From: Lysobacter dokdonensis DS-58
GTDB lineage: Bacteria > Pseudomonadota > Gammaproteobacteria > Xanthomonadales > Xanthomonadaceae
Direction: 5' to 3'
Assembly: GCF_000770795.1 (NCBI RefSeq)
Contig: NZ_JRKJ01000002.1
Location: 186,001-250,000 of the forward strand
Length of the DNA: 64,000 nt
Shown: positions 1 through 64,000 of the stretch, piece by piece
Layout: each line of letters begins with the position of its first letter
How positions within the stretch are numbered: the stretch's first letter is position 1
Notes under the pieces: generated by a model
Seen by the model: the letters and a program-made list of their open reading frames with translations, nothing else
Told to the model about the DNA's origin: nothing
Databases searched by the model: none
Translations under genes and position numbers: made by a program

Positions 1-1
1 C

Positions 2-295
2 GTGATGTGCCAGAACCAATCACTCGCCGATTCCAACGCGCAGATCGCCTTCGACCTGCGCAAGGAAGTGCTCGACCTGATGCGCGAAGGCCGCAGCGAC
101 GCCGAGATCAAGGAGTTCCTCGTCGCGCGCTACGGCGAGTTCGTGCTGTACCAGCCGCGCATGGAACAGAAGACGTGGCTGCTGTGGCTCGGGCCGGCGC
201 TGTTGTTGCTCGCGGGCGGCTTCGTCATCGCGCGCATCGTGCGCAAGCGCGCCGTGTCGACGCCCGTCGCCGACGAACCCGACCAGGAGTGGTGA
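2..295 (+). CDS. ccmH: Cytochrome c maturation protein CcmH (5' end outside window)
   Basis: This is the C-terminal part of CcmH, the membrane-anchored periplasmic thiol protein that reduces the CXXCH of apocytochrome c before heme attachment. The visible chain opens at the second Cys of the family motif (RCxxCQNQ), reading VMCQNQSLADSN, so the first Cys lies just upstream of the window. A transmembrane anchor (WLLWLGPALLLLAGGFVIA) follows about 60 residues later, then a short basic tail, the normal CcmH plan. The stop overlaps the ATG of ccmI (TGATG), which fits translational coupling in a ccm operon. Confidence 0.93.
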   Translation: MMCQNQSLADSNAQIAFDLRKEVLDLMREGRSDAEIKEFLVARYGEFVLYQPRMEQKTWLLWLGPALLLLAGGFVIARIVRKRAVSTPVADEPDQEW

Positions 296-1314
296 TGTCG
301 CCCACGTTGCAGTTCGCCATCGCGGGCGCAGTGCTCGTCCTCATCGTCGTCGCGGTGCTCGTGCGGCCGTTGTGGCGCGATTCGCAACGGCTCGTGTTCG
401 GCATCGCGGTCTGCGTGAGCCTCTCGGCCGTCGCGCTGTACCGCATCGTCGGCACGCCGGCGGCGCTGGACGCAAAGGCAAACGTCGCCATGCCCGAAAC
501 GCTGGACGACGCGATCAAGGAATTGCAAAGCCAGCTGGCGAAGAACCCCGACAACGCCGAAGGCTGGCGCCTGCTCGGCCAGGTGCTGGGCAACAACCAG
601 CGTTTCGCTGAGTCGCGCGACGCCTTCGCGCACGCGGTGAACCTGACGCCGAAGGACCCCGACCTGCTCGTCGAAGCCGCGCAAGCGCGCGCGCTCGCCG
701 ACAAGGACCGCCGCTTCGACATCACCGCTGTGACGATGTTGCGCGACGCGATCCAGGTGCAGCCGCAGCACCAGCGCGCCCGCTGGTTCCTCGGCATCGC
801 GCAGCGCCAGCAGGGCCAGGACGCCGAAGCAGCGAAGACGTGGGAGCCGTTGTTGGCGATGGTCGACGCGTCCACGCAGTCCTCGCTGCGCGCGCAGATC
901 AACGAAGCGCGCGTCGCCGCCGGCATGCAGCCGTTGCCCGAACCGGCGACCCCGGCCACGCCGAACGCCCTGCGCGTCCGCGTCGCGCTGGACGCCGACC
1001 TCGCCGCACGCGCCCGCCTGCGCGGAGACGCCACCGTCTTCGTCATCGCACGCGCCGCCGGCGGCCCGCCGATGCCGGTGGCCGTCGAACGCCACACGCT
1101 CGCCGACCTCCCACTCGACATCACGCTCGACGACGGCGATAGCCCGATGCCGACGGCCAAGCTCTCCGCGCTGAAGGACGTCGAGGTGATCGCCCGCATC
1201 TCCACCAGCGGCAACGCCATCGGCGCCGCCGGCGACCTCGAGTCCGCCCCCGTGCAAGTCAAACTCCCGGCCGACAAGCCGGTCGACCTGACGATCGGCA
1301 CCGTTCGCGAGTAG
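295..1314 (+). CDS. ccmI: c-type cytochrome biogenesis protein CcmI (TPR protein)
   Basis: A 339-residue chaperone-like protein thought to hold apocytochrome c for the heme-ligation step. It has an N-terminal membrane segment (about residues 5-23) and probably a second (about 36-52). TPR-like helices (NPDNAEGWRLLGQVLG, LTPKDPDLLVEAAQARA, QPQHQRARWFLGIAQ) occupy about 75-190. A C-terminal beta-rich domain (about 220-339) is typical of CcmI/CycH. The start is fixed by its TGATG overlap with ccmH. It is the last gene of the ccm operon visible here; a repeat-rich intergenic region follows. Confidence 0.9.
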   Translation: MSPTLQFAIAGAVLVLIVVAVLVRPLWRDSQRLVFGIAVCVSLSAVALYRIVGTPAALDAKANVAMPETLDDAIKELQSQLAKNPDNAEGWRLLGQVLGNNQRFAESRDAFAHAVNLTPKDPDLLVEAAQARALADKDRRFDITAVTMLRDAIQVQPQHQRARWFLGIAQRQQGQDAEAAKTWEPLLAMVDASTQSSLRAQINEARVAAGMQPLPEPATPATPNALRVRVALDADLAARARLRGDATVFVIARAAGGPPMPVAVERHTLADLPLDITLDDGDSPMPTAKLSALKDVEVIARISTSGNAIGAAGDLESAPVQVKLPADKPVDLTIGTVRE

Positions 1315-1372
1315 CTGTCATCGCTGCGGAAGCAGGGATCCAGAGCAATTGCGTACGTCTCTTCGGAACGAC

Positions 1373-1499
1373 GCCTCGACGTGCGGCGTGAGGGGTTCCG
1401 CCGATCGCCCGGCGGAAGACCATCCATGGCCACCGACGTGCGAGCGCGCGGCCATCCATGGCCGCGCTTCGGGAAACCCCTCACGCCGCACGCCGAGGC
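1373..1499. repeat. Long inverted-repeat element A with internal hairpin
   Basis: The outer arms 1381-1397 and 1475-1491 are perfect 17-bp inverted repeats, and the match extends to 1373 and 1499 with one mismatch. Inside lies a perfect 10-bp hairpin at 1446-1467 with a CC centre (core GGCCAT-CC-ATGGCC) and a partial extra copy of the core near 1430-1441. There is no coding signal. With element B it fills most of the 449-bp gap between ccmI and the metX-like gene. It could be a REP/MITE-type element or a transcript-end structure; no transposase is present. Confidence 0.75.
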
Positions 1500-1597
1500 T
1501 CACCGCGATTCGTTTGACGTCCTCCTCGGTGACCTCCCGGCTCCCTCTCCGACGGGTCCATGCAAACCGAAGGGGACGACACATCAAATGCGATGAG

Positions 1598-1723
1598 GCG
1601 CGCCGCGTGACGTGGTGTGGTGCACCAGAGCACGGCCATGGATGGCCGTGCGCTCGCGACTCGGTGGGCAGGATGCCGCTCCCGCGGAGCGACAGGGGCA
1701 CCACACCACGTCACGCGGCGCGC
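1598..1723. repeat. Long inverted-repeat element B with covarying internal hairpin
   Basis: The outer arms 1598-1623 and 1698-1723 are perfect 26-bp inverted repeats with a 74-bp interior. The interior carries a perfect 10-bp hairpin at 1630-1651 with a GG centre. This hairpin is the reverse complement of the one in element A except at two positions, which change together and keep the base pair (G-C to A-T). The outer arms of A and B are unrelated in sequence. The element ends about 40 bp upstream of the metX-like start, so it may affect that gene's leader. Confidence 0.75.
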
Positions 1724-1763
1724 CGTCCTTCCGAAGTGAAGCTCGCGAAGTAAACTGCGCCGC

Positions 1764-2879
1764 ATGACCGAATTCATCCCCCCCGGCACGCGCTTCCACG
1801 ACCTCCCCTCGCCCTTCGCGATGAAACGCGGCGGCGAACTGCGCAACGCGCGCATGGCGTACGAAACCTGGGGCACGCTCAACGCCGCGCGCGACAACGC
1901 GGTGCTGGTGCTCACCGGGTTGTCGCCGAATGCGCACGCCGCGAAGAACGACGCGAACGGTGAAGCCGGCTGGTGGGAAGACATGATCGGGCCCGGCAAG
2001 CCGATCGACACCGACCGTTGGTTCGTCATCTGTACGAACTCGTTGGGCAGCTGCAAAGGCTCCACCGGCCCCGCATCGGTGAACCCGGAGACCGGCGAGC
2101 GGTATGGACTCGCATTCCCCGAACTCGCGGTGGAAGACGGTGCGAATGCGGCATTCGAAGTGGTCAAGGGCCTCGGCGTCGAAACGCTCGCGTGCGTCGT
2201 CGGCAACTCGATGGGCGGCATGGTCGCGCTCGCGTACCTGATGCTGCATCCGGGCTCCGCGCGTTCGCACATCAACATCTCGGGCAGCGCGCGTGCGTTG
2301 CCGTTCTCGATCGCGATCCGCTCGCTGCAGCGCGAAGCCATCCGCCTGGACCCGCACTGGAACCACGGCGAGTACACCGAAGAGTTGTACCCAGACGCCG
2401 GCATGCGCATGGCGCGCAAGCTGGGCGTGATCACGTATCGCTCGGCGCTGGAATGGGACGGGCGCTTCGGCCGCGTGCGCCTGGATTCGGACGACCGCGA
2501 TGAAGAGGATCCCTTCGGCCTGGAGTTCCAGGTGGAGAGCTACCTCGAGGGCCACGCGCGCCGTTTCGTGCGCAGCTTCGACCCCAATTGCTACCTCTAC
2601 CTCAGCCGTTCGATGGATTGGTTCGATCTCGCCGAGTACGGAGACGGCAACGTCGACACCGGCCTCGGCCGGATCCGGGTGGACCGTGCGTTGGCCATCG
2701 GCGTGGAAACGGACATCCTCTTCCCCCTGCAACAGCAGCAACAGGTGGCCGACGGCCTGCGGGCCGCGGGCGCCGACGCCGACTTCCGGCCCCTGCCCTC
2801 GCCGCAAGGCCATGACGCGTTCCTGGTGGATATCGCGCGTTTCGGGCCGGCGGTTCGCAATTTCCTGTCGACCCTCTGA
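1764..2879 (+). CDS. metX: MetX-family O-acyltransferase (L-serine O-succinyl- or homoserine O-acyltransferase)
   Basis: A 371-residue alpha/beta-hydrolase-fold acyltransferase. The nucleophile elbow is GNSMGG (Ser149). The family block NSLGSCKGSTGPASVNP is at about 92-108, and the other triad residues are likely Asp317 (VETDILFP) and His350 (QGHDAF). MetX members activate homoserine for methionine synthesis. Xanthomonadaceae members have been assigned as L-serine O-succinyltransferases feeding an alternative cysteine route. The next gene, a cysteine dioxygenase, makes the serine/cysteine role plausible here. Substrate and acyl donor cannot be settled by eye. It starts 40 bp after repeat element B. 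Confidence 0.85.
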   Translation: MTEFIPPGTRFHDLPSPFAMKRGGELRNARMAYETWGTLNAARDNAVLVLTGLSPNAHAAKNDANGEAGWWEDMIGPGKPIDTDRWFVICTNSLGSCKGSTGPASVNPETGERYGLAFPELAVEDGANAAFEVVKGLGVETLACVVGNSMGGMVALAYLMLHPGSARSHINISGSARALPFSIAIRSLQREAIRLDPHWNHGEYTEELYPDAGMRMARKLGVITYRSALEWDGRFGRVRLDSDDRDEEDPFGLEFQVESYLEGHARRFVRSFDPNCYLYLSRSMDWFDLAEYGDGNVDTGLGRIRVDRALAIGVETDILFPLQQQQQVADGLRAAGADADFRPLPSPQGHDAFLVDIARFGPAVRNFLSTL

Positions 2880-2922
2880 GTACAATTCCCGGCGTCCGCC
2901 GCCGCCCTTCGAGCCCAACGCC

Positions 2923-3537
2923 ATGAACGCGTCTCCCGCCGCCCACGACGCCTCCTGCTGTCCGGATGTCGACTTCCCGGGCCGCGCCAAGCTGGTGGCC
3001 GCGGTCGATGCGGCCGTCGAGCACGACGACGAGCACAAGGTCACCGCCGCATTGCGCGACGCCCTGTGCCGCATGATCCGCGACCGCGACGTGCAACTGC
3101 CCGACTGCGTGCACGAGCCGATCACCGACCACTACGCCCGCCGCGAGCTTTATCGCAGCCCCGAGCACGGCTACAGCATCGTCTGCATGACGTGGGGCCC
3201 GGGCCAGGGCACGCCGCTGCACGACCACTCCGGCCTGTGGTGCGTGGAAGGCGTGTGGGACGGCTCGCTCGAAATCGTGCAATACGAATTGCTGGCCCGC
3301 GAAGGCGACCGCTACCGCTTCCGTGCCGCCGGCGGCATGCATGCCGGCCCCGGCAGCGCCGGCAGCCTGATCCCGCCGCACGAGTACCACACCATCCGCA
3401 ACGCCAGCCCCGACCAGATCGCCATCTCGCTGCACATCTACAAAGCGCCGATGGAATGCTGCTCGAAGTTCGCCAACGTGAAGGACGAATGGTTCGTCCG
3501 CGAAAGCGCAATCCTCGAAACGGACGAAGCGGCCTGA
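2923..3537 (+). CDS. Cysteine dioxygenase
   Basis: A 204-residue cupin that oxidises L-cysteine to cysteine sulfinate with a mononuclear Fe(II). The metal motif is His100-x-His102 (TPLHDHSG) and His153 or His156 (PPHEYHT). Cys107 lies five residues after His102, and Tyr173 sits in LHIYKAP. These match the positions of the Cys-Tyr crosslink in animal CDO, so the enzyme may form that cofactor. It is 43 bp downstream of the metX-like gene, probably in the same transcript, which would link cysteine supply to its disposal. Start ATG 2923 gives the normal family length. Confidence 0.88.
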   Translation: MNASPAAHDASCCPDVDFPGRAKLVAAVDAAVEHDDEHKVTAALRDALCRMIRDRDVQLPDCVHEPITDHYARRELYRSPEHGYSIVCMTWGPGQGTPLHDHSGLWCVEGVWDGSLEIVQYELLAREGDRYRFRAAGGMHAGPGSAGSLIPPHEYHTIRNASPDQIAISLHIYKAPMECCSKFANVKDEWFVRESAILETDEAA

Positions 3538-3541
3538 CCGG

Positions 3542-3994
3542 ATGGCGACCGACCTCGGCCTGGCCGCCCTCCACCACCTCCTCGTCTTCGGCATCGTCGC
3601 GATGCTGGTCGCCGAAGCCAACCTCCTCCGCGGCCCCCTGACCGCCGACACCATTCCCCGCCTGGCCAAACTCGATGGCGGCTACGGCATGTGTGCAGGC
3701 CTGCTGCTCGTCGTCGGCCTGTGCCGCGTGTTCCTCGGCGTGAAAGGCCCCGACTTCTACCTCCACAACCCCTACTTCCACGCGAAGATCGGCGCGTTCG
3801 TGCTGGTCGGCTTGCTGTCGATCCTCCCGACCCTGCGATTCGTGCGCTGGCGGAAGATGCAGAAGACGCAGCCCGCGTTCGTGCCGGAAGCCGGAGAGCT
3901 GGCGAAGATGCGGACGATCCTGCGCGTCGAGTTGGCCCTGGTCGCGCTGATCTTCGTCCTCGCCGCCGCGATGGCCCGCTACGGCGGGTTCTGA
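3542..3994 (+). CDS. DUF2214-family membrane protein
   Basis: A 150-residue integral membrane protein with four predicted helices (about residues 8-25, 47-65, 82-100 and 128-146). The loop GVKGPDFYLHNPYFHAKIGAF between helices 2 and 3 is a recognisable feature of the family. Its function is unknown. It begins 4 bp after the dioxygenase stop and is therefore probably cotranscribed with it, though no functional link is evident. Confidence 0.8.
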   Translation: MATDLGLAALHHLLVFGIVAMLVAEANLLRGPLTADTIPRLAKLDGGYGMCAGLLLVVGLCRVFLGVKGPDFYLHNPYFHAKIGAFVLVGLLSILPTLRFVRWRKMQKTQPAFVPEAGELAKMRTILRVELALVALIFVLAAAMARYGGF

Positions 3995-4027
3995 AGAACG
4001 GCAAGCACGGCTATACTTCCCCTCCGC

Positions 4028-4114
4028 GCCGGAATGGCGGAATCGGTAGACGCAGCGGACTCAAAATCCGCCGCCCTTAAAAGCGTGTGGGTTCGAGTCC
4101 CACTTCCGGCACCA
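4028..4114 (+). tRNA. tRNA-Leu (CAA anticodon)
   Basis: A complete class II tRNA. The acceptor stem GCCGGAA (4028-4034) pairs with TTCCGGC (4104-4110), followed by an encoded ACCA end. The anticodon stem GCGGA/TCCGC flanks the loop CTCAAAA, giving anticodon CAA, which reads UUG. The variable arm is long and the T loop (GGTTCGAGTCC) is canonical. The 3' end borders the less GC-rich accessory region, a common integration point, but no second copy of the tRNA end was found in the window. Confidence 0.97.
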
Positions 4115-4372
4115 CCCCATGTAGGCCCCTATAAATCAGTGCATTACGGCTGATTTTAGGCGCGACCTTAGGGGAGACATTAGAGGACTTCGGCACCGTT
4201 GTGGACGGCGCAGCCGGGGGAGCCTATGGCACCCTTCGCGTCACACCCGACGCCGCCGCTGGCGCAACAACAAGCGCGATCTTTGATTGAGCCTCGGGCG
4301 TTGTCCGGGGCTTCGTCGTTTCTGGGCCAACTGCGTCTGAGTGTCCGCTTTCGGCCAAAAGCGGACAAGCGC
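4115..4372. other. Non-coding stretch directly downstream of tRNA-Leu
   Basis: No convincing gene is seen. The first 80 bases are less GC-rich than the surroundings and may be a remnant of an integrated element. I found no integrase and no direct repeat of the tRNA 3' end, so a genomic-island call rests only on position and composition. The stretch ends in the first TGTCCGC palindrome and the 3' end of the next minus-strand gene. Confidence 0.4.
4342..4367. repeat. TGTCCGCTTT palindromic repeat, copy 1
   Basis: A perfect 10-bp stem TGTCCGCTTT/AAAGCGGACA with the loop CGGCCA. Two related copies lie at 4763-4790 and 5352-5385. It sits 5 bp past the 3' end of the minus-strand gene 4373-4717 and could serve as an end structure for its transcript, although no T-tract follows. 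Confidence 0.8.
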
Positions 4373-4717
4373 TCAGCGATGGGACTCTTTGCCGACGACT
4401 TGATACACCGGCCCGCCCAGGGGTCTTTGCGCCTTAAGTAGCAACACCCTGTCTCCTTCCGAAAGGGGCCCACCGGAAACGACATGGGCAAGGACAAGGG
4501 TGCCGTCCGCCAAGCGAACTGCAGCCTCCTCGCGTGTCCCGCCCTGAATCTTCGCGACCGAAATGCTTCCGGTGGACTCGACGACGCCTACCAGCCGCCG
4601 CGGCTCCGAGCCAGACCAACGAAAAAGCAGGAACACGCCGACAATCAGAACCGCGGCCAGTATGCCAACGGCGATGCGGGATCTCGGCTCCTCGACGTCT
4701 GCAAACCTGTCAGTCAT
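4373..4717 (-). CDS. Hypothetical single-pass membrane protein
   Basis: A 114-residue protein with one transmembrane segment at about residues 16-33 (AVGILAAVLIVGVFLLFRW). A small, probably extracytoplasmic beta domain follows (RRLVGVVESTGSISVAKIQGG...VRLADGTLVLAHV), resembling a short barrel-sandwich fold, but I cannot assign a family. It is flanked on both sides by copies of the TGTCCGC palindrome. There is no evident operon partner. Confidence 0.6.
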   Translation of the reverse strand: MTDRFADVEEPRSRIAVGILAAVLIVGVFLLFRWSGSEPRRLVGVVESTGSISVAKIQGGTREEAAVRLADGTLVLAHVVSGGPLSEGDRVLLLKAQRPLGGPVYQVVGKESHR

Positions 4718-4762
4718 GGGTGTCAGCGCTTGGATGAAATCGGGTGAGAGCGGTCATCGCCG

Positions 4763-4790
4763 ATGTCCGCTTTCGGCCAGAAGCGGACAT
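4763..4790. repeat. TGTCCGCTTT palindromic repeat, copy 2
   Basis: A perfect 10-bp stem ATGTCCGCTT/AAGCGGACAT with the loop TCGGCCAG. It shares the core TGTCCGCTTTCGGCC with copy 1 and differs in loop and flank. It lies between two minus-strand hypothetical genes. Confidence 0.8.
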
Positions 4791-4821
4791 TTCCGACTTG
4801 ATTCACAGTCACGACAGCGCG

Positions 4822-5295
4822 TTACTTCTTAGCGGCGCACATCAGCAAAGCTTGGACGTTCTCCCAAGTACGCACAAACGCTTGAGCCTCATCAGAGGGA
4901 CTATTGTCGTCCGAGGAATACCAAGACGACGTAAGAACGTCATCTCCCTGTCGAACAATCAGCCGCTTGGATGGGCCATCAAAGGCGATGGCCCGACCTT
5001 GGTCGACCGTCATAGGTAACGTACTCAAGAGTTGCCGCGAAGCTTCAACCGCTCGCTCTGAATCGATCTTCGAGAGCTTGCACCGCGTCTCCACCCAGAG
5101 ATAAGGCTTCTTAGAGACGTCGTAGCGCTCCTCGACGATCTTGCCGTTTGCTTCAAGTCGCAAAGACCAAGTCTCCAACGCTGGCCCCACGATCTGATGA
5201 TCTAATTCAACCAGAGCTTTCCGGTCACTCGCGCTGACGCCGAGCGAGCATGCGAGTCCTGCCAGGGAAAGCACGAAAACACGGCAAAGGTTCAT
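4822..5295 (-). CDS. Hypothetical secreted protein
   Basis: A 157-residue protein. The start was set at ATG 5295 because it gives a clear Sec signal peptide (MNLCRVFVLSLAGLACSLGVSA). The frame is open upstream of this, but that part has no protein-like composition. The mature part contains WSLRLEANGKIVEERYD and a C-terminal DEAQAFVRTWENVQALL helix; no family is recognised. Base composition is visibly lower in GC than in neighbouring housekeeping genes, which fits acquired DNA. Confidence 0.6.
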   Translation of the reverse strand: MNLCRVFVLSLAGLACSLGVSASDRKALVELDHQIVGPALETWSLRLEANGKIVEERYDVSKKPYLWVETRCKLSKIDSERAVEASRQLLSTLPMTVDQGRAIAFDGPSKRLIVRQGDDVLTSSWYSSDDNSPSDEAQAFVRTWENVQALLMCAAKK

Positions 5296-5351
5296 TTCGG
5301 CTTGTCGATATTGGGAGCGAGGCCAATGATGAACGACCGGCCCCGCATGAG

Positions 5352-5385
5352 CCAATGTCCTCTTTGGGTCGAAAGCGAACTTTGG
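5352..5385. repeat. TGTCCGCTTT palindromic repeat, degraded copy 3
   Basis: An imperfect hairpin (11 of 14 pairs) beginning CCAATGTCC and ending ACTTTGG, with a GGGTCG loop. It matches the family core except for point changes that break the stem. It lies in the 177-bp divergent gap between the secreted hypothetical gene and the XAC0095-like gene. Confidence 0.6.
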
Positions 5386-5472
5386 CCAGGCCGGTCCGAT
5401 CGCCTGTAGTACGAAGTCACCTCGGGTCCGCCTGCACCCGCGGCGCAAGTCATTCCCGTCCGAGAGGTTGCC

Positions 5473-5781
5473 ATGACTAAAGTTGTCCGCGACGCCCGCT
5501 CCGCGCCCGCCGTCCTCTCCATCCCCGAGCCAACGCACTTCCAACTGGTGCAGATCGCCTACTTCATCCGCCTGATGGCGCACCTGACCGAAAGCGGCAC
5601 GCCCGCCAGCGTGCAGAACGCACGCCTGGCACCTGATGCCATCGGTTGGTGCTTCGCCAATCTGTCGAAGGAGATGGATGCGGTGATGAGTACGATCCAG
5701 TTCGCTTCTTCCGCGCCGACAGACAATACCGTGGACCGCGCTGCCAGTCGCCCGAAGCAGCAACGCGCTTGCGCAAATTGA
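5473..5781 (+). CDS. XAC0095-family small protein
   Basis: A 102-residue soluble protein. The core LSIPEPTHFQLVQIAYFIRLMAHLTESGTP followed by PDAIGWCFANLSKEMDAV resembles the XAC0095-like small proteins of Xanthomonadaceae, whose function is unknown. The start is supported by a GAGAGG ribosome-binding site. The C-terminal 25 residues look unstructured. It is transcribed away from both neighbouring minus-strand blocks. Confidence 0.6.
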   Translation: MTKVVRDARSAPAVLSIPEPTHFQLVQIAYFIRLMAHLTESGTPASVQNARLAPDAIGWCFANLSKEMDAVMSTIQFASSAPTDNTVDRAASRPKQQRACAN

Positions 5782-5839
5782 ATGCGATGCGGCCGTCGGC
5801 AACGGCGACCATCGGGCGCCGTTGCCTTCGCGTCTCGCG

Positions 5840-6028
5840 CTAAGCGGCATCGTCTTCAGGCGGCGACGAGTCCTTTGCGCGCACCCATCGCTTGGCACCG
5901 GCGCTCGCAAGTCCTGCGACGATCGCGAGGCACCAAATGAATGCCGAATCAGACACCAGCAGTTTGAGGGGAAATGAGGCGATCACGATCGCCGTTCCCA
6001 CGACAAGCGCCTGAAGTAGCTCTTTCAT
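5840..6028 (-). CDS. Small two-helix membrane protein, possible bacteriocin immunity protein
   Basis: A 62-residue protein with two predicted membrane helices (LLQALVVGTAIVIASFPLKLL and AFIWCLAIVAGLASAGA) and a charged C-terminal tail (KRWVRAKDSSPPEDD). It lies 58 bp downstream of the double-glycine peptide gene on the same strand. Small hydrophobic proteins in that position are often self-immunity proteins. That assignment is inference from size and position; there is no diagnostic motif, and the Shine-Dalgarno is weak. Confidence 0.5.
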   Translation of the reverse strand: MKELLQALVVGTAIVIASFPLKLLVSDSAFIWCLAIVAGLASAGAKRWVRAKDSSPPEDDAA

Positions 6029-6086
6029 GGTGTGTCACCCATTCGAAGAGCTCCGAGAGGCCCAGCGCCCGCTCGGAACCGGAAAT

Positions 6087-6308
6087 TCAGAGCGCAAATG
6101 CAGCGTGGTTGAGGCTGCCGAATGCGTCCCCGACCCAACCGTTCCAGTTGTTTGCAAAGTACGCCCCGCCGATGCATCCAAGCGCCCCACCCCACGCACC
6201 GCCCAAGCTGACGCCGATTGCCCCACCAAATGCGCAGCCGATCGTTTCCCCGGAGACTCCCGCGCCTCCATGCACTTGGGACACCTCGATAGCTTTCAGC
6301 TCCCTCAT
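6087..6308 (-). CDS. Putative class II bacteriocin precursor with double-glycine leader
   Basis: A 73-residue precursor. The leader MRELKAIEVSQVHGG fits the double-glycine consensus at every key position counted from the cut site: Leu-12, Glu-8, Val-7, Val-4, Gly-2 and Gly-1. The 58-residue mature peptide is Gly/Ala-rich, has GxxxG-type spacing (GGAIGVSLGG, GGALGCIGG), two Cys, and an aromatic, Asn-rich end (YFANNWNGWVG), as in pore-forming two-peptide or cerein-like bacteriocins. AGGAG sits 7 nt before ATG 6308; an in-frame ATG one codon earlier is too close to it. No C39-type exporter is in the window. Confidence 0.75.
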   Translation of the reverse strand: MRELKAIEVSQVHGGAGVSGETIGCAFGGAIGVSLGGAWGGALGCIGGAYFANNWNGWVGDAFGSLNHAAFAL

Positions 6309-6536
6309 CATTTTCTCCTGAGAAGTCGTAATCGAGACCGGCGAACGCACCACTGTCCGGTTATGGCAGCAACAGAGCAAGGAAGCCACAAGCGGCCTTG
6401 GACGTGCGTATGGAAGGGTCCAAGCGTTTCGAGCGAAGTGGCGCTCAAGGCTGCATGCATCTTCCGCGTACGCACTGCGATGACGCCTCTATCCGAATGA
6501 CAACGTGATCGCCCGTGTATCCGCGCGCCTGGTGCT

Positions 6537-7205
6537 TCAAGGCGGCGACGCTCCCCGCCCCTTCACCTGCTTCTGCTTCCCAAGCTGCATGAGCTTCTGA
6601 GGCCCGCCTCGCCCGCAATCGGGCACGGACTTCCCACTCGCCGCGTCGATGCCGTTGAGGCACGCGACGACCATCCAGCTTGCGTTCTTGCCCTTGTGCA
6701 ACGCCGCAGTGTGGATGCCGCCCTGGACCTTCGGCAACGACATCGTCTTGTTCACTTCCAGCGGCGGCGATGCACCGATCGGTGGCGGCGGGCGCTTGAC
6801 GCACCAGTCTTCGGATTTGTACCAGCAGCTCATCGTTTGTGCGTGCTCGTTCGCGGCCAAGCACTCTGATTGACCGCCCGGGAGTTGCGGCGGAACGTGG
6901 CAATCGTCCTGTGTCGAGCAAGCCTCGTGCGGCCCACCGAAGTCCGTCATCAGACACGCGCCGCCATACCCTTCCGAGGGAATGCCGATGTGGTGCGCAC
7001 CAACGTCGTACCCGGCGATCAACTTGAACGAGCCGGTGACGATGCCGGCTTGATCCACTACGTCGCCTGGTTCGACGACCAGGGATTTTGGGGGCTCTTG
7101 TCCCGAGGCCACGCAACCCAGCAACAGCGTCGCACCCAGCACGAAGCTACTCGCACGGTGGCGTGGACTCAGCAGCCCGATCGACGACGCTATGCGCGCG
7201 TGCAT
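6537..7205 (-). CDS. Cys-rich hypothetical lipoprotein
   Basis: A 222-residue protein starting at ATG 7205, chosen because AGGAGG lies 8 nt upstream and the N-terminus then forms a lipoprotein signal with lipobox LLLGC. Later Cys residues come in close groups (GGACLMTDFGG, ACSTQDDC, SECLAAN, SCWYKSEDWC), suggesting disulfide bonds in the envelope. A proline stretch (RPPPPIG) and a basic C-terminus follow. No family is recognised. It is divergent from the phospholipase D-like gene, 215 bp away; whether the two are functionally paired is unknown. Confidence 0.65.
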   Translation of the reverse strand: MHARIASSIGLLSPRHRASSFVLGATLLLGCVASGQEPPKSLVVEPGDVVDQAGIVTGSFKLIAGYDVGAHHIGIPSEGYGGACLMTDFGGPHEACSTQDDCHVPPQLPGGQSECLAANEHAQTMSCWYKSEDWCVKRPPPPIGASPPLEVNKTMSLPKVQGGIHTAALHKGKNASWMVVACLNGIDAASGKSVPDCGRGGPQKLMQLGKQKQVKGRGASPP

Positions 7206-7420
7206 GGCAACGCCCTCCTCGCCGACAATTCGACAGAGAGAACGAACGCGGGGCATGTCTGCTTCCGGAAGACCGTTGGTCGGTACGCATGGTTCGAACG
7301 ACGTGCACGACATTCGCTTTGTCTCCTTCCGGTAGCCGCCGGACAAGCGGCTGTCCGCCTCGGCGCAAGTGCGGCGTTGCAGCGTGTGTCATCCGGCACT
7401 CCGCCGGCAGGAGACACCCC

Positions 7421-9070
7421 ATGCGCGTCCTCAAGCGCAACGACGACGACTCGTTCCGCGTCAAAGCCTACGCGGGCACCAACGGTGTGTTGCTGGCGTT
7501 CGACATCACGAAGAAGCCCGCGAAGGATTTCCTCGGCTTCGCCATCCAGAAGAAGGAAACCGGTGGCGATTGGCAGTGGATGTTCAACGGACTGACGTTC
7601 CCGGGCCGCGCGCATACCCGGCCCGAGTGGAGGGCGACGGAGTCGAACCTGGCGCCGATCCAGAAGTTCCGTTGGGCCGATTACTCCATCGAGCCCGGCA
7701 CGACGTGCACGTATCGCGTGCACCCGGTGCACGGCAGTCCGGATTTCATCGAACTGCACGATCCGCTGAGCGTGAAGCTCACCACCGACGACGGGCACCC
7801 GAAGAATCATCGGGTGATCTTCAACCGCGCGGTCGCAGCGAGCCAGGGCTTCGAGAATCGCTTCAAGGAATGGAACAAGGAACTGACCAAGAAGAAGTCG
7901 ATCCCGATCGAAGATTGGCCCGAGGAGCCGCGCAACTGGCTGCAGCATGGGTTGCTGGATCGGATCCTGGCGTTCATCGCGCGCGCCAAGGATGAGACGT
8001 GGGCGCTCGACGTGGCGATCTACGAGTACGAGCTCAAGGCCATCGTCGATGCGGTGAAGCAGGCGCACCAGCGCGGCGTCAACGTGCGCGTGATCTATCA
8101 CGCCAAGGCCAACGACGAGCAGACCGAACAGAACGAGAAGAGCCTCAAGGGCTTGCCGAAGGCGTGCAAGCGGGGGCGGATCACGTCGAAGATCTTCCAC
8201 AACAAGTTCATCGTGCTGAGCAAGCTGTCCGCGTCGTCGGGGGCGCGCAAGCCGAAGGCGGTACTGTGCGGCAGCACCAACTTCACCGAGAACGGCGTCT
8301 ATCGGCAGGCCAATGTCGTGCACGTGGCCGAGGACACGGAGGCGGCATCGAAGTACCTCGGGTTGTTCGAGCAGGTCTGGAGCAGCCCGGCGGATGTGCC
8401 GGCGGCACGGAAGTGGATTTCGGAAAACAACCTGATCGACGAGGACGCCGCGCTCTATTGCGGCTTCTCACCGCGCAAGGGCGGCGCCGACCTGGCGGAG
8501 TTCGTGCGCACGATCAACGGCGCGCAGACGGACTTGCTGTTCGCCACCGCGTTCAAGCTGCCGGAGAGCATCCTCGACGCGCTGCTCGGCGGCGACAACG
8601 ACCCCATCCTGCGCTACGGCTTGCAGAACACCGCCAGCCGCATCACCGGCTACCACGCCGATCGCACGGCGGAATTCACCACGCCCGCCCTGCTCTCCAA
8701 GGGCCTCGAAGGCTGGGTGAAGGAAGGCCTGAAGGGGCAGCGCGGCAACTTGCTGGTGCACACCAAGGCCGTCGTCGTGGACTTCACCACCGACCACCCG
8801 GTGATCATCAGCGGCAGCCACAACCTCAGCAAACCCGCCAGCGAAAGCAACGACGAGAACTTCCTGATCATCCGCGGCGATACCGACCTGGCGGACCGCT
8901 ACGGCATCGAGATCCTGCGCTTCTACGAGCACTACCGGTTTCGCTATTACGCGAAGCTGCTGAAGCTGAAAGAGGTGCGGCCGCTGGCCGAGGACAATAG
9001 CTGGGCGGATGCGTATTACAAGAAGGGCACGCTCAAGCACGCCAGCAGGTTGCGGTATGCGGGGCGCTAA
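7421..9070 (+). CDS. Phospholipase D-like domain protein
   Basis: A 549-residue protein with two HKD catalytic halves. The first is His260-x-Lys262 (FHNKFIVLS...CGSTNFTENG) and the second His447-x-Lys449 (VHTKAVVVD...ISGSHNLSKPAS). An N-terminal beta domain (about 1-130) precedes them. Family members hydrolyse phosphodiesters in lipid or DNA; the substrate here is not evident. There is no signal peptide or membrane segment, so the protein is cytoplasmic or exported by a specialised system. The start at 7421 follows CAGGAG. The stop overlaps the convergent gene by 4 bp. Confidence 0.8.
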   Translation: MRVLKRNDDDSFRVKAYAGTNGVLLAFDITKKPAKDFLGFAIQKKETGGDWQWMFNGLTFPGRAHTRPEWRATESNLAPIQKFRWADYSIEPGTTCTYRVHPVHGSPDFIELHDPLSVKLTTDDGHPKNHRVIFNRAVAASQGFENRFKEWNKELTKKKSIPIEDWPEEPRNWLQHGLLDRILAFIARAKDETWALDVAIYEYELKAIVDAVKQAHQRGVNVRVIYHAKANDEQTEQNEKSLKGLPKACKRGRITSKIFHNKFIVLSKLSASSGARKPKAVLCGSTNFTENGVYRQANVVHVAEDTEAASKYLGLFEQVWSSPADVPAARKWISENNLIDEDAALYCGFSPRKGGADLAEFVRTINGAQTDLLFATAFKLPESILDALLGGDNDPILRYGLQNTASRITGYHADRTAEFTTPALLSKGLEGWVKEGLKGQRGNLLVHTKAVVVDFTTDHPVIISGSHNLSKPASESNDENFLIIRGDTDLADRYGIEILRFYEHYRFRYYAKLLKLKEVRPLAEDNSWADAYYKKGTLKHASRLRYAGR

Positions 9071-9366
9071 GTTTCGCCGAAGTGTGCCTGGAACAATTGC
9101 AACTCACGCTCGATCAAAGCCTCGAGTTCCACCTCATCACCGCGAAACGTCATTTCGAAATCGGAGGTGAGCCGCGAAGTGACGGAAAGCTTCAACCGAG
9201 ACGGCAGATTGGGCGCGTTGGCCACCACGCGAAAGATTCTGTTCGACGCCGGCCCGCCGGTGGCGGGCCCAAGGAAGAAGGACCAACCGTCGGGATTGGT
9301 CCGTCGTTCGGAAGTCAGCTGCGGGTAGCGGCGGGAAATGAACGCATGGACTGCATCAGGTGTCAT
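9067..9366 (-). CDS. Hypothetical protein
   Basis: A 99-residue soluble protein starting MTPDAVHAFISRRYPQLTSE, with a mixed alpha/beta pattern (GWSFFLGPATGGP, FEMTFRGDEVELEALIERELQLF). No family is recognised. It is the third gene of a minus-strand run (lipoprotein, zinc-ribbon membrane protein, this gene) with gaps of 17 and 28 bp. Its end overlaps the convergent phospholipase D-like gene by 4 bp. Confidence 0.55.
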   Translation of the reverse strand: MTPDAVHAFISRRYPQLTSERRTNPDGWSFFLGPATGGPASNRIFRVVANAPNLPSRLKLSVTSRLTSDFEMTFRGDEVELEALIERELQLFQAHFGET

Positions 9367-9394
9367 TTCCCGATTCCTTCTGCTTGACCTTCCG

Positions 9395-9667
9395 TTACTT
9401 GCGAACCACGGGCACGACGAACACCAACGCCAACGCAACCGCGACCATCATCCCCACCATCCCAATCTGCGCGACCTGCCGCGACGGATTGGCGACCATC
9501 AGGAAGCCGAAATACGAAGCCGCGGCGACGGCGGCCACCACGACCGACCATTGCGAGATGCCCCAGTGCTTGCGGCACGACGGGCAGCGGTGTTCGAAGA
9601 TGGGCCCGAGGAACAGCTTCTTGATCGGGCTGATGGTGCGTTCGTTGCAGTGCGGGCAATTGAGCAT
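9395..9667 (-). CDS. Zinc-ribbon membrane protein
   Basis: A 90-residue protein. Two CxxC knuckles at the N-terminus (CPHC, then CPSC about 25 residues later) form a likely zinc ribbon. Two transmembrane helices follow (WSVVVAAVAAASYFGFLMVA and IGMVGMMVAVALALVFVVPVV). Similar small proteins are common in Xanthomonadaceae, with no known role. It lies 17 bp after the lipoprotein gene and 28 bp before the hypothetical gene, so cotranscription is likely. Confidence 0.65.
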   Translation of the reverse strand: MLNCPHCNERTISPIKKLFLGPIFEHRCPSCRKHWGISQWSVVVAAVAAASYFGFLMVANPSRQVAQIGMVGMMVAVALALVFVVPVVRK

Positions 9668-9684
9668 GGCGATCCCTTTCTCCC

Positions 9685-10113
9685 TTATTCCAGAACCGAG
9701 CGGCTGGTGCTGACGACCTTGCCGGTGGATTTGTCGATCACGAACGCACCCCAGGCCTTGCCTGGTACGTCGAAGCCGGCGTCGATCAGGTAGCGCTTCC
9801 CTGCCTCCGCGTTGAACACGACTTCCACGGGTTTCTCGGCGATCAGCGACGTTGCGGCGTCGACGCGCACGCCGCCGGTCAGGCGGATGGCGTGTTCGCC
9901 CGGCGTCAGGACGTATTCCTTGAAGAGGCCGATGCCACGGCGTTTGCCGTCGACGTGCGAGATGACGAAGTGGCTCGCCTCGGGGTGCTCGTGTTCCAGC
10001 ACCGCGACCTCCGCCGGCGGAAGCGACTTGGTGCCGGCCCCCGTGTAAGCGCCACCGCCGCAACCTGCGAGCAGCGCCAGCACGGATGCGAGCGCCATGA
10101 GCCGAAGTTTCAT
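9685..10113 (-). CDS. Hypothetical lipoprotein
   Basis: A 142-residue protein. The lipoprotein signal MKLRLMALASVLALLAGC (lipobox LAGC) fixes the start at 10113, preceded by GGGGA at a suitable distance. The mature domain is beta-rich (EVAVLEHEHPEASHFVISHVDGK, VLTPGEHAIRLTGGV, KRYLIDAGFD, GAFVIDKSTGKVV). This resembles small envelope proteins with a PEGA-like 'tight sandwich' feel, but I would not assign it. It is first gene of a three-gene minus-strand run. Confidence 0.65.
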   Translation of the reverse strand: MKLRLMALASVLALLAGCGGGAYTGAGTKSLPPAEVAVLEHEHPEASHFVISHVDGKRRGIGLFKEYVLTPGEHAIRLTGGVRVDAATSLIAEKPVEVVFNAEAGKRYLIDAGFDVPGKAWGAFVIDKSTGKVVSTSRSVLE

Positions 10114-10267
10114 TGATTCATTCCCCGGGCGCCGTCCCCATGCGGGCCCGCCGGGAAGCATAACGCCACGGAAGGACAAGCGGCTGATGAACCCCGTCGC
10201 GACGCCGTGACAAGGCACGCACCGCGCCATCCGCATACTGTGCGCTGCCCTGCCCCAGATTCGCCCC

Positions 10268-13027
10268 ATGACCCCCGACACCAACCTGCGCTTCCTCGAC
10301 GCCCCCGGCGAGGTCGCAGCCCTCATGCGCTCCCACGATTGGTCCGGTTCGCCGCTGGGGGCGCCGGAGTCTTGGCCGCAGTCGCTCCGCAGCGTGGTGA
10401 GCCTGATGCTGCGGTCGAAGTTCCCGATGTTCGTCGCCTGGGGGCCGTCGATGGGCTTCCTCTACAACGATCCGTACGTCGAGGTCCTCGGGGCGAAGCA
10501 TCCGTTCGCGCTGGGGTTGCCGTTCGAGGAGATCTGGTCGGAGATCTGGGAGGACGTCGGCCCGTTGGCGCGTCGTGCGTTGGCCGGTGAGGCGACTTAC
10601 ATGGAGAACCTGCCGCTGCTCATGCGGCGCAAGGGCTACGACGAGCCGACCTGGTTCACTTTCTCCTATTCGCCGGTCACCGATGAACAGGGCGACATCG
10701 CCGGCATGTATTGCGCGTGCACGGAGACTACGGCGGGCGTGATCGCCGAGCGCACGCGCATTGCGCAGATGCAGCGGCTGATTTCGTTGTTCGAACAGGC
10801 GCCGGGCTTCGTGGCGGTCACGCTGGGGCGCGAGCATATCTACGAGATCGCGAATCCCGCCTACCTGGAGTTCGTCGGGCGGCAGCACATCGTCGGGCTG
10901 TCGGTGCGCGCCGCGCTGCCGGAGCTCGACCAGAAGTTCATCGACATTCTCACGCAGGTGTACGACACGGGCGTGCCGTACATCGGCAATCGCATCCCCG
11001 TCGGCCTGGTGCGCGGGAACGATGGCGAAATGACCGACCGTATTGTCGACTTCGTGTTCCAGCCGATCGTCGACGATCACGGCCGCGTCGATGGCATCTT
11101 CATCCAGGGCACCGACATCACCAACCAGGCCACGGCCGAACGCCTGGTGGAAACCGAGCGCCTGCGCCTGGAAGCGGTCATCGACTCCCTCCCCTCCGGC
11201 GTCGCGCTCGCCAACAACGAGGGCGACATCATTCGCGTGAACGCCGCCAATCGCGAGATCTGGGGCATGCATCCGACGTCTGGCGATGTCGCCGCATATG
11301 GCGAGCGCCAGGGCTGGTGGGCGGAGGATTCGACGCGTCGCGGCCAACAAGTGGCACCCGACGATTGGGCGCTGTCGCGCGCCTTGCGTGGGGAAGTCGT
11401 GCGCGGCGACATCGTCGAGATCCAACCGTTCGACGATCACCCCCGGCGCACGTTGCTGCTGCAGGCCACGCCGGTGCGTCTGGCCGATGGCGAACTCGCA
11501 GGCGCCGTTGTTGCGCAGACCGACATCAGCGACCGAGTGCGCGCCGAAGCCGATCTGCGTGCGAGCGAGGCGCGCTTCCGTTCCATCACCGACGCGATGC
11601 CGCAGATGGTGTGGTCGGCGTTGCCCGACGGGTTCAACGATTACTACAACCGCCAGTGGTACGAGTTCACCGGGCTGATCCCGGGCGAAGGCGAAGGCCA
11701 GCGTTGGGCGGAAGTCGTGCATCCGGACGACCGCGTGCGTGCATGGGCGCGCTGGGGCCGCAGCCTGGACTCCGGCGAGGATTACGAAATCCAGATGCGC
11801 CTGCACCACCACTCCGGCGACTTCCGCTGGGTGCTGGTGCGCGCCGTGCCCGTGCGCGGCGACGATGGCGGCATCTTGCGCTGGCTCGGCACGGCGACGG
11901 ACATCCACGAACACCGGATCGCGCAGGATGCATTGGAGCGCAGCGAACGCGCGTTGCGCGACGCGGACCAGCGCAAGGACGAATTCCTCGCGATGCTCGC
12001 GCACGAATTGCGCAATCCGCTCGCGCCGATCAGCACTGCGTCGCAGTTGCTCAAGCTCTCGTCCGATCCGGTGCGCATCCGCGCGGCCGGCGATGTGATC
12101 GGGCGGCAGGTGCGGCACATGACGGAGTTGGTCGACGATTTGCTCGACGTCTCGCGCGTCACGCGCGGCCTCGTGCATCTCGATCTGGAAACCGTCGACT
12201 TCAAGGCGATCGTCATCAGCGCGATCGAACAGGTCCGACCGCTCATCGATGCGCGCGGCCACGCTCTCCGCACGCGATTGCCCGCGCGCGCCCTCTGGGT
12301 GCACGGCGACCGTACGCGCCTCACACAGATCCTCGCGAACTTGTTGAACAACGCCGCGAAGTACACGCCCGAGGGCGGCGAGATCCACCTCGACGCGGAA
12401 AGCGACGACGGCCACGTGCGCGTGCGCATCCGCGATAACGGGCAAGGCATCGAACCGGCGCTGCTGCCGCGCATCTTCGACCTGTTCACGCAGGCCGACC
12501 GCTCGCCGGATCGCACGCAGGGCGGGCTCGGCATCGGATTGGCGTTGGTGCGCAGCCTGGTCGCGCTGCACGGCGGCACGATCACTGCCGACAGCCATGG
12601 CCGCGACCAGGGCGCGGTTTTCACCATCTGCCTGCCGCGCGTGGAGGCCCCGCCTGTCGCCGAGGACACGCACGCGCATCGCATCGACGGGGCCGGCGCC
12701 ACGCTCGATGTCGTGGTCGTCGACGACAACGTCGATGCCGCGCAAACGTTGCAGGTACTGCTGGAAGCACTCGGCCATCGCGCGCGCGTGTTCCATCGCG
12801 CCGGGGATGCGTTGAACGCCATCATCGAATCACCGCCGCAGGTCGCGTTCCTCGATATCGGGCTGCCCGACATCACCGGCCACGAACTCGCACGCGAGAT
12901 CCGCCAGCGCCTCGGCGCGCGCGCGGGCGTGCTCGCGGCGTTGTCGGGTTACGGGCAACCGCAGGACCACGCGGCCTCGCGGGAAGCAGGGCTCGACTTC
13001 CATCTCGTCAAGCCGTGGCGATGTTGA
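10268..13027 (+). CDS. Hybrid PAS sensor histidine kinase with C-terminal receiver (end frameshifted)
   Basis: A 919-residue cytoplasmic hybrid kinase with three or four PAS/PAC-type sensory regions over about 1-555, then the H-box FLAMLAHELRNPLAP (His579), an HATPase domain with N-box (LLNNAAKY) and G-boxes (DNGQGI, GGLGIGLALV), and a receiver domain with phospho-acceptor Asp863 (FLDIGLP). It probably relays phosphate from an unknown soluble cue to a separate regulator. The frame ends HLVKPWRC. One missing base near 13015 would restore HLVKPV plus AMLMEVLARAGSPGG and move the stop to 13063-13065, exactly abutting the convergent gene. This is a mutation or a sequence error. Confidence 0.88.
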   Translation: MTPDTNLRFLDAPGEVAALMRSHDWSGSPLGAPESWPQSLRSVVSLMLRSKFPMFVAWGPSMGFLYNDPYVEVLGAKHPFALGLPFEEIWSEIWEDVGPLARRALAGEATYMENLPLLMRRKGYDEPTWFTFSYSPVTDEQGDIAGMYCACTETTAGVIAERTRIAQMQRLISLFEQAPGFVAVTLGREHIYEIANPAYLEFVGRQHIVGLSVRAALPELDQKFIDILTQVYDTGVPYIGNRIPVGLVRGNDGEMTDRIVDFVFQPIVDDHGRVDGIFIQGTDITNQATAERLVETERLRLEAVIDSLPSGVALANNEGDIIRVNAANREIWGMHPTSGDVAAYGERQGWWAEDSTRRGQQVAPDDWALSRALRGEVVRGDIVEIQPFDDHPRRTLLLQATPVRLADGELAGAVVAQTDISDRVRAEADLRASEARFRSITDAMPQMVWSALPDGFNDYYNRQWYEFTGLIPGEGEGQRWAEVVHPDDRVRAWARWGRSLDSGEDYEIQMRLHHHSGDFRWVLVRAVPVRGDDGGILRWLGTATDIHEHRIAQDALERSERALRDADQRKDEFLAMLAHELRNPLAPISTASQLLKLSSDPVRIRAAGDVIGRQVRHMTELVDDLLDVSRVTRGLVHLDLETVDFKAIVISAIEQVRPLIDARGHALRTRLPARALWVHGDRTRLTQILANLLNNAAKYTPEGGEIHLDAESDDGHVRVRIRDNGQGIEPALLPRIFDLFTQADRSPDRTQGGLGIGLALVRSLVALHGGTITADSHGRDQGAVFTICLPRVEAPPVAEDTHAHRIDGAGATLDVVVVDDNVDAAQTLQVLLEALGHRARVFHRAGDALNAIIESPPQVAFLDIGLPDITGHELAREIRQRLGARAGVLAALSGYGQPQDHAASREAGLDFHLVKPWRC

Positions 13028-13065
13028 TGGAAGTGTTGGCGCGGGCGGGTTCGCCGGGCGGTTGA

Positions 13066-13641
13066 TCAACCGCCGCGCGGCAACACCGTCAGCACGCGCT
13101 TCACGAACTGCGCGTACTCGGACAGGTAGTTGCGCAGGAATTCCGCGGTGTCGTCGTTGCTGACGACGCCTTCGTCGTCGATCAGGCCGGGCTTGAACTG
13201 GATGTACGCCTCCACGGTGTTCATCAGCGGCGAGTTGCAGAAGCACAGCACGCCGCGCAGTTGCTGCTGCGCCACCGCGGTGCCGATGGCGCCGGGCGAG
13301 GTGCCGATCAGGCCCGATGGCTTGCGCGCGAAGGAGTTCTGCCCCCACGGGCGGCTCGCCCAGTCGATCGCGTTCTTCAATGCGCCCGGGATCGACCGGT
13401 TGTATTCGGGCGTGACGAACAGGATGGCGTCGACGTCGGCGATGGATTGCTTGAACTTGCGCGCGACCTCGGGGTAGTCCGCGTCGTAGTCGTAGCTGTA
13501 GAGCGGCAGGTCGCCGATGGGGATCTCGCGCATCTCGAGTTCGGGCGGCGCGAGTTTCACGAGCGCCTTCGCCAGCTTGCGGTTGATCGAGGCCTTCGCG
13601 AGGCTACCGATGAGGTAGCCGACGGTGTACGTGGTGGTCAT
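13066..13641 (-). CDS. NADPH-dependent FMN reductase
   Basis: A 191-residue flavodoxin-like reductase. The motifs GSLAKASINRKLAKAL (phosphate loop, about 12-27) and TPEYNRSIPGALKNAIDW (about 77-94) are hallmarks of the ChrR/azoreductase-type quinone or chromate reductase family. It transfers electrons from NAD(P)H through FMN to quinones or other acceptors in the cytoplasm. GGAGG precedes the ATG by 5 nt. It is transcribed toward the histidine kinase gene. Confidence 0.87.
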   Translation of the reverse strand: MTTTYTVGYLIGSLAKASINRKLAKALVKLAPPELEMREIPIGDLPLYSYDYDADYPEVARKFKQSIADVDAILFVTPEYNRSIPGALKNAIDWASRPWGQNSFARKPSGLIGTSPGAIGTAVAQQQLRGVLCFCNSPLMNTVEAYIQFKPGLIDDEGVVSNDDTAEFLRNYLSEYAQFVKRVLTVLPRGG

Positions 13642-13713
13642 CTGCGCCTCCGGATTCTGCGAAGGCGCAGTGATGCACGATGCGCGGTTACCGGAACGTC
13701 ATGGCGCCTGTGC

Positions 13714-14196
13714 TCAGAGCCCCGCCACGGCGCGGTCGATGGTGGCGATGTCGATCTTGCGCATGTCCATCATCACTGCGAACGCACGCTGCGCTTTCTC
13801 GCCGCCTTCGTGCATCAGGTCGGTCAGGCGGCGCGGCGTGATCTGCCACGACAGGCCGAACCGGTCCTTGCACCAGCCGCACGCACTCTCCTGGCCGCCG
13901 TTGTCCACGATCGCGTTCCAGTAGCGGTCGGTCTCCGCCTGGTCGTCGGTGGCGACCTGGAAACTCACCGCTTCGTCGAACTTGAACTGCGGCCCGCCGT
14001 TCAACAGCAGGAACGGCATCTTGAAGATCGTCAGTTCGACGATCAGCACGTCGCCCTGCTTGCCGTCCGGATAGTCGCCCGGCGCCCGGCCGATGCTGAT
14101 GATCTTCGAGTCGGGGAACGTGTCGGCGTAGAACCGCGCGGCTTCTTCGCCGTTCTTGTCGAACCACAGGCACGGCTGGATCTTGGGGGCAGTCAT
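13714..14196 (-). CDS. VOC-family (PhnB-like) protein
   Basis: A 160-residue protein of the glyoxalase/VOC fold, PhnB/3-demethylubiquinone-methyltransferase-like subfamily. The opening QPCLWFDKNGEEAARFYADTFPDSKI, then LNGGPQFKFDEAVSFQV and CGWCKDRFGLSWQI, are typical of this subfamily. The reaction is unknown. The start at 14196 is decided by AGGAGG 4 nt upstream. It lies 72 bp upstream of the FMN reductase gene on the same strand. Confidence 0.82.
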   Translation of the reverse strand: MTAPKIQPCLWFDKNGEEAARFYADTFPDSKIISIGRAPGDYPDGKQGDVLIVELTIFKMPFLLLNGGPQFKFDEAVSFQVATDDQAETDRYWNAIVDNGGQESACGWCKDRFGLSWQITPRRLTDLMHEGGEKAQRAFAVMMDMRKIDIATIDRAVAGL

Positions 14197-14369
14197 GCGA
14201 CCTCCTGCGTGGGCGGAACGTCGGACCGTACTCCGCGCGGCGGCGCCGGGGGTCAAAAATGCGTTAGGCCGGGCACGCGATTGGCCCCTTCGGCGCCGGA
14301 TTCGGAAGGGACTTGTACGATGCGCTCCCCACGCGCAGCATGCGTCGATCCGATCCGAGGAGCACGTCC

Positions 14370-14717
14370 ATGCAGTATTCCGGTAGCTGCCAATGCGGCC
14401 AGGTGGCCTTCGATGTCGAGGGCGAGATCGACAGCGGCCTGGCGTGCAATTGCTCGATGTGCGGCAAGCGCGGATCGCTGTTGTGGTTCGTGCCGCGCGA
14501 GAAGCTGGTGTTGAAGACACCGGAAGCGGACATGGCCACCTACACGTTCAACAAGCACCACATCCAGCATCGGTTCTGCGACAAGTGCGGGATCCATGTG
14601 TTCGGCGAGGCGAACGATCCGAAGGGGAATCCGGTGGCCGCGGTGAATCTGCGCGTGCTGGACGGCGTCGATCTTTCGACGATTCCGGTGCACAACTACG
14701 ATGGGCGTGCGCTCTAG
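14370..14717 (+). CDS. GFA-family zinc protein (glutathione-dependent formaldehyde-activating-like)
   Basis: A 115-residue Mss4-like zinc protein. Zinc ligands are visible in SCQCGQV, CNCSMCGKRGS and FCDKCGIHVFGE. The family is named for spontaneous S-hydroxymethylglutathione formation, but most members are uncharacterised. ATG 14370 follows GAGGAG. Its stop shares a CTAG with the convergent sdhE gene (14714-14717). A second, diverged GFA protein lies at 40764-41180. Confidence 0.85.
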   Translation: MQYSGSCQCGQVAFDVEGEIDSGLACNCSMCGKRGSLLWFVPREKLVLKTPEADMATYTFNKHHIQHRFCDKCGIHVFGEANDPKGNPVAAVNLRVLDGVDLSTIPVHNYDGRAL

Positions 14718-14956
14718 CGCGTGCGGATCCGCTCGATCAGCGATTGCAGTTCCGCATCGGGTGCGTCCTCGTGGCCGAGGAACCACTTCCACAGTCGGTC
14801 GTCTTCGCTGTCCAGCAGGCGCAGGAACGTTGCGCGGTCCGCCGTTCCCGATTGCCGCCACGACGTATCGAGCCAGCGTTCCAGCAATTGATCCAGCTCG
14901 CGCATGCCGCGGCGGCAGCGCCATTTGAGCTTGCGGATTTCGACGTCGTCGTTCAC
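14714..14956 (-). CDS. sdhE: FAD assembly factor SdhE
   Basis: An 80-residue protein promoting covalent flavinylation of SdhA. The family signature RKLKWRCRRGMRELD, corresponding to the RGxxE motif, is near the N-terminus, and a LLDSEDDRLWKWFLG helix follows. The start is GTG 14956, which overlaps the stop of the upstream MAPEG gene (GTGA). This yields the normal 80-residue length and indicates translational coupling. It is the last gene of the sdhCDAB operon. Confidence 0.9.
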   Translation of the reverse strand: MNDDVEIRKLKWRCRRGMRELDQLLERWLDTSWRQSGTADRATFLRLLDSEDDRLWKWFLGHEDAPDAELQSLIERIRTR

Positions 14957-15372
14957 CAGGCGATCCCGGCCGCGAGGTAACCCCACCAGGCGAACAGCAC
15001 GGCCGCGCCCGCGGCGTAGAGCGCGAAGCGATGCATCACGCGGTTGTACGTGCAATGCACGGCGCTGTGCGCGATGCGCAGCACGACGAAGGCCCAGGCG
15101 AGGATGAGCGAGACGTGGTCCGCGCGGCCGATCGTCACCGCCACGAACACGGCCGCGTAGAACAACACCGGGAGTTCGAACAGGTTGCGGAAGTTGTCCG
15201 CCGCGCGCGTGTCGCTGAGCAGGCGCGCCATCTCTGCCGACGTGGCGACGGCCTGCGCGTCGATGCGCCCGCGCCGGATCTCGGACAGGCGCAGCCAGTA
15301 CATGCGGAGGAACACGACGACCGTCAGGCCGACGAGGGCGAACGCGGGCTTGAGGATCTCCGCGTCCACCAT
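14953..15372 (-). CDS. MAPEG-family membrane protein
   Basis: A 139-residue protein with four predicted helices. The motif DTRAADNFRNLFELPVLFYA (about 54-73) carries the E/N/R residues that line the active site in MAPEG enzymes, followed by VVLRIAHSAVHCTYNRVMHRF, the family's helix 3 signature. MAPEG members are glutathione-dependent or inactive membrane proteins. It begins 5 bp after sdhB and runs into sdhE with overlap, so it is embedded in the succinate dehydrogenase operon. Confidence 0.83.
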   Translation of the reverse strand: MVDAEILKPAFALVGLTVVVFLRMYWLRLSEIRRGRIDAQAVATSAEMARLLSDTRAADNFRNLFELPVLFYAAVFVAVTIGRADHVSLILAWAFVVLRIAHSAVHCTYNRVMHRFALYAAGAAVLFAWWGYLAAGIAW

Positions 15373-15377
15373 GGCGA

Positions 15378-16160
15378 TCAGCCGCGACGCGCCAGCATCA
15401 GCTTCTTGATCTCGCCGATGGCCTTGGCGGGATTCAGGCCCTTCGGGCAGGTCCGCGCGCAGTTCATGATCGTGTGGCAGCGGTAGAGCTTGAACGGGTC
15501 TTCGAGGTCGTCCAGGCGCGCGCCGGTGTCTTCATCACGCGAGTCGATGATCCAGCGGTAGGCCTGCAACAGGATCGCCGGGCCGAGGTAACGGTCGCCG
15601 TTCCACCAGTAGCTCGGGCAGCTCGTCGAGCAGCACGCGCACAGGATGCATTCGTAGAGGCCGTCGAGCAGCGCGCGGTCTTCCTTCGACTGCAGGCGTT
15701 CGCGGTCCGGCGCCGGCGTCTGCGTGCGCAGCCACGGTTTGATCGACGCGTACTGCGCGTAGAAGTGCGTGAGGTCCGGCACCAGGTCCTTCACCACCGC
15801 CATGTGCGGCAGCGGGTAGATCGGCACTTCGGCCTTCGTGCAGTCGGAGATCGCGCGGGTGCACGCCAGCGTGTTGGTGCCGTCGATGTTCATCGCGCAC
15901 GACCCGCAGATGCCTTCGCGGCACGAACGGCGGAACGTCAGCGTCGGGTCGATCTCGTTCTTGATCTTGATCAGCGCGTCGAGAACCATCGGGCCGCAGG
16001 TGGCGAGGTCGACGTCGTACGTGTCGACGCTCGGGTTCTTGCCGTCGTCCGGGTTCCAGCGATAGACCTTGAAGGTGCGCACGTTCTTCGCGCCGCTGGG
16101 CGCGGGAAAGTGGCGGCCCTTGCCGATCTTGGAATTCTTCGGGAGCGTGAATTCAGCCAT
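15378..16160 (-). CDS. sdhB: Succinate dehydrogenase iron-sulfur subunit SdhB
   Basis: A 260-residue electron-transfer subunit of complex II carrying electrons from FAD to ubiquinone. The three cluster motifs are intact: a [2Fe-2S] set (CREGICGSC...LAC), a [4Fe-4S] set ([12 protein letters not shown]) and a [3Fe-4S] set ([17 protein letters not shown]). It is peripheral on the cytoplasmic side. The gene starts 18 bp after sdhA, and a MAPEG gene follows after 5 bp. Confidence 0.97.
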
Positions 16161-16178
16161 GGTGTCTCGTTCCCTCGA

Positions 16179-17966
16179 TCAGTAGACGCGCGGCTTCGGC
16201 GGCACGACTTCGACGTCGTCGCTGAGCGTGTACATGTGCACCGGGCGGTAGTCGATGCGCGTGGCGCCCGCATCGTCCACCCAGCACACGGTGTGCTTGT
16301 GCCAGTTGGCGTCGTCGCGTTCCGGGAAGTCCTCGCGCGCGTGGGCGCCGCGGGATTCGGTGCGGTTCTCGGCCGAGACGATGGTGGTCAGCGCCTGGCC
16401 GAGCAGGTTCTGCAGTTCCAGCGTTTCGACCAGGTCGGAGTTCCACACCAGCGAACGGTCGCTGACGCGCACGTCGGCGAACGAGGCGTGGATGTCGCGC
16501 ACCTTCGCCACGCCTTCGGCCAGCGTTTGGCCGGTGCGGAACACCGCGGCGTCGGCCTGCATGGCGCGCTGCATGTTGTTGCGGATTTCCGCCGTCGGCA
16601 GCGAGCCGTTGGCGTGGCGCAGCTTGTCGAAGTTGGCGAGCGATGCATCGCACGCGCCGGCCTTCAGGTCCTTGTGCGGCGAGCCGGACTTGATGGTTTC
16701 GGCGCAGCGGTTCGCCACCGCGCGGCCGAAGACGACCAGGTCGAGCAGCGAGTTGGAGCCCAGGCGGTTCGCGCCGTGCACCGACACGCAGGCGGCTTCG
16801 CCGATGGCGTACAGGCCCTGCACCACCGCGTCGGGGTTGCCGTCGCGCAGCTGCACGACTTCGCCGTGGTAGTTGGTCGGGATGCCGCCCATGTTGTAGT
16901 GGACGGTGGGAATGACCGGGATCGGTTCCTTCTCGACGTCCACGCCCGCGAAGATCTTCGCGCTCTCGGCGATGCCGGGGAGTTTTTCGTGGATGTCCTT
17001 CGGGTCGAGGTGCGTGAGGTCGAGGTGGATGTGGTCCTTGTGCTCGCCCACGCCGCGGCCTTCGCGGATTTCGATGGTCATCGAACGCGAGACGACGTCG
17101 CGCGAAGCGAGGTCCTTCGCATTCGGCGCGTAACGCTCCATGAAGCGCTCGCCGTTGCTGTTGCGCAGGATGCCGCCTTCGCCGCGCACGCCCTCGGTGA
17201 TCAGGCAGCCCGCGCCGTAGATGCCGGTCGGGTGGAACTGCACGAACTCCATGTCCTGCATGCCCAGGCCCGCGCGCAGCGCCATGCCGCCGCCGTCGCC
17301 CGTGCAGGTGTGCGCCGAAGTTGCCGAGAAGTACGCGCGGCCGTAGCCGCCGGTGGCGAGCACGGTGCCGTGCGCGCGGAACAGGTGCAGCGTGCCTTCG
17401 GCCATGTCGAGCGCGAGTACGCCGCGGCAGGCGCCCTCCTCGTCCATGATCAGGTCGAGGGCGAAGTACTCGATGAAGAACTGCGCCTTGTGCGCCAGCG
17501 ACTGCTGGTACAGCGTGTGCAGGATCGCGTGGCCGGTGCGGTCGGCCGCGGCGCACGTGCGCTGCGCGATGCCCTTGCCGTAGTGCGTGGTCATGCCGCC
17601 GAACGGACGCTGGTAGATGCGCCCGTCTTCGGTGCGCGAGAACGGCACGCCCTGGTGTTCGAGTTCGATGATCGCGGGGATGGCCTCGCGGCACATGTAT
17701 TCGATCGCGTCCTGGTCACCCAGCCAGTCCGACCCCTTGATGGTGTCGTAGAAGTGGAAGCGCCAGTCGTCTTCGCCCATGTTGCCGAGCGCGGCGGAGA
17801 TACCGCCCTGCGCCGCGACGGTGTGCGAACGCGTCGGGAAGACCTTCGTCAGGCACGCCGTCTTCAGGCCCTTCTGCGCAAGGCCGAAGGTGGCGCGCAG
17901 GCCGGCGCCGCCGGCGCCGACGACGATCATGTCGTACTTGTGTTCCTGGATCTTGTAAGCGGTCAT
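16179..17966 (-). CDS. sdhA: Succinate dehydrogenase flavoprotein subunit SdhA
   Basis: A 595-residue catalytic subunit oxidising succinate to fumarate. The dinucleotide motif [11 protein letters not shown] is at about 15-25. His48 in [10 protein letters not shown] is the residue that covalently binds FAD, consistent with SdhE in the operon and the SDHAF4-like gene just upstream. Catalytic-region motifs [15 protein letters not shown] and [14 protein letters not shown] are also present. Full length for the family. It begins 4 bp after sdhD. Confidence 0.97.
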
Positions 17967-17970
17967 GGGC

Positions 17971-18354
17971 TCAGGCCATCAGCGCGATGCGGACGATCGC
18001 GAACAGCGACGCGATCGCGCCGAGGGTGCACAGGAAAAGATTCAGCAGTTGGAGCGTGACTTCCCAACCGCGCGTGTGGACGTAGTCTTCGATGATCACC
18101 TGGATGCCGAGCTTGGCGTGCCAGAACATCGCGACGAGGAACGCGCCCATCAGGATCGCGTTCCAGGGACGGTGCAGCACATCGATGGCGTTTTGGTACG
18201 TGCCGCCCACCATCGACAGCACCACCCACAACAACCACGGCACCAGCAGCGCCAACGCGACCGCGGTGACGCGCTGCACCCAGAAGTGGCTGGTGCCGGT
18301 CTTGCCGGAACCCAGGCCGCGGGCGCGCGCGAGCGGCGTACGAAGATCGGTCAT
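17971..18354 (-). CDS. sdhD: Succinate dehydrogenase membrane anchor SdhD
   Basis: A 127-residue anchor with three transmembrane helices. The pattern [17 protein letters not shown] holds the likely heme b axial His and quinone-site residues. The N-terminus [25 protein letters not shown] is typical of proteobacterial SdhD. It lies 3 bp after sdhC and 4 bp before sdhA. Confidence 0.93.
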
Positions 18355-18357
18355 GGC

Positions 18358-18741
18358 TCAGGCCCTCCCCATCGCGAAGAACCAGAGCGCGGCGGTGAAC
18401 ACGACGGTCAGCACGATCACGGTCCAACCGGTCTTGTAGACCGACGGAATGTCGTAGCCGCGGCCGATGTCCCACAACAGGTGCCGCAGGCCGTTGAGCA
18501 AGTGGTACATCAGGCACAGCGAGAAGGCGAAGGCGAAGAACAGCCCCACCGGCGAGCCCACGCACGCCATCGCATGCGCGCCCTGCTCCGGGCCCAATGC
18601 CAGCATCACCAGGAACCAGGTCAACGCGAAGGCGCCGACGGTCAACCCCACCCCGGTGGCGCGGTGGATGATCGACAGCGTCATCGTGATCTGCCAGCGA
18701 TACACCTGCAGGTGCGGTGACAGGGGGCGTTGCGTCGCCAT
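18358..18741 (-). CDS. sdhC: Succinate dehydrogenase cytochrome b556 subunit SdhC
   Basis: A 127-residue membrane subunit. N-terminal RPLSPHLQVYRWQITMTLSIIHRATGVGL is the SdhC signature (SPHLQIY...SIxHRxTG). Three helices follow, with a heme-ligand His in YHLLNGLRHLLWD. It pairs with SdhD to anchor the complex and form the ubiquinone site. It is first gene of sdhCDAB, with the SDHAF4-like gene 39 bp upstream. Confidence 0.95.
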   Translation of the reverse strand: MATQRPLSPHLQVYRWQITMTLSIIHRATGVGLTVGAFALTWFLVMLALGPEQGAHAMACVGSPVGLFFAFAFSLCLMYHLLNGLRHLLWDIGRGYDIPSVYKTGWTVIVLTVVFTAALWFFAMGRA

Positions 18742-18780
18742 CGGCTCGTCCTTCCTTACGTGATCGTCAGCGGCGCGGCA

Positions 18781-18990
18781 TCAGAAATCGATGCAGCGGC
18801 CGTTCTTTTCCCAGTCGCCGTAGCGGACCGGATCCGGACCCTTGCGACCGCCGATCTCGACGGGACGCGTGGGTGCGGGTGTGTCGTCGGCCGGGACAAC
18901 CTGCGTGCCTTCGTGCGGCGTCGCTGCACCATCGGGCAGCGTTCCGGCGTCGGTGGCGGGTTCGGATTGACCTATGATTCGCGGCGTCAC
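18781..18990 (-). CDS. DUF1674 protein, SDHAF4-like succinate dehydrogenase assembly factor
   Basis: A 69-residue protein. The disordered, Pro-rich N-terminus leads to the conserved end PVEIGGRKGPDPVRYGDWEKNGRCIDF, which matches the DUF1674/SDHAF4 C-terminal motif (GP..T/VRYGDWE..GR..DF). In mitochondria SDHAF4 binds flavinylated SDHA and helps its assembly with SDHB. The gene directly precedes sdhC on the same strand, so a complex II role is likely. The start is GTG 18990; no ATG alternative exists. It is divergent from ygfZ, 27 bp away. Confidence 0.85.
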   Translation of the reverse strand: MTPRIIGQSEPATDAGTLPDGAATPHEGTQVVPADDTPAPTRPVEIGGRKGPDPVRYGDWEKNGRCIDF

Positions 18991-19017
18991 AACCCCCGAA
19001 GTTTAAGTCCGCACCGG

Positions 19018-19890
19018 ATGTCCCACAACCTCGCACCCCCGACCGCCCAGGCTTTCGCCCTCCCCGGCCACCGCGTGATCGCCCTCGAAGGGCGCGACGC
19101 CATCGCATTCGCGCAATCGCAATGCATGAACGACGTGGAGGCCGTGCCCGCCGGGCGCTGGCACTGGAGCGGGTGGCTGACCCCGAAAGGCCGTGTCATT
19201 GCGTTGTTCGCGCTGGCGCGCGTGGCGCCGGACATGGTTTGGCTCATCGTGCCCGACGCCGACGCGTCCACGCTGGCGACGCAACTGCAGCGCTTCGTCC
19301 TGCGCCGTCAGTTGCAGGTGACCGTGCGCGACGACCTTCACGCCAGCGGCGTGTTCGACGCGCCGCCCAGGGCCCAGGGCGCGAGCTTCGCGGGCACGCC
19401 GGCGGACGGGATCGAATTCGACTTCGGCGGATTCGGGCTCAAGCGCACGTTGCGCATCTCGTCCTCGGACGATGCGCCCCGCGACGAAGCCTCGGAAATG
19501 CGCTGGCGCGCGGCCGACCTGCGGCTGGGGTTCCCGCGATTGCCGCCCTCGCAGGTCGAACAGTGGACGCCGCAGATGCTCTCGCTCGATCGCCTGCATG
19601 CCTTCAGCGTCAAGAAAGGCTGTTATCCCGGCCAGGAGATCGTCGCGCGCACGCACTTCCTCGGGCAGGTCAAGCGCGGGCTGACGTTGTTCGAATGCGC
19701 GCAGGAACCTGAAGTCGGCGCCAACGTCGAGGTCGGCGTGGCCTCGCTGGGGCAGATCGTCAGCACCGCGCGGAACGCGGAGGGCTGGGTGGCGCTCGCC
19801 GTGTTGCCGGTCGAGCGCCCGGATGCGCCGATCGTGTCGAACGGCATCCCGCTGCGCGAGCGTGCGTTGCTCGCGGGCTTGTCGCGCTGA
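19018..19890 (+). CDS. ygfZ: Folate-binding protein YgfZ (iron-sulfur cluster repair/assembly)
   Basis: A 290-residue GcvT-like protein that supports assembly or repair of certain [4Fe-4S] enzymes in a folate-dependent manner. The diagnostic motif K-G-C-Y-P-G-Q-E is present (SVKKGCYPGQEIVARTHFLG, about 199-218). ATG 19018 was chosen because an earlier short frame ends just before it. It abuts the convergent E1 gene with stop codons side by side (19888-19893). Sharing a divergent 27-bp promoter region with the sdh assembly factor makes functional sense, since SdhB is an Fe-S protein. Confidence 0.9.
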   Translation: MSHNLAPPTAQAFALPGHRVIALEGRDAIAFAQSQCMNDVEAVPAGRWHWSGWLTPKGRVIALFALARVAPDMVWLIVPDADASTLATQLQRFVLRRQLQVTVRDDLHASGVFDAPPRAQGASFAGTPADGIEFDFGGFGLKRTLRISSSDDAPRDEASEMRWRAADLRLGFPRLPPSQVEQWTPQMLSLDRLHAFSVKKGCYPGQEIVARTHFLGQVKRGLTLFECAQEPEVGANVEVGVASLGQIVSTARNAEGWVALAVLPVERPDAPIVSNGIPLRERALLAGLSR

Positions 19891-22158
19891 TTATTGCGCG
19901 GCGAGCCGGCCGGCCGCCGCGACGATGTCCTCGTCCGACGGGATCACCAGGAACGCGGCGCCCGCGAGCGGCGTGAACGTATCGGCGCCGACCACGCGCT
20001 GGAACGGACGCGCACCGTAACCGCCCTCGACGATCGCGGTGACGATGCCCTCGCCCACGCCAGCGCTGCGGCGGCCTTCGTCGACGATGATCATGCGCTT
20101 GGCGTTCTTCGCCTGCGCGCGGATGAAGGCCTCGTTGAGCGGCACCAGCCAGCGCAGGTCGACGACGCGCGTCTTCCAACCGTGCTGGGCCTCGATCTTC
20201 TTCGCCGCGCGCAGCGACATCGGCACGCCGTTGCCGAAGGTGAAGATCACCAGGTCGTCGCCATCGCCATAGACGCGGCCTTCGCCGAGTTCCATCGCCT
20301 CGGTGGGCGCCGGGTAGTCCGTCAGCCAACCGCCGTCGCCGGCTTCGTGCAGGTCCTTCGCCATGTACAGCGCGATGGGTTCGAGGAACGCGCACACGCG
20401 GCCGTCGACCTGCGCGAGCGCGGCCATCGTACGCAGCATCGTCGCGGCGTCGTCGCCGCGCGACGGGCAACCGACGACGAGCCCCGGGATGTCGCGCAAC
20501 GCGGTGATCGAGTTGTCGTTGTGGAAGTGGCCGCCGAACCCGCGCTGGTAACCGAGCGAGGCAATGCGCATCACCATCGGATTGCGGTACTGGCCGTTGC
20601 TGAAGAACTGCAGGCTCGCCGCTTCGCCGCGGATCTGGTCGCACGCGTTGTGGAAGTACGCCAGGTACTGGATTTCCGGGAACGGCAACATCCCCATGTT
20701 CGCGTAACCCTGCGCCAGGCCCAGGATGATCGTTTCATCGAGCAGCGTGTTGAACACGCGCTTGCCGGAGAACGCCTTCTGCAGGCCCTTGGTCACCGTG
20801 TACACGCCGCCCTTCTGCGCGACGTCCTCGCCGAACAGCAGCGCCTGCGGATACTTCGCGAACAGGTCGTGCAGCGCGTTGTTGATCTGGATCGCGAGGT
20901 GGCGCGGCGGTTGCTTCTCCGGCAACTTCGCGTCGCCGCCGAAGGCTTGCTCGCGGCGCGCGGCGTCCGGTGCGCGGGCGGCTTCGGCGCGCACGGCGTC
21001 GGGCGTGTACGGCGCGAGCGGCTTCATGACGTCGTCGAGTTCCGTCAGGCGCGGGCGACTGTCGGCATCCTCGGCGGCGGCGAAGCACTTCTTGCGGGTG
21101 GCTTCGTACAGCGCGATCACTTCGTCCTTCGACATCAGGCCCGATTCGAGCGCGATCGCGGCCGAGCGCAGCAGCGGATCGGTGGCTTCCACCGCGCACA
21201 GTTCCTCGATCGAACGCCATTCGATCTCGAAGTCCGTACCCGCGTGGCCCATGATGCGCGTGGTGCGCAGGTGCAGGAAGGTCGGGCGGCGCGTGCGTCG
21301 GCAGTGTTCGACCGCGGCCTGCACCTGGCCGTAGCCTTCGGCGAGGTCGAGGCCGTCGGCGTAGAAATAATCCAGGTCCGCGCGGTCCTTGAAGTTGCGC
21401 GCGACCCACCCGGTCGGCGTCTTCACCGAAATGCCGATGCCGTTGTCTTCGCACACGTACAGCACGGGCGCGGGGAGCTTCTGGTACGCGGTCCACGCGG
21501 CGGCGTTGAACGCCGTCTGCGCGGTCGCATGGTTGCTCGATGCATCGCCGAAGGAGCAGACCACGATGCTGTCGTTGGGAATCGGCAGATCGTGGCCGAT
21601 GCGCGGGCCCTGCTCGATCGCCAACGCGGTGCCCAACGCCTTCGGCAGGTGCGAGGCGATGGTCGAGGTCTGCGGCAGAACCCATAACGGCTTGCTGCCC
21701 CACACCTTGTGGCGGCCGCCGCTGGCCGGATCGTCCTTGCTGGCCGCGAAGGACAGCGCCGAATCCATGATCGGGTCCATGCCCGGCAGCTTGCGGAAGC
21801 GCTCGGCCATGAAACCGCCCGAGCGGTAATGCAGGAAGGCAGGATCGGTATGGCGCGTCAGGCGCGCGACCATCGCGTTGCCTTCGTGGCCGCTCGAACC
21901 GATGGTGTAGAAGACCTTGTTCTGCACGCGCAGCACGCGCGCCATCAGGTCCAGGTGCCGCGAAATCAGCTGCGATTCGAACAGCTCGCGGAAGCCCTTC
22001 GCATCGAGCGCGCTGCCATCGAGGATCGCTTCGTGCGGCGCGGGCGCGACATCACGCTGCCCGTTCCAATCGCGCACGAACTCCTGGAAATTGACGTCGC
22101 AGATCTCGGCGCGGTTGAGGCCCTTCATGCGGGCGGGAATCGGCTTGGCGGCGTTCAT
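19891..22158 (-). CDS. Fused alpha/beta E1 of a branched-chain 2-oxoacid dehydrogenase-type complex
   Basis: A 755-residue thiamine-diphosphate enzyme joining E1 alpha (about 1-400) and E1 beta (about 420-755) in one chain. The ThDP/Mg motif is GDASSN...CEDN at about 204-237. The beta half carries LLFGEDVAQKGGVY, FPEIQYLAY and IVDEGRRSAGVGEGI. It decarboxylates a branched-chain or related 2-oxo acid and passes the acyl group to a lipoyl E2. No E2 or E3 gene is nearby, so its partners must be encoded elsewhere. Beta-to-alpha fusions of this size occur in Xanthomonadaceae. Substrate is not certain. Confidence 0.85.
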   Translation of the reverse strand: MNAAKPIPARMKGLNRAEICDVNFQEFVRDWNGQRDVAPAPHEAILDGSALDAKGFRELFESQLISRHLDLMARVLRVQNKVFYTIGSSGHEGNAMVARLTRHTDPAFLHYRSGGFMAERFRKLPGMDPIMDSALSFAASKDDPASGGRHKVWGSKPLWVLPQTSTIASHLPKALGTALAIEQGPRIGHDLPIPNDSIVVCSFGDASSNHATAQTAFNAAAWTAYQKLPAPVLYVCEDNGIGISVKTPTGWVARNFKDRADLDYFYADGLDLAEGYGQVQAAVEHCRRTRRPTFLHLRTTRIMGHAGTDFEIEWRSIEELCAVEATDPLLRSAAIALESGLMSKDEVIALYEATRKKCFAAAEDADSRPRLTELDDVMKPLAPYTPDAVRAEAARAPDAARREQAFGGDAKLPEKQPPRHLAIQINNALHDLFAKYPQALLFGEDVAQKGGVYTVTKGLQKAFSGKRVFNTLLDETIILGLAQGYANMGMLPFPEIQYLAYFHNACDQIRGEAASLQFFSNGQYRNPMVMRIASLGYQRGFGGHFHNDNSITALRDIPGLVVGCPSRGDDAATMLRTMAALAQVDGRVCAFLEPIALYMAKDLHEAGDGGWLTDYPAPTEAMELGEGRVYGDGDDLVIFTFGNGVPMSLRAAKKIEAQHGWKTRVVDLRWLVPLNEAFIRAQAKNAKRMIIVDEGRRSAGVGEGIVTAIVEGGYGARPFQRVVGADTFTPLAGAAFLVIPSDEDIVAAAGRLAAQ

Positions 22159-22183
22159 TGCGGGAAAGCTCCGGGGGATGCGG

Positions 22184-22831
22184 TCAGGCGCTGCGCGCGA
22201 TCAGCGCGGCGGCCTCGGGATCGGGGTCGGGCAAGGCGACGAAGCCCGGCGTCGCGCGCACGCGCGCCCGCCAAGCGTTGATCGCGGGATACGCGTCGAG
22301 CGACACGCCGCCGTGACCGGCGACATCCGTGTACGCGAACAACGCGATGTCGGCGATGCCGTAATGCGCGCCGGTGAACCATGCGTGTTCGGCGAGGTGG
22401 CGTTCCATCACTTTCAACGCGTCGTGTGCGCGTTCGCGCAGGCGCGGCAGTTCGGCACGGCGTGGCGAATCGGCCGGCGTCCATCCGCAGATGAAGCGCG
22501 CGACGGCGACATACGGTTCGTGGCTGTATTGCTCGAAGAACATCCAGCGCAGTGCCTGCGCGCGGTCCCATGCATCGGCCGGCAGGTACGGCGTGCCGTC
22601 GGCGAGCCAGCACAGCATCGCGTTGGATTCGGTCAGCACCGCGCCGTCTTCGCGCACGAGCACGGGCACGCGGCCGTTGGAATTGAGCGCGAGGAACTCG
22701 GGCGTGCGCGTGGCGCCGATGTCGCTGCGCGTTTCCACCCAGCGGTACGGGCGGCCGAGTTGCTCGAGCAGCAAGCGCACCTTGTGGCAGTTGCCCGAGG
22801 GCGAGAAGCCGTGGACGGTGAGCGTTTCCAT
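22184..22831 (-). CDS. Glutathione S-transferase family protein
   Basis: A 215-residue GST. The N-terminal thioredoxin-like domain has the candidate catalytic region SPSGNCHKVRLLLEQLG (Ser or Cys type), the cis-Pro loop NGRVPVLV and the gamma-glutamyl-binding ESNAMLCWLA. An all-helical domain follows (YGIADIALFAYT). The start ATG overlaps the stop of the upstream GNAT gene (TGATG), so the two are coupled. Confidence 0.87.
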   Translation of the reverse strand: METLTVHGFSPSGNCHKVRLLLEQLGRPYRWVETRSDIGATRTPEFLALNSNGRVPVLVREDGAVLTESNAMLCWLADGTPYLPADAWDRAQALRWMFFEQYSHEPYVAVARFICGWTPADSPRRAELPRLRERAHDALKVMERHLAEHAWFTGAHYGIADIALFAYTDVAGHGGVSLDAYPAINAWRARVRATPGFVALPDPDPEAAALIARSA

Positions 22832-23373
22832 CAGCGTTTGCGCGCGCGCCATTCGTCGCGCGTCTGGCCCCAGATATCGATGACGACATCCTCGAACGGC
22901 GCCGGCAACTTGCCGCGCCCCTTGTTGTGCGAGCCCAGGCGCTGCGCGAGTTGCTGCGAGCCGAGGTTGTCCAGGTCGATCGAGTGGATCACTTCGGTCC
23001 AGCCGAGTTCCTCGAAGGCCCAGTCGATGGCCGCTTCCGCGGCTTCGAACGCGTAGCCCTTGCCCCACGCGGCGCGGCGCAACGCCCAGCCCACTTCGGT
23101 GCCGGGCCAGCCTTCGGGATACCAGGGGCCGATGTTGCCGACCCACTGGTTCGTGGATTTCTCGATCACCGCGAACATGCCGAAGCCCTGCACCAGCCAC
23201 GCGCCGGGCATCTGCAGGAACTTGCGCCAGGCGGCGGCGCGCGGCGAGGTGCCGCCGATGTAGCGGCATGCTTCTTCGTCGCGCTGCAACTCCGCGAAAT
23301 ACTCGAAGTCTTCCGCGCGTTGCACGCGCAGCAGCAGGCGATCGGTCTCGATGCGGGTGTCCAGGCGCGACAC
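22831..23373 (-). CDS. GNAT-family N-acetyltransferase (RimJ/RimL type)
   Basis: A 180-residue acetyltransferase. The opening ETDRLLLRVQRAEDFEYFAELQ and the acetyl-CoA segment AWGKGYAFEAAEAAIDWAFEELG are typical of RimJ/RimL-like GNATs that modify N-termini or small amines. The only suitable start is GTG 23373, 5 bp after the acyl-CoA dehydrogenase stop, and no strong Shine-Dalgarno is seen. Translational coupling with both neighbours is likely. Substrate unknown. Confidence 0.82.
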   Translation of the reverse strand: MSRLDTRIETDRLLLRVQRAEDFEYFAELQRDEEACRYIGGTSPRAAAWRKFLQMPGAWLVQGFGMFAVIEKSTNQWVGNIGPWYPEGWPGTEVGWALRRAAWGKGYAFEAAEAAIDWAFEELGWTEVIHSIDLDNLGSQQLAQRLGSHNKGRGKLPAPFEDVVIDIWGQTRDEWRARKR

Positions 23374-23378
23374 GGGCG

Positions 23379-24542
23379 TCAGAACGCGTTGATGCCCGTG
23401 AGTTCGCGGCCGATCACCAGCTGGTGCACGGTCTCCGTGCCTTCGTAGGTGATGACCGACTCGAGGTTGAGCGCGTGGCGGATGGCCGCGTGTTCGGTGG
23501 TGATGCCCGCGCCGCCGAGCAGGTCGCGGCATTCGCGCGCGATGTCGATGGCCATGCGGCAGTTGTTCCACTTGGCGAGCGACACCTGCGCCGGCTGCAT
23601 CTTGCCCGCGTCCTTCAGGCGGCCGAGTTGCACCACGAGCATCTGCGCGAGCGTGATGCGGCGGGCCATCTCGGCCATCTTGATCTGCGCGCTCTGCGTG
23701 GCCGCAACGGGGCGGTCGAACAGGATGCGTTCCTTGGTGTAGTGCAGCACTTCGTCGAGGCAGGCAATGGCCGCGCCGATCGGGCCCCACGTGATGCCGT
23801 AGCGCGCCTGCGTCAGGCAGCCGAGCGGGCCCTTGAGGCCCTTGACGTTCGGCAGGCGGCTGGAATCGGGCACGCGCACGTTGTCGAAGAACAGCGCGCT
23901 GGTGACCGAGGCGCGCAGCGACATCTTGTGCTTGATCTCCTGCGCCGCGAAACCGGCCATGCCCTTTTCGACGATGAAGCCCTGGATGCCTTCGTCGGTC
24001 TGCGCCCACACGATGGCGATGTCGGCGAGGTTGCCGTTGGTGATCCACATCTTCGAGCCGTTGAGGACCCAGTCGTCGCCATCGCGGCGCGCGTTGGTCT
24101 TCATGTTGGCCGGGTCGGAACCGCCGTGCGGTTCGGTCAGGCCGAAGCAGCCGATGACCTTGCCCGCGGCCATGTCGGGCAGCCAGCGCGCGCGCTGTTC
24201 TTCCGAGCCGTAGGCGTAGATCGGGTACATGCACAGCGAGGACTGCACGCTGACGAAGCTGCGGATGCCGCTGTCGCCGCGTTCGAGTTCCTGGCAGATC
24301 AGGCCGTAGCTGACGGCGTTGAGGCCGGCGCAGCCGTACTTTTCGGGCAGCGAGGAACCGAGCAGGCCGAGTTCGGCGATCTCGCCGACCAGCTCGCGCG
24401 GGAAGCGGCCCTGGTCGAAGGCATCGCCGATGATCGGGATGACGCGCTCGTCGGTGAAGCGCGCGACGGTGTCCTGGACGGCGCGCTCCTCTTCGCTCAG
24501 GAGGGAACGGACGTCGTACAGATCGTAGGGATGCAGGGCCAT
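23379..24542 (-). CDS. gcdH: Glutaryl-CoA dehydrogenase
   Basis: A 387-residue FAD-dependent acyl-CoA dehydrogenase. Motifs: CFGLTEPHGGSDPANMKT (acyl-CoA and FAD contact), KMWITNG, and the C-terminal YEGTETVHQLVIGRELTGINAF with the catalytic Glu in YEGT, positioned as in glutaryl-CoA rather than short-chain enzymes. The likely reaction is oxidative decarboxylation of glutaryl-CoA to crotonyl-CoA in lysine/tryptophan breakdown. A different acyl-CoA substrate cannot be excluded. It is first gene of gcdH-GNAT-GST; the E1 gene follows 25 bp later. Confidence 0.83.
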   Translation of the reverse strand: MALHPYDLYDVRSLLSEEERAVQDTVARFTDERVIPIIGDAFDQGRFPRELVGEIAELGLLGSSLPEKYGCAGLNAVSYGLICQELERGDSGIRSFVSVQSSLCMYPIYAYGSEEQRARWLPDMAAGKVIGCFGLTEPHGGSDPANMKTNARRDGDDWVLNGSKMWITNGNLADIAIVWAQTDEGIQGFIVEKGMAGFAAQEIKHKMSLRASVTSALFFDNVRVPDSSRLPNVKGLKGPLGCLTQARYGITWGPIGAAIACLDEVLHYTKERILFDRPVAATQSAQIKMAEMARRITLAQMLVVQLGRLKDAGKMQPAQVSLAKWNNCRMAIDIARECRDLLGGAGITTEHAAIRHALNLESVITYEGTETVHQLVIGRELTGINAF

Positions 24543-24583
24543 TGGGGGGGCTTGGACGGCGACGGAAGCCCGGCATTGTAGGT

Positions 24584-24615
24584 AAAAAAAACGGGGCCGG
24601 ATCGCTCCGGCCCCG
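24584..24615 (-). terminator. Rho-independent terminator
   Basis: On the minus strand a perfect 10-bp GC-rich stem (CGGGGCCGGA/TCCGGCCCCG, loop of 4) is followed by a run of eight T. It lies 27 bp past the stop of the glycine-zipper gene 24643-25470 and separates it from gcdH. Confidence 0.93.
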
Positions 24616-24642
24616 CGTGGTAACGGTTTCCCGCTGATTCTT

Positions 24643-25470
24643 TTAGCCGTTGTCGTCGCTGCCGGTCGCCGAAGCGACCTGCGTGACGACCTGGCCGTCG
24701 ATCACCGGCAGGCGCTGGCCCGGCTTGTCGTCCATGCGCACGGTGCGTTCCTGGCCGTCGTAGCGGTAGGTCACGTCATAGCCGACCGTCTTGGACTCGC
24801 TGCCCAGCGGGATCCGGCTGCCCGGCTTCTCGCCCGTGCGCATCGTGCCCGTGGTGCCGTCCGGATTGCGGTAGGTGACGTTCCAGGCGACGGTCCTCGA
24901 CGACTGCGACGTCGAGGTCTCCGTGTGGCACTGGCGCTCGGTCTTGTCCACGACCTTGCCGCCCACGTGGCGCTTGTCGATCTCGCGGCCGGCGAAGCCA
25001 CCGGCCACCGCGCCGGCGACGGTCGCGGCCTTCTTGCCGTTGCCGCTGCCGACCTGGTTGCCCAGCAGGCCGCCGATCACCGCACCGGCGACCGTGCCGC
25101 CGACGTTGCCGTCGCGTTCCGGCGCGCGTTCCTGCACGACGACGTCCTGGCACACCTCGCGGGGCGTGGACGTGGTGCTGGTTTCCTTGATCGGCTCGGT
25201 GCCGATGACCTGCGCGTACAGCTTTTCCGACGTCTTGATCGGCTTGACGTTGACCACGTCGGCGTATTCGACCTTGCCGCTGGCCGGGACGCCGGTGTCG
25301 TCGAGCGCCTGGTCCGCGCCGGCGGCGGCCGGATCGGCGGCGAGCGACGGCGACGGCTGCACGTCGGCGACGACGGGCGCCTTGTCGCGATTGTTCATGA
25401 AGGCGGCAGTGGCGACGCCGCCAACGAGCAGCGCGGCGATGGCGATGGCGATCGTGTTGTTCTTCAACAT
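24643..25470 (-). CDS. Glycine-zipper 2TM-domain envelope protein
   Basis: A 275-residue protein with an N-terminal membrane or signal segment (IAIAIAALLVGGVATAAF). It contains a glycine-zipper 2TM domain at about 123-165 (VGGTVAGAVIGGLLGNQVGSGNGKKAATVAGAVAGGFAGREI), as in SlyB/RcnB-like surface proteins. A C-terminal repeated beta segment has two related units (WNVTYRNPDGTTGTMRTGEKPGSRIPL and YDVTYRYDGQERTVRMDDKPGQRLPV). Probably periplasmic or outer-membrane associated. AGGAGG 8 nt before ATG 25470 fixes the start. Confidence 0.78.
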   Translation of the reverse strand: MLKNNTIAIAIAALLVGGVATAAFMNNRDKAPVVADVQPSPSLAADPAAAGADQALDDTGVPASGKVEYADVVNVKPIKTSEKLYAQVIGTEPIKETSTTSTPREVCQDVVVQERAPERDGNVGGTVAGAVIGGLLGNQVGSGNGKKAATVAGAVAGGFAGREIDKRHVGGKVVDKTERQCHTETSTSQSSRTVAWNVTYRNPDGTTGTMRTGEKPGSRIPLGSESKTVGYDVTYRYDGQERTVRMDDKPGQRLPVIDGQVVTQVASATGSDDNG

Positions 25471-25665
25471 GGCTTGGGCCTCCTTCGGCCTTTGGTGCTT
25501 GCTGCCAGTGCACAAGCCCCGGCGTTGGTGTGGATTCCAACACTCCCTTCCTGAACGGGCACCGTAGAAATTGACGTTCTTTTAACCGAATCGTGAAGCA
25601 CGGCACGAACGCTGCATCGTGCATGCTAGCGTTCAGATAAACGGTCGCGTCGGAGCGCATTGGCC

Positions 25666-25881
25666 ATGCCCAATCCCATCACCAACCGGGTGCTCGGGTT
25701 CGTTTCGAAGTTGAGTTTCCCGCGCCTTTTCATGGTCACGGCGGCGTTGTTCGCGCTCGACACGCTGATTCCCGACATCATTCCCTTCGCCGACGAGATC
25801 CTGCTCGGCCTGGGCACGCTGTTGCTCGCGAACATCCGCAAGCGCAAGGATCCGAACATCGTCGACGCCCCGCCGCGCTGA
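25666..25881 (+). CDS. DUF6116 small membrane protein
   Basis: A 71-residue protein with two hydrophobic segments and the conserved pattern FPRLFMVTAALFALDTLIPD...PFADEILLGLGTLLLANIRKRK, typical of a small Xanthomonadaceae family of unknown role. Its stop overlaps the tatD start (TGATG), so the two are coupled. The divergent 195-bp gap to the glycine-zipper gene contains a 7-bp inverted repeat at 25607-25634, a possible operator. Confidence 0.75.
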   Translation: MPNPITNRVLGFVSKLSFPRLFMVTAALFALDTLIPDIIPFADEILLGLGTLLLANIRKRKDPNIVDAPPR

Positions 25882-26645
25882 TGCACGCGCTGGTCGACAC
25901 GCACTGCCATCTCGACGTCAGCGAGTTCGACGCCGACCGCGACGACGTGGTCGCGCGTGCGCGCGCCGCCGGCGTCACGCGGCAGATCGTGCCGGCGATC
26001 GAAGCGAAGACGTGGCCCGGTTTGCGGGATGCGTGCGCACGCGACGCGGGGTTGTTCGCCGCCTACGGGTTGCATCCGTTGCTGATCGCCGAACATCGCG
26101 AACACCACTTGCGCGACCTGCGCGATTGGATCGAACGCGAACGGCCCGTCGCCATCGGCGAATGCGGGCTGGACTACTGGATCGAGGACCTCGACCGCGA
26201 CGTGCAGGCGACGTACTTCGACGGCCAGCTCGAACTCGCGCGCGAATACGACCTGCCGCTCGTCGTGCATGCACGGCGCGCGGTGGACGATGTCATGAAG
26301 GCCATCAAGCGCGTCGGCAAGTTGCGCGGCGTGGTCCACAGCTTCGCCGGGAGCGAGGAACAGGCGCGGCAGCTCGCGGACCTGGGCTTCCTGATCGGCA
26401 TCGGCGGGCCGGTGACGTACGACCGCGCGAACCGCGTGCGCCGCGTGGCGGCGTCCGTGCCGCTCGACACCTTGCTGCTGGAAACCGACGCGCCCGACCA
26501 ACCCGATTGCGCGCACCGCGGGCAGCGGAACGAACCGGCGCGCATGGTGCGCGTGCTGGAGACGATCGCCGAACTGCGCGGCGTCGACGCGTCGGTGGTC
26601 GCCGACGCTACGACGCGGAATGCGGAGCGGTTGTTCGCCCTTTGA
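25881..26645 (+). CDS. TatD-family metal-dependent DNase
   Basis: A 254-residue TIM-barrel hydrolase. Metal-site motifs are visible in order: DTHCHLD (HxH), GECGLDYW (Glu), LPLVVHAR (His), GVVHSFAG (His) and LLETDAP (Asp). TatD/YcfH-type enzymes act as 3'-5' DNases or deaminase-fold hydrolases. The reading frame overlaps the convergent tcdA gene by 38 bp at the 3' end. Confidence 0.9.
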   Translation: MHALVDTHCHLDVSEFDADRDDVVARARAAGVTRQIVPAIEAKTWPGLRDACARDAGLFAAYGLHPLLIAEHREHHLRDLRDWIERERPVAIGECGLDYWIEDLDRDVQATYFDGQLELAREYDLPLVVHARRAVDDVMKAIKRVGKLRGVVHSFAGSEEQARQLADLGFLIGIGGPVTYDRANRVRRVAASVPLDTLLLETDAPDQPDCAHRGQRNEPARMVRVLETIAELRGVDASVVADATTRNAERLFAL

Positions 26646-27420
26646 GCAAGACCTCCATCGCCTTGCCCACCGCCGCGAACGCGAACGCGCCGGTGACGTG
26701 CGTCGCCGCCCCCAGGCCCGCGCCGCAGTCCAGCTTCAACGCCGCATCCGCATCCAGTTGCGGGCGCAGGCCGCACACGCTGCCGTCGGCCTGCGGGTAG
26801 CGCACGTTCTCCAGCGAATACACGGCCGAGACGCCGAAGTAGCGCTCCTTGCTGCGCGGGAAGTTGAACTCGCCACGCAGCTTCTTGCGGATCAGCGACA
26901 ACATCGCGTCGTGCTCGGTGCGCGACAGATCGCGCACGCGCACTTGCGTCGGATCGGTGCGGCCGCCCGCGGACCCCACCGTCACCATCGGCACCTTGCG
27001 GCGCCGACACCAGGCGATGGATGTGACTTTCGTGCGGAAGCTGTCGCACGCATCGAGCACGAGGTCGAAGCCGCGGTCGAGCATCGTGTCGAGGTTGGTC
27101 GGCGTCAGGAAATGCTGTACGGGGTCGACGTCGATCTGCGGGTGGATCGCGCGCACGCGCTCGGCCATCACCTCGGCCTTGTTGCGGCCGTAGTTGCCGG
27201 CCAGCGCGGGCAACTGGCGATTCGTGTTCGACACGCACAGGTCGTCCGCGTCGACGAGCGTGAGATGTCCGACGCCCGAGCGCGCCAGCGCTTCGGCGGC
27301 CCACGCGCCCACGCCGCCCAGCCCGATGACGGCCACGCGGCGCGTGTCGAGGCGCTCGACGGCGCCGCGCCCATAGAGCCGGTCGATGCCGGCGAATCGA
27401 TCCCGCAAGTCCTGTCGCAT
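26608..27420 (-). CDS. tcdA: tRNA threonylcarbamoyladenosine dehydratase TcdA
   Basis: A 270-residue ThiF/MoeB-fold enzyme that cyclises t6A37 to ct6A37 in tRNAs reading ANN codons. The ATP-binding VIGLGGVGAWAAEALARSGVG is near the N-terminus; DADDLCVSNTNRQ, DACDSFRTK and the C-terminal hydrophobic segment GAFAFAAVGKAMEVLL match TcdA/CsdL. ATG 27420 is used; an ATG three codons earlier (27429) is equally possible. Its 3' end overlaps tatD by 38 bp in antisense. Confidence 0.92.
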   Translation of the reverse strand: MRQDLRDRFAGIDRLYGRGAVERLDTRRVAVIGLGGVGAWAAEALARSGVGHLTLVDADDLCVSNTNRQLPALAGNYGRNKAEVMAERVRAIHPQIDVDPVQHFLTPTNLDTMLDRGFDLVLDACDSFRTKVTSIAWCRRRKVPMVTVGSAGGRTDPTQVRVRDLSRTEHDAMLSLIRKKLRGEFNFPRSKERYFGVSAVYSLENVRYPQADGSVCGLRPQLDADAALKLDCGAGLGAATHVTGAFAFAAVGKAMEVLLKGRTTAPHSAS

Positions 27421-27499
27421 ACCGCGCATTCTAGCGAAGGACACAGCCAAGCCCGGCCCTCTGCTACCCTCCCGCCACCATCCACGCAGGAGCACGGAC

Positions 27500-27916
27500 A
27501 TGGCAGGCACCGGGGCGCGTTACTTCTTCCTTTTCCTCGTCGGCCTCGTGATGGGCGCCGTGCTCGCCGTCATGGCCGTGCGCACGTGGCAAGCGCGCCA
27601 GGATCCGTTCCCCGATGCATTGATGCACGTGCAGCAGTGGCACGCGGTGCAGTTGAAGAACAACCTCGAAGCCAACCGTTGCAACGCGACCGACACGCTG
27701 CCGCATTTCTCCGCGCTGCGCTCGACGGCCGACGACCTCGAGTCCGCATTCCCCGACCTGCGCGACGACGCGCGCTTCACCAAGGCCGCGGGCGGGCTGC
27801 GTGCGGCGCTGGATGCCGCGCGCGCCAATCCGCCGCTCAACTGCCCTGCCCTCGGCAAGACGATGGAAAGCATCGGCGGCGCGTGCAAGGCGTGCCACCA
27901 GGATTTCCGCGGCTAA
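27500..27916 (+). CDS. Membrane-anchored cytochrome c'-like protein (class II cytochrome c)
   Basis: A 138-residue protein with one N-terminal membrane segment (YFFLFLVGLVMGAVLAVMAV), a helical domain and a heme-binding CxxCH placed at the very C-terminus (GACKACHQDFRG). This is the arrangement of class II cytochromes c such as cytochrome c'. It probably acts in the periplasm; whether it carries electrons or binds NO is unknown. CAGGAG precedes ATG 27500. The ccm genes at the left edge would mature it. Confidence 0.82.
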   Translation: MAGTGARYFFLFLVGLVMGAVLAVMAVRTWQARQDPFPDALMHVQQWHAVQLKNNLEANRCNATDTLPHFSALRSTADDLESAFPDLRDDARFTKAAGGLRAALDAARANPPLNCPALGKTMESIGGACKACHQDFRG

Positions 27917-27957
27917 GTCCGCAAGCCTGAAAATTGCGCAACTGAACACGCGCTGAT

Positions 27958-27981
27958 GCGCGCGGGCGCAAACCCGCGCGC
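27958..27981. other. Strong hairpin between cytochrome and lipoprotein genes
   Basis: A perfect 9-bp stem (GCGCGCGGG/CCCGCGCGC, 6-nt loop) lies 41 bp after the cytochrome stop. No T-tract follows, so it is not a standard terminator. It may be a 3'-end stabiliser or a weak terminator. Confidence 0.5.
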
Positions 27982-28045
27982 TTGATGCCTCGTTCACCGC
28001 GCGACTCCCAGCATCGGCACCGGACATTACCGACAGGAGAGTCGC

Positions 28046-28510
28046 ATGAAGATGCAGATGCTTGCCGCAGCCGCCGTCGCCACGTTGGCGCTCGCGGGCT
28101 GTGCATCGACGTCGCCGTCTTACAACGGCAGCACGTCCAACAACGGTTACAACACGCCGCCGCAATCGTGTTACGACTGCGGTCGCGTCACGCGCATCGA
28201 CGCGGTCGGCGGTCAGCAGACCAGCGGCGCGACGGGCGCGGTGCTCGGTGGCGTGGTCGGTGCGGTCGCGGGCCATGAGCTCGCGAAGGATTCGAGCAAG
28301 GGCCGCCAGAACACCGCGACGATCGCAGGCGCTGCCGCGGGTGCGGTCGCCGGCAACGCGATCCAGAAAAACATGAACAAGGCGTCGAGCTACAACGTCT
28401 TCGTGCAGATGGACAACGGCCAGACGGTGACGGTCAACCAGACCGACCTGGGCTCCATCCGTGAAGGCTCGTACGTGCGCGTCTACAACGGCCGCGCCTG
28501 GGCGAACTGA
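28046..28510 (+). CDS. Glycine-zipper 2TM outer-membrane lipoprotein (SlyB-like)
   Basis: A 154-residue lipoprotein. Signal MKMQMLAAAAVATLALAGC ends in lipobox LAGC. CYDCGRVTRIDAV leads into a glycine-zipper domain (SGATGAVLGGVVGAVAGHEL...TIAGAAAGAVAGNAI, about 61-107) and a C-terminal domain with VFVQMDNGQTVTVNQ, as in SlyB/Rick17 lipoproteins that stabilise the outer membrane. AGGAGAG precedes the ATG. A clear terminator follows, so it is probably monocistronic. Confidence 0.86.
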   Translation: MKMQMLAAAAVATLALAGCASTSPSYNGSTSNNGYNTPPQSCYDCGRVTRIDAVGGQQTSGATGAVLGGVVGAVAGHELAKDSSKGRQNTATIAGAAAGAVAGNAIQKNMNKASSYNVFVQMDNGQTVTVNQTDLGSIREGSYVRVYNGRAWAN

Positions 28511-28555
28511 GCCGCAGCGCCAGCAGGACAACCCCCGACTCGTCCCGGGGGTTTC

Positions 28556-28584
28556 GAGGCCGCCTCCGGGCGGCCTCTTCTTTT
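28556..28584 (+). terminator. Rho-independent terminator
   Basis: A 9-bp stem GAGGCCGCC/GGCGGCCTC with a TCCG loop, then TTCTTTT. It is 46 bp after the glycine-zipper lipoprotein. A smaller GC hairpin (ACCCCCG/CGGGGGT) lies just before it. Confidence 0.9.
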
Positions 28585-28732
28585 GCGCCGCCGTCACGGG
28601 GCCTTCGCGCATATGCCCCGGGCAGCGACTGCTGCGGCGCAAGATGCGGGCGGGATCGCCCGGGCCTATGGTCGGGTCGTCCGACGCAGAGCGGACATCG
28701 GCGTTTCCATCCATTTCCGGGGGTTCCACTGC

Positions 28733-29836
28733 ATGAAACTGTCCGTCAGCCAGACCGTCGTCGCGTCCGCAGTCCTCGCAGGTTCCATCGCCGCCGCCAC
28801 GACGGCCGCGCCGCCATCGGCCCGCAACAACCCGCTGCAGGTCAGCATGGTCGCCGCCACCGGCAAGGCCAGCGATTTCCTCGGTGCGGTGGAAGTCCGC
28901 CTCACCAACACCAGCCGCGACACCGTGCGCATCCCGCGCTACCAGTTGCCGTCGGACTTCCTCGAAGCCCGCCTGTTCCAGGTGAGCCGCGACGGCAAGC
29001 CCGTGCAGTACGAAGGCCCGCTGGTGAAGCGCGGCCTGCCGACGGCGGCCGACTTCGTGATCCTGCGCCCCGGCCAGACCTACATCGCGAAGGTGGACCT
29101 GTCCGCCGCGTATGACCTTGCGCAGTCCGGCGATTACACCGTGACCTTCGCCGCGCCGCTGCAACATGCGTCGCTGTCGACCGGCGCGATGCTGCGCCAG
29201 GCCAACGGCGCGCCGATGATCGCGCGCTCGGCTCCGCTGCGGTTGTGGGTGGATGGCCGCGACCAGCTCGCCAAGGGCGGCGGCAAGGCCAAGCCGCCGG
29301 CAGGCGGCGGCACTGTCGTCAACGGCGTGAGCTACGTGGGCTGCACCACCTCGCAGATCAACACCGCCGGCAGCGCGGTGGTGAGCGCACGCAACTACAC
29401 CGAGAACGCGAAGGGCTACCTCAACGCCGGCACCACCGGCCCGCGTTACACGACGTGGTTCGGCACGTACACCTCATCGCGCTACAACACCGTCAAGTCG
29501 CACTTCACTTCGATCGACGCGGCGATGGACCAGAACGCCGGGCAGGTCAAGATCAACTGCGGCTGCAACCAGAACTACTACGCCTACGTGTATCCGACCC
29601 GCCCGTACGAGATCTTCGTCTGCCGTGCGTTCTGGACCGCGCCGCTGACCGGCACCGATTCGAAGGCCGGCACGCTCGTGCACGAGATGAGCCACTTCAA
29701 CGTCACCGCCGGCACCGACGACCACGTGTACGGGCAGGCGGGCGCGAAGAGCCTGGCGATCTCCGACCCGGCGGCCGCGGTGGACAACGCCGACAGCCAC
29801 GAATATTTCGCCGAGAACACGCCGTCGCAGAACTGA
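28733..29836 (+). CDS. Secreted M35-family (aspzincin) metalloendopeptidase
   Basis: A 367-residue protease. The signal peptide (MKLSVSQTVVASAVLAGSIAAATTAA) is followed by a beta propeptide-like region (about 30-175) and a catalytic domain (about 200-367). The zinc motif is His317-Glu318-x-x-His321 (HEMSH), with the third ligand Asp in GTDDHVYG, the aspzincin pattern. AVDNADSHEYFAEN at the C-terminus matches peptidyl-Lys endopeptidases of this family. Cys residues (CTTSQ, CGCNQ, VCRAF) probably form disulfides. Likely an extracellular protein-degrading enzyme. Confidence 0.88.
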   Translation: MKLSVSQTVVASAVLAGSIAAATTAAPPSARNNPLQVSMVAATGKASDFLGAVEVRLTNTSRDTVRIPRYQLPSDFLEARLFQVSRDGKPVQYEGPLVKRGLPTAADFVILRPGQTYIAKVDLSAAYDLAQSGDYTVTFAAPLQHASLSTGAMLRQANGAPMIARSAPLRLWVDGRDQLAKGGGKAKPPAGGGTVVNGVSYVGCTTSQINTAGSAVVSARNYTENAKGYLNAGTTGPRYTTWFGTYTSSRYNTVKSHFTSIDAAMDQNAGQVKINCGCNQNYYAYVYPTRPYEIFVCRAFWTAPLTGTDSKAGTLVHEMSHFNVTAGTDDHVYGQAGAKSLAISDPAAAVDNADSHEYFAENTPSQN

Positions 29837-29852
29837 TCGGACGCACCAACGA

Positions 29853-29880
29853 AAAACCCGGCCGAAAGGCCGGGTTTTTT
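29853..29880. terminator. Bidirectional rho-independent terminator
   Basis: An 11-bp stem AAAACCCGGCC/GGCCGGGTTTT with a GAAA tetraloop; T-tracts occur on both strands. It lies between the convergent M35 protease (+) and cold-shock gene (-) and can end both transcripts. Confidence 0.94.
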
Positions 29881-29900
29881 GCATCATCGGACGATGCCGA

Positions 29901-30110
29901 TCACATCGCTTGAACCTGGTCTGCCTGCAAACCCTTCTGCCCCTGCACGACGATGAAGGTCACCTGCTGGCCTTCCTTGAGGCTCTTGAAGCCCTGCGAC
30001 TGGATCGCGCGGAAGTGCACGAACACGTCGTCGCCATTTTCCCGGCTGATGAAGCCGAAGCCCTTCGCATCGTTGAACCATTTCACGGTCCCGGTCTCGC
30101 GGTTCGACAT
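29901..30110 (-). CDS. Cold-shock-domain RNA-binding protein
   Basis: A 69-residue single cold-shock domain. RNP1 (KGFGFI) and RNP2 (VFVHF) are intact, in the standard frame [27 protein letters not shown]. It binds single-stranded RNA or DNA as a chaperone. A GAGGGAG ribosome-binding site lies 8 nt upstream of the ATG. The 5' region carries an imperfect direct repeat (30145-30209) that could belong to a regulatory leader; cold induction itself cannot be read from the sequence. Confidence 0.95.
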
Positions 30111-30144
30111 CGGTGTAGCTCCCTCGGCGGTTGGTGGCTCGCCG

Positions 30145-30209
30145 GGGTCCGGCGAAACGCAGCGGCCGCACCGTACGCCCGGGTTCGGCAAAATGCAACG
30201 GCCGTAACG
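30145..30209. repeat. Imperfect direct repeat upstream of the cold-shock gene
   Basis: Two 29-bp units (30145-30173 and 30181-30209) with a 36-bp period and six mismatches, sharing the pattern GGGTYCGGCRAAAYGCARCGGCCG. They lie in the 155-bp divergent gap between the cold-shock gene (-) and the DUF456 gene (+), where a leader or regulatory site could be. Confidence 0.6.
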
Positions 30210-30265
30210 GCCCCCTCGAACCCCCAGAATCGACCGTCCGGCGGAAGCCATCCCAGAGGATCCCG

Positions 30266-30754
30266 ATGACCACGCAAGCCCTGCTCTATGCCCTCGCCGT
30301 CCTGCTCGTCATCGTCGGCCTGGTCGGCGTCGTCCTGCCGGCCCTGCCCGGCTTGCCGCTGGTCTTCGCGGGCATGTTCATCGCGGCCTGGGCCGGGGGC
30401 TTCCAGGAAATCGGTTGGGTCACGCTGGTCGTGCTCGGACTGATGACCGCGGTGTCGTTCGTCGTCGACTTCTGGGCCACCGCGCACGGCGCCAAGCGCG
30501 TGGGCGCCAGCAAGCATGCGATCTGGGGCGCGGTGCTCGGCACCTTCGCCGGACTTTTCATCATGCCCCCGCTGGGGTTGTTCGTCGGGCCGTTCGTTGG
30601 CGCGCTGATCGGCGAGCTGATCCACGGGCGCGAAATCCGCAAGGCGGCCAAGGTGGGGTTCGGCACGTGGCTCGGCATCGTGCTGGCCATCGTCCTCAAG
30701 CTCGGCCTGGCCTTCGCGATGATCGGCGTGTTCGCCTTCGCCTGGTTCTTCTGA
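30266..30754 (+). CDS. DUF456-family membrane protein
   Basis: A 162-residue integral membrane protein. Glycine-rich helices and the repeated pattern [18 protein letters not shown]...[23 protein letters not shown] are typical of DUF456, whose function is unknown. AGAGGA lies 5 nt before ATG 30266. It is followed 69 bp later by the cardiolipin synthase gene. Confidence 0.83.
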
Positions 30755-30823
30755 GTGACGCATTCACGCTTCGGCTGCGGCCGCTTCTTTAACGTCGCGC
30801 TTCCCTAGAACACGGGGCGCGCG

Positions 30824-32110
30824 ATGCGCTGGAGCAAGACCCGCATGCTGACGGTCATCATCATCACCGTGCTCGCGACGGCGCTGGCCGTCATCCTCGG
30901 CTTGAACTTCGTCAAGCCGGAGAAACAGATCGAGAAGAAGGTCGAGCACCGCTATGCGGTGAGCGACCCACAGTTCCGCCGCGAAATGGGCGTGCTGCTC
31001 GGTCCTGCGATCCTGCCGCACAACACGGTCAAGGACCTGCAGAACGGGTCGGAAATCTTCCCGGCCATGCTCGAGGCAATCCACGGCGCGAAGAAAACCA
31101 TCAGCTTCGAGACCTACATCTACTGGGAAGGCGAAATCGGGCGGAAGTTCGCCGCCGCGCTGAGCGAGCGCGCGCAGGCCGGCGTCCAGGTGCACGTCAC
31201 CATCGACTGGGCCGGCAGCTATTCGATGGAGGAAAAACTGCTCGATCAGATGAAAGAGGCCGGCGTGCACGTCGTGCGCTACCGCCCGCTGCATTGGTAC
31301 AACCTCTCGCGGATGAACAACCGCACGCACCGCAAGCTGCTGATCATCGACGGGCGCATCGGCTTCACCGGCGGCGTGGGCATCGGCGATCCGTGGGAAG
31401 GCCACGCGCAGGACAAGGACCATTGGCGCGACATGCATTTCCGCGTCGAAGGGCCGGTGGTGGCGCAATTCCAGGCGGCGTTCAACGACAACTGGATCAA
31501 GACCACCGGCGAGATCCTCAACGGCGCGGAGAACTTCCCGGCGATGGAAAGCGCCGACGGGATGGATGCGCACATGTTCATCAGCTCGCCCAACGGCGGC
31601 AGCGAGAGCATGCACCTGATGTACCTGATGACCATCGCCGCGGCGCAGCGCACCATCGACCTGGAAGCGGCGTATTTCATCCCCGACGAACTGATCACCC
31701 AGGCCTTGCTCGCCGCCCGCAAGCGCGGCGTGCGCATCCGCGTGATCGTGCCTGGCGAGAACACCGATTCGGATGCCGCGCGGCATGCCTCGCGCATGGA
31801 CTGGGGCCCGATGCTCAAGGCCGGCATCGAGATCAGCGAATACGAGCCGACCATGTTCCACAACAAGATGCTGATCGTGGATACGGAGATCACCTCGGTG
31901 GGGTCGACCAACTTCGACCTGCGCAGCTTCCGCCTCAACGACGAGGCGAGCCTCAATGTCTACGACACCGGTTTCGCGCAACGCATGACGCAGATCTTCG
32001 AGGAAGACCTCAAGCACACCAAGCGATACAGCTACGAGATGTGGGAGAACCGCCCGCTCAAGGAGAAGTTCATCGAGCGGGTGATCCTGCCGATCCGCTC
32101 GCAGTTGTAG
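30824..32110 (+). CDS. Cardiolipin synthase-type phospholipase D protein
   Basis: A 428-residue membrane-anchored enzyme with an N-terminal transmembrane helix (TVIIITVLATALAVILGL) and two HKD motifs: THRKLLIIDGRIGFTGG (about 166-182) and FHNKMLIVDTEITSVGSTNFD (about 345-365). The spacing and the YIYWEGEIG...VTIDWAGS blocks match bacterial cardiolipin synthases (ClsA/ClsB-like), which condense phosphatidylglycerol into cardiolipin. This is distinct from the cytoplasmic PLD-like protein at 7421-9070. The MscS gene starts 32 bp later. Confidence 0.88.
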   Translation: MRWSKTRMLTVIIITVLATALAVILGLNFVKPEKQIEKKVEHRYAVSDPQFRREMGVLLGPAILPHNTVKDLQNGSEIFPAMLEAIHGAKKTISFETYIYWEGEIGRKFAAALSERAQAGVQVHVTIDWAGSYSMEEKLLDQMKEAGVHVVRYRPLHWYNLSRMNNRTHRKLLIIDGRIGFTGGVGIGDPWEGHAQDKDHWRDMHFRVEGPVVAQFQAAFNDNWIKTTGEILNGAENFPAMESADGMDAHMFISSPNGGSESMHLMYLMTIAAAQRTIDLEAAYFIPDELITQALLAARKRGVRIRVIVPGENTDSDAARHASRMDWGPMLKAGIEISEYEPTMFHNKMLIVDTEITSVGSTNFDLRSFRLNDEASLNVYDTGFAQRMTQIFEEDLKHTKRYSYEMWENRPLKEKFIERVILPIRSQL

Positions 32111-32142
32111 ACTGGGCCCACGCCCTGAACCGACGGTCCTGG

Positions 32143-33450
32143 ATGACTCGATCGATCGCCGCGCGCATCGCGCCCCTGTTGTTCCTCGCGTGCCTGGCCT
32201 CCCATGCGGCCACGCCCGCCGTCACCGCCACCCTGCCCGTTGCCGCGAGCACGGCGCCGGCCACCGTCGATGCGGTGGACCACGCGCTGAGCAAGCGCGT
32301 CGAGGCGCGCCTGGAGACGCAGCCGGCCCTGAAGGAAGTGGAGGCCGCCGTCGTCAATCGCGGCGCCCTGCTGCAGGGCGAGGTGTTGACGAAAGACGAC
32401 ATCAAGATGGCCGGCGCCATCGCGGCGCAGACGCAGGGCATCGAGCGCGTCGAGAACCGCGTCGAGCTGAGCACCAAGCTCTCCGACCGCTTTCAGGTGG
32501 CGATGCAGGCGGTGACCGAAAAACTCGTGCGCCTGGTGGCCGCGACGCCGCTGCTGGTCGTCGCGATCGCGATCATCCTGTTGTCGGCGTGGATCGGCAG
32601 GCGCCTGGCGCGCCGCATGAAGTGGATGTCGCGCGTCCACAGCAACAACCCGTACATGGAAGCCCTGCTCCGCCGCCTGGTGCAGGGGTTGATCACGCTC
32701 GCCGGCATCCTGATCGCGCTCGACCTGCTCGGCGCATCGTCGCTGGTCGGCGCCGTGCTGGGTTCGGCGGGTGTCATCGGCCTGGTGCTCGGCTTCGCGT
32801 TCAAGGACATCGCGGAGAACTACATCGCCGGCATCCTGCTCAGCCTGCGGCGGCCGTTCGCGCCGGGCGACCACGTGGTCGTGGATCGCGTGCACGAAGG
32901 CAAGGTCGTCGCGCTCACCTCGCGCACCACGCTGCTGATGACGCTCGACGGCAACCAGGTCGCGTTGCCCAATGCGCTGGTGTTCCGCAGCGTCGTGCTG
33001 AACTACACCGAGAATCCCAAGCGGCGTTTCGATTTCATCGTGCCGCTCGACCCGGGCGCCTCGGTCGGCGATGCGCTCAAACTGGGCCTGGAACGCTTGC
33101 GCGGCATCGGCGGAGTGCTCGAGGAGCCGGCGCCCAACGCCCTGATCGTGGAATACCTGCACGATCAATTGAAGGCGCAGTTCCTCGGCTGGGTGGACCA
33201 ACGGCAGAACAGCGTGCCGCGCGTGCGCAGCGAAGCGATGCGGGCGGTCAAGTCGGCGCTCGACAAGGGCGGCGTGCGCCGCGCGGGGATGCCGGCTTCG
33301 GCGGTCCAACCCGCGATGCCGACGATGGAGCACGCGATGCACGTCGATACGTCGAAGGACAAGGACATCGACGCGCAACTCGCAGAGGCGCAGCGCAAGA
33401 CCGAGGACGTCAACCTGCTCGACGACAAGAGCCCCGCGACGCCCGAATAA
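32143..33450 (+). CDS. BON-domain mechanosensitive channel (MscS family)
   Basis: A 435-residue protein. A signal-like N-terminus (residues 1-24) is followed by a BON domain (about 45-110: HALSKRVEARLETQPALKEVEAAVVNRGALLQGEVLTK). An MscS core follows: three helices (about 130-245), the glycine/alanine-rich pore helix (GAVLGSAGVIGLVLGFAFKDIAENYIAGI) and the cytoplasmic beta domain (VDRVHEGKVVALTSRTTLLMTLDGNQVALPNA). The C-terminal 70 residues are charged and disordered. It is a stretch-gated channel with a periplasmic BON module that may touch phospholipid or the outer membrane. Probably in an operon with the cardiolipin synthase. Confidence 0.88.
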   Translation: MTRSIAARIAPLLFLACLASHAATPAVTATLPVAASTAPATVDAVDHALSKRVEARLETQPALKEVEAAVVNRGALLQGEVLTKDDIKMAGAIAAQTQGIERVENRVELSTKLSDRFQVAMQAVTEKLVRLVAATPLLVVAIAIILLSAWIGRRLARRMKWMSRVHSNNPYMEALLRRLVQGLITLAGILIALDLLGASSLVGAVLGSAGVIGLVLGFAFKDIAENYIAGILLSLRRPFAPGDHVVVDRVHEGKVVALTSRTTLLMTLDGNQVALPNALVFRSVVLNYTENPKRRFDFIVPLDPGASVGDALKLGLERLRGIGGVLEEPAPNALIVEYLHDQLKAQFLGWVDQRQNSVPRVRSEAMRAVKSALDKGGVRRAGMPASAVQPAMPTMEHAMHVDTSKDKDIDAQLAEAQRKTEDVNLLDDKSPATPE

Positions 33451-33465
33451 GCGTCGCGGGCAGGC

Positions 33466-33873
33466 TCACTCGCCGTACATCAGCCAGTGGCGCGCGACGA
33501 ATTCGTCGTTCGTCACGTACACCTCCACGCCGCGTTCGCTGGCGAGGATCGAGCCGTGTTCGCTGCCCTGCAGGTCGTCCTGCAGTTCGACGAAGGCCGT
33601 GCGGATCGCCGCGAAGCCGGCGTCGGCCATCGCGGCGATGACGGTGTCGATCTGGTCGATCGGCACGGTGCCGTCGAGATCTTCAACGACGAGCAACCGC
33701 GTGGCGCCGTGCTTGCGGCAGTGGTCGCCCAGCAGGTGCCACATGGCGACCGAGACTTCGAGCGAATCGCGGCCTTCGTGCACGAAGGCACGCACATACC
33801 CATGGTGTTGCTCGAATCGAACCTTGAACGGCTGGCCTGCGGCGTCGTGTTCGACGAGGATCGGTGCGATCAC
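33466..33873 (-). CDS. Hypothetical protein downstream of fumarase
   Basis: A 135-residue protein. GTG 33873 overlaps the fumarase stop (GTGA), which sets the start. It has an alpha/beta pattern with a long amphipathic helix (LEVSVAMWHLLGDHCRKHGATRLLVVEDLDG) and ends EVYVTNDEFVARHWLMYGE. The fold could be STAS- or SpoIIAA-like, but I cannot assign a family. Coupled translation with fumarase suggests a shared role or shared regulation. Confidence 0.65.
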   Translation of the reverse strand: MIAPILVEHDAAGQPFKVRFEQHHGYVRAFVHEGRDSLEVSVAMWHLLGDHCRKHGATRLLVVEDLDGTVPIDQIDTVIAAMADAGFAAIRTAFVELQDDLQGSEHGSILASERGVEVYVTNDEFVARHWLMYGE

Positions 33874-35423
33874 GCGACGACCACCGGGATCTTCCCGATG
33901 CGCGCCTGCCATTCCTTCGGGCCCGTCGCATGGACAGACGTGCCACGCGAATCCACCGCCACCGTCACCGGCATGTCCTGCACCGTGAACTCATAGATCG
34001 CTTCCATGCCGAGGTCTTCGAAGGCGACCACGCGCGAGGCCTTGATGGCCTTCGACACGAGATACGCCGCGCCGCCGACCGCCATCAGGTATGCGGACTG
34101 GTGCTTGCGGATCGCCTCGATCGCCACCGGACCGCGTTCGGCCTTGCCGACCATGCCGAGCAAACCGGTCTGCGCAAGTACCTGTTCGGTGAACTTGTCC
34201 ATGCGCGTGGCGGTGGTCGGGCCGGCGGGGCCGACGACTTCGTCGCGCACCGGGTCGACCGGGCCGACGTAATAGATGAAACGGCCACGCAGGTCGACGG
34301 GCAGCGTTTCGCCCTTGTTGAGCATGTCGACCATGCGCTTGTGCGCGGCGTCGCGGCCGGTGAGCAGCTTGCCGTTGAGCAGCAACACTTCACCGGGCTG
34401 CCAGGACGCGAGGTCGTCCTTCGTCAGCGTATCCAGATCCACGCGGCGGCCTTTGCTCTCGTCGTACGTGAGCTGCGGCCAATCGGCGAGCGACGGCGGA
34501 TCGAGCATCACCGGCCCGCTGCCGTCGAGCACGAAGTGCGCGTGGCGCGTGGCGGCGCAGTTGGGGATCATCGCGACGGGCAGGTTGGCCGCATGCGTCG
34601 GGTAATCCTTGACCTTGATGTCGAGCACGGTGGTGAGACCACCGAGGCCCTGCGCGCCGATGCCGAGCGCGTTGACCTTCTCGTAGAGTTCCAGGCGCAA
34701 TTCCTCGGCGCGATTGGACGCGCCGCGCGCCTGCAGGTCGACGATGTCGATCGGCTCCATCAGCGCTTCCTTCGCCAGCAGCATCGCCTTCTCCGCGGTG
34801 CCGCCGATCCCGATGCCGAGCATGCCCGGCGGGCACCAGCCGGCGCCCATCGTCGGCACGGTCTTGAGCACCCAGTCGACGATGGAATCGGACGGGTTGA
34901 GCATCGCGAACTTCGACTTGGCTTCCGAACCGCCGCCCTTCGCCGCGACGATCACCTCCACCGTGTTGCCCGGCACGACGCGGACGTTGACGACGCCCGG
35001 CGTGTTGTCCTTGGTGTTGGTGCGCTTGCCCGCGGGATCGGCGAGCACGCTGGCGCGCAACTTGTTGTCGGGATGGTTGTACGCGCGGCGCACGCCTTCG
35101 TGGACCATGTCTTCGACGCCCATCGTGGCGTCGTCCCAGCGCACGTCCATGCCGATGGTGAGGAACACCGTGACGATGCCGGTGTCCTGGCAGATCGGGC
35201 GATGGCCTTCGGCGCACATGCGCGAATTGATCAGGATCTGCGCGATGGCGTCCTTCGCCGCCTCGCTTTCTTCGCGCTCGTAGGCCGCGGCGAGATTCCG
35301 GATGTAGTCGACCGGGTGGTAGTACGAGATGTACTGCAGGGCGTCGGCGACCGACTGGATGAGGTCGTCCTGGCGGATCGAGACAGGGCCGGAAGGACGG
35401 GGCGAGACGGGAGCGTGGGTCAC
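33870..35423 (-). CDS. Fumarate hydratase class I (iron-sulfur)
   Basis: A 517-residue [4Fe-4S] fumarase interconverting fumarate and malate. The N-terminal alpha domain holds RPICQDTGIVTVFLTIG and GAGWCPPGMLGIGIGGTAEKA, with cluster-ligand Cys residues. The C-terminal beta domain carries LLTGRDAAHKRM and VGPAGPTTATRMDKFTE. The start is GTG 35423; the N-terminal residues before SIRQDDL are not conserved. It complements the Sdh operon in the citric acid cycle. A hypothetical gene overlaps its end. Confidence 0.95.
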   Translation of the reverse strand: MTHAPVSPRPSGPVSIRQDDLIQSVADALQYISYYHPVDYIRNLAAAYEREESEAAKDAIAQILINSRMCAEGHRPICQDTGIVTVFLTIGMDVRWDDATMGVEDMVHEGVRRAYNHPDNKLRASVLADPAGKRTNTKDNTPGVVNVRVVPGNTVEVIVAAKGGGSEAKSKFAMLNPSDSIVDWVLKTVPTMGAGWCPPGMLGIGIGGTAEKAMLLAKEALMEPIDIVDLQARGASNRAEELRLELYEKVNALGIGAQGLGGLTTVLDIKVKDYPTHAANLPVAMIPNCAATRHAHFVLDGSGPVMLDPPSLADWPQLTYDESKGRRVDLDTLTKDDLASWQPGEVLLLNGKLLTGRDAAHKRMVDMLNKGETLPVDLRGRFIYYVGPVDPVRDEVVGPAGPTTATRMDKFTEQVLAQTGLLGMVGKAERGPVAIEAIRKHQSAYLMAVGGAAYLVSKAIKASRVVAFEDLGMEAIYEFTVQDMPVTVAVDSRGTSVHATGPKEWQARIGKIPVVVA

Positions 35424-35519
35424 GGGACAACCGGGGGCGTGCGAAAGGCGGGATTCTAGCCCGCCGGCGACCGTCCGTCGGCTCTAAACCCTGCGGGCGG
35501 ACCGTGCATCGGAGTGGGT

Positions 35520-36131
35520 ATGCTGACTTCCGCCGTGACCGAATGGACACCCCACACCACAGCAGCGCCCCTGTCTTCCGCGCCCGCGGAGGACGTGGAT
35601 GGCGCGTTGGTGCGCTCGGCGGGCCGCGGCGACACGACCGCCTTCGAAGCGCTCTATCGCCGCCATAGTTCGCGGGTGCACGGCACCATTCTCCGCCTGG
35701 TCGGCGGCCACGCGGGCCGCGCGGAGGACCTCACGCAGGAAGCGTTCGTGCGGTGCTGGCAGGCGTTGCCCGGGTACCGGTTCGAAAGCGCGTTCACGAC
35801 GTGGCTCCATCGCCTGGCCGTGAACACCGCCCTGATGGAGCTGCGCGCCCGCAAGAGCCGGCCGCAGGCCAGCGAGGACGAGGACGCGTTCGACCAGCTC
35901 GGCACGCCCGACTCCGCAGGCCACGGCACCGCGCTGACGATGGACCTGGAACGCGCGGTGGCCACCCTGCCCCCGCGGGCCCGCGCGGTGCTGGTCTTGC
36001 ACGACGTGGAAGGTTGGAAGCACGAAGAGATCGCCGCCGAACTCGGCATGGCGGTCGGCAGTTCGAAAGCCCAGTTGCATCGCGCGCGCGGATTGCTGCG
36101 CACGCGCCTCGGAGGTTCCCATGACGCATGA
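35520..36131 (+). CDS. ECF-type RNA polymerase sigma factor
   Basis: A 203-residue sigma-70 family factor. Region 2 (FEALYRRHSSRVHGTILRLVGGHAGRAEDLTQEAFVRCWQALPGY) and region 4 (LPPRARAVLVLHDVEGWKHEEIAAELGMAVGSSKAQLHRARGLLR) are complete, separated by a short linker. ATG 35520 is preceded by GGAG; a GTG two codons upstream is possible. The next gene overlaps by 11 bp and encodes a single-pass protein, the classic sigma/anti-sigma arrangement. Confidence 0.92.
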   Translation: MLTSAVTEWTPHTTAAPLSSAPAEDVDGALVRSAGRGDTTAFEALYRRHSSRVHGTILRLVGGHAGRAEDLTQEAFVRCWQALPGYRFESAFTTWLHRLAVNTALMELRARKSRPQASEDEDAFDQLGTPDSAGHGTALTMDLERAVATLPPRARAVLVLHDVEGWKHEEIAAELGMAVGSSKAQLHRARGLLRTRLGGSHDA

Positions 36132-36654
36132 CATCGACAAAGAAGACGGCCACCTCCCCGACGCGGTGCGATGGGAACTGCGCGCCCTGCGCAAGGACGT
36201 CGCCCCGCAGGCCGACCTCTGGCCGTCGATCGCCGCCCGCATCGCGGCGACGCCCCAGGTCGCGCCGGCACCGCAGCGGAAGGCCTGGCAACCGATCGCC
36301 TCGCTGGCCGCGGCCGCATCGCTCGCGCTGGCCATCGGCATCGCCTGGCAAGTGCGCCCGGTCTCGCCGTCCGACGTGCCCGCGGCGAGCAGCACGCAGC
36401 CGCGCATCATCGCCCGCGAAGCCGAAGCGATGACGCTCGAATACCAGGCCGCGCTGAAGGAGATCGACGCCTACGCACCGCAGCCGGCGAAGGCCGCGCC
36501 CGAACTGAAGGTGCTCGACCGCAGCGCCGCGCAGATCCGCACCGCGCTGACGCGCGACCCGGACGCGCGCTTCCTGCTCGACCGCCTGCAACGCACCTAC
36601 ACGCGGCGCCTGGAGCTCACCCAGCGCCTGGCCCGCACTTCGCTCGCCAGCTGA
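36121..36654 (+). CDS. Putative anti-sigma factor (single-pass membrane protein)
   Basis: A 177-residue protein with a cytoplasmic N-terminal segment (about 1-58), one transmembrane helix (PIASLAAAASLALAIGIAWQV, about 59-79) and a periplasmic helical C-terminus (AMTLEYQAALKEIDAY, FLLDRLQRTYTRRLELTQRLA). No HxxxCxxC zinc motif is present, so it is not a ZAS-type factor. The anti-sigma role is inferred from the 11-bp overlap with the sigma gene and from the topology. Confidence 0.75.
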   Translation: MTHDIDKEDGHLPDAVRWELRALRKDVAPQADLWPSIAARIAATPQVAPAPQRKAWQPIASLAAAASLALAIGIAWQVRPVSPSDVPAASSTQPRIIAREAEAMTLEYQAALKEIDAYAPQPAKAAPELKVLDRSAAQIRTALTRDPDARFLLDRLQRTYTRRLELTQRLARTSLAS

Positions 36655-36693
36655 CCGGCGCGCGTTCGCACCTCATTACCCGGAGACACCCCG

Positions 36694-37599
36694 ATGACAC
36701 GCACCCTGACCGTCCTCACCCTCATCGCCTGCGTGGCCGCACCGGCGGCGTGGGCCGCCACGCCGATCAACGAGACCCGCCCGCTGGACGCGCGCGGCCA
36801 TATCGAGATCGAGAATCTCAAGGGCCGCATCCAGGTGCGCACGTGGGATCGGAAGGAAGTGAAGATCACCGGCAGCCTCGGCAAGGGCGTGGAGAAGCTC
36901 GTGATCGAAGGCGACGAAAGCGACCTCGTCGTCAAGGTCGAGTATCCCCGCGGCCGCAACGGCTGGCGCAACAACGACAACACCGAGCCGACGGACCTGA
37001 TCCTCAACGTGCCCGTGCTGGCCGAACTGGAGATCGATTCGGTCTCCGCCACGGTCGATGTCGTCGGCACCGCCGGCGAGTCGCTGCAGATCGACAGCGT
37101 CAGCGGCGATGTCACCGTCGCCGGCGCGCCGCGAGAGGCCGACATCGAGAGCGTCAGCGGCGATCTCAACCTGACGCTCAACACGCGCGATGTCAGCGCC
37201 TCGTCGGTCAGCGGCGACCTGCGCCTGCGCGGCAAGCTCGACGGCGAGATGTCGGTCGAGACCGTCTCGGGCAACATCGACGCCGACAGCAACGGCAAGG
37301 CGCTGCGCCGCATTTCGGCCTCGACGGTCTCCGGCGACGTCCGCGTCCGCGCCGGTTTGCAGAACGGCGGCGAGCTCAAGGCCGAATCGGTCAGCGGCGA
37401 CCTGCACATGACGCTGCCGAAGAACACCTCGGCCCAGGTCTCCGGCGAAACCTTCAGCGGGGACCTCACCGCGCCGGGCGCGAAGATCGAACGCCCGAAG
37501 TACGGCCCGGGCGCCAGCTTCGAACACCGCTACGGTTCGGGCAGCGGCCTGATCCGCATCGAAACTTTCTCCGGCGACGGGGAACTTGTCTTCGAGTAA
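36694..37599 (+). CDS. DUF4097-family secreted beta-repeat protein
   Basis: A 301-residue protein with a signal peptide (MTRTLTVLTLIACVAAPAAWA). At least seven repeats of about 20-24 residues follow, built around SVSGD/TVSGN (SVSATVDVVG, SVSGDVTVAG, SVSGDLNLTL, SVSGDLRLRG, TVSGNIDADS, TVSGDVRVRA, SVSGDLHMTL, TFSGDLTAPG), predicting a right-handed beta-helix. This is the DUF4097 'putative adhesin' type. It lies 39 bp after the anti-sigma gene and is a likely member of the same stress-responsive operon. Confidence 0.86.
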   Translation: MTRTLTVLTLIACVAAPAAWAATPINETRPLDARGHIEIENLKGRIQVRTWDRKEVKITGSLGKGVEKLVIEGDESDLVVKVEYPRGRNGWRNNDNTEPTDLILNVPVLAELEIDSVSATVDVVGTAGESLQIDSVSGDVTVAGAPREADIESVSGDLNLTLNTRDVSASSVSGDLRLRGKLDGEMSVETVSGNIDADSNGKALRRISASTVSGDVRVRAGLQNGGELKAESVSGDLHMTLPKNTSAQVSGETFSGDLTAPGAKIERPKYGPGASFEHRYGSGSGLIRIETFSGDGELVFE

Positions 37600-37650
37600 G
37601 CGGTCACAGCCAGTACGCAGCCGGGCTCCCCCTTCCCGGCTTCGTCCCTG

Positions 37651-37684
37651 AGGGGCGCGGACCCAACCGCGCCCCTTCTTTTTT
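37651..37684 (+). terminator. Rho-independent terminator
   Basis: A 10-bp stem AGGGGCGCGG/CCGCGCCCCT with a 6-nt loop, then TCTTTTTT. It is 51 bp after the DUF4097 gene and ends the sigma factor operon before the ABC transporter gene. Confidence 0.92.
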
Positions 37685-37717
37685 CCGCCGTCACCCGGCC
37701 CTCGCGACACTGGGGAA

Positions 37718-39577
37718 ATGGCTCAGCCTGCCCCGCCCTCGGCCAACCCCACGCTGCGCGAACGCGTGGGCGCGTTGCGCAACCTGCCGCCCTTCCTCCG
37801 CGAAATCTGGGCGACCTCGCGCGCGCTGACGATCACCAGCCTCGGTATCCGCCTGGTCCGCGCGCTGTTGCCGATCGCCACGCTCTACATCGGCAAGCTG
37901 ATCATCGACGAAGCGGTGCGCCTCGTCGGGCAGGGGCTCGCGTTCGATTCGCTGCACGCGGCATGGCAAAGCGGCGCGTTGAACCACCTGCTCGCATTGC
38001 TGTTGCTCGAATTCGGCCTGGCGATCCTCTCCGACCTGCTCGGCCGTCTGGTGAGTTACGCCGACGGCGTGTTGTCGGAAATGTTCACCAACGCCACCAG
38101 CGTGCGGCTGATGGAACACGCCGCGACGCTGGACCTGGAGGATTTCGAGGATCCCGAGTTGCAGGATCGCCTCGACCGCGCGCGCCGCCAGACGATGGGC
38201 CGCATGAACCTGCTCAGCCAATTGTTCGGGCAGGCGCAGGATGCGATCACCGTAGCGGGCTTCACCGCGGGCCTGATCGTCTACGCACCGTGGCTGATCC
38301 TGTTGCTGGCGGTGGCGCTGATTCCCGCCTTCGTCGGCGAATCGCATTTCAACGCACTCAACTACAAGCTCAACTTCCAGTGGACGCCGGAGCGCCGGCA
38401 ACTCGAATACCTCCGTCAGATGGGCGCGAGCGTCGAGACCGCCAAGGAAGTGAAGATCTTCAACCTGCACCGGTACTTCATCGCGCGTTACCGCGCGCTG
38501 GCGGCGCAGTTCCTCGTCGCCAATCGCAGCCTGGCGCGGCGTCGCGCGCTGTGGGGCACGTTGCTCGCCGCGCTCGGTACGCTCGGTTATTACCTCGCGT
38601 ACGGCTACATCGCGTGGCGCACAGTGAAGGGCGACTTCAGCATCGGCGACCTGACGTTCCTGGCCGGCAGCTTCCGTCGCCTGCGCCAATTGCTCGAAGG
38701 CTTGCTCGTCGGGTTCTCGCAGGTCGCCGGGCAAGCCTTGTATCTCGACGATCTGTATTCGTTCTTCGAGATCGAACCGGAGATCCGCTCGAAGCCCGGC
38801 GCCGTGCCCGTGCCGCGGCCGATCAGGACGGGCTTCGTATTCGAAGGCGTCGGCTTCCGCTACCCGGAAGCGGAACGTTGGGCCTTGCGCGATCTCCATT
38901 TCGAACTGCGAGCCGACGAAGTGCTCGCGCTCGTCGGCGAAAACGGCGCGGGCAAGACCACGCTCGTCAAGCTGCTCGCGCGCCTGTACGACCCCGACGA
39001 AGGCCGCATCCTGCTCGACGGCCGCGACTTGCGCGCCTACGACCTCGACGACCTGCGCGCCAACATCGGCGTGATCTTCCAGGATTTCGTGCGCTACCAC
39101 CTCACCGCAGGGGAGAACATCGGCGTCGGCCAGATCGATGCGATGGACGACCGCGCGCGCATCGAGGAAGCGGCACGGCGCGCATTCGCAGATGAGGTGG
39201 TCGCGGGGTTGCCGAAAGGCTACGACCAGGTCATCGGCCGTCGTTTCCGCACGGGCGTGGATCTCTCCGGCGGCCAGTGGCAGAAGATCGCGATCGCGCG
39301 CGCGTACATGCGCGATGCGCAGGTCATGATCCTCGACGAACCCACCGCGGCGCTGGATGCGCGCAGCGAGTTCGAAGTCTTCCAGCGCTTCAAGGAACTC
39401 TCGCACGGACGCACCGCGGTGCTGATCTCGCACCGCTTCTCCAGCGTGCGCATGGCCGACCGCATCCTCGTGTTGAACGAAGGGCGCCTGGAAGCCAGCG
39501 GCACGCATCGCGAACTGCTGGAACAAGGCGGGCGCTACGCGGAATTGTTCGAACTGCAGGCGGCGGGGTACCGTTAG
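37718..39577 (+). CDS. ABC exporter, fused permease and ATPase
   Basis: A 619-residue half-transporter. The membrane domain (about 1-330, six helices) precedes an ATPase domain with Walker A GENGAGKTT (about 407), signature LSGGQWQKIAIARAY, Walker B VMILDEPTAAL and the switch His (VLISHRFSS). It resembles multidrug or lipid exporters of the MsbA/LmrA architecture and should work as a homodimer. The substrate is unknown. The dehydrogenase gene starts 29 bp downstream. Confidence 0.9.
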   Translation: MAQPAPPSANPTLRERVGALRNLPPFLREIWATSRALTITSLGIRLVRALLPIATLYIGKLIIDEAVRLVGQGLAFDSLHAAWQSGALNHLLALLLLEFGLAILSDLLGRLVSYADGVLSEMFTNATSVRLMEHAATLDLEDFEDPELQDRLDRARRQTMGRMNLLSQLFGQAQDAITVAGFTAGLIVYAPWLILLLAVALIPAFVGESHFNALNYKLNFQWTPERRQLEYLRQMGASVETAKEVKIFNLHRYFIARYRALAAQFLVANRSLARRRALWGTLLAALGTLGYYLAYGYIAWRTVKGDFSIGDLTFLAGSFRRLRQLLEGLLVGFSQVAGQALYLDDLYSFFEIEPEIRSKPGAVPVPRPIRTGFVFEGVGFRYPEAERWALRDLHFELRADEVLALVGENGAGKTTLVKLLARLYDPDEGRILLDGRDLRAYDLDDLRANIGVIFQDFVRYHLTAGENIGVGQIDAMDDRARIEEAARRAFADEVVAGLPKGYDQVIGRRFRTGVDLSGGQWQKIAIARAYMRDAQVMILDEPTAALDARSEFEVFQRFKELSHGRTAVLISHRFSSVRMADRILVLNEGRLEASGTHRELLEQGGRYAELFELQAAGYR

Positions 39578-39606
39578 ACCTGCGCTCTTTCCCCCGGGAG
39601 GTCGGC

Positions 39607-40767
39607 ATGGCACGGCAGATGGTCATCCTCGCGCTCGCGATGGCGAGTTTCGGATGCAGTTCGCAACAGTCTTCGGCCGCCGCGAGCGGCGGCGCCGCGA
39701 CGCCGGCGCCAAAGGCGACGTCCACGGGCATGAAAGTCGAAACGATCGCCAAGGGTCTGGATCATCCGTGGTCCGTCGCACTGATGCCCGACGGGAGTTT
39801 CCTGATCACCGAACGCCCGGGGCGGCTGCGCCACGTGTCGGCCGACGGCAAGGTCGGCGAACCGATCGCGGGCGTGCCGGGCGTGTTCGCGCAAGGCCAG
39901 GGCGGGTTGCTCGACGTCGTGCTCGCACCCGATTTCGCGAAGTCCAAGAAAATCTACCTGAGCTTCGCCGAGCCTGGCGAGAACGACACCGCAGGCACCG
40001 CGGTGGCGACCGCGACACTCGGCGACACCGCATTGACCAACCTGCGCGTGATCTATCGCCAGCAGCCCAAGCTCACGGGCGGCGGGCATTTCGGTTCGCG
40101 CATCGTCTTCGACGGGCACGGGCATGTCTTCATCAGCCAGGGCGAACGACAGGATCGCCCGACCGCGCAGAAGCTCGACATGCTGCAAGGCAAGCTCGTG
40201 CGCCTGAACCTCGACGGCAGCGTGCCGCGCGACAATCCCTTCGTCGGCCGCAAGGACGCACGCCCGGAAATCTGGAGCTACGGCCACCGCAACATGCAGG
40301 GCCTGGCACTCGACCCGCGCACCGGCACGCTGTGGGAAAGCGAACACGGCCCGCGCGGCGGCGACGAGATCAACCTCCCGCAAGCCGGCAAGAACTACGG
40401 CTGGCCGATCATCACCTACGGCATCGACTATCCCGGCTACAAGATTTCCGAATCCGTCGGCACGTCCGCGCCGGGCATGGAGCAACCGCACCATTACTGG
40501 CCGAAGTCCCCCGCCCTCAGCGGCATGGCCTTCTACACCGGCCGCCCCGGCAGCGCATGGAACGACAGCCTGTTCCTCGGCTCGCTCGTCGAAATGAACC
40601 TGATCCGCCTGTCGCTGAAAGGCAACGCGATCGTCGGCGAAGAACGCCTGCTGGCCGACGGCGGCGACCGCATCCGCGATGTGCGCGTCGGCAACGACGG
40701 CAACGTCTACGTGCTGACCGACGCGGACGACGGGAAGTTGTTGCGCCTCACGCCGCCCGGCAAATGA
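39607..40767 (+). CDS. PQQ-dependent aldose sugar dehydrogenase-like protein
   Basis: A 386-residue soluble-GDH/YliI-type six-bladed propeller. Signature blocks: GLDHPWSVALMPDGSFLITERPGRL, GGGHFGSRIVFDGHGHVFISQGER, WSYGHRNMQGLALDP and SEHGPRGGDEINL, the last bearing PQQ and Ca contacts. The N-terminus is a signal with Cys (ALAMASFGCSSQ); the lipobox is not ideal, so lipidation is uncertain. It probably oxidises sugars in the periplasm. The stop overlaps the GFA gene start (ATGA). Confidence 0.87.
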   Translation: MARQMVILALAMASFGCSSQQSSAAASGGAATPAPKATSTGMKVETIAKGLDHPWSVALMPDGSFLITERPGRLRHVSADGKVGEPIAGVPGVFAQGQGGLLDVVLAPDFAKSKKIYLSFAEPGENDTAGTAVATATLGDTALTNLRVIYRQQPKLTGGGHFGSRIVFDGHGHVFISQGERQDRPTAQKLDMLQGKLVRLNLDGSVPRDNPFVGRKDARPEIWSYGHRNMQGLALDPRTGTLWESEHGPRGGDEINLPQAGKNYGWPIITYGIDYPGYKISESVGTSAPGMEQPHHYWPKSPALSGMAFYTGRPGSAWNDSLFLGSLVEMNLIRLSLKGNAIVGEERLLADGGDRIRDVRVGNDGNVYVLTDADDGKLLRLTPPGK

Positions 40768-41180
40768 TCGACGGCGCCTGCCACTGCGGCAACCTCCGCA
40801 TCGCGCTGGACTGGCCGGCGGATGCGGCGCGCATTCCGGCCCGCGCATGTGGATGTACGTTCTGCCGCAAGCACGGTGCGGTGTGGACTTCGCACCCGGC
40901 GGCGGCGCTCGCCGTCCGCATCGAGGATCCGGCGCGCGTCGCGCGATATGCCTTCGGCACGCGCACGGCGGATTTCCTCGTGTGCGCAGGCTGCGGCGTG
41001 GTGGTCGCCGCGACATGCGACATCGACGGCCGCACATACGCGGTGGTGAACATCAACACGTTCGAGGGCGTCGACGCCGCGCGCTTCGACCGCAGCGACA
41101 GTGATGTCGAAGGCGAAACCGTCGACGCCCGCCTCGCCCGCCGGCGATCGCGCTGGATCGCCGACGTGCGGTTCGACTAG
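40764..41180 (+). CDS. GFA-family zinc protein
   Basis: A 138-residue Mss4-like protein. Zinc-site Cys residues lie in ACHCGNL, CGCTFCRKHGAVW and VCAGCGVV. The start is fixed by an ATGA overlap with the sugar dehydrogenase gene. It is a second, diverged member of the family found at 14370-14717. Function is unassigned. Its stop shares a CTAG with the convergent LysR gene. Confidence 0.84.
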   Translation: MIDGACHCGNLRIALDWPADAARIPARACGCTFCRKHGAVWTSHPAAALAVRIEDPARVARYAFGTRTADFLVCAGCGVVVAATCDIDGRTYAVVNINTFEGVDAARFDRSDSDVEGETVDARLARRRSRWIADVRFD

Positions 41181-42229
41181 GCCTCGGCCGGTTCCTTCTC
41201 TTCCGGCGCCGGCTTGGTGCCTTCGTCGGCCACCTTGCGCAACGCCAGGCGATACGCGTTGGCCACCGTCGCCGGCTGTTTGCCGACTTCGCTGCAGCTC
41301 GATCCGGGGCACACGCCCTGCATCACGCCGGCGTCGAAATCGAGGCGCTCGACGAGGAAGTCGACGAACGCGCGCACCTTCGGCGATTGCACGCGGCCGC
41401 GCGGGAACACCGCGTTCAACTCGTACTCCGGGCCGTTCCATGCAGGCAGGACCCGCCGCACGTAACCGGCTTCGACGTACGGTTTCACCATGATGTCGTT
41501 GCCGAGCATCATGCCTTCGCCGGTGAGCAGCGCGCCGCGCAGGCCGGCCGGATCGTTGGCGACGAACACCGGGTCGATGCGGAACTCGGTGCTCTTGGTG
41601 CCGTCGTGCAACGGCCAGCTGAAGCCGAAGCCGTTCTTGCGCTGCTTGGTCATCGCCAACGTGCGGTGATGCTGCAGATCGTCGGGATGCAGCGGTTCGC
41701 CGTGGCGCTCGAGGTAACGCTGGCTCGCGTAAACCTGCGTGCGCAGCGTCGCCAGGCGACGCGCGACGAGGTTGGAATCCGGCAGGTTGCCGACGCGCAG
41801 CGCCACATCGATTTCCTTGTCGATGATGTCGAGCGGTTCGTTGTTGAGCACCATCTCCACGCGCACTTCGGGATTGCGCTGGTGGAATTCGCTCAACAGC
41901 GGCGCGATCCATTCGATGCCCATCGAATACGGCGTGGTGATGCGCAACCAACCGCGCGGCCCGCCCTGCAACTGGCCCACCGCGCTCTCGGCTTCATCCA
42001 GCTCGCGCGCGATGCGCTGGCAATGTTCGTAATACACGTTGCCCGCTTCGGTCAGCCCGAGCTTGCGCGTGGTGCGATGGAGCAGCTGCGCGCCCAGGCG
42101 CGTCTCGAGGTCCTGCACCTTGCGGCTGACCGTGGTCTTCGGAAGGCGCAACGCGCGCGCCGCGGAAATGAAACTGCCGTGCTCGACCACCTTGACGAAG
42201 ATCAGGGTGTCGTTGAGATCGCGGGCCAT
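41177..42229 (-). CDS. LysR-family transcriptional regulator with C-terminal extension
   Basis: A 350-residue regulator with an N-terminal winged HTH (FVKVVEHGSFISAARALRLPKTTVSRKVQDLETRLGAQLLHRTTR) and a substrate-binding domain of the CrgA/DmlR subtype (about 90-300). The last 50 residues exceed the usual length. They contain a Cys pair (VCPGSSCSE) and an acidic tail (PAPEEKEPAEA). It is divergent from the RND efflux operon across a 142-bp gap, so it is the likely regulator of that operon and of itself. Confidence 0.9.
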   Translation of the reverse strand: MARDLNDTLIFVKVVEHGSFISAARALRLPKTTVSRKVQDLETRLGAQLLHRTTRKLGLTEAGNVYYEHCQRIARELDEAESAVGQLQGGPRGWLRITTPYSMGIEWIAPLLSEFHQRNPEVRVEMVLNNEPLDIIDKEIDVALRVGNLPDSNLVARRLATLRTQVYASQRYLERHGEPLHPDDLQHHRTLAMTKQRKNGFGFSWPLHDGTKSTEFRIDPVFVANDPAGLRGALLTGEGMMLGNDIMVKPYVEAGYVRRVLPAWNGPEYELNAVFPRGRVQSPKVRAFVDFLVERLDFDAGVMQGVCPGSSCSEVGKQPATVANAYRLALRKVADEGTKPAPEEKEPAEA

Positions 42230-42371
42230 GCGTGGCTCCTCTGGACCCGGGTCACCGTGGGGGGAAGAACATTGGACCGGGGCCGGGACAATTATTCCCC
42301 GATTTGCCAGCTAATCAAGTGCCGATCCGGGGCGTAACTTGCACGCCATTCCCGCCGGACCCCCTACGGCC

Positions 42372-42641
42372 ATGTCCACCCAGCAACGTACCCGCCTCGC
42401 ACTCCTGCCCCTCCTGCCGGTCGGCCTGACCGCGCTGGTGGTACTGGGTTTCTTCGCGATCGGAGAAGCGGCCGGGCATGGCGCCGGTCCGGCCTGGCTG
42501 ATGGTCGTGGTGGTGGCCTTCCTCGTCGGCATGCCCCTGCTCATCCTCGGCCTGGCCGTGGCCGGCGCCGTGCAGCGGCACGACCTGATCCGCGCCTTCA
42601 TCCCACATCCGGGAGAAACCATCCCGGGAGCGGGCCAATGA
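42372..42641 (+). CDS. Small two-helix membrane protein
   Basis: An 89-residue protein with two transmembrane helices (LALLPLLPVGLTALVVLGFFAI and WLMVVVVAFLVGMPLLILGLAVAGAV) and a short cytoplasmic end. No family is recognised. It is first gene of the LysR-linked efflux operon, and its stop overlaps the next start (ATGA). Confidence 0.65.
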   Translation: MSTQQRTRLALLPLLPVGLTALVVLGFFAIGEAAGHGAGPAWLMVVVVAFLVGMPLLILGLAVAGAVQRHDLIRAFIPHPGETIPGAGQ

Positions 42642-43534
42642 AATCCAACAATCGTCATTCGGGCGGCCCGACGGCCGCCCTCCTGGTTCTCGGCGCGACC
42701 GGCGCCATCGGGCGCGGCGTGGTCCGCGCCGCGCTCGACGCCGGCCGGCCCGTCATCGCCGTCTCCCCCGACCCCGACGGGTTGCGCGCATTGCAGGGAA
42801 CGCATGCGCACGCCGACCTTTACACGCTCGAAGCGCTCATGCGCGACGAGCACGACGCGGCCATGCTCGAACGCAAGCTGCGCAACCTCGACCGCCCGAT
42901 CCACGGCGCCATCGTCGCGTTGTGCAGCGAGCGCGAACGCGGCCGCTTGCTCGACGGCTCGGCGAGCGAACTGCGCGATTCGATCGACCAGGGTGTCGTC
43001 GCCCACCTCGCGCTCGCGCGCCACTTGCTGCCGCTGCTCGCGCAGGGCGGCCGCGCCGGGGGTTGGGTGATCGTCGACGGCCCCGGCGGCGACCATCCAT
43101 GGGCCGGGTATGGCCATCGTTCGGTCGGTGCGGCGGCGCTGCGAATGCTCGCGCGCGTGCTGCATGAAGAAGCCCGCCCGCGCGGCGTGCGCGTGCAGCT
43201 GCTCGCGCTCGACTTCCCGCTGAAGACAGAGGCCAACGCGAAGCACGCGTGCGACCAATGGCCCGATGCACGCGGCGTCGGCCGTCGCGCGATCGCGTTG
43301 CTCGATCGCGTGGACCACGCGGCCACGGACCCGATCGTGCATTGCAAGGGCCCGTGCAAATACGAATCGCAGGAATCGGATGGCGGCGATGCATCGCTCG
43401 CCTCACGCTGCTTCGAGGACGCGCGCCGGCTGCTCGGCGCGCTCTCGCCATCCCACAAGAACAAGAACGACGCCACCCACTCCCCTTCTCCCCTCTCCAA
43501 GGAAGACGCCCATGACCCGCCAACCCGCCGATAA
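42638..43534 (+). CDS. SDR-like Rossmann protein lacking the catalytic YxxxK
   Basis: A 298-residue protein. The nucleotide-binding VLGATGAIGRGVVRAAL (about 17-33) and the strand WVIVDGPGGDH are those of short-chain dehydrogenases. Where the Tyr-x-x-x-Lys should stand the sequence is YGHRSVGAAALRML, with Arg/Ser/Val and no Lys. It may therefore bind a nucleotide without classical reductase activity. The C-terminal 60 residues (CKGPCKYESQ...) are not conserved-looking. It overlaps the adaptor gene by 23 bp. Confidence 0.75.
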   Translation: MKSNNRHSGGPTAALLVLGATGAIGRGVVRAALDAGRPVIAVSPDPDGLRALQGTHAHADLYTLEALMRDEHDAAMLERKLRNLDRPIHGAIVALCSERERGRLLDGSASELRDSIDQGVVAHLALARHLLPLLAQGGRAGGWVIVDGPGGDHPWAGYGHRSVGAAALRMLARVLHEEARPRGVRVQLLALDFPLKTEANAKHACDQWPDARGVGRRAIALLDRVDHAATDPIVHCKGPCKYESQESDGGDASLASRCFEDARRLLGALSPSHKNKNDATHSPSPLSKEDAHDPPTRR

Positions 43535-44702
43535 GCTTCCGATCGTCAACCGCGTCGTGCTCGGCACGCTGGCGCTTGCCGCGATTCTTCCGATCGCCCT
43601 GTCCGCCTGTTCGAGCGAAGCCGCCCCCGCGGCCCCGCCGCCGCCGGAAGTCAGCGTGGCCACGGTGCTGAGCAAGGACGTCGCGCAGTGGGATGAGTTC
43701 ACCGGCCGCGTGCAGGCCGTGGAAACCGTCGACCTGCGCCCGCGCGTCAGCGGCTACGTGGAGCGCGTGGCGTACCACGAAGGCCAGGACGTCAGGAAAG
43801 GCGATCTGCTGTTCGTGATCGATCCGCGCCCGTATCGCGCCGCGCTCGACCAGGCACTGGCCAATCTCGAAAAGGCCCGCGCCGAACAATTGCTCGCGCA
43901 AACGCAGGACCGCCGTGCGCAGACGCTGATCGACGCGAAGGCCATCTCGCGCGAAGAGTTCGAGATCCGCAAGGCTGCGTCGTCGCAGGGCAACGCCGGC
44001 GTGCGCGCCGCCGAAGCCGCGGTCGCCGCCGCGCGCCTCGATCTGCAGTTCACCGAGGTGCGTTCGCCGATCGATGGCCGCGCCGGCCGTGCGCTGGTCA
44101 CCGAGGGCAACCTCGCGCAGACCGACGCCACGCTGCTCACCACGCTCGTCTCGCAAGACCCGATGTACATCTACTTCGAGAGCGACGAGCAGGCGTTCCT
44201 GCGTTACGCGGCGCTCGCGCGCAAGGGCGAGCGCGACGGCGTGCGCAACCCCGTCCGCATCGGCCTGGCCGACGAAGACGGCTATCCGCACGACGGCACG
44301 GTCGACTTCATCGACAACCAGGTCGATGCGCAGACCGGCACCATCCGCGCGCGCGCCGTGGTGGCCAATCCCGACCGCGTGTTCACGCCCGGTCTGTTCG
44401 CGCGCGTGCAGTTGAAGGGCACCGGCAGGTTCAAGGCGATGCTGGTCGACGACAAGGCCGTGCTCACCGACCAGGATCGCAAGTACGTCTACGTGCTCGG
44501 CCCGAACAACACGGCGGCGCGCAAGGACATCGTGCCCGGCCCGATGATCGACGGCCTGCGCGTGGTGCGCTCGGGCCTGGCGCCCACCGACAAGGTGATC
44601 GTGCACGGCGTGCAGAAGGTGTTCATGCCTGGCATGCCGGTCTCGCCGAAGGCGATCGTGATGGGCGCGGCGCCTGCGGGCGAAAAAGTCGCGATGAAGT
44701 AA
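43512..44702 (+). CDS. RND efflux periplasmic adaptor (membrane fusion lipoprotein)
   Basis: A 396-residue AcrA/MexA-type adaptor. The lipoprotein signal ends in LSAC. The order is a barrel-sandwich half (VDLRPRVSGYVERVAYHEGQDVRKGDLLFVIDP), an alpha hairpin (about 105-170), then the second half-motif (TEVRSPIDGRAGRALVTEGNLA) and beta-barrel and membrane-proximal domains. It couples the inner-membrane pump to the outer-membrane channel. The start at 43512 lies within the end of the preceding gene. Confidence 0.93.
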   Translation: MTRQPADKLPIVNRVVLGTLALAAILPIALSACSSEAAPAAPPPPEVSVATVLSKDVAQWDEFTGRVQAVETVDLRPRVSGYVERVAYHEGQDVRKGDLLFVIDPRPYRAALDQALANLEKARAEQLLAQTQDRRAQTLIDAKAISREEFEIRKAASSQGNAGVRAAEAAVAAARLDLQFTEVRSPIDGRAGRALVTEGNLAQTDATLLTTLVSQDPMYIYFESDEQAFLRYAALARKGERDGVRNPVRIGLADEDGYPHDGTVDFIDNQVDAQTGTIRARAVVANPDRVFTPGLFARVQLKGTGRFKAMLVDDKAVLTDQDRKYVYVLGPNNTAARKDIVPGPMIDGLRVVRSGLAPTDKVIVHGVQKVFMPGMPVSPKAIVMGAAPAGEKVAMK

Positions 44703-44736
44703 ACCGCACCGCTCTACGGCTGCACCCCCTCCCGGC

Positions 44737-44762
44737 CTCCCCCTGCCTTCGCAGGGGGAGGA
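44737..44762. repeat. REP-like hairpin between adaptor and pump genes
   Basis: A perfect 11-bp stem CCTCCCCCTGC/GCAGGGGGAGG with a CTTC loop, flanked by a CCCCCTCCC block (44726-44734). A related element in the opposite orientation is at 60966-60999. Inside an operon it may modulate relative expression of adaptor and pump; no T-tract follows. Confidence 0.75.
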
Positions 44763-44792
44763 GCAGAGTTTCTTTTGCCTGAGGAACGCCTC

Positions 44793-47700
44793 ATGGACTT
44801 CTCCAAATTCTTCATCGACCGGCCGATCTTCGCCGCCGTGCTGTCGATCGTGATCTTCGCCGCGGGCCTGATCTCGATCCCGCTGCTCCCCATCAGCGAG
44901 TACCCCGAAGTCGTGCCGCCGTCGGTCGTCGTGCGCACCGTGTATCCGGGCGCGAACCCGAAGGTGATCGCCGAGACGGTCGCGACACCGCTGGAGGAAT
45001 CGATCCGCGGCGTCGAAGGCCTGATGTACGTCAAGTCCGTCGCCAGTTCCGACGGCGTGCTGCAGATCACCGTGACCTTCCGCCCTGAAGTGGACGCGGA
45101 CGAGGCGACGGTGCGCGTGCAGAACCGCGTCTCACAGGCGCTCGCCCGCTTGCCCGAGGACGTGCGCCGCCAGGGCGTGACGACGCAGAAGCAGTCGCCC
45201 GTGTTCCTGATGGTGGTGCACCTCACCTCGCCGAGCGGCAAGTACGACACGCTGTACCTGCGCAACTACCTGCGCCTGCACGTGAAGGACCAGCTCGCGA
45301 GCATCCCCGGCGTCGGCGAAGCGCAACCCTTCGGTGGCGGCGATTACGCGATGCGCCTGTGGCTCGATCCCGACCGCGTCGCCGCACGCGGCATGACCGC
45401 CGGCGACGTGTTGCGCGCGGTGCGCGAACAGAACATCCAGGTCTCCGCGGGCCAGCTGGGTGCGGAGCCGATGCCGAACGGCAGCGACTTCCTCACGCTG
45501 ATCAACGCGCGCGGCCGCCTCTCCACGCCGGAAGAATTCGGCAACATCGTGCTCAAGGGCGGCGGCGATGGTGAAGTCGTGCGCCTGCGCGACGTCGCCC
45601 GCATCGAACTCGCCGCCGGCGACTACACCATGCGTGCCCGCCTCGACGGCCAGAACGCCGCGGCGATCGGCATCTTCCAGGCGCCGGGCGCCAACGCGCT
45701 GCAGATCCGCGACGAAGTGATCCGCCGCATGGACATCGCGGCGAAGAGCTTCCCGCCGGGCATCGAATACAAGTCGATCTACGACACCACGGTGTTCGTG
45801 CGCGATTCGATCAAGTCGGTCGTCACCACGCTGCTCGAAGCCACCCTGCTCGTCGTGCTCGTCGTCATCCTGTTCCTGCAGACCTGGCGCGCCTCGATCA
45901 TTCCGCTGATCGCGGTGCCGGTGTCGGTGATCGGCACGTTCGCCGCGTTGCACCTGCTCGGGTTCTCCATCAACACGCTGACCTTGTTCGGATTGGTGCT
46001 GGCGATCGGCATCGTGGTGGACGATGCCATCGTCGTGGTGGAGAACGTCGAGCGCCACATCGAGGAAGGCGCATCGCCGCTCGAAGCGGCGCACCTGGCG
46101 ATGAAGGAAGTCTCCGGCCCGATCATCGCGATCGCGCTGGTGTTGTGCGCGGTCTTCGTCCCGATGGCATTCCTCTCGGGCGTGACCGGGCAGTTCTACA
46201 AGCAGTTCGCGGTGACCATCGCCATCTCCACGGTCATCTCGGCCATCAACTCGCTGACGCTCTCGCCCGCCCTCGCCGCCCGCTTGTTGCGTGCGCACGG
46301 TGCGCCGAAGGATGCCGGCGCGCGCCTGATCGACCGCCTGTTCGGCTGGCTGTTCCGTCCGTTCAACCGCTTCTTCCACACCAGCGCCGACCGCTACCAG
46401 AAGGGCGTGCGCAAGGCGTTGGGCCGTCGTGGCGTGGTGTTCGCGGCGTATGCGGTGCTGCTGCTCGCCACGGGCCTGATGTTCCAGGTCGTGCCGCGCG
46501 GCTTCATCCCCGTGCAGGACAAGGGGTATCTGATCGCCGGCGTGAAGATGCCGGAAGGCGCGTCCATCGAACGCACCGACGCCGCGCTCAAGCGCATCGG
46601 CCAGATCGCCATGTCCATCGACGGCGTGCAGAACGACGTCGCCTTCCCTGGCCTGAACCCGCTGCAGTTCACCAACACCCCGAACTACGGCGTCACCTTC
46701 ATCAACCTCAAGCCCTTCGGTCAGCGCACGCGCAGCGCCGCGGAAATCAACGCCGAACTGAGCGCGAAGATCCACGGTATCCAGGAAGGGTTCGCGTTCT
46801 CGCTGCTGCCGCCGCCGATCCAGGGGCTCGGCAACGGATCGGGTTACTCGCTCTATATCGAAGACCGCAACAACCTCGGCTACGGCGCGTTGCAGAGTGC
46901 GGTGCAGGCCTTCCAGGGCGCCGGCGTACAGACGCCCGGCATCGGCTACCCGAACACGAGCTACCAGGCCAACGTGCCGCAGCTAGACGCGGAAGTCGAT
47001 CGCACCAAGGCCAAGGCGCAGGGCGTGCCGTTGACGGAGTTGTTCGACACGTTGCAGACGTATCTGGGTTCGGCCTACGTCAACGACTTCAACCTGTTCG
47101 GCCGCACGTGGCAGGTGGTGGCGCAGGCCGATGGCCAGTACCGCGACAACGTCGAGGACATCGGCAAGCTGCGCACGCGCAACGACCGCGGCGAGATGGT
47201 GCCGATCGGCAGCATGGTGAAGGTCACGCAGACCTACGGCCCCGACCCGGTGATCCGCTACAACGGCCATCCGGCCGCCGACATCCTCGGTGAAGCCGAT
47301 CCGCGCATCCTCTCCTCGGCGCAGGCGATGGAAACGCTCGAAGACATCGCCGCCAAGGTGCTGCCCAACGGCATGGACATCGAGTGGACGGACCTGAGCT
47401 ACCAGCAGGCGACGCAGGGCAAGGCGACGCTGATCGTGTTCCCGCTCGCGGTGCTGCTCGTCTTCCTCGTGCTGGCCGCGCTGTATGAAAGCTGGACGCT
47501 GCCGCTCGCCGTCATCCTGATCGTGCCGATCGTGATGCTGTCCGCGCTGCTCGGCGTGTGGATGACCGGCGACAACAACGTGTTCGTGCAGGTCGGCCTG
47601 GTGGTGTTGATGGGCCTGGCGTGCAAGAACGCGATCCTGATCGTCGAGTTTGCCCGCGAGCTCGAACTGCAGGGCAAGGGCATCGTCGAAGCCGCGCTGG

Positions 47701-47951
47701 AAGCCTGCCGCCTGCGACTGCGCCCGATCGTAATGACCTCGATCGCCTTCATTGCCGGCACGATCCCGCTCGTGCTCTCGCACGGCGCCGGCGCCGAAGT
47801 GCGCTCGGTCACCGGCATCACGGTGTTCGCCGGGATGCTCGGCGTGACGCTGTTCGGCCTGTTCCTCACCCCGGTCTTCTACGTCGCCCTGCGCAAGCTC
47901 GTGACGCGCAAGGCCCCGACCGCCGACGCGACCGCGACGGCGCACGCCTGA
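44793..47951 (+). CDS. RND multidrug efflux pump (HAE1 family)
   Basis: A 1052-residue inner-membrane proton antiporter. MDFSKFFIDRPIFAAVLSIVIFAAG is the family start. Transmembrane helix 4 holds GIVVDDAIVVVENVERH with the paired Asp of the proton relay, and RGFIPVQDKGYL and GLACKNAILIVEFA are standard blocks. It most resembles MexF/OqxB-type pumps, though drug range cannot be read from sequence. ATG 44793 was preferred to an upstream in-frame TTG because it begins the conserved N-terminus. Confidence 0.95.
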   Translation: MDFSKFFIDRPIFAAVLSIVIFAAGLISIPLLPISEYPEVVPPSVVVRTVYPGANPKVIAETVATPLEESIRGVEGLMYVKSVASSDGVLQITVTFRPEVDADEATVRVQNRVSQALARLPEDVRRQGVTTQKQSPVFLMVVHLTSPSGKYDTLYLRNYLRLHVKDQLASIPGVGEAQPFGGGDYAMRLWLDPDRVAARGMTAGDVLRAVREQNIQVSAGQLGAEPMPNGSDFLTLINARGRLSTPEEFGNIVLKGGGDGEVVRLRDVARIELAAGDYTMRARLDGQNAAAIGIFQAPGANALQIRDEVIRRMDIAAKSFPPGIEYKSIYDTTVFVRDSIKSVVTTLLEATLLVVLVVILFLQTWRASIIPLIAVPVSVIGTFAALHLLGFSINTLTLFGLVLAIGIVVDDAIVVVENVERHIEEGASPLEAAHLAMKEVSGPIIAIALVLCAVFVPMAFLSGVTGQFYKQFAVTIAISTVISAINSLTLSPALAARLLRAHGAPKDAGARLIDRLFGWLFRPFNRFFHTSADRYQKGVRKALGRRGVVFAAYAVLLLATGLMFQVVPRGFIPVQDKGYLIAGVKMPEGASIERTDAALKRIGQIAMSIDGVQNDVAFPGLNPLQFTNTPNYGVTFINLKPFGQRTRSAAEINAELSAKIHGIQEGFAFSLLPPPIQGLGNGSGYSLYIEDRNNLGYGALQSAVQAFQGAGVQTPGIGYPNTSYQANVPQLDAEVDRTKAKAQGVPLTELFDTLQTYLGSAYVNDFNLFGRTWQVVAQADGQYRDNVEDIGKLRTRNDRGEMVPIGSMVKVTQTYGPDPVIRYNGHPAADILGEADPRILSSAQAMETLEDIAAKVLPNGMDIEWTDLSYQQATQGKATLIVFPLAVLLVFLVLAALYESWTLPLAVILIVPIVMLSALLGVWMTGDNNVFVQVGLVVLMGLACKNAILIVEFARELELQGKGIVEAALEACRLRLRPIVMTSIAFIAGTIPLVLSHGAGAEVRSVTGITVFAGMLGVTLFGLFLTPVFYVALRKLVTRKAPTADATATAHA

Positions 47952-47973
47952 CCGGCAGACAAGGAGTCCTCGC

Positions 47974-49437
47974 ATGACCTCGCTCCAATTCCACCCGCGG
48001 CGCGCCACGCGCCTTGCGATGACCGTGCTGTCGACCGCGCTGCTCGCGGCATGCGCGGTCGGCCCGGATTACGTCAAACCCACCGCGGTCGAACCGGCGA
48101 CGTTTGCGCGCACCGACGCGACCGCGGTGGCCGCTCCCGCCGACGATGCGTTCTGGGAACGCTTCAACGATCCGCAATTGACCGCGCTCGTCGAGGAAGC
48201 CCTGTCGGCCAACCATGACTTGCGCATCGCGCTCTCGCGTTACGACCAGGCCAATGCCTTGTTGCGCGACGCGCGGTTCGACCAGGTCCCGACGATCACC
48301 GCGCAGGGCAACGCGAGCCGTTCGCGCCTGAGCGCGGACCAGGCGCCGGGCGTGTCGCGCGATGCACGCGATGGCGTGGAGTCGTACGACGTCGGTGTCG
48401 TGGCGGGCTGGGAGCTCGACCTGTGGGGCCGCGTGCGGCGCAACGTCGAAGCCAATCGCGCGGGCGTGGAAGCCAGCGCGAACGACCTGGCGGCGATGCA
48501 GGTCGCGATCGTCGGCGATGTCGCGCGCAGTTATTTCGAGTTGCGCGGATTGCAGGAACGCCTGCGCGTCGCGCGCGACAACGCGGCCAACCAGGACGGC
48601 ACGCTGCGCATCGTGCAGGCGCGCTTCGATGCGGGGCGCGGCACCGAGTTCGATACCTCGCGGGCGCGGGCGCAACTGGAAAGCACCCGCGCCATCGTGC
48701 CGCAGCTCGAGGCGCAGGTCGCCTTCGCCGAACATCGCATCGCGGTGTTGACGGGGCATGTGCCCGAAGCGCTGATCGCGCAGCTCGACAAGCCCGTCGC
48801 GCTGCCGGCGTTGCCCGAACAGATCGACGCCGGCACGCCGGGTGATCTCGTGCGTCGTCGCCCCGACGTCGCCGCGGCGGAGCAGCGCCTGCATGCCTCC
48901 ACCGCACGCGTCGGCGTGGCGACGGCGGATCTGTTTCCGCGCTTCACGCTCGGCGGGCTGATCGGAAGCCAGTCCATCGACGCGGGCAACTTGTTCGAAC
49001 GCGACAGCGAGACGCGCGTGGTGGCGCTGGGCATCGACTGGTCGTTCCTCGACGTCGGCCGCGTGCGCGCCCGCATCGCGGCAGCGGATGCCAATGCGGA
49101 AGGCGAACTGGCGCGTTATCGGCAGACGGTGTTGCTCGCGTTGGAAGACACCGAGAACGCACTGATCCGCCAGAACCGTGCGCGCGTGGAAGACCGGCAT
49201 CGCGAGCAGGCGGCGCTCGACAGTGCGAACGCGGCCCGATTGGCGCGCGTGCGTTACGAAGCCGGCGCGGTGGACTTGTTCGAAGTGCTGGATGCCGAGC
49301 GCGCTCAGCTGCAGGCGCAGGATGCGTTCGCCGATGCGAGGACGCGCAGCGCGGTCAGCGTGGTCGCGCTGTACCGCGCACTGGCCGGCGGATGGCCGGG
49401 GCAGATGCCGATGCGGGAGAAGATTGCGCGGGAGTGA
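47974..49437 (+). CDS. Outer-membrane efflux channel (OprM/NodT family lipoprotein)
   Basis: A 487-residue TolC-like channel. Lipobox LLAAC precedes AVGPDYVKP, the NodT-family N-terminus. Two repeated helical halves each carry the conserved turn (SYDVGVVAGWELDLWGRVRRNVE and ALGIDWSFLDVGRVRARIAAA). RPDVAAAEQRLHASTARVGVATADLFPRF is another family block. It completes the tripartite pump, 22 bp downstream of the RND gene. Confidence 0.94.
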   Translation: MTSLQFHPRRATRLAMTVLSTALLAACAVGPDYVKPTAVEPATFARTDATAVAAPADDAFWERFNDPQLTALVEEALSANHDLRIALSRYDQANALLRDARFDQVPTITAQGNASRSRLSADQAPGVSRDARDGVESYDVGVVAGWELDLWGRVRRNVEANRAGVEASANDLAAMQVAIVGDVARSYFELRGLQERLRVARDNAANQDGTLRIVQARFDAGRGTEFDTSRARAQLESTRAIVPQLEAQVAFAEHRIAVLTGHVPEALIAQLDKPVALPALPEQIDAGTPGDLVRRRPDVAAAEQRLHASTARVGVATADLFPRFTLGGLIGSQSIDAGNLFERDSETRVVALGIDWSFLDVGRVRARIAAADANAEGELARYRQTVLLALEDTENALIRQNRARVEDRHREQAALDSANAARLARVRYEAGAVDLFEVLDAERAQLQAQDAFADARTRSAVSVVALYRALAGGWPGQMPMREKIARE

Positions 49438-49455
49438 CTCAATCTCGATCGTTCT

Positions 49456-49992
49456 TCAGAAAAGTGTCCCGGTCGATGGCTCGGCGTAGGTGAGCCTGCC
49501 ATCGATGAGCAATGCAGCGCCGGTGTACGGATGTTCCTCCACACGCCCCGGCGACACCAGGTGGATGACCTCCCATCCACCTGCCTTGAAGTCGTCCGAG
49601 ATCAGCCCGCGGTGGCATTGCCACCACATCGCTTCGGCGCACATCACGGCGGTGGGTGTGTCGCTCGCGAGCGCGGCGAGTACGTCACGCGCGTGCTGGT
49701 AGCCGGGCGTGGCCATGTAGTCGGCGTAAGCGCGGAAGCTCGCGTTGCGCCAACGCGTGTTGGGTGACGCCTTCGACGGCGTGCGTCGCCCGCCCAGGTC
49801 GACGATCGGTACGTACGCGATGCCCGCTTCGGGCAATGCAGTCGCCATCGCCTCGCCGGAGAACTGCGGATGCCGCCGCGAGCCGGCGAAGCGCCGCACG
49901 TCCGCCAGCGCACGGATGCCGGCCGCATCGAGCATCCCGACGAAGGTGCCCCAATCGCGGGTGGAATGGCCGATGGTCCATAGCGTGCGCAT
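49456..49992 (-). CDS. DUF488-family protein
   Basis: A 178-residue protein. The N-terminus WTIGHSTRDWGTFVGMLDAAGIRALADVRRFAGSRRHPQFS and the later CAEAMWWQCHRGLISD are diagnostic of DUF488, a family of unknown activity with a conserved Cys/His site. It is 18 bp from the end of the efflux operon (convergent) and divergent from the UbiB-like gene across 76 bp. Confidence 0.88.
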   Translation of the reverse strand: MRTLWTIGHSTRDWGTFVGMLDAAGIRALADVRRFAGSRRHPQFSGEAMATALPEAGIAYVPIVDLGGRRTPSKASPNTRWRNASFRAYADYMATPGYQHARDVLAALASDTPTAVMCAEAMWWQCHRGLISDDFKAGGWEVIHLVSPGRVEEHPYTGAALLIDGRLTYAEPSTGTLF

Positions 49993-50068
49993 GCGCTGGA
50001 TCGTAGCGGCAGGACGCTCCTCCGAGCGGTGAAAGGCCTTTGACGCGACGGCGACTAGGCTGGCGCAC

Positions 50069-51751
50069 ATGAATGGACAATCGCCCGTCAGCCTGGCGCG
50101 CAGCGCGCAGATCATCGCCTTCCTGCTGAAGTACCGCAGCGCGGGCGTCTTCACCGGCATCGACATCGACCAGGCCTCCACCATCGCCGGCCAGGACACG
50201 CCCGAAGGCGACCCCGAACAGTTCGTCGACGACCTCGAGGCGCTGGGCCCCACCTTCATCAAGATCGGCCAGGCGCTCTCGACGCGGCCGGACATGGTGC
50301 CGCCCGCCTACATCGTGGCCCTGCAGCGCATGCAGGACGAAGTGGCGGAAGTCCCCTTCGAGGTCATCCGCGCGGTGTTCGAGAACGAGATCGGCGTGCG
50401 CATGAACAAGGTGTTCCTGCATGTCGACGAAACGCCGATCGGCAGCGCGTCGCTCGCGCAGGTACATCGCGCGGTGCTGCGCGACGGGCGCGAGGTGGCG
50501 GTGAAGGTGCAGCGCCCGTTCGTGGCCGAGCAGGTGCGCACGGACCTCGACACCATCGCCTCCTTCGCCGACAAGGCCGACCGCATCACCGACCTCGGAC
50601 GTCGCCTGCGGTTTTCCGATTGGGTGCACGAGTTCCGCAAGACGCTGTTCGCCGAGCTCGACTACCGCGTGGAGTCCGAGAACCTCGAACGTTTCGCCGA
50701 ACATTTCGAGGCGTACCCGGAGTTGTTCGTCCCGCAGCCCGTGCGCGACCTGTGCAGCGCGCGCGTGCTGACGATGGACCTGGTGCGCGGCACGAAGGTC
50801 ACCGAGCTGTCCGGCGTGCGCCGCACCGAACAGGACATGGGCCTGCTCGGCCGCGCGCTGCTGCGTGGTTACCTGGACCAGATGTTCGTGCACGGCGAAA
50901 TCCACGCCGACCCGCACGCCGGCAACATGCTGGTCACCGAGGACGGGCGGCTGGGGTTGTTCGACCTCGGCATGATCGCGCACGTACCGCCGAAGCAACG
51001 CGAGCGCTTGCTGAAGTTGTTGTTCGGCGCGGTCGACGGCCGCGGCGAGGAGGTGGCGAACGAAGCCATCGCGATGGGCACGCGGCTGGAGGATTTCGAG
51101 CACGAGCGCTTCCAGCGCGAAATCGGGCAACTGGTCGCGCGCTACGCCGCACATTCGGCGTCGCAGGCGATGTCGGAAGGACGCCTCGTCATCGAACTGG
51201 TACGCCTGTCCACCGCATGCAACCTGCGCACGCCGCCCGAGCTGAGCATGCTGGGCAAGACGCTGCTGAACCTGGAACAGGTGGCCTTTGCGCTCGACCC
51301 CCACCTGGACGTCAAGCGCATCACCGAGAACCACATCCAGCACGTGATGCGCGAGCGCATGCGGCAGTCCTTCTCGCCGGCCAACATCGCCAGCGAAGTG
51401 CTCGAGATGCAATCGCTGGTACGTGAGTCGCCGCGCAAGATCTCCGACATCCTCTCGCTGCTGGCGGAGAACCGGCTGACCGTGCAACTCGGCGGTCTGG
51501 AGGACTCGCAGCTGATGGAGAACCTGCAGAAGATCGCCAACCGAATCACCGCCGGCGTGATCACCGCCGCGCTGATCCTCGCCTCGGCGATGCTGATGCG
51601 CGTGGATACCGCCGGGGCACGCCTGTTCGGGTACCCGGCGCTGGCGCTGGTGCTGTTCCTGCTCGGAACGGTGCTGGGCGTGATGCTGGTCTGGAGCGCG
51701 CTGCGGCGGGACCACAAGGCACGGCCGAAGGAAGAGCGCGGGATGCGCTAG
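50069..51751 (+). CDS. UbiB/AarF-family (ABC1) atypical kinase
   Basis: A 560-residue protein-kinase-like ATPase linked to ubiquinone synthesis in this family. The hallmark KxGQ is KIGQALSTRPD (about 66-76). The nucleotide lysine is in GREVAVKVQRP, the catalytic loop is HGEIHADPHAGNM, and the metal-binding DLGMI replaces DFG. Two C-terminal transmembrane helices (ITAGVITAALILASAML, ALALVLFLLGTVLGVMLVWSAL) anchor it. A UbiB-like role is plausible but paralogues with other roles exist. Confidence 0.9.
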   Translation: MNGQSPVSLARSAQIIAFLLKYRSAGVFTGIDIDQASTIAGQDTPEGDPEQFVDDLEALGPTFIKIGQALSTRPDMVPPAYIVALQRMQDEVAEVPFEVIRAVFENEIGVRMNKVFLHVDETPIGSASLAQVHRAVLRDGREVAVKVQRPFVAEQVRTDLDTIASFADKADRITDLGRRLRFSDWVHEFRKTLFAELDYRVESENLERFAEHFEAYPELFVPQPVRDLCSARVLTMDLVRGTKVTELSGVRRTEQDMGLLGRALLRGYLDQMFVHGEIHADPHAGNMLVTEDGRLGLFDLGMIAHVPPKQRERLLKLLFGAVDGRGEEVANEAIAMGTRLEDFEHERFQREIGQLVARYAAHSASQAMSEGRLVIELVRLSTACNLRTPPELSMLGKTLLNLEQVAFALDPHLDVKRITENHIQHVMRERMRQSFSPANIASEVLEMQSLVRESPRKISDILSLLAENRLTVQLGGLEDSQLMENLQKIANRITAGVITAALILASAMLMRVDTAGARLFGYPALALVLFLLGTVLGVMLVWSALRRDHKARPKEERGMR

Positions 51752-51808
51752 GGGCCGTCCACGGGCGTCGGTTAGAATTCGCGTCCCCCAGGCATCACCC
51801 TCCCCGCA

Positions 51809-52618
51809 ATGTCCTCCCCCTTCGGCACGGAAACGGTGCTGGATGTCCGCCATTGGACGGACGCTTACTTCAGTTTCACCACCACGCGCGACGACGGCTT
51901 CCGGTTCGAGAACGGCCAGTTCGTCATGATCGGCCTGCCCGTCGAGCAAGCGGACGGCACGACGCGCCCGCTGATGCGCGCGTATTCGATCGCCAGCGCG
52001 AACTGGGAAGAGCAACTGGAGTTCTTCAGCATCAAGGTGGCCGACGGCCCGCTGACTTCGCGCCTGCAGCACATCCGCGCGGGCGACACCGTGCTGATCG
52101 GCCGCAAGCCGACGGGCACGCTGTTGATCCACGACCTGCACCCCGGGCGGAACCTCTATCTGCTGGGCACCGGCACGGGCTTCGCGCCGTGGCTGGCGGT
52201 GATCAAGGACCCCGCGACGTACGAACGCTTCGAGCGCGTGATCCTGTGCCATGGCGTGCGCAACGCCGGCGACCTCGCCTACCGCGATTACATCGTCAAC
52301 GAACTGCCGCACCACGAGTTCCTCGGCGAGCAGATCCGCAATCAGCTGCTGTATTACCCCGCGGTGTCGCGCGAAGGCTTCCTCGTCGACGGCCGCGACC
52401 AGCGCGGGCGCCTGACCGACCTGATGGACGGCGGCCGCATGATGGAACACCTTGGCCTGCCGCCGCTCGACGCGGCGCACGACCGCGCGATGGTTTGCGG
52501 CAGCCCGCAGATGCTGGCGGACTTCCGCGCGCTGCTCGACGCCCGTGGCTTCACCGCCGCGCCGCGCATCGGCGTGCCGGGACAGTACGTGTTCGAGCGG
52601 GCGTTCGTCGAGAAGTAG
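51809..52618 (+). CDS. fpr: Ferredoxin/flavodoxin--NADP reductase
   Basis: A 269-residue FAD enzyme exchanging electrons between NADPH and ferredoxin or flavodoxin. The FAD motif is RAYSIASANWEE (about 60), the pyrophosphate-binding motif is LLGTGTGFAPWLAVI (about 119-133), and the C-terminal VFERAFVEK resembles the bacterial Fpr tail. Normal length. It is transcribed toward the minus-strand immunity candidate, 5 bp away. Confidence 0.92.
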   Translation: MSSPFGTETVLDVRHWTDAYFSFTTTRDDGFRFENGQFVMIGLPVEQADGTTRPLMRAYSIASANWEEQLEFFSIKVADGPLTSRLQHIRAGDTVLIGRKPTGTLLIHDLHPGRNLYLLGTGTGFAPWLAVIKDPATYERFERVILCHGVRNAGDLAYRDYIVNELPHHEFLGEQIRNQLLYYPAVSREGFLVDGRDQRGRLTDLMDGGRMMEHLGLPPLDAAHDRAMVCGSPQMLADFRALLDARGFTAAPRIGVPGQYVFERAFVEK

Positions 52619-52623
52619 GCGCA

Positions 52624-53037
52624 TCACCGCCTCGGGAACCCGATCGACGTGCCTTCCAGGACGAAGCACGTGCCGAACAACGTCGGCGTTGCCGCCCGCA
52701 CGCGATACGGGATGAACACGTCGAAGCAGCGCCCGTCCACTTCGGACAAGTGCAGGCGGATCGCGTCTTCCATGCCGTCGCGCGGGACGTGCAGGTGGAT
52801 GTCGAGCACCAGCGCATGGGCGATGGCGGCGGGGTCGATCTCGGCCACTTCCGTGGCGAGCGTCGCCACGCACTCGGACAACGGCGGCGCTACCAGCGCG
52901 GGCGCGAAGCCGACCTGCACCACGCGGTCGGGTGCGACCACGTAGCCGCCGAAGGGCTGGAACTCGCCGAAGCGGTCGAGCATCGTGCGCGCGAAGGCGA
53001 GCAACTCGTCGCGCAGCACATCGCATGCGCCCCTCAT
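52624..53037 (-). CDS. Candidate immunity protein for the adjacent Rhs-tip toxin
   Basis: A 137-residue soluble protein beginning MRGACDVLRDELLAFARTMLDRFGEFQPFGGYV and ending GTCFVLEGTSIGFPRR, with an alpha/beta pattern like small SUKH/Imm-type proteins. I cannot assign a named family. The role is inferred: it starts inside the stop of the toxin gene (ATGA overlap, 53034-53037), the usual layout of a polymorphic toxin and its immunity gene. Confidence 0.6.
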   Translation of the reverse strand: MRGACDVLRDELLAFARTMLDRFGEFQPFGGYVVAPDRVVQVGFAPALVAPPLSECVATLATEVAEIDPAAIAHALVLDIHLHVPRDGMEDAIRLHLSEVDGRCFDVFIPYRVRAATPTLFGTCFVLEGTSIGFPRR

Positions 53038-53669
53038 GGCGGCGGCCCAAGGTCGTCGCGGCGGACGATGGTCGTCGCTTGCTCCACCGTCGAGGTCACG
53101 TGCGTGTGCGTCCCGGTAACCACCACGTGCGTGCGTCCCGTGCGTTGCGCGTGTTCGAGTTGCGCGCGCAACTGCGGGGACATCGCCACGCGCCGCGCGT
53201 CCTTGATTTCGCCGACTTGCGTTGGGTTCTCGAAATCGGGAATCGTGCGCCCGTGCGGCGTATCGATGGGCCGCGTGTTCTTCACCTCGCCCAGCGCCGC
53301 GAGAATGCGCGCTTCGGACCGGATCCCGCGCAGCAGGTTGGCGGGACTGGCGGCCAGCCCGCCGGGCCCGTCCGCGAATTGCGACAGGAACAAGGCGACG
53401 AGCACCCGCGCACCACCGAGCTGCCCATCGCCATGCGCTTGCGCCGCAGCTGCATGCCGCCCGTCGGGCGGCGGTTGCCCGTGTGCGGCCACCCACGCAA
53501 TGGACTGCCGGCCATCCGGATCCGTGCGCGCCATCGGATTGGCATCCGCGTACGCATGGCGCGCACCGGCCGCGGGCGCCGGATCGACGGAGAGGAACCG
53601 CGCAGCCGCGGGCCCCGCCGCGATGCACAACGCAACACCGATCAGCCACGCGAAGCAGCGCCGGTCCAT
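53034..53669 (-). CDS. Orphan Rhs-tip nuclease toxin (Tox-REase-7-like) with signal peptide
   Basis: A 211-residue protein. Residues 1-23 form a Sec-type signal. Residues 24-54 (RFLSVDP...YADANPMARTDPDGR) resemble the end of the Rhs core. A nuclease-like domain (about 115-211) follows: EARILAALGEVKNT, GRTIPDF, GEIKDARRV, SPQLRAQLEHA and the end IVRRDDLGP, as in Rhs C-terminal restriction-endonuclease-fold toxins. Likely catalytic residues are Glu119, Asp145, Glu154 and Lys156. GAGGAG precedes ATG 53669. A tip with its own signal instead of an Rhs shell is unusual. Confidence 0.72.
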   Translation of the reverse strand: MDRRCFAWLIGVALCIAAGPAAARFLSVDPAPAAGARHAYADANPMARTDPDGRQSIAWVAAHGQPPPDGRHAAAAQAHGDGQLGGARVLVALFLSQFADGPGGLAASPANLLRGIRSEARILAALGEVKNTRPIDTPHGRTIPDFENPTQVGEIKDARRVAMSPQLRAQLEHAQRTGRTHVVVTGTHTHVTSTVEQATTIVRRDDLGPPP

Positions 53670-53823
53670 GGAGTTCGCTCCTCGATTCGTTCGGAACGTC
53701 CATCTCGCGCGCTCGCGCCACGTCGCGACAAGGCGAAACGCCGCAGGAACGCGACGATCCCGGGTAGCGCCGCATTCACTTGTTCTTGACCGCAACCGAT
53801 CGCCGATGCGTTAGCGTTTTTGG

Positions 53824-54987
53824 ATGGCGACGACTTCGAAGGCCCCCGCTCCCCAACCGCTCCCCGCGTCACGCGGCGGGACGTTGCAAGAACCGCCACT
53901 TTCGCTCGCGAATTTCTTCACGCGCCGCTCGTTGCGCGCGCTCACCGACGCCGAACGCGCGAAGGTCGTCGAGGCCCAGGTGCACGCCACGCGGCCGATC
54001 GTCAGCGGCGTGGTCGCCAGCGGCGCGATGATCCTCGCACTCACGGGGATGTTCGAACTGGCGGGGATCACGCCGAGCATCGGTTGGCCATGGTGGGCCT
54101 CGGAGATCGTCGCGCTGACCGCCGGCGCCTGCGCCCTCGCGATCTGGCACCTCAACGACTGGCGCCCGCGGCTGATGCTCACGGTACTGAGCGTGTTGCT
54201 CGTGGGCGTGTTCCTCTCGATTCCCCTCCCCGGCGTCGACCAGCCCACCACCGGGCGCGCGGGCCTGTTCCAGTTGATGCCGATCGCGTTGCTCGCGCTG
54301 ATGGCGCGGCGCGTGTCGATGGTCGCCATCGCCGCCGCGATGACCGCCGTCGCCGCGCTGCGCGTGGGATTGCACGGCCATCCGCCGCACGGCGCGGCGC
54401 TGTACTGGCTCACGCTGGTCGTCGCGATCGGGTTCGGCACGATGCTCGGCGGCTACCGCACCGACTTTGCCGTCAGCACCTACCGCGTGCGCCAGAAGTT
54501 GCGCGAACAGGCCACCACCGACGAACTCACCGGCCTGCGCAACCGCGCCGGCTGGAACCGCGAAGCCGGCGATGCGTACGACGACGCCGTCAAGCGCGGC
54601 CGCCGCGCGAGCGTCGTGTTCCTCGACATCGATTACTTCAAGAAAGTGAACGACACCTTCGGCCACGCCGCCGGCGACCAAGTGATCCAGCGCCTCGGAC
54701 AGATCCTGCGCGAACGCGCGGGCGAGCGGTGCCTGTGCGCGCGGCTGGGCGGCGAGGAGTTCGTCGTGATGCTGATCGACCAGGCGCCCGAATCGGTCGA
54801 AGGGTTCGTCCAGCGCGTGCGGCGCGAATTCCAGGAAGCCGCGCGCGACGCGGGCGTCACCGTCAGCGCCGGCGTCGCGCATCGCGTTCCCGCCGAGAGC
54901 ATGGGCCAGCACATGCGCCGCGCGGACCTGGCGCTCTACGAAGCGAAGGCTGCCGGCCGCGACCGCATGGTGGTATCGAAGGCCTAG
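53824..54987 (+). CDS. Membrane-bound diguanylate cyclase
   Basis: A 387-residue protein with an N-terminal six-helix membrane domain (about 60-205) of unknown sensory class and a C-terminal GGDEF domain (about 225-387). The active-site motif is GGEEF (LGGEEFVVML), with DIDYFKKVNDTFGHAAGD upstream, so synthesis of c-di-GMP from GTP is expected. No RxxD inhibitory site is seen just before the motif, suggesting no product inhibition there. It shares a CTAG stop with the convergent LytTR gene. Confidence 0.9.
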   Translation: MATTSKAPAPQPLPASRGGTLQEPPLSLANFFTRRSLRALTDAERAKVVEAQVHATRPIVSGVVASGAMILALTGMFELAGITPSIGWPWWASEIVALTAGACALAIWHLNDWRPRLMLTVLSVLLVGVFLSIPLPGVDQPTTGRAGLFQLMPIALLALMARRVSMVAIAAAMTAVAALRVGLHGHPPHGAALYWLTLVVAIGFGTMLGGYRTDFAVSTYRVRQKLREQATTDELTGLRNRAGWNREAGDAYDDAVKRGRRASVVFLDIDYFKKVNDTFGHAAGDQVIQRLGQILRERAGERCLCARLGGEEFVVMLIDQAPESVEGFVQRVRREFQEAARDAGVTVSAGVAHRVPAESMGQHMRRADLALYEAKAAGRDRMVVSKA

Positions 54988-55865
54988 GCGTTCGCCGGCC
55001 GCAGCGCGTCGCGATAGCGGCGGCTGCACGGCACGATGGTGCCGTCGCGCAACAGCACGCGTGCATCACCGGTATCGAGCGGCTCGATCTGCGCGATGCA
55101 ATCCAGGTTGACCATGTGGCTGCGATGCACGCGCACGAAGCGCGCGGGATCCAGCTGCTGTTCGATCGCGGCCATCGTGCTGCGCAGCGGATATTCGTGG
55201 CCGCGCACGCGCAGGTTCACGTAGTTGCCGGAGGCCTGCAGCGATTCGACATCATTGGCGGCGATCAGGAACTCCTTGCCGAGTTTGCGCACGAGGAATC
55301 GCTCGGGGCGTTCGGCCAGCGCGATCGCCGGCGCGTCGTCGGGCTGCGACAGCAGGCTCGCCTCGCCCTGCCAGCGCCGCAGGAACCAGCGCCACGCCTC
55401 CATCGTCGCGACCAGCGAGGCATAGCTGCGCACGTCCTTCAGATATTCGTAGCCCCACTCGCGCAACACCGGACCGAAGTCGTAGTGATCGCCCTGCGCG
55501 GCATAGACGGCCTTGCGGATGGCGACCATCCCGGCGACGTGGAGGAGCGACCACGCCACGCTGCCGAGGATGTGCAGCGGCAGTGCGCGCCGCCAGGTAT
55601 CGAACCGCACCGGGTTCCACCGGGTGTACCAGGCGACCACAGGCACGAGCGCCAGGCAGACGATGGCGCTCGACCATTCCCACACCGCCGGTTCCCAGGC
55701 ATCGAACCCGAGCCCGGCGCGCTGGATGTCGATCCAGGTGACCGCACTGTTGGCGGTCGCGTTCACGCAATACATCACGACCCAGAAGCCCACTTCGAAG
55801 GTGCGCCGCCACGGGCGGAAGCGGTCCCACGCGGTGGGGGTCATCTGGAAGGCGTCGGTCGACAT
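54984..55865 (-). CDS. Membrane-bound LytTR-domain transcriptional regulator
   Basis: A 293-residue protein with four predicted helices in the N-terminal half (about 25-165) and a C-terminal LytTR DNA-binding domain (about 190-290: FLVRKLGKEFLIAANDVESLQASGNYVNLRVRGHEYPLRSTMAAIEQQLDPARFVRVHRSHMVNL, in pieces). This single-protein membrane regulator type occurs in Xanthomonadaceae. ATG 55865 was chosen; an ATG three codons earlier is possible. Its target genes are unknown. Confidence 0.85.
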   Translation of the reverse strand: MSTDAFQMTPTAWDRFRPWRRTFEVGFWVVMYCVNATANSAVTWIDIQRAGLGFDAWEPAVWEWSSAIVCLALVPVVAWYTRWNPVRFDTWRRALPLHILGSVAWSLLHVAGMVAIRKAVYAAQGDHYDFGPVLREWGYEYLKDVRSYASLVATMEAWRWFLRRWQGEASLLSQPDDAPAIALAERPERFLVRKLGKEFLIAANDVESLQASGNYVNLRVRGHEYPLRSTMAAIEQQLDPARFVRVHRSHMVNLDCIAQIEPLDTGDARVLLRDGTIVPCSRRYRDALRPANA

Positions 55866-56019
55866 GCCGCGCATTGTGGCGGAGGGACGCAGGCCTGCGC
55901 GAACGGCTCGTCCCTCGGTCCCGCGATTCGTCCCCGCAACCTGCGAATCAATCACTTGGCGCTGTCATTGCCGTGCGTGGGGGCCGAGCGTGGCCACTCC
56001 ATCTACCGGACACGCCGCC

Positions 56020-57210
56020 ATGCCCAGCTCGCGACGCCACGACATCGACGCCCTGCGCGCCATCGCCTTCGGCCTGCTCATCCTCTACCACTGGGCGATG
56101 CTCTACGTGGGCGGCGAAGACTGGGGCTGGCACCTGAAGTCGGCCTACACGACCGAAGTCATCCAGTTGCCGATGCTCGCGGTGAACCGCTGGCGCATGG
56201 ACCTGATCTTCCTCATCTCGGGGTTGTCGGTGCACTTCCTGCTGCGCGACACGCGCATCGGCCGGTTCATCGCCCTGCGCAGCTGGCGCCTGCTGCTGCC
56301 GCTGGTGTTCGGCATGTGGGTCGTCGTGCCGATCCAGCCGTACGCCGAGGGCGTGGCGAACGGGCTGGTGCAGCCGGGGTTCCTCGCCTTCCTCGCGCGC
56401 TACTACGCGGGCTCGACGTGGCCCGAAGGCGCGTTCGCCGGTTGGGAACACGGCTTCACCTGGAACCACTTGTGGTACCTGGCGTACCTGTGGACGTACA
56501 CGGTCGTGTTCGCGCTGCTGTTGCCGTTGCTGCGCCGCCTGCCCAATCCGCTCGCGAAGTTGCGCGGCGTGTGGCTCCTGATCGTTCCCGCGATTCCGCT
56601 GGCCGTGTTCACGCTGTTGCTGCAACCGCATTTCGAAGACACCGGCGATCTCGTGCACGACTGGTTCCGCCACAGCGTGTACTTCACGATGTTCCTCTAC
56701 GGGTGGTGGCTGGGCACGAACGACGCGGTATGGAACGAGCTCGCCCGCCTGCGCCGTCGCGCACTGGTCAGCGCCGTGGGGTTGTTCGCGTTCTATGCCG
56801 CCTGCGTGTTCGTGCTGCCCGAGCAGGTGTCCGAATCGCTGCAGGCGATCATCTGGATCCTGCGCAGCCTGTACATCTGGTGGATGCTGTGCGCGATCCT
56901 CGGTTACGGGCGCACCTATCTGGATCGCCCGTTCGCATGGCTGCCGTGGGCAAACGAAGCGGTGTATCCGTGGTACGTGCTGCACCAGAGCCTGATCGTG
57001 GCGATCGCATTCGTACTGGTGCCGATGCACGTCGGCCCGGTCGCCGAACCGATCCTCGTGCTGGCGGGCACCGTCGCCGGTTGCGCGTTGTTGCACGCAC
57101 TGATCCGCCGCGTGCCGCTGCTGCGCCCGATGTTCGGCGTGAAGCGCCGTCAGGCGAGCGCGGCTTCGATGTCCTTGGCGAGGGACTCGGGCGTGTCGGT
57201 GGGTGCGTAG
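56020..57210 (+). CDS. Membrane acyltransferase (acyltransferase 3/OpgC-like)
   Basis: A 396-residue polytopic protein with about ten helices. The N-terminal RRHDIDALRAIAFGLLILYHWAMLY carries the conserved Arg and His of acyltransferase-3 proteins that modify glucans, lipids or antibiotics. The DLIFLISGLSVHFLL block is also typical. The final 20 residues are read from the antisense of the gpx 3' end (61-bp overlap) and are probably not functional. Substrate unknown. Confidence 0.86.
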   Translation: MPSSRRHDIDALRAIAFGLLILYHWAMLYVGGEDWGWHLKSAYTTEVIQLPMLAVNRWRMDLIFLISGLSVHFLLRDTRIGRFIALRSWRLLLPLVFGMWVVVPIQPYAEGVANGLVQPGFLAFLARYYAGSTWPEGAFAGWEHGFTWNHLWYLAYLWTYTVVFALLLPLLRRLPNPLAKLRGVWLLIVPAIPLAVFTLLLQPHFEDTGDLVHDWFRHSVYFTMFLYGWWLGTNDAVWNELARLRRRALVSAVGLFAFYAACVFVLPEQVSESLQAIIWILRSLYIWWMLCAILGYGRTYLDRPFAWLPWANEAVYPWYVLHQSLIVAIAFVLVPMHVGPVAEPILVLAGTVAGCALLHALIRRVPLLRPMFGVKRRQASAASMSLARDSGVSVGA

Positions 57211-57632
57211 CGCTTCAGCACCTTGCCGTCGCGGCCGACGAGGAACTTCGAGAAGTTCCACTTGATGGCGTCGATGCCCAGGAACCCGCCCTTCTCTTCC
57301 TTCAACCACTTGTAGAGCGGGTGGGCATTGGCGCCGTTGACGTCGATTTTCGCGAACAAGGGGAAATCGACGTCGTAGGTGAGCGAGCAGAAGTTCTTGA
57401 TCTCGGCCTCGTCACCGGGTTCCTGGTGGCCGAACTGGTCGCACGGGAACCCGAGGACCACCAGGCCCTTGTCGCGATAGTCCTGCCAGAGTTTTTCCAG
57501 GCCCGTGTACTGCGGCGTGAACCCGCACTTGGAGGCGACGTTGACGATCAGCAGCACCTTGCCCGCGTAGTCGGCGAGCGGACGTTGCTGGCCGTCGATG
57601 TCGGCGGCGGTGAAATCGAACGCGGTGGCCAT
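57150..57632 (-). CDS. Glutathione peroxidase family (thiol peroxidase)
   Basis: A 160-residue enzyme reducing peroxides with glutathione or thioredoxin. The peroxidatic residue is Cys36 (NVASKCGFTPQY), not selenocysteine. The other active-site motifs are GFPCDQFGHQEPG (Gln) and KWNFSKFLVG (Trp, Asn). The Cys in FPCDQF could serve as resolving Cys. Start ATG 57632 gives the normal length. Confidence 0.93.
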   Translation of the reverse strand: MATAFDFTAADIDGQQRPLADYAGKVLLIVNVASKCGFTPQYTGLEKLWQDYRDKGLVVLGFPCDQFGHQEPGDEAEIKNFCSLTYDVDFPLFAKIDVNGANAHPLYKWLKEEKGGFLGIDAIKWNFSKFLVGRDGKVLKRYAPTDTPESLAKDIEAALA

Positions 57633-57675
57633 GGCGTGGAGTTCCGGGGCGACGTGGGGTCGCCCGGAGTCTAGC

Positions 57676-58107
57676 TCAGTGCGCGCGGCCCGGTTCGGAC
57701 ACTTCCTTGACCACCTGCGCGGTGCGCGCGTCCTTGCCGGCGCGCGCGATGTCGGCGACGGCGATGATGCCCGTGAGTTTGCCCTTCGCATCGACCACCG
57801 GCACGCGGCGGATCTTCGCCGCTTCCATCAGCTCGGTCGCGTCCTTGAGGCTGCTGTCTTCGCGCACGGTCTGCACGGGCGCGCTCATCGCATCCGATGC
57901 GGTCGCGCCCATGATGTCGCGGCCTTCGGCCACGATGCGCACCGTGATGTCGCGGTCGGTCACCACGCCTACGGGCATGCCCTGCGTGTCGACGACGGGG
58001 ATCTCGCCGCAGTCGTTCTCGATCATCATGCGGGCGACGTCGCGCAGGGGCGTTTCGGGGGTTGCGCACGCGGGATTGGCGGTCATCACCGAGGTCACGT
58101 CGGCCAT
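57676..58107 (-). CDS. CBS-domain pair protein
   Basis: A 143-residue protein made of two CBS motifs (TSVMTANPACATPETPLRDVARMM...GVVTDRDI and DAMSAPVQTVREDSSLKDATELM...GIIAVADIARAG), forming one Bateman module that probably senses adenine nucleotides. It has no attached effector domain. AGGAGG 5 nt before ATG 58107 decides the start. It lies 43 bp upstream of gpx on the same strand and may be cotranscribed with it. Confidence 0.9.
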   Translation of the reverse strand: MADVTSVMTANPACATPETPLRDVARMMIENDCGEIPVVDTQGMPVGVVTDRDITVRIVAEGRDIMGATASDAMSAPVQTVREDSSLKDATELMEAAKIRRVPVVDAKGKLTGIIAVADIARAGKDARTAQVVKEVSEPGRAH

Positions 58108-58283
58108 GGGAGCCTCCTGGATGTGGGGAAGCCCGCATTGTTGCGACGCGGCGGTTCGTGGGCCGTGAACCGGAGCGGCCAGGTGCGGAAAACGGCCGCA
58201 TTCACCGGACATGGCTTTCGTCATGCGTCGCGTGCCCCGGCCTCCGGTAGGCTGGCGGTTTCCGTCCGACGAGACCATCGCCC

Positions 58284-60521
58284 ATGAAGCACCCGCTCGC
58301 CTGCGCCCTGGCGCTCGCCCTGGCCGCAGGCACGACGCCGGCCCTCTTTGCGCAGACCGCCGCCGCACAGACGCCCCAAGGATCCGCCGTGCAGAACCAG
58401 ACCGCCAACCCGTTCTTCGCCGACAGCACGCTTCCGCTGCACTACCCCGATTTCGCGAAGATCCAGGACACCGATTTCGGCCCGGCCTTCGACCAGGGCA
58501 TGAAGGAAGAACTGGCCGAAATCGAGCGCATCGCCAACAACAAGGCCAAGCCGACGTTCGACAACACGATCCTGGCGATGGAGAAGAACGGCCGCACGCT
58601 CACGCGCGCCGCGACCGTCTTCTACAACCTCTTCGGCGCGGACAAGAACGACGCGCGCGAGAAGATCGACGAGAAGTACTCGCCCATCTTCGCCGCGCAC
58701 CGCGACACGATCCGCCTGAACCCCAAGCTCTTCGCGCGCATCAAGTCGCTCTACGACCGCCGCGCCAAGCTGGGCCTGGACGCGCAGCAGACGCGCCTGG
58801 TCGAGCGTTACTACACCGACTTCGTCCGCGCCGGCGCCAAGCTCAACGACGCGGACAAGACCACGCTCAAGGACATCAACGCGCAACTGGCAACGCTCGG
58901 CACGCAGTTCGAGAAGAAGCTGATCGACGGCCGCAACGCCGCGGCGGTCGTGGTCGACTCGCGCGCCGAACTCGATGGCCTGTCCGATGCGCAGATCGAC
59001 GCGGCGGCCGATGTCGCCAAGACGCGCGGCCTCGATGGCAAGTTCGTGCTGACGATCCTCAACACCACCGGCCAGCCCCCGGCCGCGCAGCTGACCAACC
59101 GCGCGCTGCGCGAGAAGCTGTACCGCGCGTCGATGGCCCGCGGCGACGGCGGCGAGTTCGACACCACCGCGATCATTTCGCAGGTCGTCAAGCTGCGCGC
59201 GCAGAAGGCCAAGCTGCTCGGCTACGCGAACTGGGCCGCCTTCGTGCTGGAAGACGAAACCGCCAAGACGCCGCAGGCCGTCAACGACATGCTCGGCAAG
59301 CTCGCGCCGCCGGCGGTCGCCAACGCCCGCCGCGAAGCGGCCGACCTGCAGGCGATGATCGACAAGGAACAGGCCGCCAAGGGCCAGCCGACCTTCAAAC
59401 TGGAGCCGTGGGACTGGTCCTTCTATTCGGAGAAGGTGCGCAAGGCGAAGTTCGCGTTCGACGAGAACGAGCTCAAGCCGTATCTCGAACTCGACAACGT
59501 GCAGCAGAACGGCGTCTTCTACGCCGCGCACGAGCTGTACGGCCTGTCGTTCAAGGAGCGCAAGGACCTGCCGGTGTACGAGCCGGACGTGCGCGTGTTC
59601 GACGTGTTCGACAAGGACGGCAAGCAGCTCGCCATCTTCATCTCCGACATGTACGCGCGCGATTCCAAGCAGGGCGGCGCGTGGATGAATTCCTACGTCG
59701 ACCAGTCCGCGCTCACCGGCTTCCTCCCCGTCGTGGCCAACCACCTCAACATCACCAAGCCGCCGGCGGGCCAGCCGACGCTGCTGACGTGGGACGAAGT
59801 GACCACGATGTTCCATGAGTTCGGCCATGCGCTGCACGGCATGTTCTCGAACGTCGAGTACCCCTACTTCACCGGCACCAACGTCCCGCGCGACTTCGTC
59901 GAATACCCCTCGCAGGTCAACGAGATGTGGGCCGACTGGCCGTCGGTGCTGGCCAACTACGCCAAGCACCACGAGACCGGCAAGCCGATGCCGAAGGAAC
60001 TGCTCGACAAGGTGCTGGCCGCGGGCAAGTTCAACCAGGGCTTCACCACCACCGAATACCTCGGTGCGGCGCTGCTCGACCAGAAGTGGCACCAGATCAC
60101 GCCGGACCAGGTGCCGCCGGCATCAGGCGTGATGGCGTTCGAAGCCGCCGCGCTGAAGAAGGACGGCGTCGATTTCGCCGCCGTGCCGCCGCGTTACAAG
60201 ACCCCGTACTTCAGCCACATCATGGGCGGCTACTCGGCGGGGTACTACGCGTACATCTGGTCGGAAGTGCTCGACGCCGACACGGTGGAGTGGATCAAGA
60301 AGAACGGCGGCCTGACGCGCGCCAACGGCGACCACTTCCGCGACACGCTGCTCTCGCGCGGCGGTTCGAAGGACGCGCTGCAGTTGTTCCAGGACTTCGC
60401 GGGGCGCAAGCCGGAAATCGGCCCGCTGTTGAAGCGTCGCGGCCTGGATGCACCGGCGGCCGACGATTCGAAGCAGCCGGCCGAAGCCAAGCCGCAGGAG
60501 AAGGCCGCCACGGGCGGTTGA
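58284..60521 (+). CDS. dcp: Periplasmic M3-family dipeptidyl carboxypeptidase
   Basis: A 745-residue zinc metallopeptidase of the thimet-oligopeptidase fold. The signal peptide (MKHPLACALALALAAGTTPALFAQTAAA) sends it to the periplasm. The active site is His511-Glu512-x-x-His515 (HEFGHALHG), with a downstream Glu in EYPSQVNEMWADW as the third ligand. It releases C-terminal dipeptides for nutrient recycling. The frame YFSHIMGGYSAGYYAYIWSEVLDAD is a strong family marker. A terminator follows. Confidence 0.94.
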   Translation: MKHPLACALALALAAGTTPALFAQTAAAQTPQGSAVQNQTANPFFADSTLPLHYPDFAKIQDTDFGPAFDQGMKEELAEIERIANNKAKPTFDNTILAMEKNGRTLTRAATVFYNLFGADKNDAREKIDEKYSPIFAAHRDTIRLNPKLFARIKSLYDRRAKLGLDAQQTRLVERYYTDFVRAGAKLNDADKTTLKDINAQLATLGTQFEKKLIDGRNAAAVVVDSRAELDGLSDAQIDAAADVAKTRGLDGKFVLTILNTTGQPPAAQLTNRALREKLYRASMARGDGGEFDTTAIISQVVKLRAQKAKLLGYANWAAFVLEDETAKTPQAVNDMLGKLAPPAVANARREAADLQAMIDKEQAAKGQPTFKLEPWDWSFYSEKVRKAKFAFDENELKPYLELDNVQQNGVFYAAHELYGLSFKERKDLPVYEPDVRVFDVFDKDGKQLAIFISDMYARDSKQGGAWMNSYVDQSALTGFLPVVANHLNITKPPAGQPTLLTWDEVTTMFHEFGHALHGMFSNVEYPYFTGTNVPRDFVEYPSQVNEMWADWPSVLANYAKHHETGKPMPKELLDKVLAAGKFNQGFTTTEYLGAALLDQKWHQITPDQVPPASGVMAFEAAALKKDGVDFAAVPPRYKTPYFSHIMGGYSAGYYAYIWSEVLDADTVEWIKKNGGLTRANGDHFRDTLLSRGGSKDALQLFQDFAGRKPEIGPLLKRRGLDAPAADDSKQPAEAKPQEKAATGG

Positions 60522-60547
60522 TCCTCCGGGAAATGCGTCGAAACGAG

Positions 60548-60576
60548 AAAGGGCCGCGATGCGGCCCTTTTTCTTT
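60548..60576 (+). terminator. Rho-independent terminator
   Basis: A 10-bp stem AAAGGGCCGC/GCGGCCCTTT with a GAT loop, then TTCTTT. It is 26 bp after the M3 peptidase stop. The stem also lies just past the end of the convergent hypothetical gene and may act both ways. Confidence 0.9.
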
Positions 60577-60853
60577 ACGCGGCGGCGGTGACCCGCACCG
60601 GCTTGTCGTCGCAGCAGCACACATCCTTGCTCAGCTTCGCGACCTGCCACGCCGCGTGCGCTTCCTCGCGCACCTCGTTCCAGCCCAGCTGCGAATCGCC
60701 GCGCACGCGCGACCAGTCGCTCGCCATCTGCGGCTCGACCTTCTGCCACGTCATGTCGGGATAGAAGCCCGTCGCGAGTTCACCGAGGGCGCGGGCGCGC
60801 GCGGACGTGACTTCGTCAATGTCGCGGGGGGCGGCATGGAGGTGGATGACCAT
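60575..60853 (-). CDS. Hypothetical protein
   Basis: A 92-residue soluble protein starting MVIHLHAAPRDIDEVTSARARALGELATGFYPDMTW, mostly helical, and ending with a Cys cluster (KDVCCCDDKPVRV). No family is recognised. It is divergent from the YdeP-type oxidoreductase gene. The three consecutive Cys near the C-terminus could bind metal; that is speculation. Confidence 0.6.
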   Translation of the reverse strand: MVIHLHAAPRDIDEVTSARARALGELATGFYPDMTWQKVEPQMASDWSRVRGDSQLGWNEVREEAHAAWQVAKLSKDVCCCDDKPVRVTAAA

Positions 60854-60965
60854 GGACAGGGGACCTGGTTGACACGGGGGATGCCGCGCAGAGTGCGCAC
60901 GGATGTGTAACCGCTGAGTGAAAACAGCGGCATACCGCCGCTTACGGTCCGGCGACGGAAAAGCG

Positions 60966-60999
60966 CTCCCCTGCTTGCGGGGGAGGGTTGGGAGGGGGT
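60966..60999. repeat. REP-like hairpin element, second copy
   Basis: An 8-bp stem (CTCCCCTG/CGGGGGAG, one G-T pair, CTTG loop) followed by GGTTGGGAGGGGGT. Hairpin plus GGGAGGGGGT tail matches the element at 44726-44762 in opposite orientation. It lies 12 bp upstream of the oxidoreductase start, in its leader. Confidence 0.6.
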
Positions 61000-61010
61000 A
61001 AACCGGCCGC

Positions 61011-63296
61011 ATGACTTCGCATCGTCCCCAATCCCCCGCCGGCGGCCGCGGCGCGCTACGTGGCACCTTTCGCGCCTGGTCCCGCCAGGGCATCCCGCTC
61101 AAGCTGGTCGGCTCCTTCCTCACCGCCAACAAGGTCGGCGGCTTCGACTGCCCCGGCTGCGCCTTCCCCGACAAGGTGGGCCACCCGCTGGTCGACAGTT
61201 GCGAGCAGGGCCAGAAGGCCATCGCCTGGGAAATGACGCGCAAGTCGGTCGGCGCGGAATTCTTCGACGGCAAGACGCCCGCACAACTGCGCGCCCTTGG
61301 CGATTTCGACCTCGAATTCCAGGGACGCCTGACGACCCCGGTGTTGTACGACGCGGCCGTCGGTACCTACCGTGCGATCGATTGGGACGAGGCGTACGCA
61401 GTCGCCGCGCGCGAGCTGCGCGCGTTGCCACCGCAATCGGTCGCGTTCTACGCCTCGGGCCGCAGCAGCAACGAAGCGGCGTTCCTCTGGCAACTCGCCG
61501 CGCGCGGTTACGGCAGCCCGCACCTGCCCGACTCGTCGAACTTCTGCCACGAACCCTCCGGTTACGCCCTGAAGCAGAGCATCGGCACTGGCAAGGGCAC
61601 CTGCACGCTGGAGGACTTCGAGCACGCGGAGTTGTTCATCGTCATCGGCCAGAACCCCGCGAGCAACCACCCGCGCATGATGGGCGCGCTGTACGAAGCG
61701 AAGAAACGCGGCGCGACGATCCTCGCGATCAATCCGCTGCGCGAGCGCGGCTTCACGCACTTCTCCGATCCGAAGAACGTTTCCGAACTCGCGCGCGACA
61801 AGGGCATCGCGGTCGCCGATGCGATCTACCAGGTCACCATTGGCGGCGACTTCGCGGCGCTGAAGGGCGTGATGAAGGCACTGCTCGAAATGGAACGCGC
61901 CGCGCCGGGCACGGTGTTCGACCAAGCGTTCATCGCACGGCACACCGAAGGTTTCGACGCGCTGATCGCCGATCTCGACGCGTGCGCGTGGGACACGCTG
62001 GTCGACTGCTCGGGCCTGCCGGAAGCGCAGATGCGCGAGATCGCGACGCACTACGCGCGTGCGCAAGCCACGATGATCACCTGGTGCATGGGCCTGACGC
62101 ACCATCCCGACGCGGTCGCCACCATCCAGCAAGTCGTGAACCTGCTGCTGTTGCGCGGCAACATCGGCCGCCCGGGCACGGGCGCGATGCCGGTGCGCGG
62201 CCATTCGAACGTGCAAGGCGATCGCACGATGGGCGCGACCTCGCAGGTCACCGACGCGTGGCTCGACAACATCGAAGCGGCGTTCCCCGGCGTCGCCTTG
62301 TGCCGCGATGCGGGGCGCGACGCGGCCGGCGTGATCGACGGGTTGTTCGACGGCAACGTGCGTGCGCTGTTGTCGCTCGGCGGCAACTTCGGCGTCGCGG
62401 CGCCTGATTCGCCGCGCGTGCTGGAGGCGCTGGAGCGTTGCCGCTTCACGCTGCACATCGCGACCAAACTCAATCGCACGCACTGCCATCCGGGCGAAAT
62501 CGGCCTGTTGCTGCCGACGCTGGGCCGCACCGACCGCGACCTGCGCCCCGGCGGCGAGCAATGCATCTCGACCGAGGATTCGTCGAGCACCGTGCGCGCC
62601 TCGCGCGGCGTGCAGGCGCCGATCAGCGAACTGCAACGCAGCGAGCCGGCGATCGTCGCGGAACTCGCGCAGGCCATCGGAATCGCGCACGTACCGTGGC
62701 GCGATTTCACCGAAGACTACGCGGCGATCCGCGACCGCATCGAACGCTGCCAGCAGGGCGTGACCGAAGGCTTCGACCGCTACAACGACCGGTTGCTGCA
62801 GGACGGCCGCTTCATGCTGCCCAACGCCGCCGCGCATCGGCAGTGGAATACGCGCAACCACAAGGCACGCTTCATGGCGCACGCGCTCCACGACGACACA
62901 CCCGTGCAGCAGGCGCGGCGCACGCATGGCACCGATGCGCTCACGCTGATGACGATGCGCGCGCACGACCAATTCAACACCACGGTCTACAGCGGCGACG
63001 ACCGCTATCGCGGCGTCGAAGGCGACCGCCGCGTGGTGTTCCTCAACGCGGAGGACCTTGCCAAACGCGGGTTGCAGGACGGGGATCGCGTGGATATCGA
63101 ATGCCTGGTGGACGACGGGCACGAACGCCGCGTGTACGCCTTCACCGCGCGCGCGTGGGACATCCCGGCGGGATGCTGCGCGGCGTATTACCCCGAAGCG
63201 AGCGGGCTCATCGCAGCGAGCGTCTACTCCGCCGGCACGAGAACGCCGCTTTACAAGGAGATGCCCGTTCGCATCAGCCCTTGTCCGTCGCCGTAG
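61011..63296 (+). CDS. FdhF/YdeP-family molybdopterin oxidoreductase
   Basis: A 761-residue molybdopterin-dependent enzyme of the YdeP type. The N-terminal FDCPGCAFPD keeps only part of an Fe-S binding set. SSNFCHEPSGYALKQSIGTGKGT is the family's formate-dehydrogenase-like active-site region, with Cys where FdhF has Sec/Cys. IGQNPASNHPRMM and RGNIGRPGTGAMPVRGHSNVQGDRTMG bind the cofactor. The C-terminal domain (MTMRAHDQFNTTVY...) is complete. YdeP is linked to acid resistance in E. coli; the substrate is unknown. No partner subunits lie nearby. Confidence 0.88.
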   Translation: MTSHRPQSPAGGRGALRGTFRAWSRQGIPLKLVGSFLTANKVGGFDCPGCAFPDKVGHPLVDSCEQGQKAIAWEMTRKSVGAEFFDGKTPAQLRALGDFDLEFQGRLTTPVLYDAAVGTYRAIDWDEAYAVAARELRALPPQSVAFYASGRSSNEAAFLWQLAARGYGSPHLPDSSNFCHEPSGYALKQSIGTGKGTCTLEDFEHAELFIVIGQNPASNHPRMMGALYEAKKRGATILAINPLRERGFTHFSDPKNVSELARDKGIAVADAIYQVTIGGDFAALKGVMKALLEMERAAPGTVFDQAFIARHTEGFDALIADLDACAWDTLVDCSGLPEAQMREIATHYARAQATMITWCMGLTHHPDAVATIQQVVNLLLLRGNIGRPGTGAMPVRGHSNVQGDRTMGATSQVTDAWLDNIEAAFPGVALCRDAGRDAAGVIDGLFDGNVRALLSLGGNFGVAAPDSPRVLEALERCRFTLHIATKLNRTHCHPGEIGLLLPTLGRTDRDLRPGGEQCISTEDSSSTVRASRGVQAPISELQRSEPAIVAELAQAIGIAHVPWRDFTEDYAAIRDRIERCQQGVTEGFDRYNDRLLQDGRFMLPNAAAHRQWNTRNHKARFMAHALHDDTPVQQARRTHGTDALTLMTMRAHDQFNTTVYSGDDRYRGVEGDRRVVFLNAEDLAKRGLQDGDRVDIECLVDDGHERRVYAFTARAWDIPAGCCAAYYPEASGLIAASVYSAGTRTPLYKEMPVRISPCPSP

Positions 63297-64000
63297 TCAC
63301 TCCACCGCGCCCCACTTCACCGGCGGCAACGCCGAACGCACCGCGTTGTTGAACGGCGCGGCGAGCTGCGCGAAGCCGGCCTCGGTCGGGTGGATCTCGT
63401 CGTACCAGAACGACGGCTTGCGCGCGGGCAGGAAGCTTTCGAAATCCGCGTAAGAGAACAGGCCTGCGAACGTGTGCGACAAGGGCTCCAGCACCTGGTC
63501 GCGGAAGCCGTCGAACAGCAACAGGTCCGCGAACGCCTTGCCCTCCCCCACGTCGATCAGCACGTGCTGCATCGGCTTCCACAACCACGGCCCGATGTCG
63601 TCCTTGATCCAGGCGATCAATCCGATGTTCTCGACGGTGAGATCGGCGGCGGCGCCGATGCGTTGCAGCGGTGCATACGTGTGTCCCACCACGCGGAACG
63701 TGGGGCGCGCAGGCACGACCTTGCGGCGCACCGCATCGAGCACCCGCGTGTAGCTGGCCAGCACCGGCGCGAACCCGCCGGCCTGCATCAGCAGATCGAA
63801 CGCCGCCTGCGCGGTGATCTTCGGCCTGGCGTGCGGGGGCTGCCACGCGGCGAACGACGTCGCCAGGCGCTCCGACAGTTGATCGTTCCCGCCGGCGCTC
63901 AGGCACAGCACGTCGAACGGCGATCCGTTGATGCGATCGATCATCGAATCGACGTTGCGCGGCGCGAACAGATCCGACGCCGTGGCCCCGGGCTTGCCGA
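63297..64000 (-). CDS. SGNH/GDSL-type hydrolase (5' end outside window)
   Basis: The frame stays open to the right edge, so the N-terminus, including the expected GDS nucleophile block, is missing. The visible 233 residues include LCLSAGGND (block III, GxND type), and the C-terminal DEIHPTEAGFAQLA gives the catalytic Asp and His (DxxH). These identify a serine esterase/lipase-like SGNH hydrolase. It faces the oxidoreductase gene with adjacent stops. Substrate and location cannot be judged without the N-terminus. Confidence 0.75.
   Translation of the reverse strand, partial: GKPGATASDLFAPRNVDSMIDRINGSPFDVLCLSAGGNDQLSERLATSFAAWQPPHARPKITAQAAFDLLMQAGGFAPVLASYTRVLDAVRRKVVPARPTFRVVGHTYAPLQRIGAAADLTVENIGLIAWIKDDIGPWLWKPMQHVLIDVGEGKAFADLLLFDGFRDQVLEPLSHTFAGLFSYADFESFLPARKPSFWYDEIHPTEAGFAQLAAPFNNAVRSALPPVKWGAVE

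Follow-up and report, generated by a model that had tools for sequence, protein, structure and literature searches.

We found a pair of small genes in Lysobacter dokdonensis DS-58 that, judging from sequence comparisons, is probably a bacteriocin cassette without an exporter of its own, similar to class IIa microcins or Cdz, and that would consist of a double-glycine peptide and a small immunity protein, with the peptide exported in trans. The pair lies in the 64-kb stretch of DNA that we analysed (the window), which corresponds to positions 186001-250000 of contig C12 in a 3.27-Mb genome. A sequence-only reading had proposed a peptide plus immunity cassette at this place, and that proposal gains support from C39 exporters in the same genome, from a cut site retained in all six full-length copies of the peptide, from a gene row in another genus that joins the peptide to an exporter, and from the accessory status of the locus. 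In the searches made, the peptide family was found only in Lysobacteraceae, and it is missed at cut-off by both Pfam and NCBIfam.

The peptide gene and its partner

The precursor gene (6087..6308, minus strand) is defined by its open reading frame and its homologues. It runs from an ATG at 6308 to a stop at 6087 and encodes 73 amino acids; an alternative ATG at 6311 would add one methionine (74 residues). We chose 6308 as the start because an AGGAG ribosome-binding site (6315..6319, minus strand) lies six nucleotides upstream of it, which agrees with the earlier description of a 73-residue precursor with AGGAG just before its ATG. The first 15 residues form a double-glycine leader, MRELKAIEVSQVHGG (6264..6308, minus strand), that contains every consensus residue previously assigned to it (Leu-12, Glu-8, Val-7, Val-4 and Gly-2/-1). 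A scan for double-glycine leader peptides that combined leader type, start codon, a Shine-Dalgarno-like motif and a length of 35-150 residues found one such peptide in the window, whereas 30 first-order Markov copies contained 0.03 on average; the motif was written after the peptide was known.

The mature peptide of 58 residues (6090..6263, minus strand) is a glycine zipper with cysteines at positions 10 and 30 of the mature sequence. It had been characterized as Gly/Ala-rich with GxxxG spacing and two cysteines, and we counted 16 Gly, 11 Ala, two Cys and nine GxxxG motifs; letter shuffles contain 3.9 such motifs on average and reach nine in 0.16% of 20000 cases. The zipper includes a stretch of 39 residues without P, D, E, K or R, and by eye the peptide ends in ...GSLNHAAFAL. 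An AlphaFold model of the peptide is of poor overall quality (mean pLDDT 57; 70, 78 and 73 as block averages across residues 21-50) and shows helices at 20-36 and 38-59 arranged as a weak hairpin. On this model a membrane hairpin is the most likely form of the zipper core, and a structure-similarity search with it returned no significant matches. No sigma-70-like promoter was found in the region 5600-6900, and the one terminator-like site there is at chance level and falls inside the partner gene.

Fifty-eight nucleotides separate the peptide gene from a second gene on the same strand (5840..6028, minus strand), which encodes a membrane protein of 62 residues and is a candidate immunity gene on the grounds of its hydrophobic segments, its structure model and its position in homologous loci. 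The protein has two hydrophobic segments and modelled helices at residues 2-24 and 27-53 (mean pLDDT 72), as expected from its earlier description as a two-helix protein that follows the peptide. At all six full-length peptide loci, a membrane protein of 58-63 residues is encoded after the peptide gene, where the value for one of the two places in G145 (contig C254) depends on an inner start picked by us (61 residues; the longest frame has 81). Two or more hydrophobic segments are present in 6/6, 5/6 and 4/6 of these partners at thresholds of 1.0, 1.2 and 1.5, compared to 196, 134 and 76 of 6000 random positions at the same thresholds; one partner at 1.2 and two at 1.5 thus fail as two-segment proteins. 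Size and helices are alike among the partners, and the identity of the window partner to those at the five other loci is 18-29%, so homology among them is weak. In the Stenotrophomonas-related copies the partner evolves faster than the peptide, with dN of 0.54-0.82 (dS 1.14-2.67; one pair among the six gave no estimate) versus 0.18-0.36. A closer relative of the window partner, with 64 residues and 41% identity (E 1.2e-7), is encoded in genome G169 (L049, 9416-9610). We found no double-glycine leader peptide around this gene and no C39 match of at least 100 bits in that genome, and it may be a stray immunity gene.

Relatives of the peptide in other genomes

Among 395 Lysobacteraceae genomes searched, including its own, full-length relatives of the peptide occur at five further places in four other genomes. 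Three of these (G047, G119 and G145, the last with two places) belong to one genus and the fourth (G380) belongs to another. The relatives kept from this single-sequence search have E-values of 9.6e-9 or better; at E 0.01 there were matches in 31 of the 395 genomes, and the weaker loci inspected were L010 and L015. No full-length match was found in four other genomes of the same genus as the window. Within its own genome, the only other match of the peptide is a 62-residue peptide at a C39 locus on C10, at 144-148 kb (E 0.058). A scan of named genomes matched 14 stretches, of which four were confirmed: one in Stenotrophomonas panacihumi, one in Stenotrophomonas sp. HITSZ_GD, and two places in a Lysobacteraceae metagenome assembly.

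The other copies are 44-52% identical to the window peptide. In an alignment of all six, the L, E, V and first G of the leader are invariant, as are 19 positions of the mature part including both cysteines; the conserved features are GVSxETxGC, most of the zipper glycines, and the second cysteine. Homologues without a double-glycine cut site had been named beforehand as evidence against the bacteriocin reading. All six full-length copies keep such a site (GG in three and GA in three), and both cysteines are likewise present in 6/6. The four Stenotrophomonas-related copies, from three genomes, show dN of 0.18-0.36 versus dS of 0.99-1.95, with dS near saturation. These four also have in common a C-terminal tail, GPFGGxPAGxRAW, that is absent from the window peptide, which is ten residues shorter and could therefore be decayed or retargeted. 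The tail of the peptide in G380 is different from both, however, and so tails appear to vary within the family.

A profile built from the six full-length copies, whose E-values for those copies follow by construction, matched 17 places in 15 of the 395 genomes, with six places in five genomes being full length. We inspected eight of the 11 weaker places, that is, all except L080-L082. Five of them (L074, L075, L078, L079 and L085) encode a peptide whose leader ends in GG or GA, the leader at L076 ends in SG, and no leader peptide was seen on inspection of L077 and L083. In the six loci with a leader peptide, it is of the glycine-zipper type and a small hydrophobic frame (52-113 residues) comes after it, an arrangement that may be common in Lysobacteraceae. 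Of 369 genomes of the class besides its own, the profile matched eight, all of them weakly and from model position 13 or later, so that most of the leader is missing.

Two of the Stenotrophomonas-related loci also carry a serine recombinase gene (Resolvase and Recombinase domains) together with two RepB/ParB-type genes (L045, 5909-9287; L047, 5582-8954). Third-position GC in these regions is below that of most neighbours. The cassettes at L045 and L047 adjoin the recombinase gene, which fits mobility, and the recombinase region is possibly a mobile element.

Association with C39 exporters

The strongest link of the peptide family to C39 export is a gene row in G380 (L044). Here, genes for the peptide, a membrane protein of 60 residues, a C39-ABC exporter of 703 residues and an HlyD protein of 421 residues are arranged in one direction with short gaps or overlaps, and the peptide and partner are therefore tied to a C39 exporter.

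In the window itself, a search for C39 and HlyD covering 10 kb to either side of the cassette found neither gene. The sequence-only reading had argued that the exporter must be encoded elsewhere, and would have been contradicted by a genome lacking C39; exporters of this type are indeed present on other contigs, with C39 matches on C10 and C14 and the cassette on C12. An intact C39-ABC exporter of 702 residues at C10:98326 shares 58% identity with the G380 exporter and is encoded next to an HlyD protein (C39 124.1 bits, both ABC domains present; HlyD_3 65.8 bits). Upstream of it is a 47-residue peptide with the leader VRELSESELEQVNGG, which scores 21.8 of the 27.1 bits needed for Bacteriocin_IIc. 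In a second system, at C10:144-148 kb, the C39-ABC gene is split into frames of 465 and 275 residues and is followed by HlyD. The latter region (L005, 6053-10262) is itself a microcin-type locus with two double-glycine glycine-zipper peptides of 62 and 58 residues, and a similar peptide pair occurs with a hydrophobic frame of 66 residues at L074 in G411.

C39 matches of at least 100 bits are present in 5/5 carriers of the peptide, the window genome included, versus 7/35 other genomes (Fisher p 0.0012). The comparison covers 40 genomes picked by handle and counts as a non-carrier any genome without a full-length match. Because the bit cut-off was set after the list had been seen and three of the carriers are from one genus, we take this association as support rather than proof.

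The only HlyD match on C12 is a weak one to HlyD_3 at 44058-44393 of the window, approximately 38 kb from the cassette. A frame for an outer-membrane channel of the OEP family is located at 48181-49383, which places the two about 38-43 kb from the cassette; together they are perhaps an efflux set. OEP-family domains (PF02321) score over cut-off 12 times in the genome, several of them in one frame.

Genomic context

The cassette lies in an accessory stretch (4115..14358, no strand) whose left edge is a tRNA-Leu (CAA) gene at 4028..4114 on the plus strand. DNA up to the tRNA is matched in 5/5 genomes of the genus, its own included. Synteny with G001, a genome of the same genus, ends at 4114 and resumes at 14359, and synteny with G004 ends at 4116 and resumes at 14368; for G002 and G003, no right-hand match was found within the 13-14 kb of sequence compared. 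We conclude from this break at the tRNA and the return of synteny some 10 kb on that the cassette is accessory, as had been suggested from its location behind tRNA-Leu. The GC content of 4115-7300 is 0.610 versus 0.669 for the whole window, and that of the cassette is 0.612, a value undercut by 2.7% of same-sized stretches of the window. A search of the window for a repeat of the tRNA end found none.

Several other elements occur in this stretch. A 26-bp palindrome, TGTCCGCTTTCGGCCANNAGCGGACA, is found at 4342-4367 and 4764-4789. It has 15 matches with at most two mismatches in the genome when both strands are counted (one place being counted twice), ten of them at C12:410-434 kb, and a backward control has none. 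A PLD-like protein (PF13091, 86.8 bits) is encoded at 7421-9070, and a hybrid PAS/histidine kinase/response-regulator gene is located at 10268-13027 on the other strand, approximately 4 kb from the cassette.

Proposed function and alternatives

In the mechanism that we favour, the C39 domain of an ABC exporter encoded elsewhere, most likely the intact one at C10:98326, would recognize the 73-residue precursor and cut it after Gly-Gly. The 58-residue glycine-zipper peptide would then leave the cell via an ABC/HlyD/outer-membrane channel and insert into the inner membrane of related bacteria as a helical hairpin packed through GxxxG, perhaps held by a Cys10-Cys30 disulfide, while the 62-residue membrane protein would protect the producer. 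The names bacteriocin and immunity protein are assigned here by inference from sequence features. The family is a compact candidate for study, in that the gene row of G380 joins peptide to exporter and orphan cassettes predict export in trans.

The evidence for a toxin has to be weighed against other readings of the same genes. Double-glycine leaders and C39 exporters are linked to peptide signals as well as to bacteriocins, a link that also appears in the title of reference 31 of PMC9746304, so the secreted peptide might be a signal that is exported and cut by the same exporter and sensed by other cells, with the membrane protein taking part in sensing or export; the hybrid PAS/histidine kinase/receiver gene of the accessory stretch (10268-13027) could be counted in favour of such a role. 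However, the two genes have no regulator gene between them or immediately next to them, and what constantly accompanies the peptide, in 6/6 loci, is a membrane protein with some 60 residues. The mature part, as a glycine-zipper membrane peptide, is a better fit to a toxin, and the partner-like gene of G169 occurs apart from any leader peptide or C39 match of at least 100 bits, as a stray immunity gene would. We consider a signal unlikely. Slightly more credible, although still improbable, is a decayed cassette in which the peptide has lost its C-terminal tail and its activity and only immunity is kept. The orphan location and the ten residues and tail consensus by which the window peptide falls short of the four Stenotrophomonas-related copies count in favour of such decay. 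On the other hand, the frame, ribosome-binding site, leader, cut site, both cysteines and zipper are all intact, and the divergent tail of G380 points to tails that vary in the family. Short genes are prone to be spurious in a GC-rich genome with many chance frames, yet the conservation of this pair across genera, its constant gene order, its place in a row with an exporter, and the clear excess of dS over dN among the Stenotrophomonas-related copies make chance open reading frames a very remote explanation.

A bacteriocin cassette exported in trans could also act in a narrower way that overlaps with our preferred reading, with the peptide staying on the producer surface and killing by contact, as Cdz does, instead of diffusing as a microcin. 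The peptide shows three of four Cdz-like sequence features, and the Cdz system as portrayed in excerpts of PMC5380434 likewise includes a small membrane protein for immunity. Against this stands the distance of the window cassette from C39 and HlyD genes, none of which was found within 10 kb of it. As to a charged or polar C-terminal tail, the window peptide has one Asp and one His there, and the Stenotrophomonas-related tails carry Arg. Contact killing is thus a possibility to which we give limited credence. We are equally tentative about a broader proposal, that the peptide and immunity genes form a mobile cassette that has become separated from its exporter and uses resident C39 exporters in trans. 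In this proposal the zipper core, with its two Cys 20 residues apart, would be fixed, and the target would be set by C-terminal tails that can be exchanged. If this is true, cassette and exporter are separate modules in Lysobacteraceae.

Comparison with known systems

In a comparison to bacteriocin HMMs, a check advised in the sequence-only reading, the MccV model matched at 17.2 of 27 bits, and none reaches its cut-off. No Pfam model does so, the matches being MccV (PF17508), Rick_17kDa_Anti, a glycine zipper 2TM domain (14.1 of 24.2 bits), and C19orf12 (8 of 30 bits); Bacteriocin_IIc (PF10439) is absent among the Pfam matches of the window peptide. Nor does any NCBIfam model, where two unrelated rows score 9.5 and 8.5 bits. 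The G380 relative is also below the cut-offs, at 21.4 of 27 bits for MccV and 20.7 of 27.1 for Bacteriocin_IIc. Membership in either family was rejected on these curated cut-offs. Among the literature matches listed, titles and the opening parts of abstracts contain no description of this peptide family in Lysobacter or Stenotrophomonas. Given the scores below cut-off and this lack of a description, we call it a new family.

In the parts of the literature drawn on here, only 10 class II microcins were experimentally validated as of 2022, most of them from Escherichia coli (PMC9746304). A C39 exporter recognizes and cuts the leader of these peptides, the rest of the channel is made up of an HlyD-type protein and TolC, and the producer is guarded by a small immunity protein that is usually located at the inner membrane (PMC9746304, PMC13174018, PMC10233263, each in part). 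The window peptide resembles class IIa microcins as outlined in these excerpts, of which microcin V is an example (CvaC, Cvi, CvaA, CvaB and TolC): it is a precursor below 10 kDa, with 73 residues and a leader of 15 residues ending in GG (15-20 residues ending in GG, GA or GS are typical), a C39-ABC exporter (PCAT) and HlyD are encoded in the genome at C10:98326, and a small membrane-helix protein is encoded beside the peptide, its 62 residues falling inside the 51-216 residues given for immunity proteins in the part of PMC10233263 consulted. In contrast to microcin V, the window peptide gene precedes its partner, whereas cvaC is downstream of cvi in the excerpt of PMC13174018; the exporter is away from the cassette, and the mature sequence is different, as the MccV score indicates. 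Assignment to class IIb was rejected, since the window peptide has no C-terminal Gly/Ser repeats, which the same excerpt links to siderophore attachment. Microcin E492 (MceA, bound to ManYZ) was likewise rejected: its structure match is not significant, seven of ten other chains score higher, and the window peptide lacks a Gly/Ser C-terminal tail.

Cdz-like proteins are delimited, in the excerpt of PMC5380434, by a length of 60-151 residues, a leader ending in G[G/A/S], a glycine zipper uninterrupted by Pro or charge, and a charged or polar C-terminal tail, and the same excerpt names Xylella XF_0262 as one of them. The window peptide has the first three of these four features (73 residues, GG, and an uninterrupted stretch of 39 residues), and its tail has one Asp and one His. 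For a type I exporter within about 10 kb, a further Cdz-like feature, our search for C39 and HlyD found none in the window and one in G380. The cassette is like Caulobacter CdzC/CdzD and CdzI in length, leader, zipper, a small membrane protein as putative immunity partner, and predicted type I export. It is unlike them in having a single peptide, a partner with two helices where three are predicted for CdzI, and neither C39 nor HlyD among the genes up to 10 kb away; the two cysteines of the peptide may be a further difference. The colicin V-like microcins of Xylella fastidiosa, also of the Lysobacteraceae, are similar by description in combining MccV-like peptides with an immunity gene (PMC11885251 and PMC10233263, in part), and differ in having three tandem peptide genes with cvi upstream. 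Microcin candidates are reported from Xanthomonas as well (PMC13174018, in part). On the strength of searches that covered Pfam, NCBIfam and the literature matches listed, we regard the window peptide as a member of a new family of a known kind. In our judgement it is closer in character to the class IIa microcins of Gram-negative bacteria and to Cdz-like glycine-zipper proteins than to the class II bacteriocins of Gram-positive bacteria.
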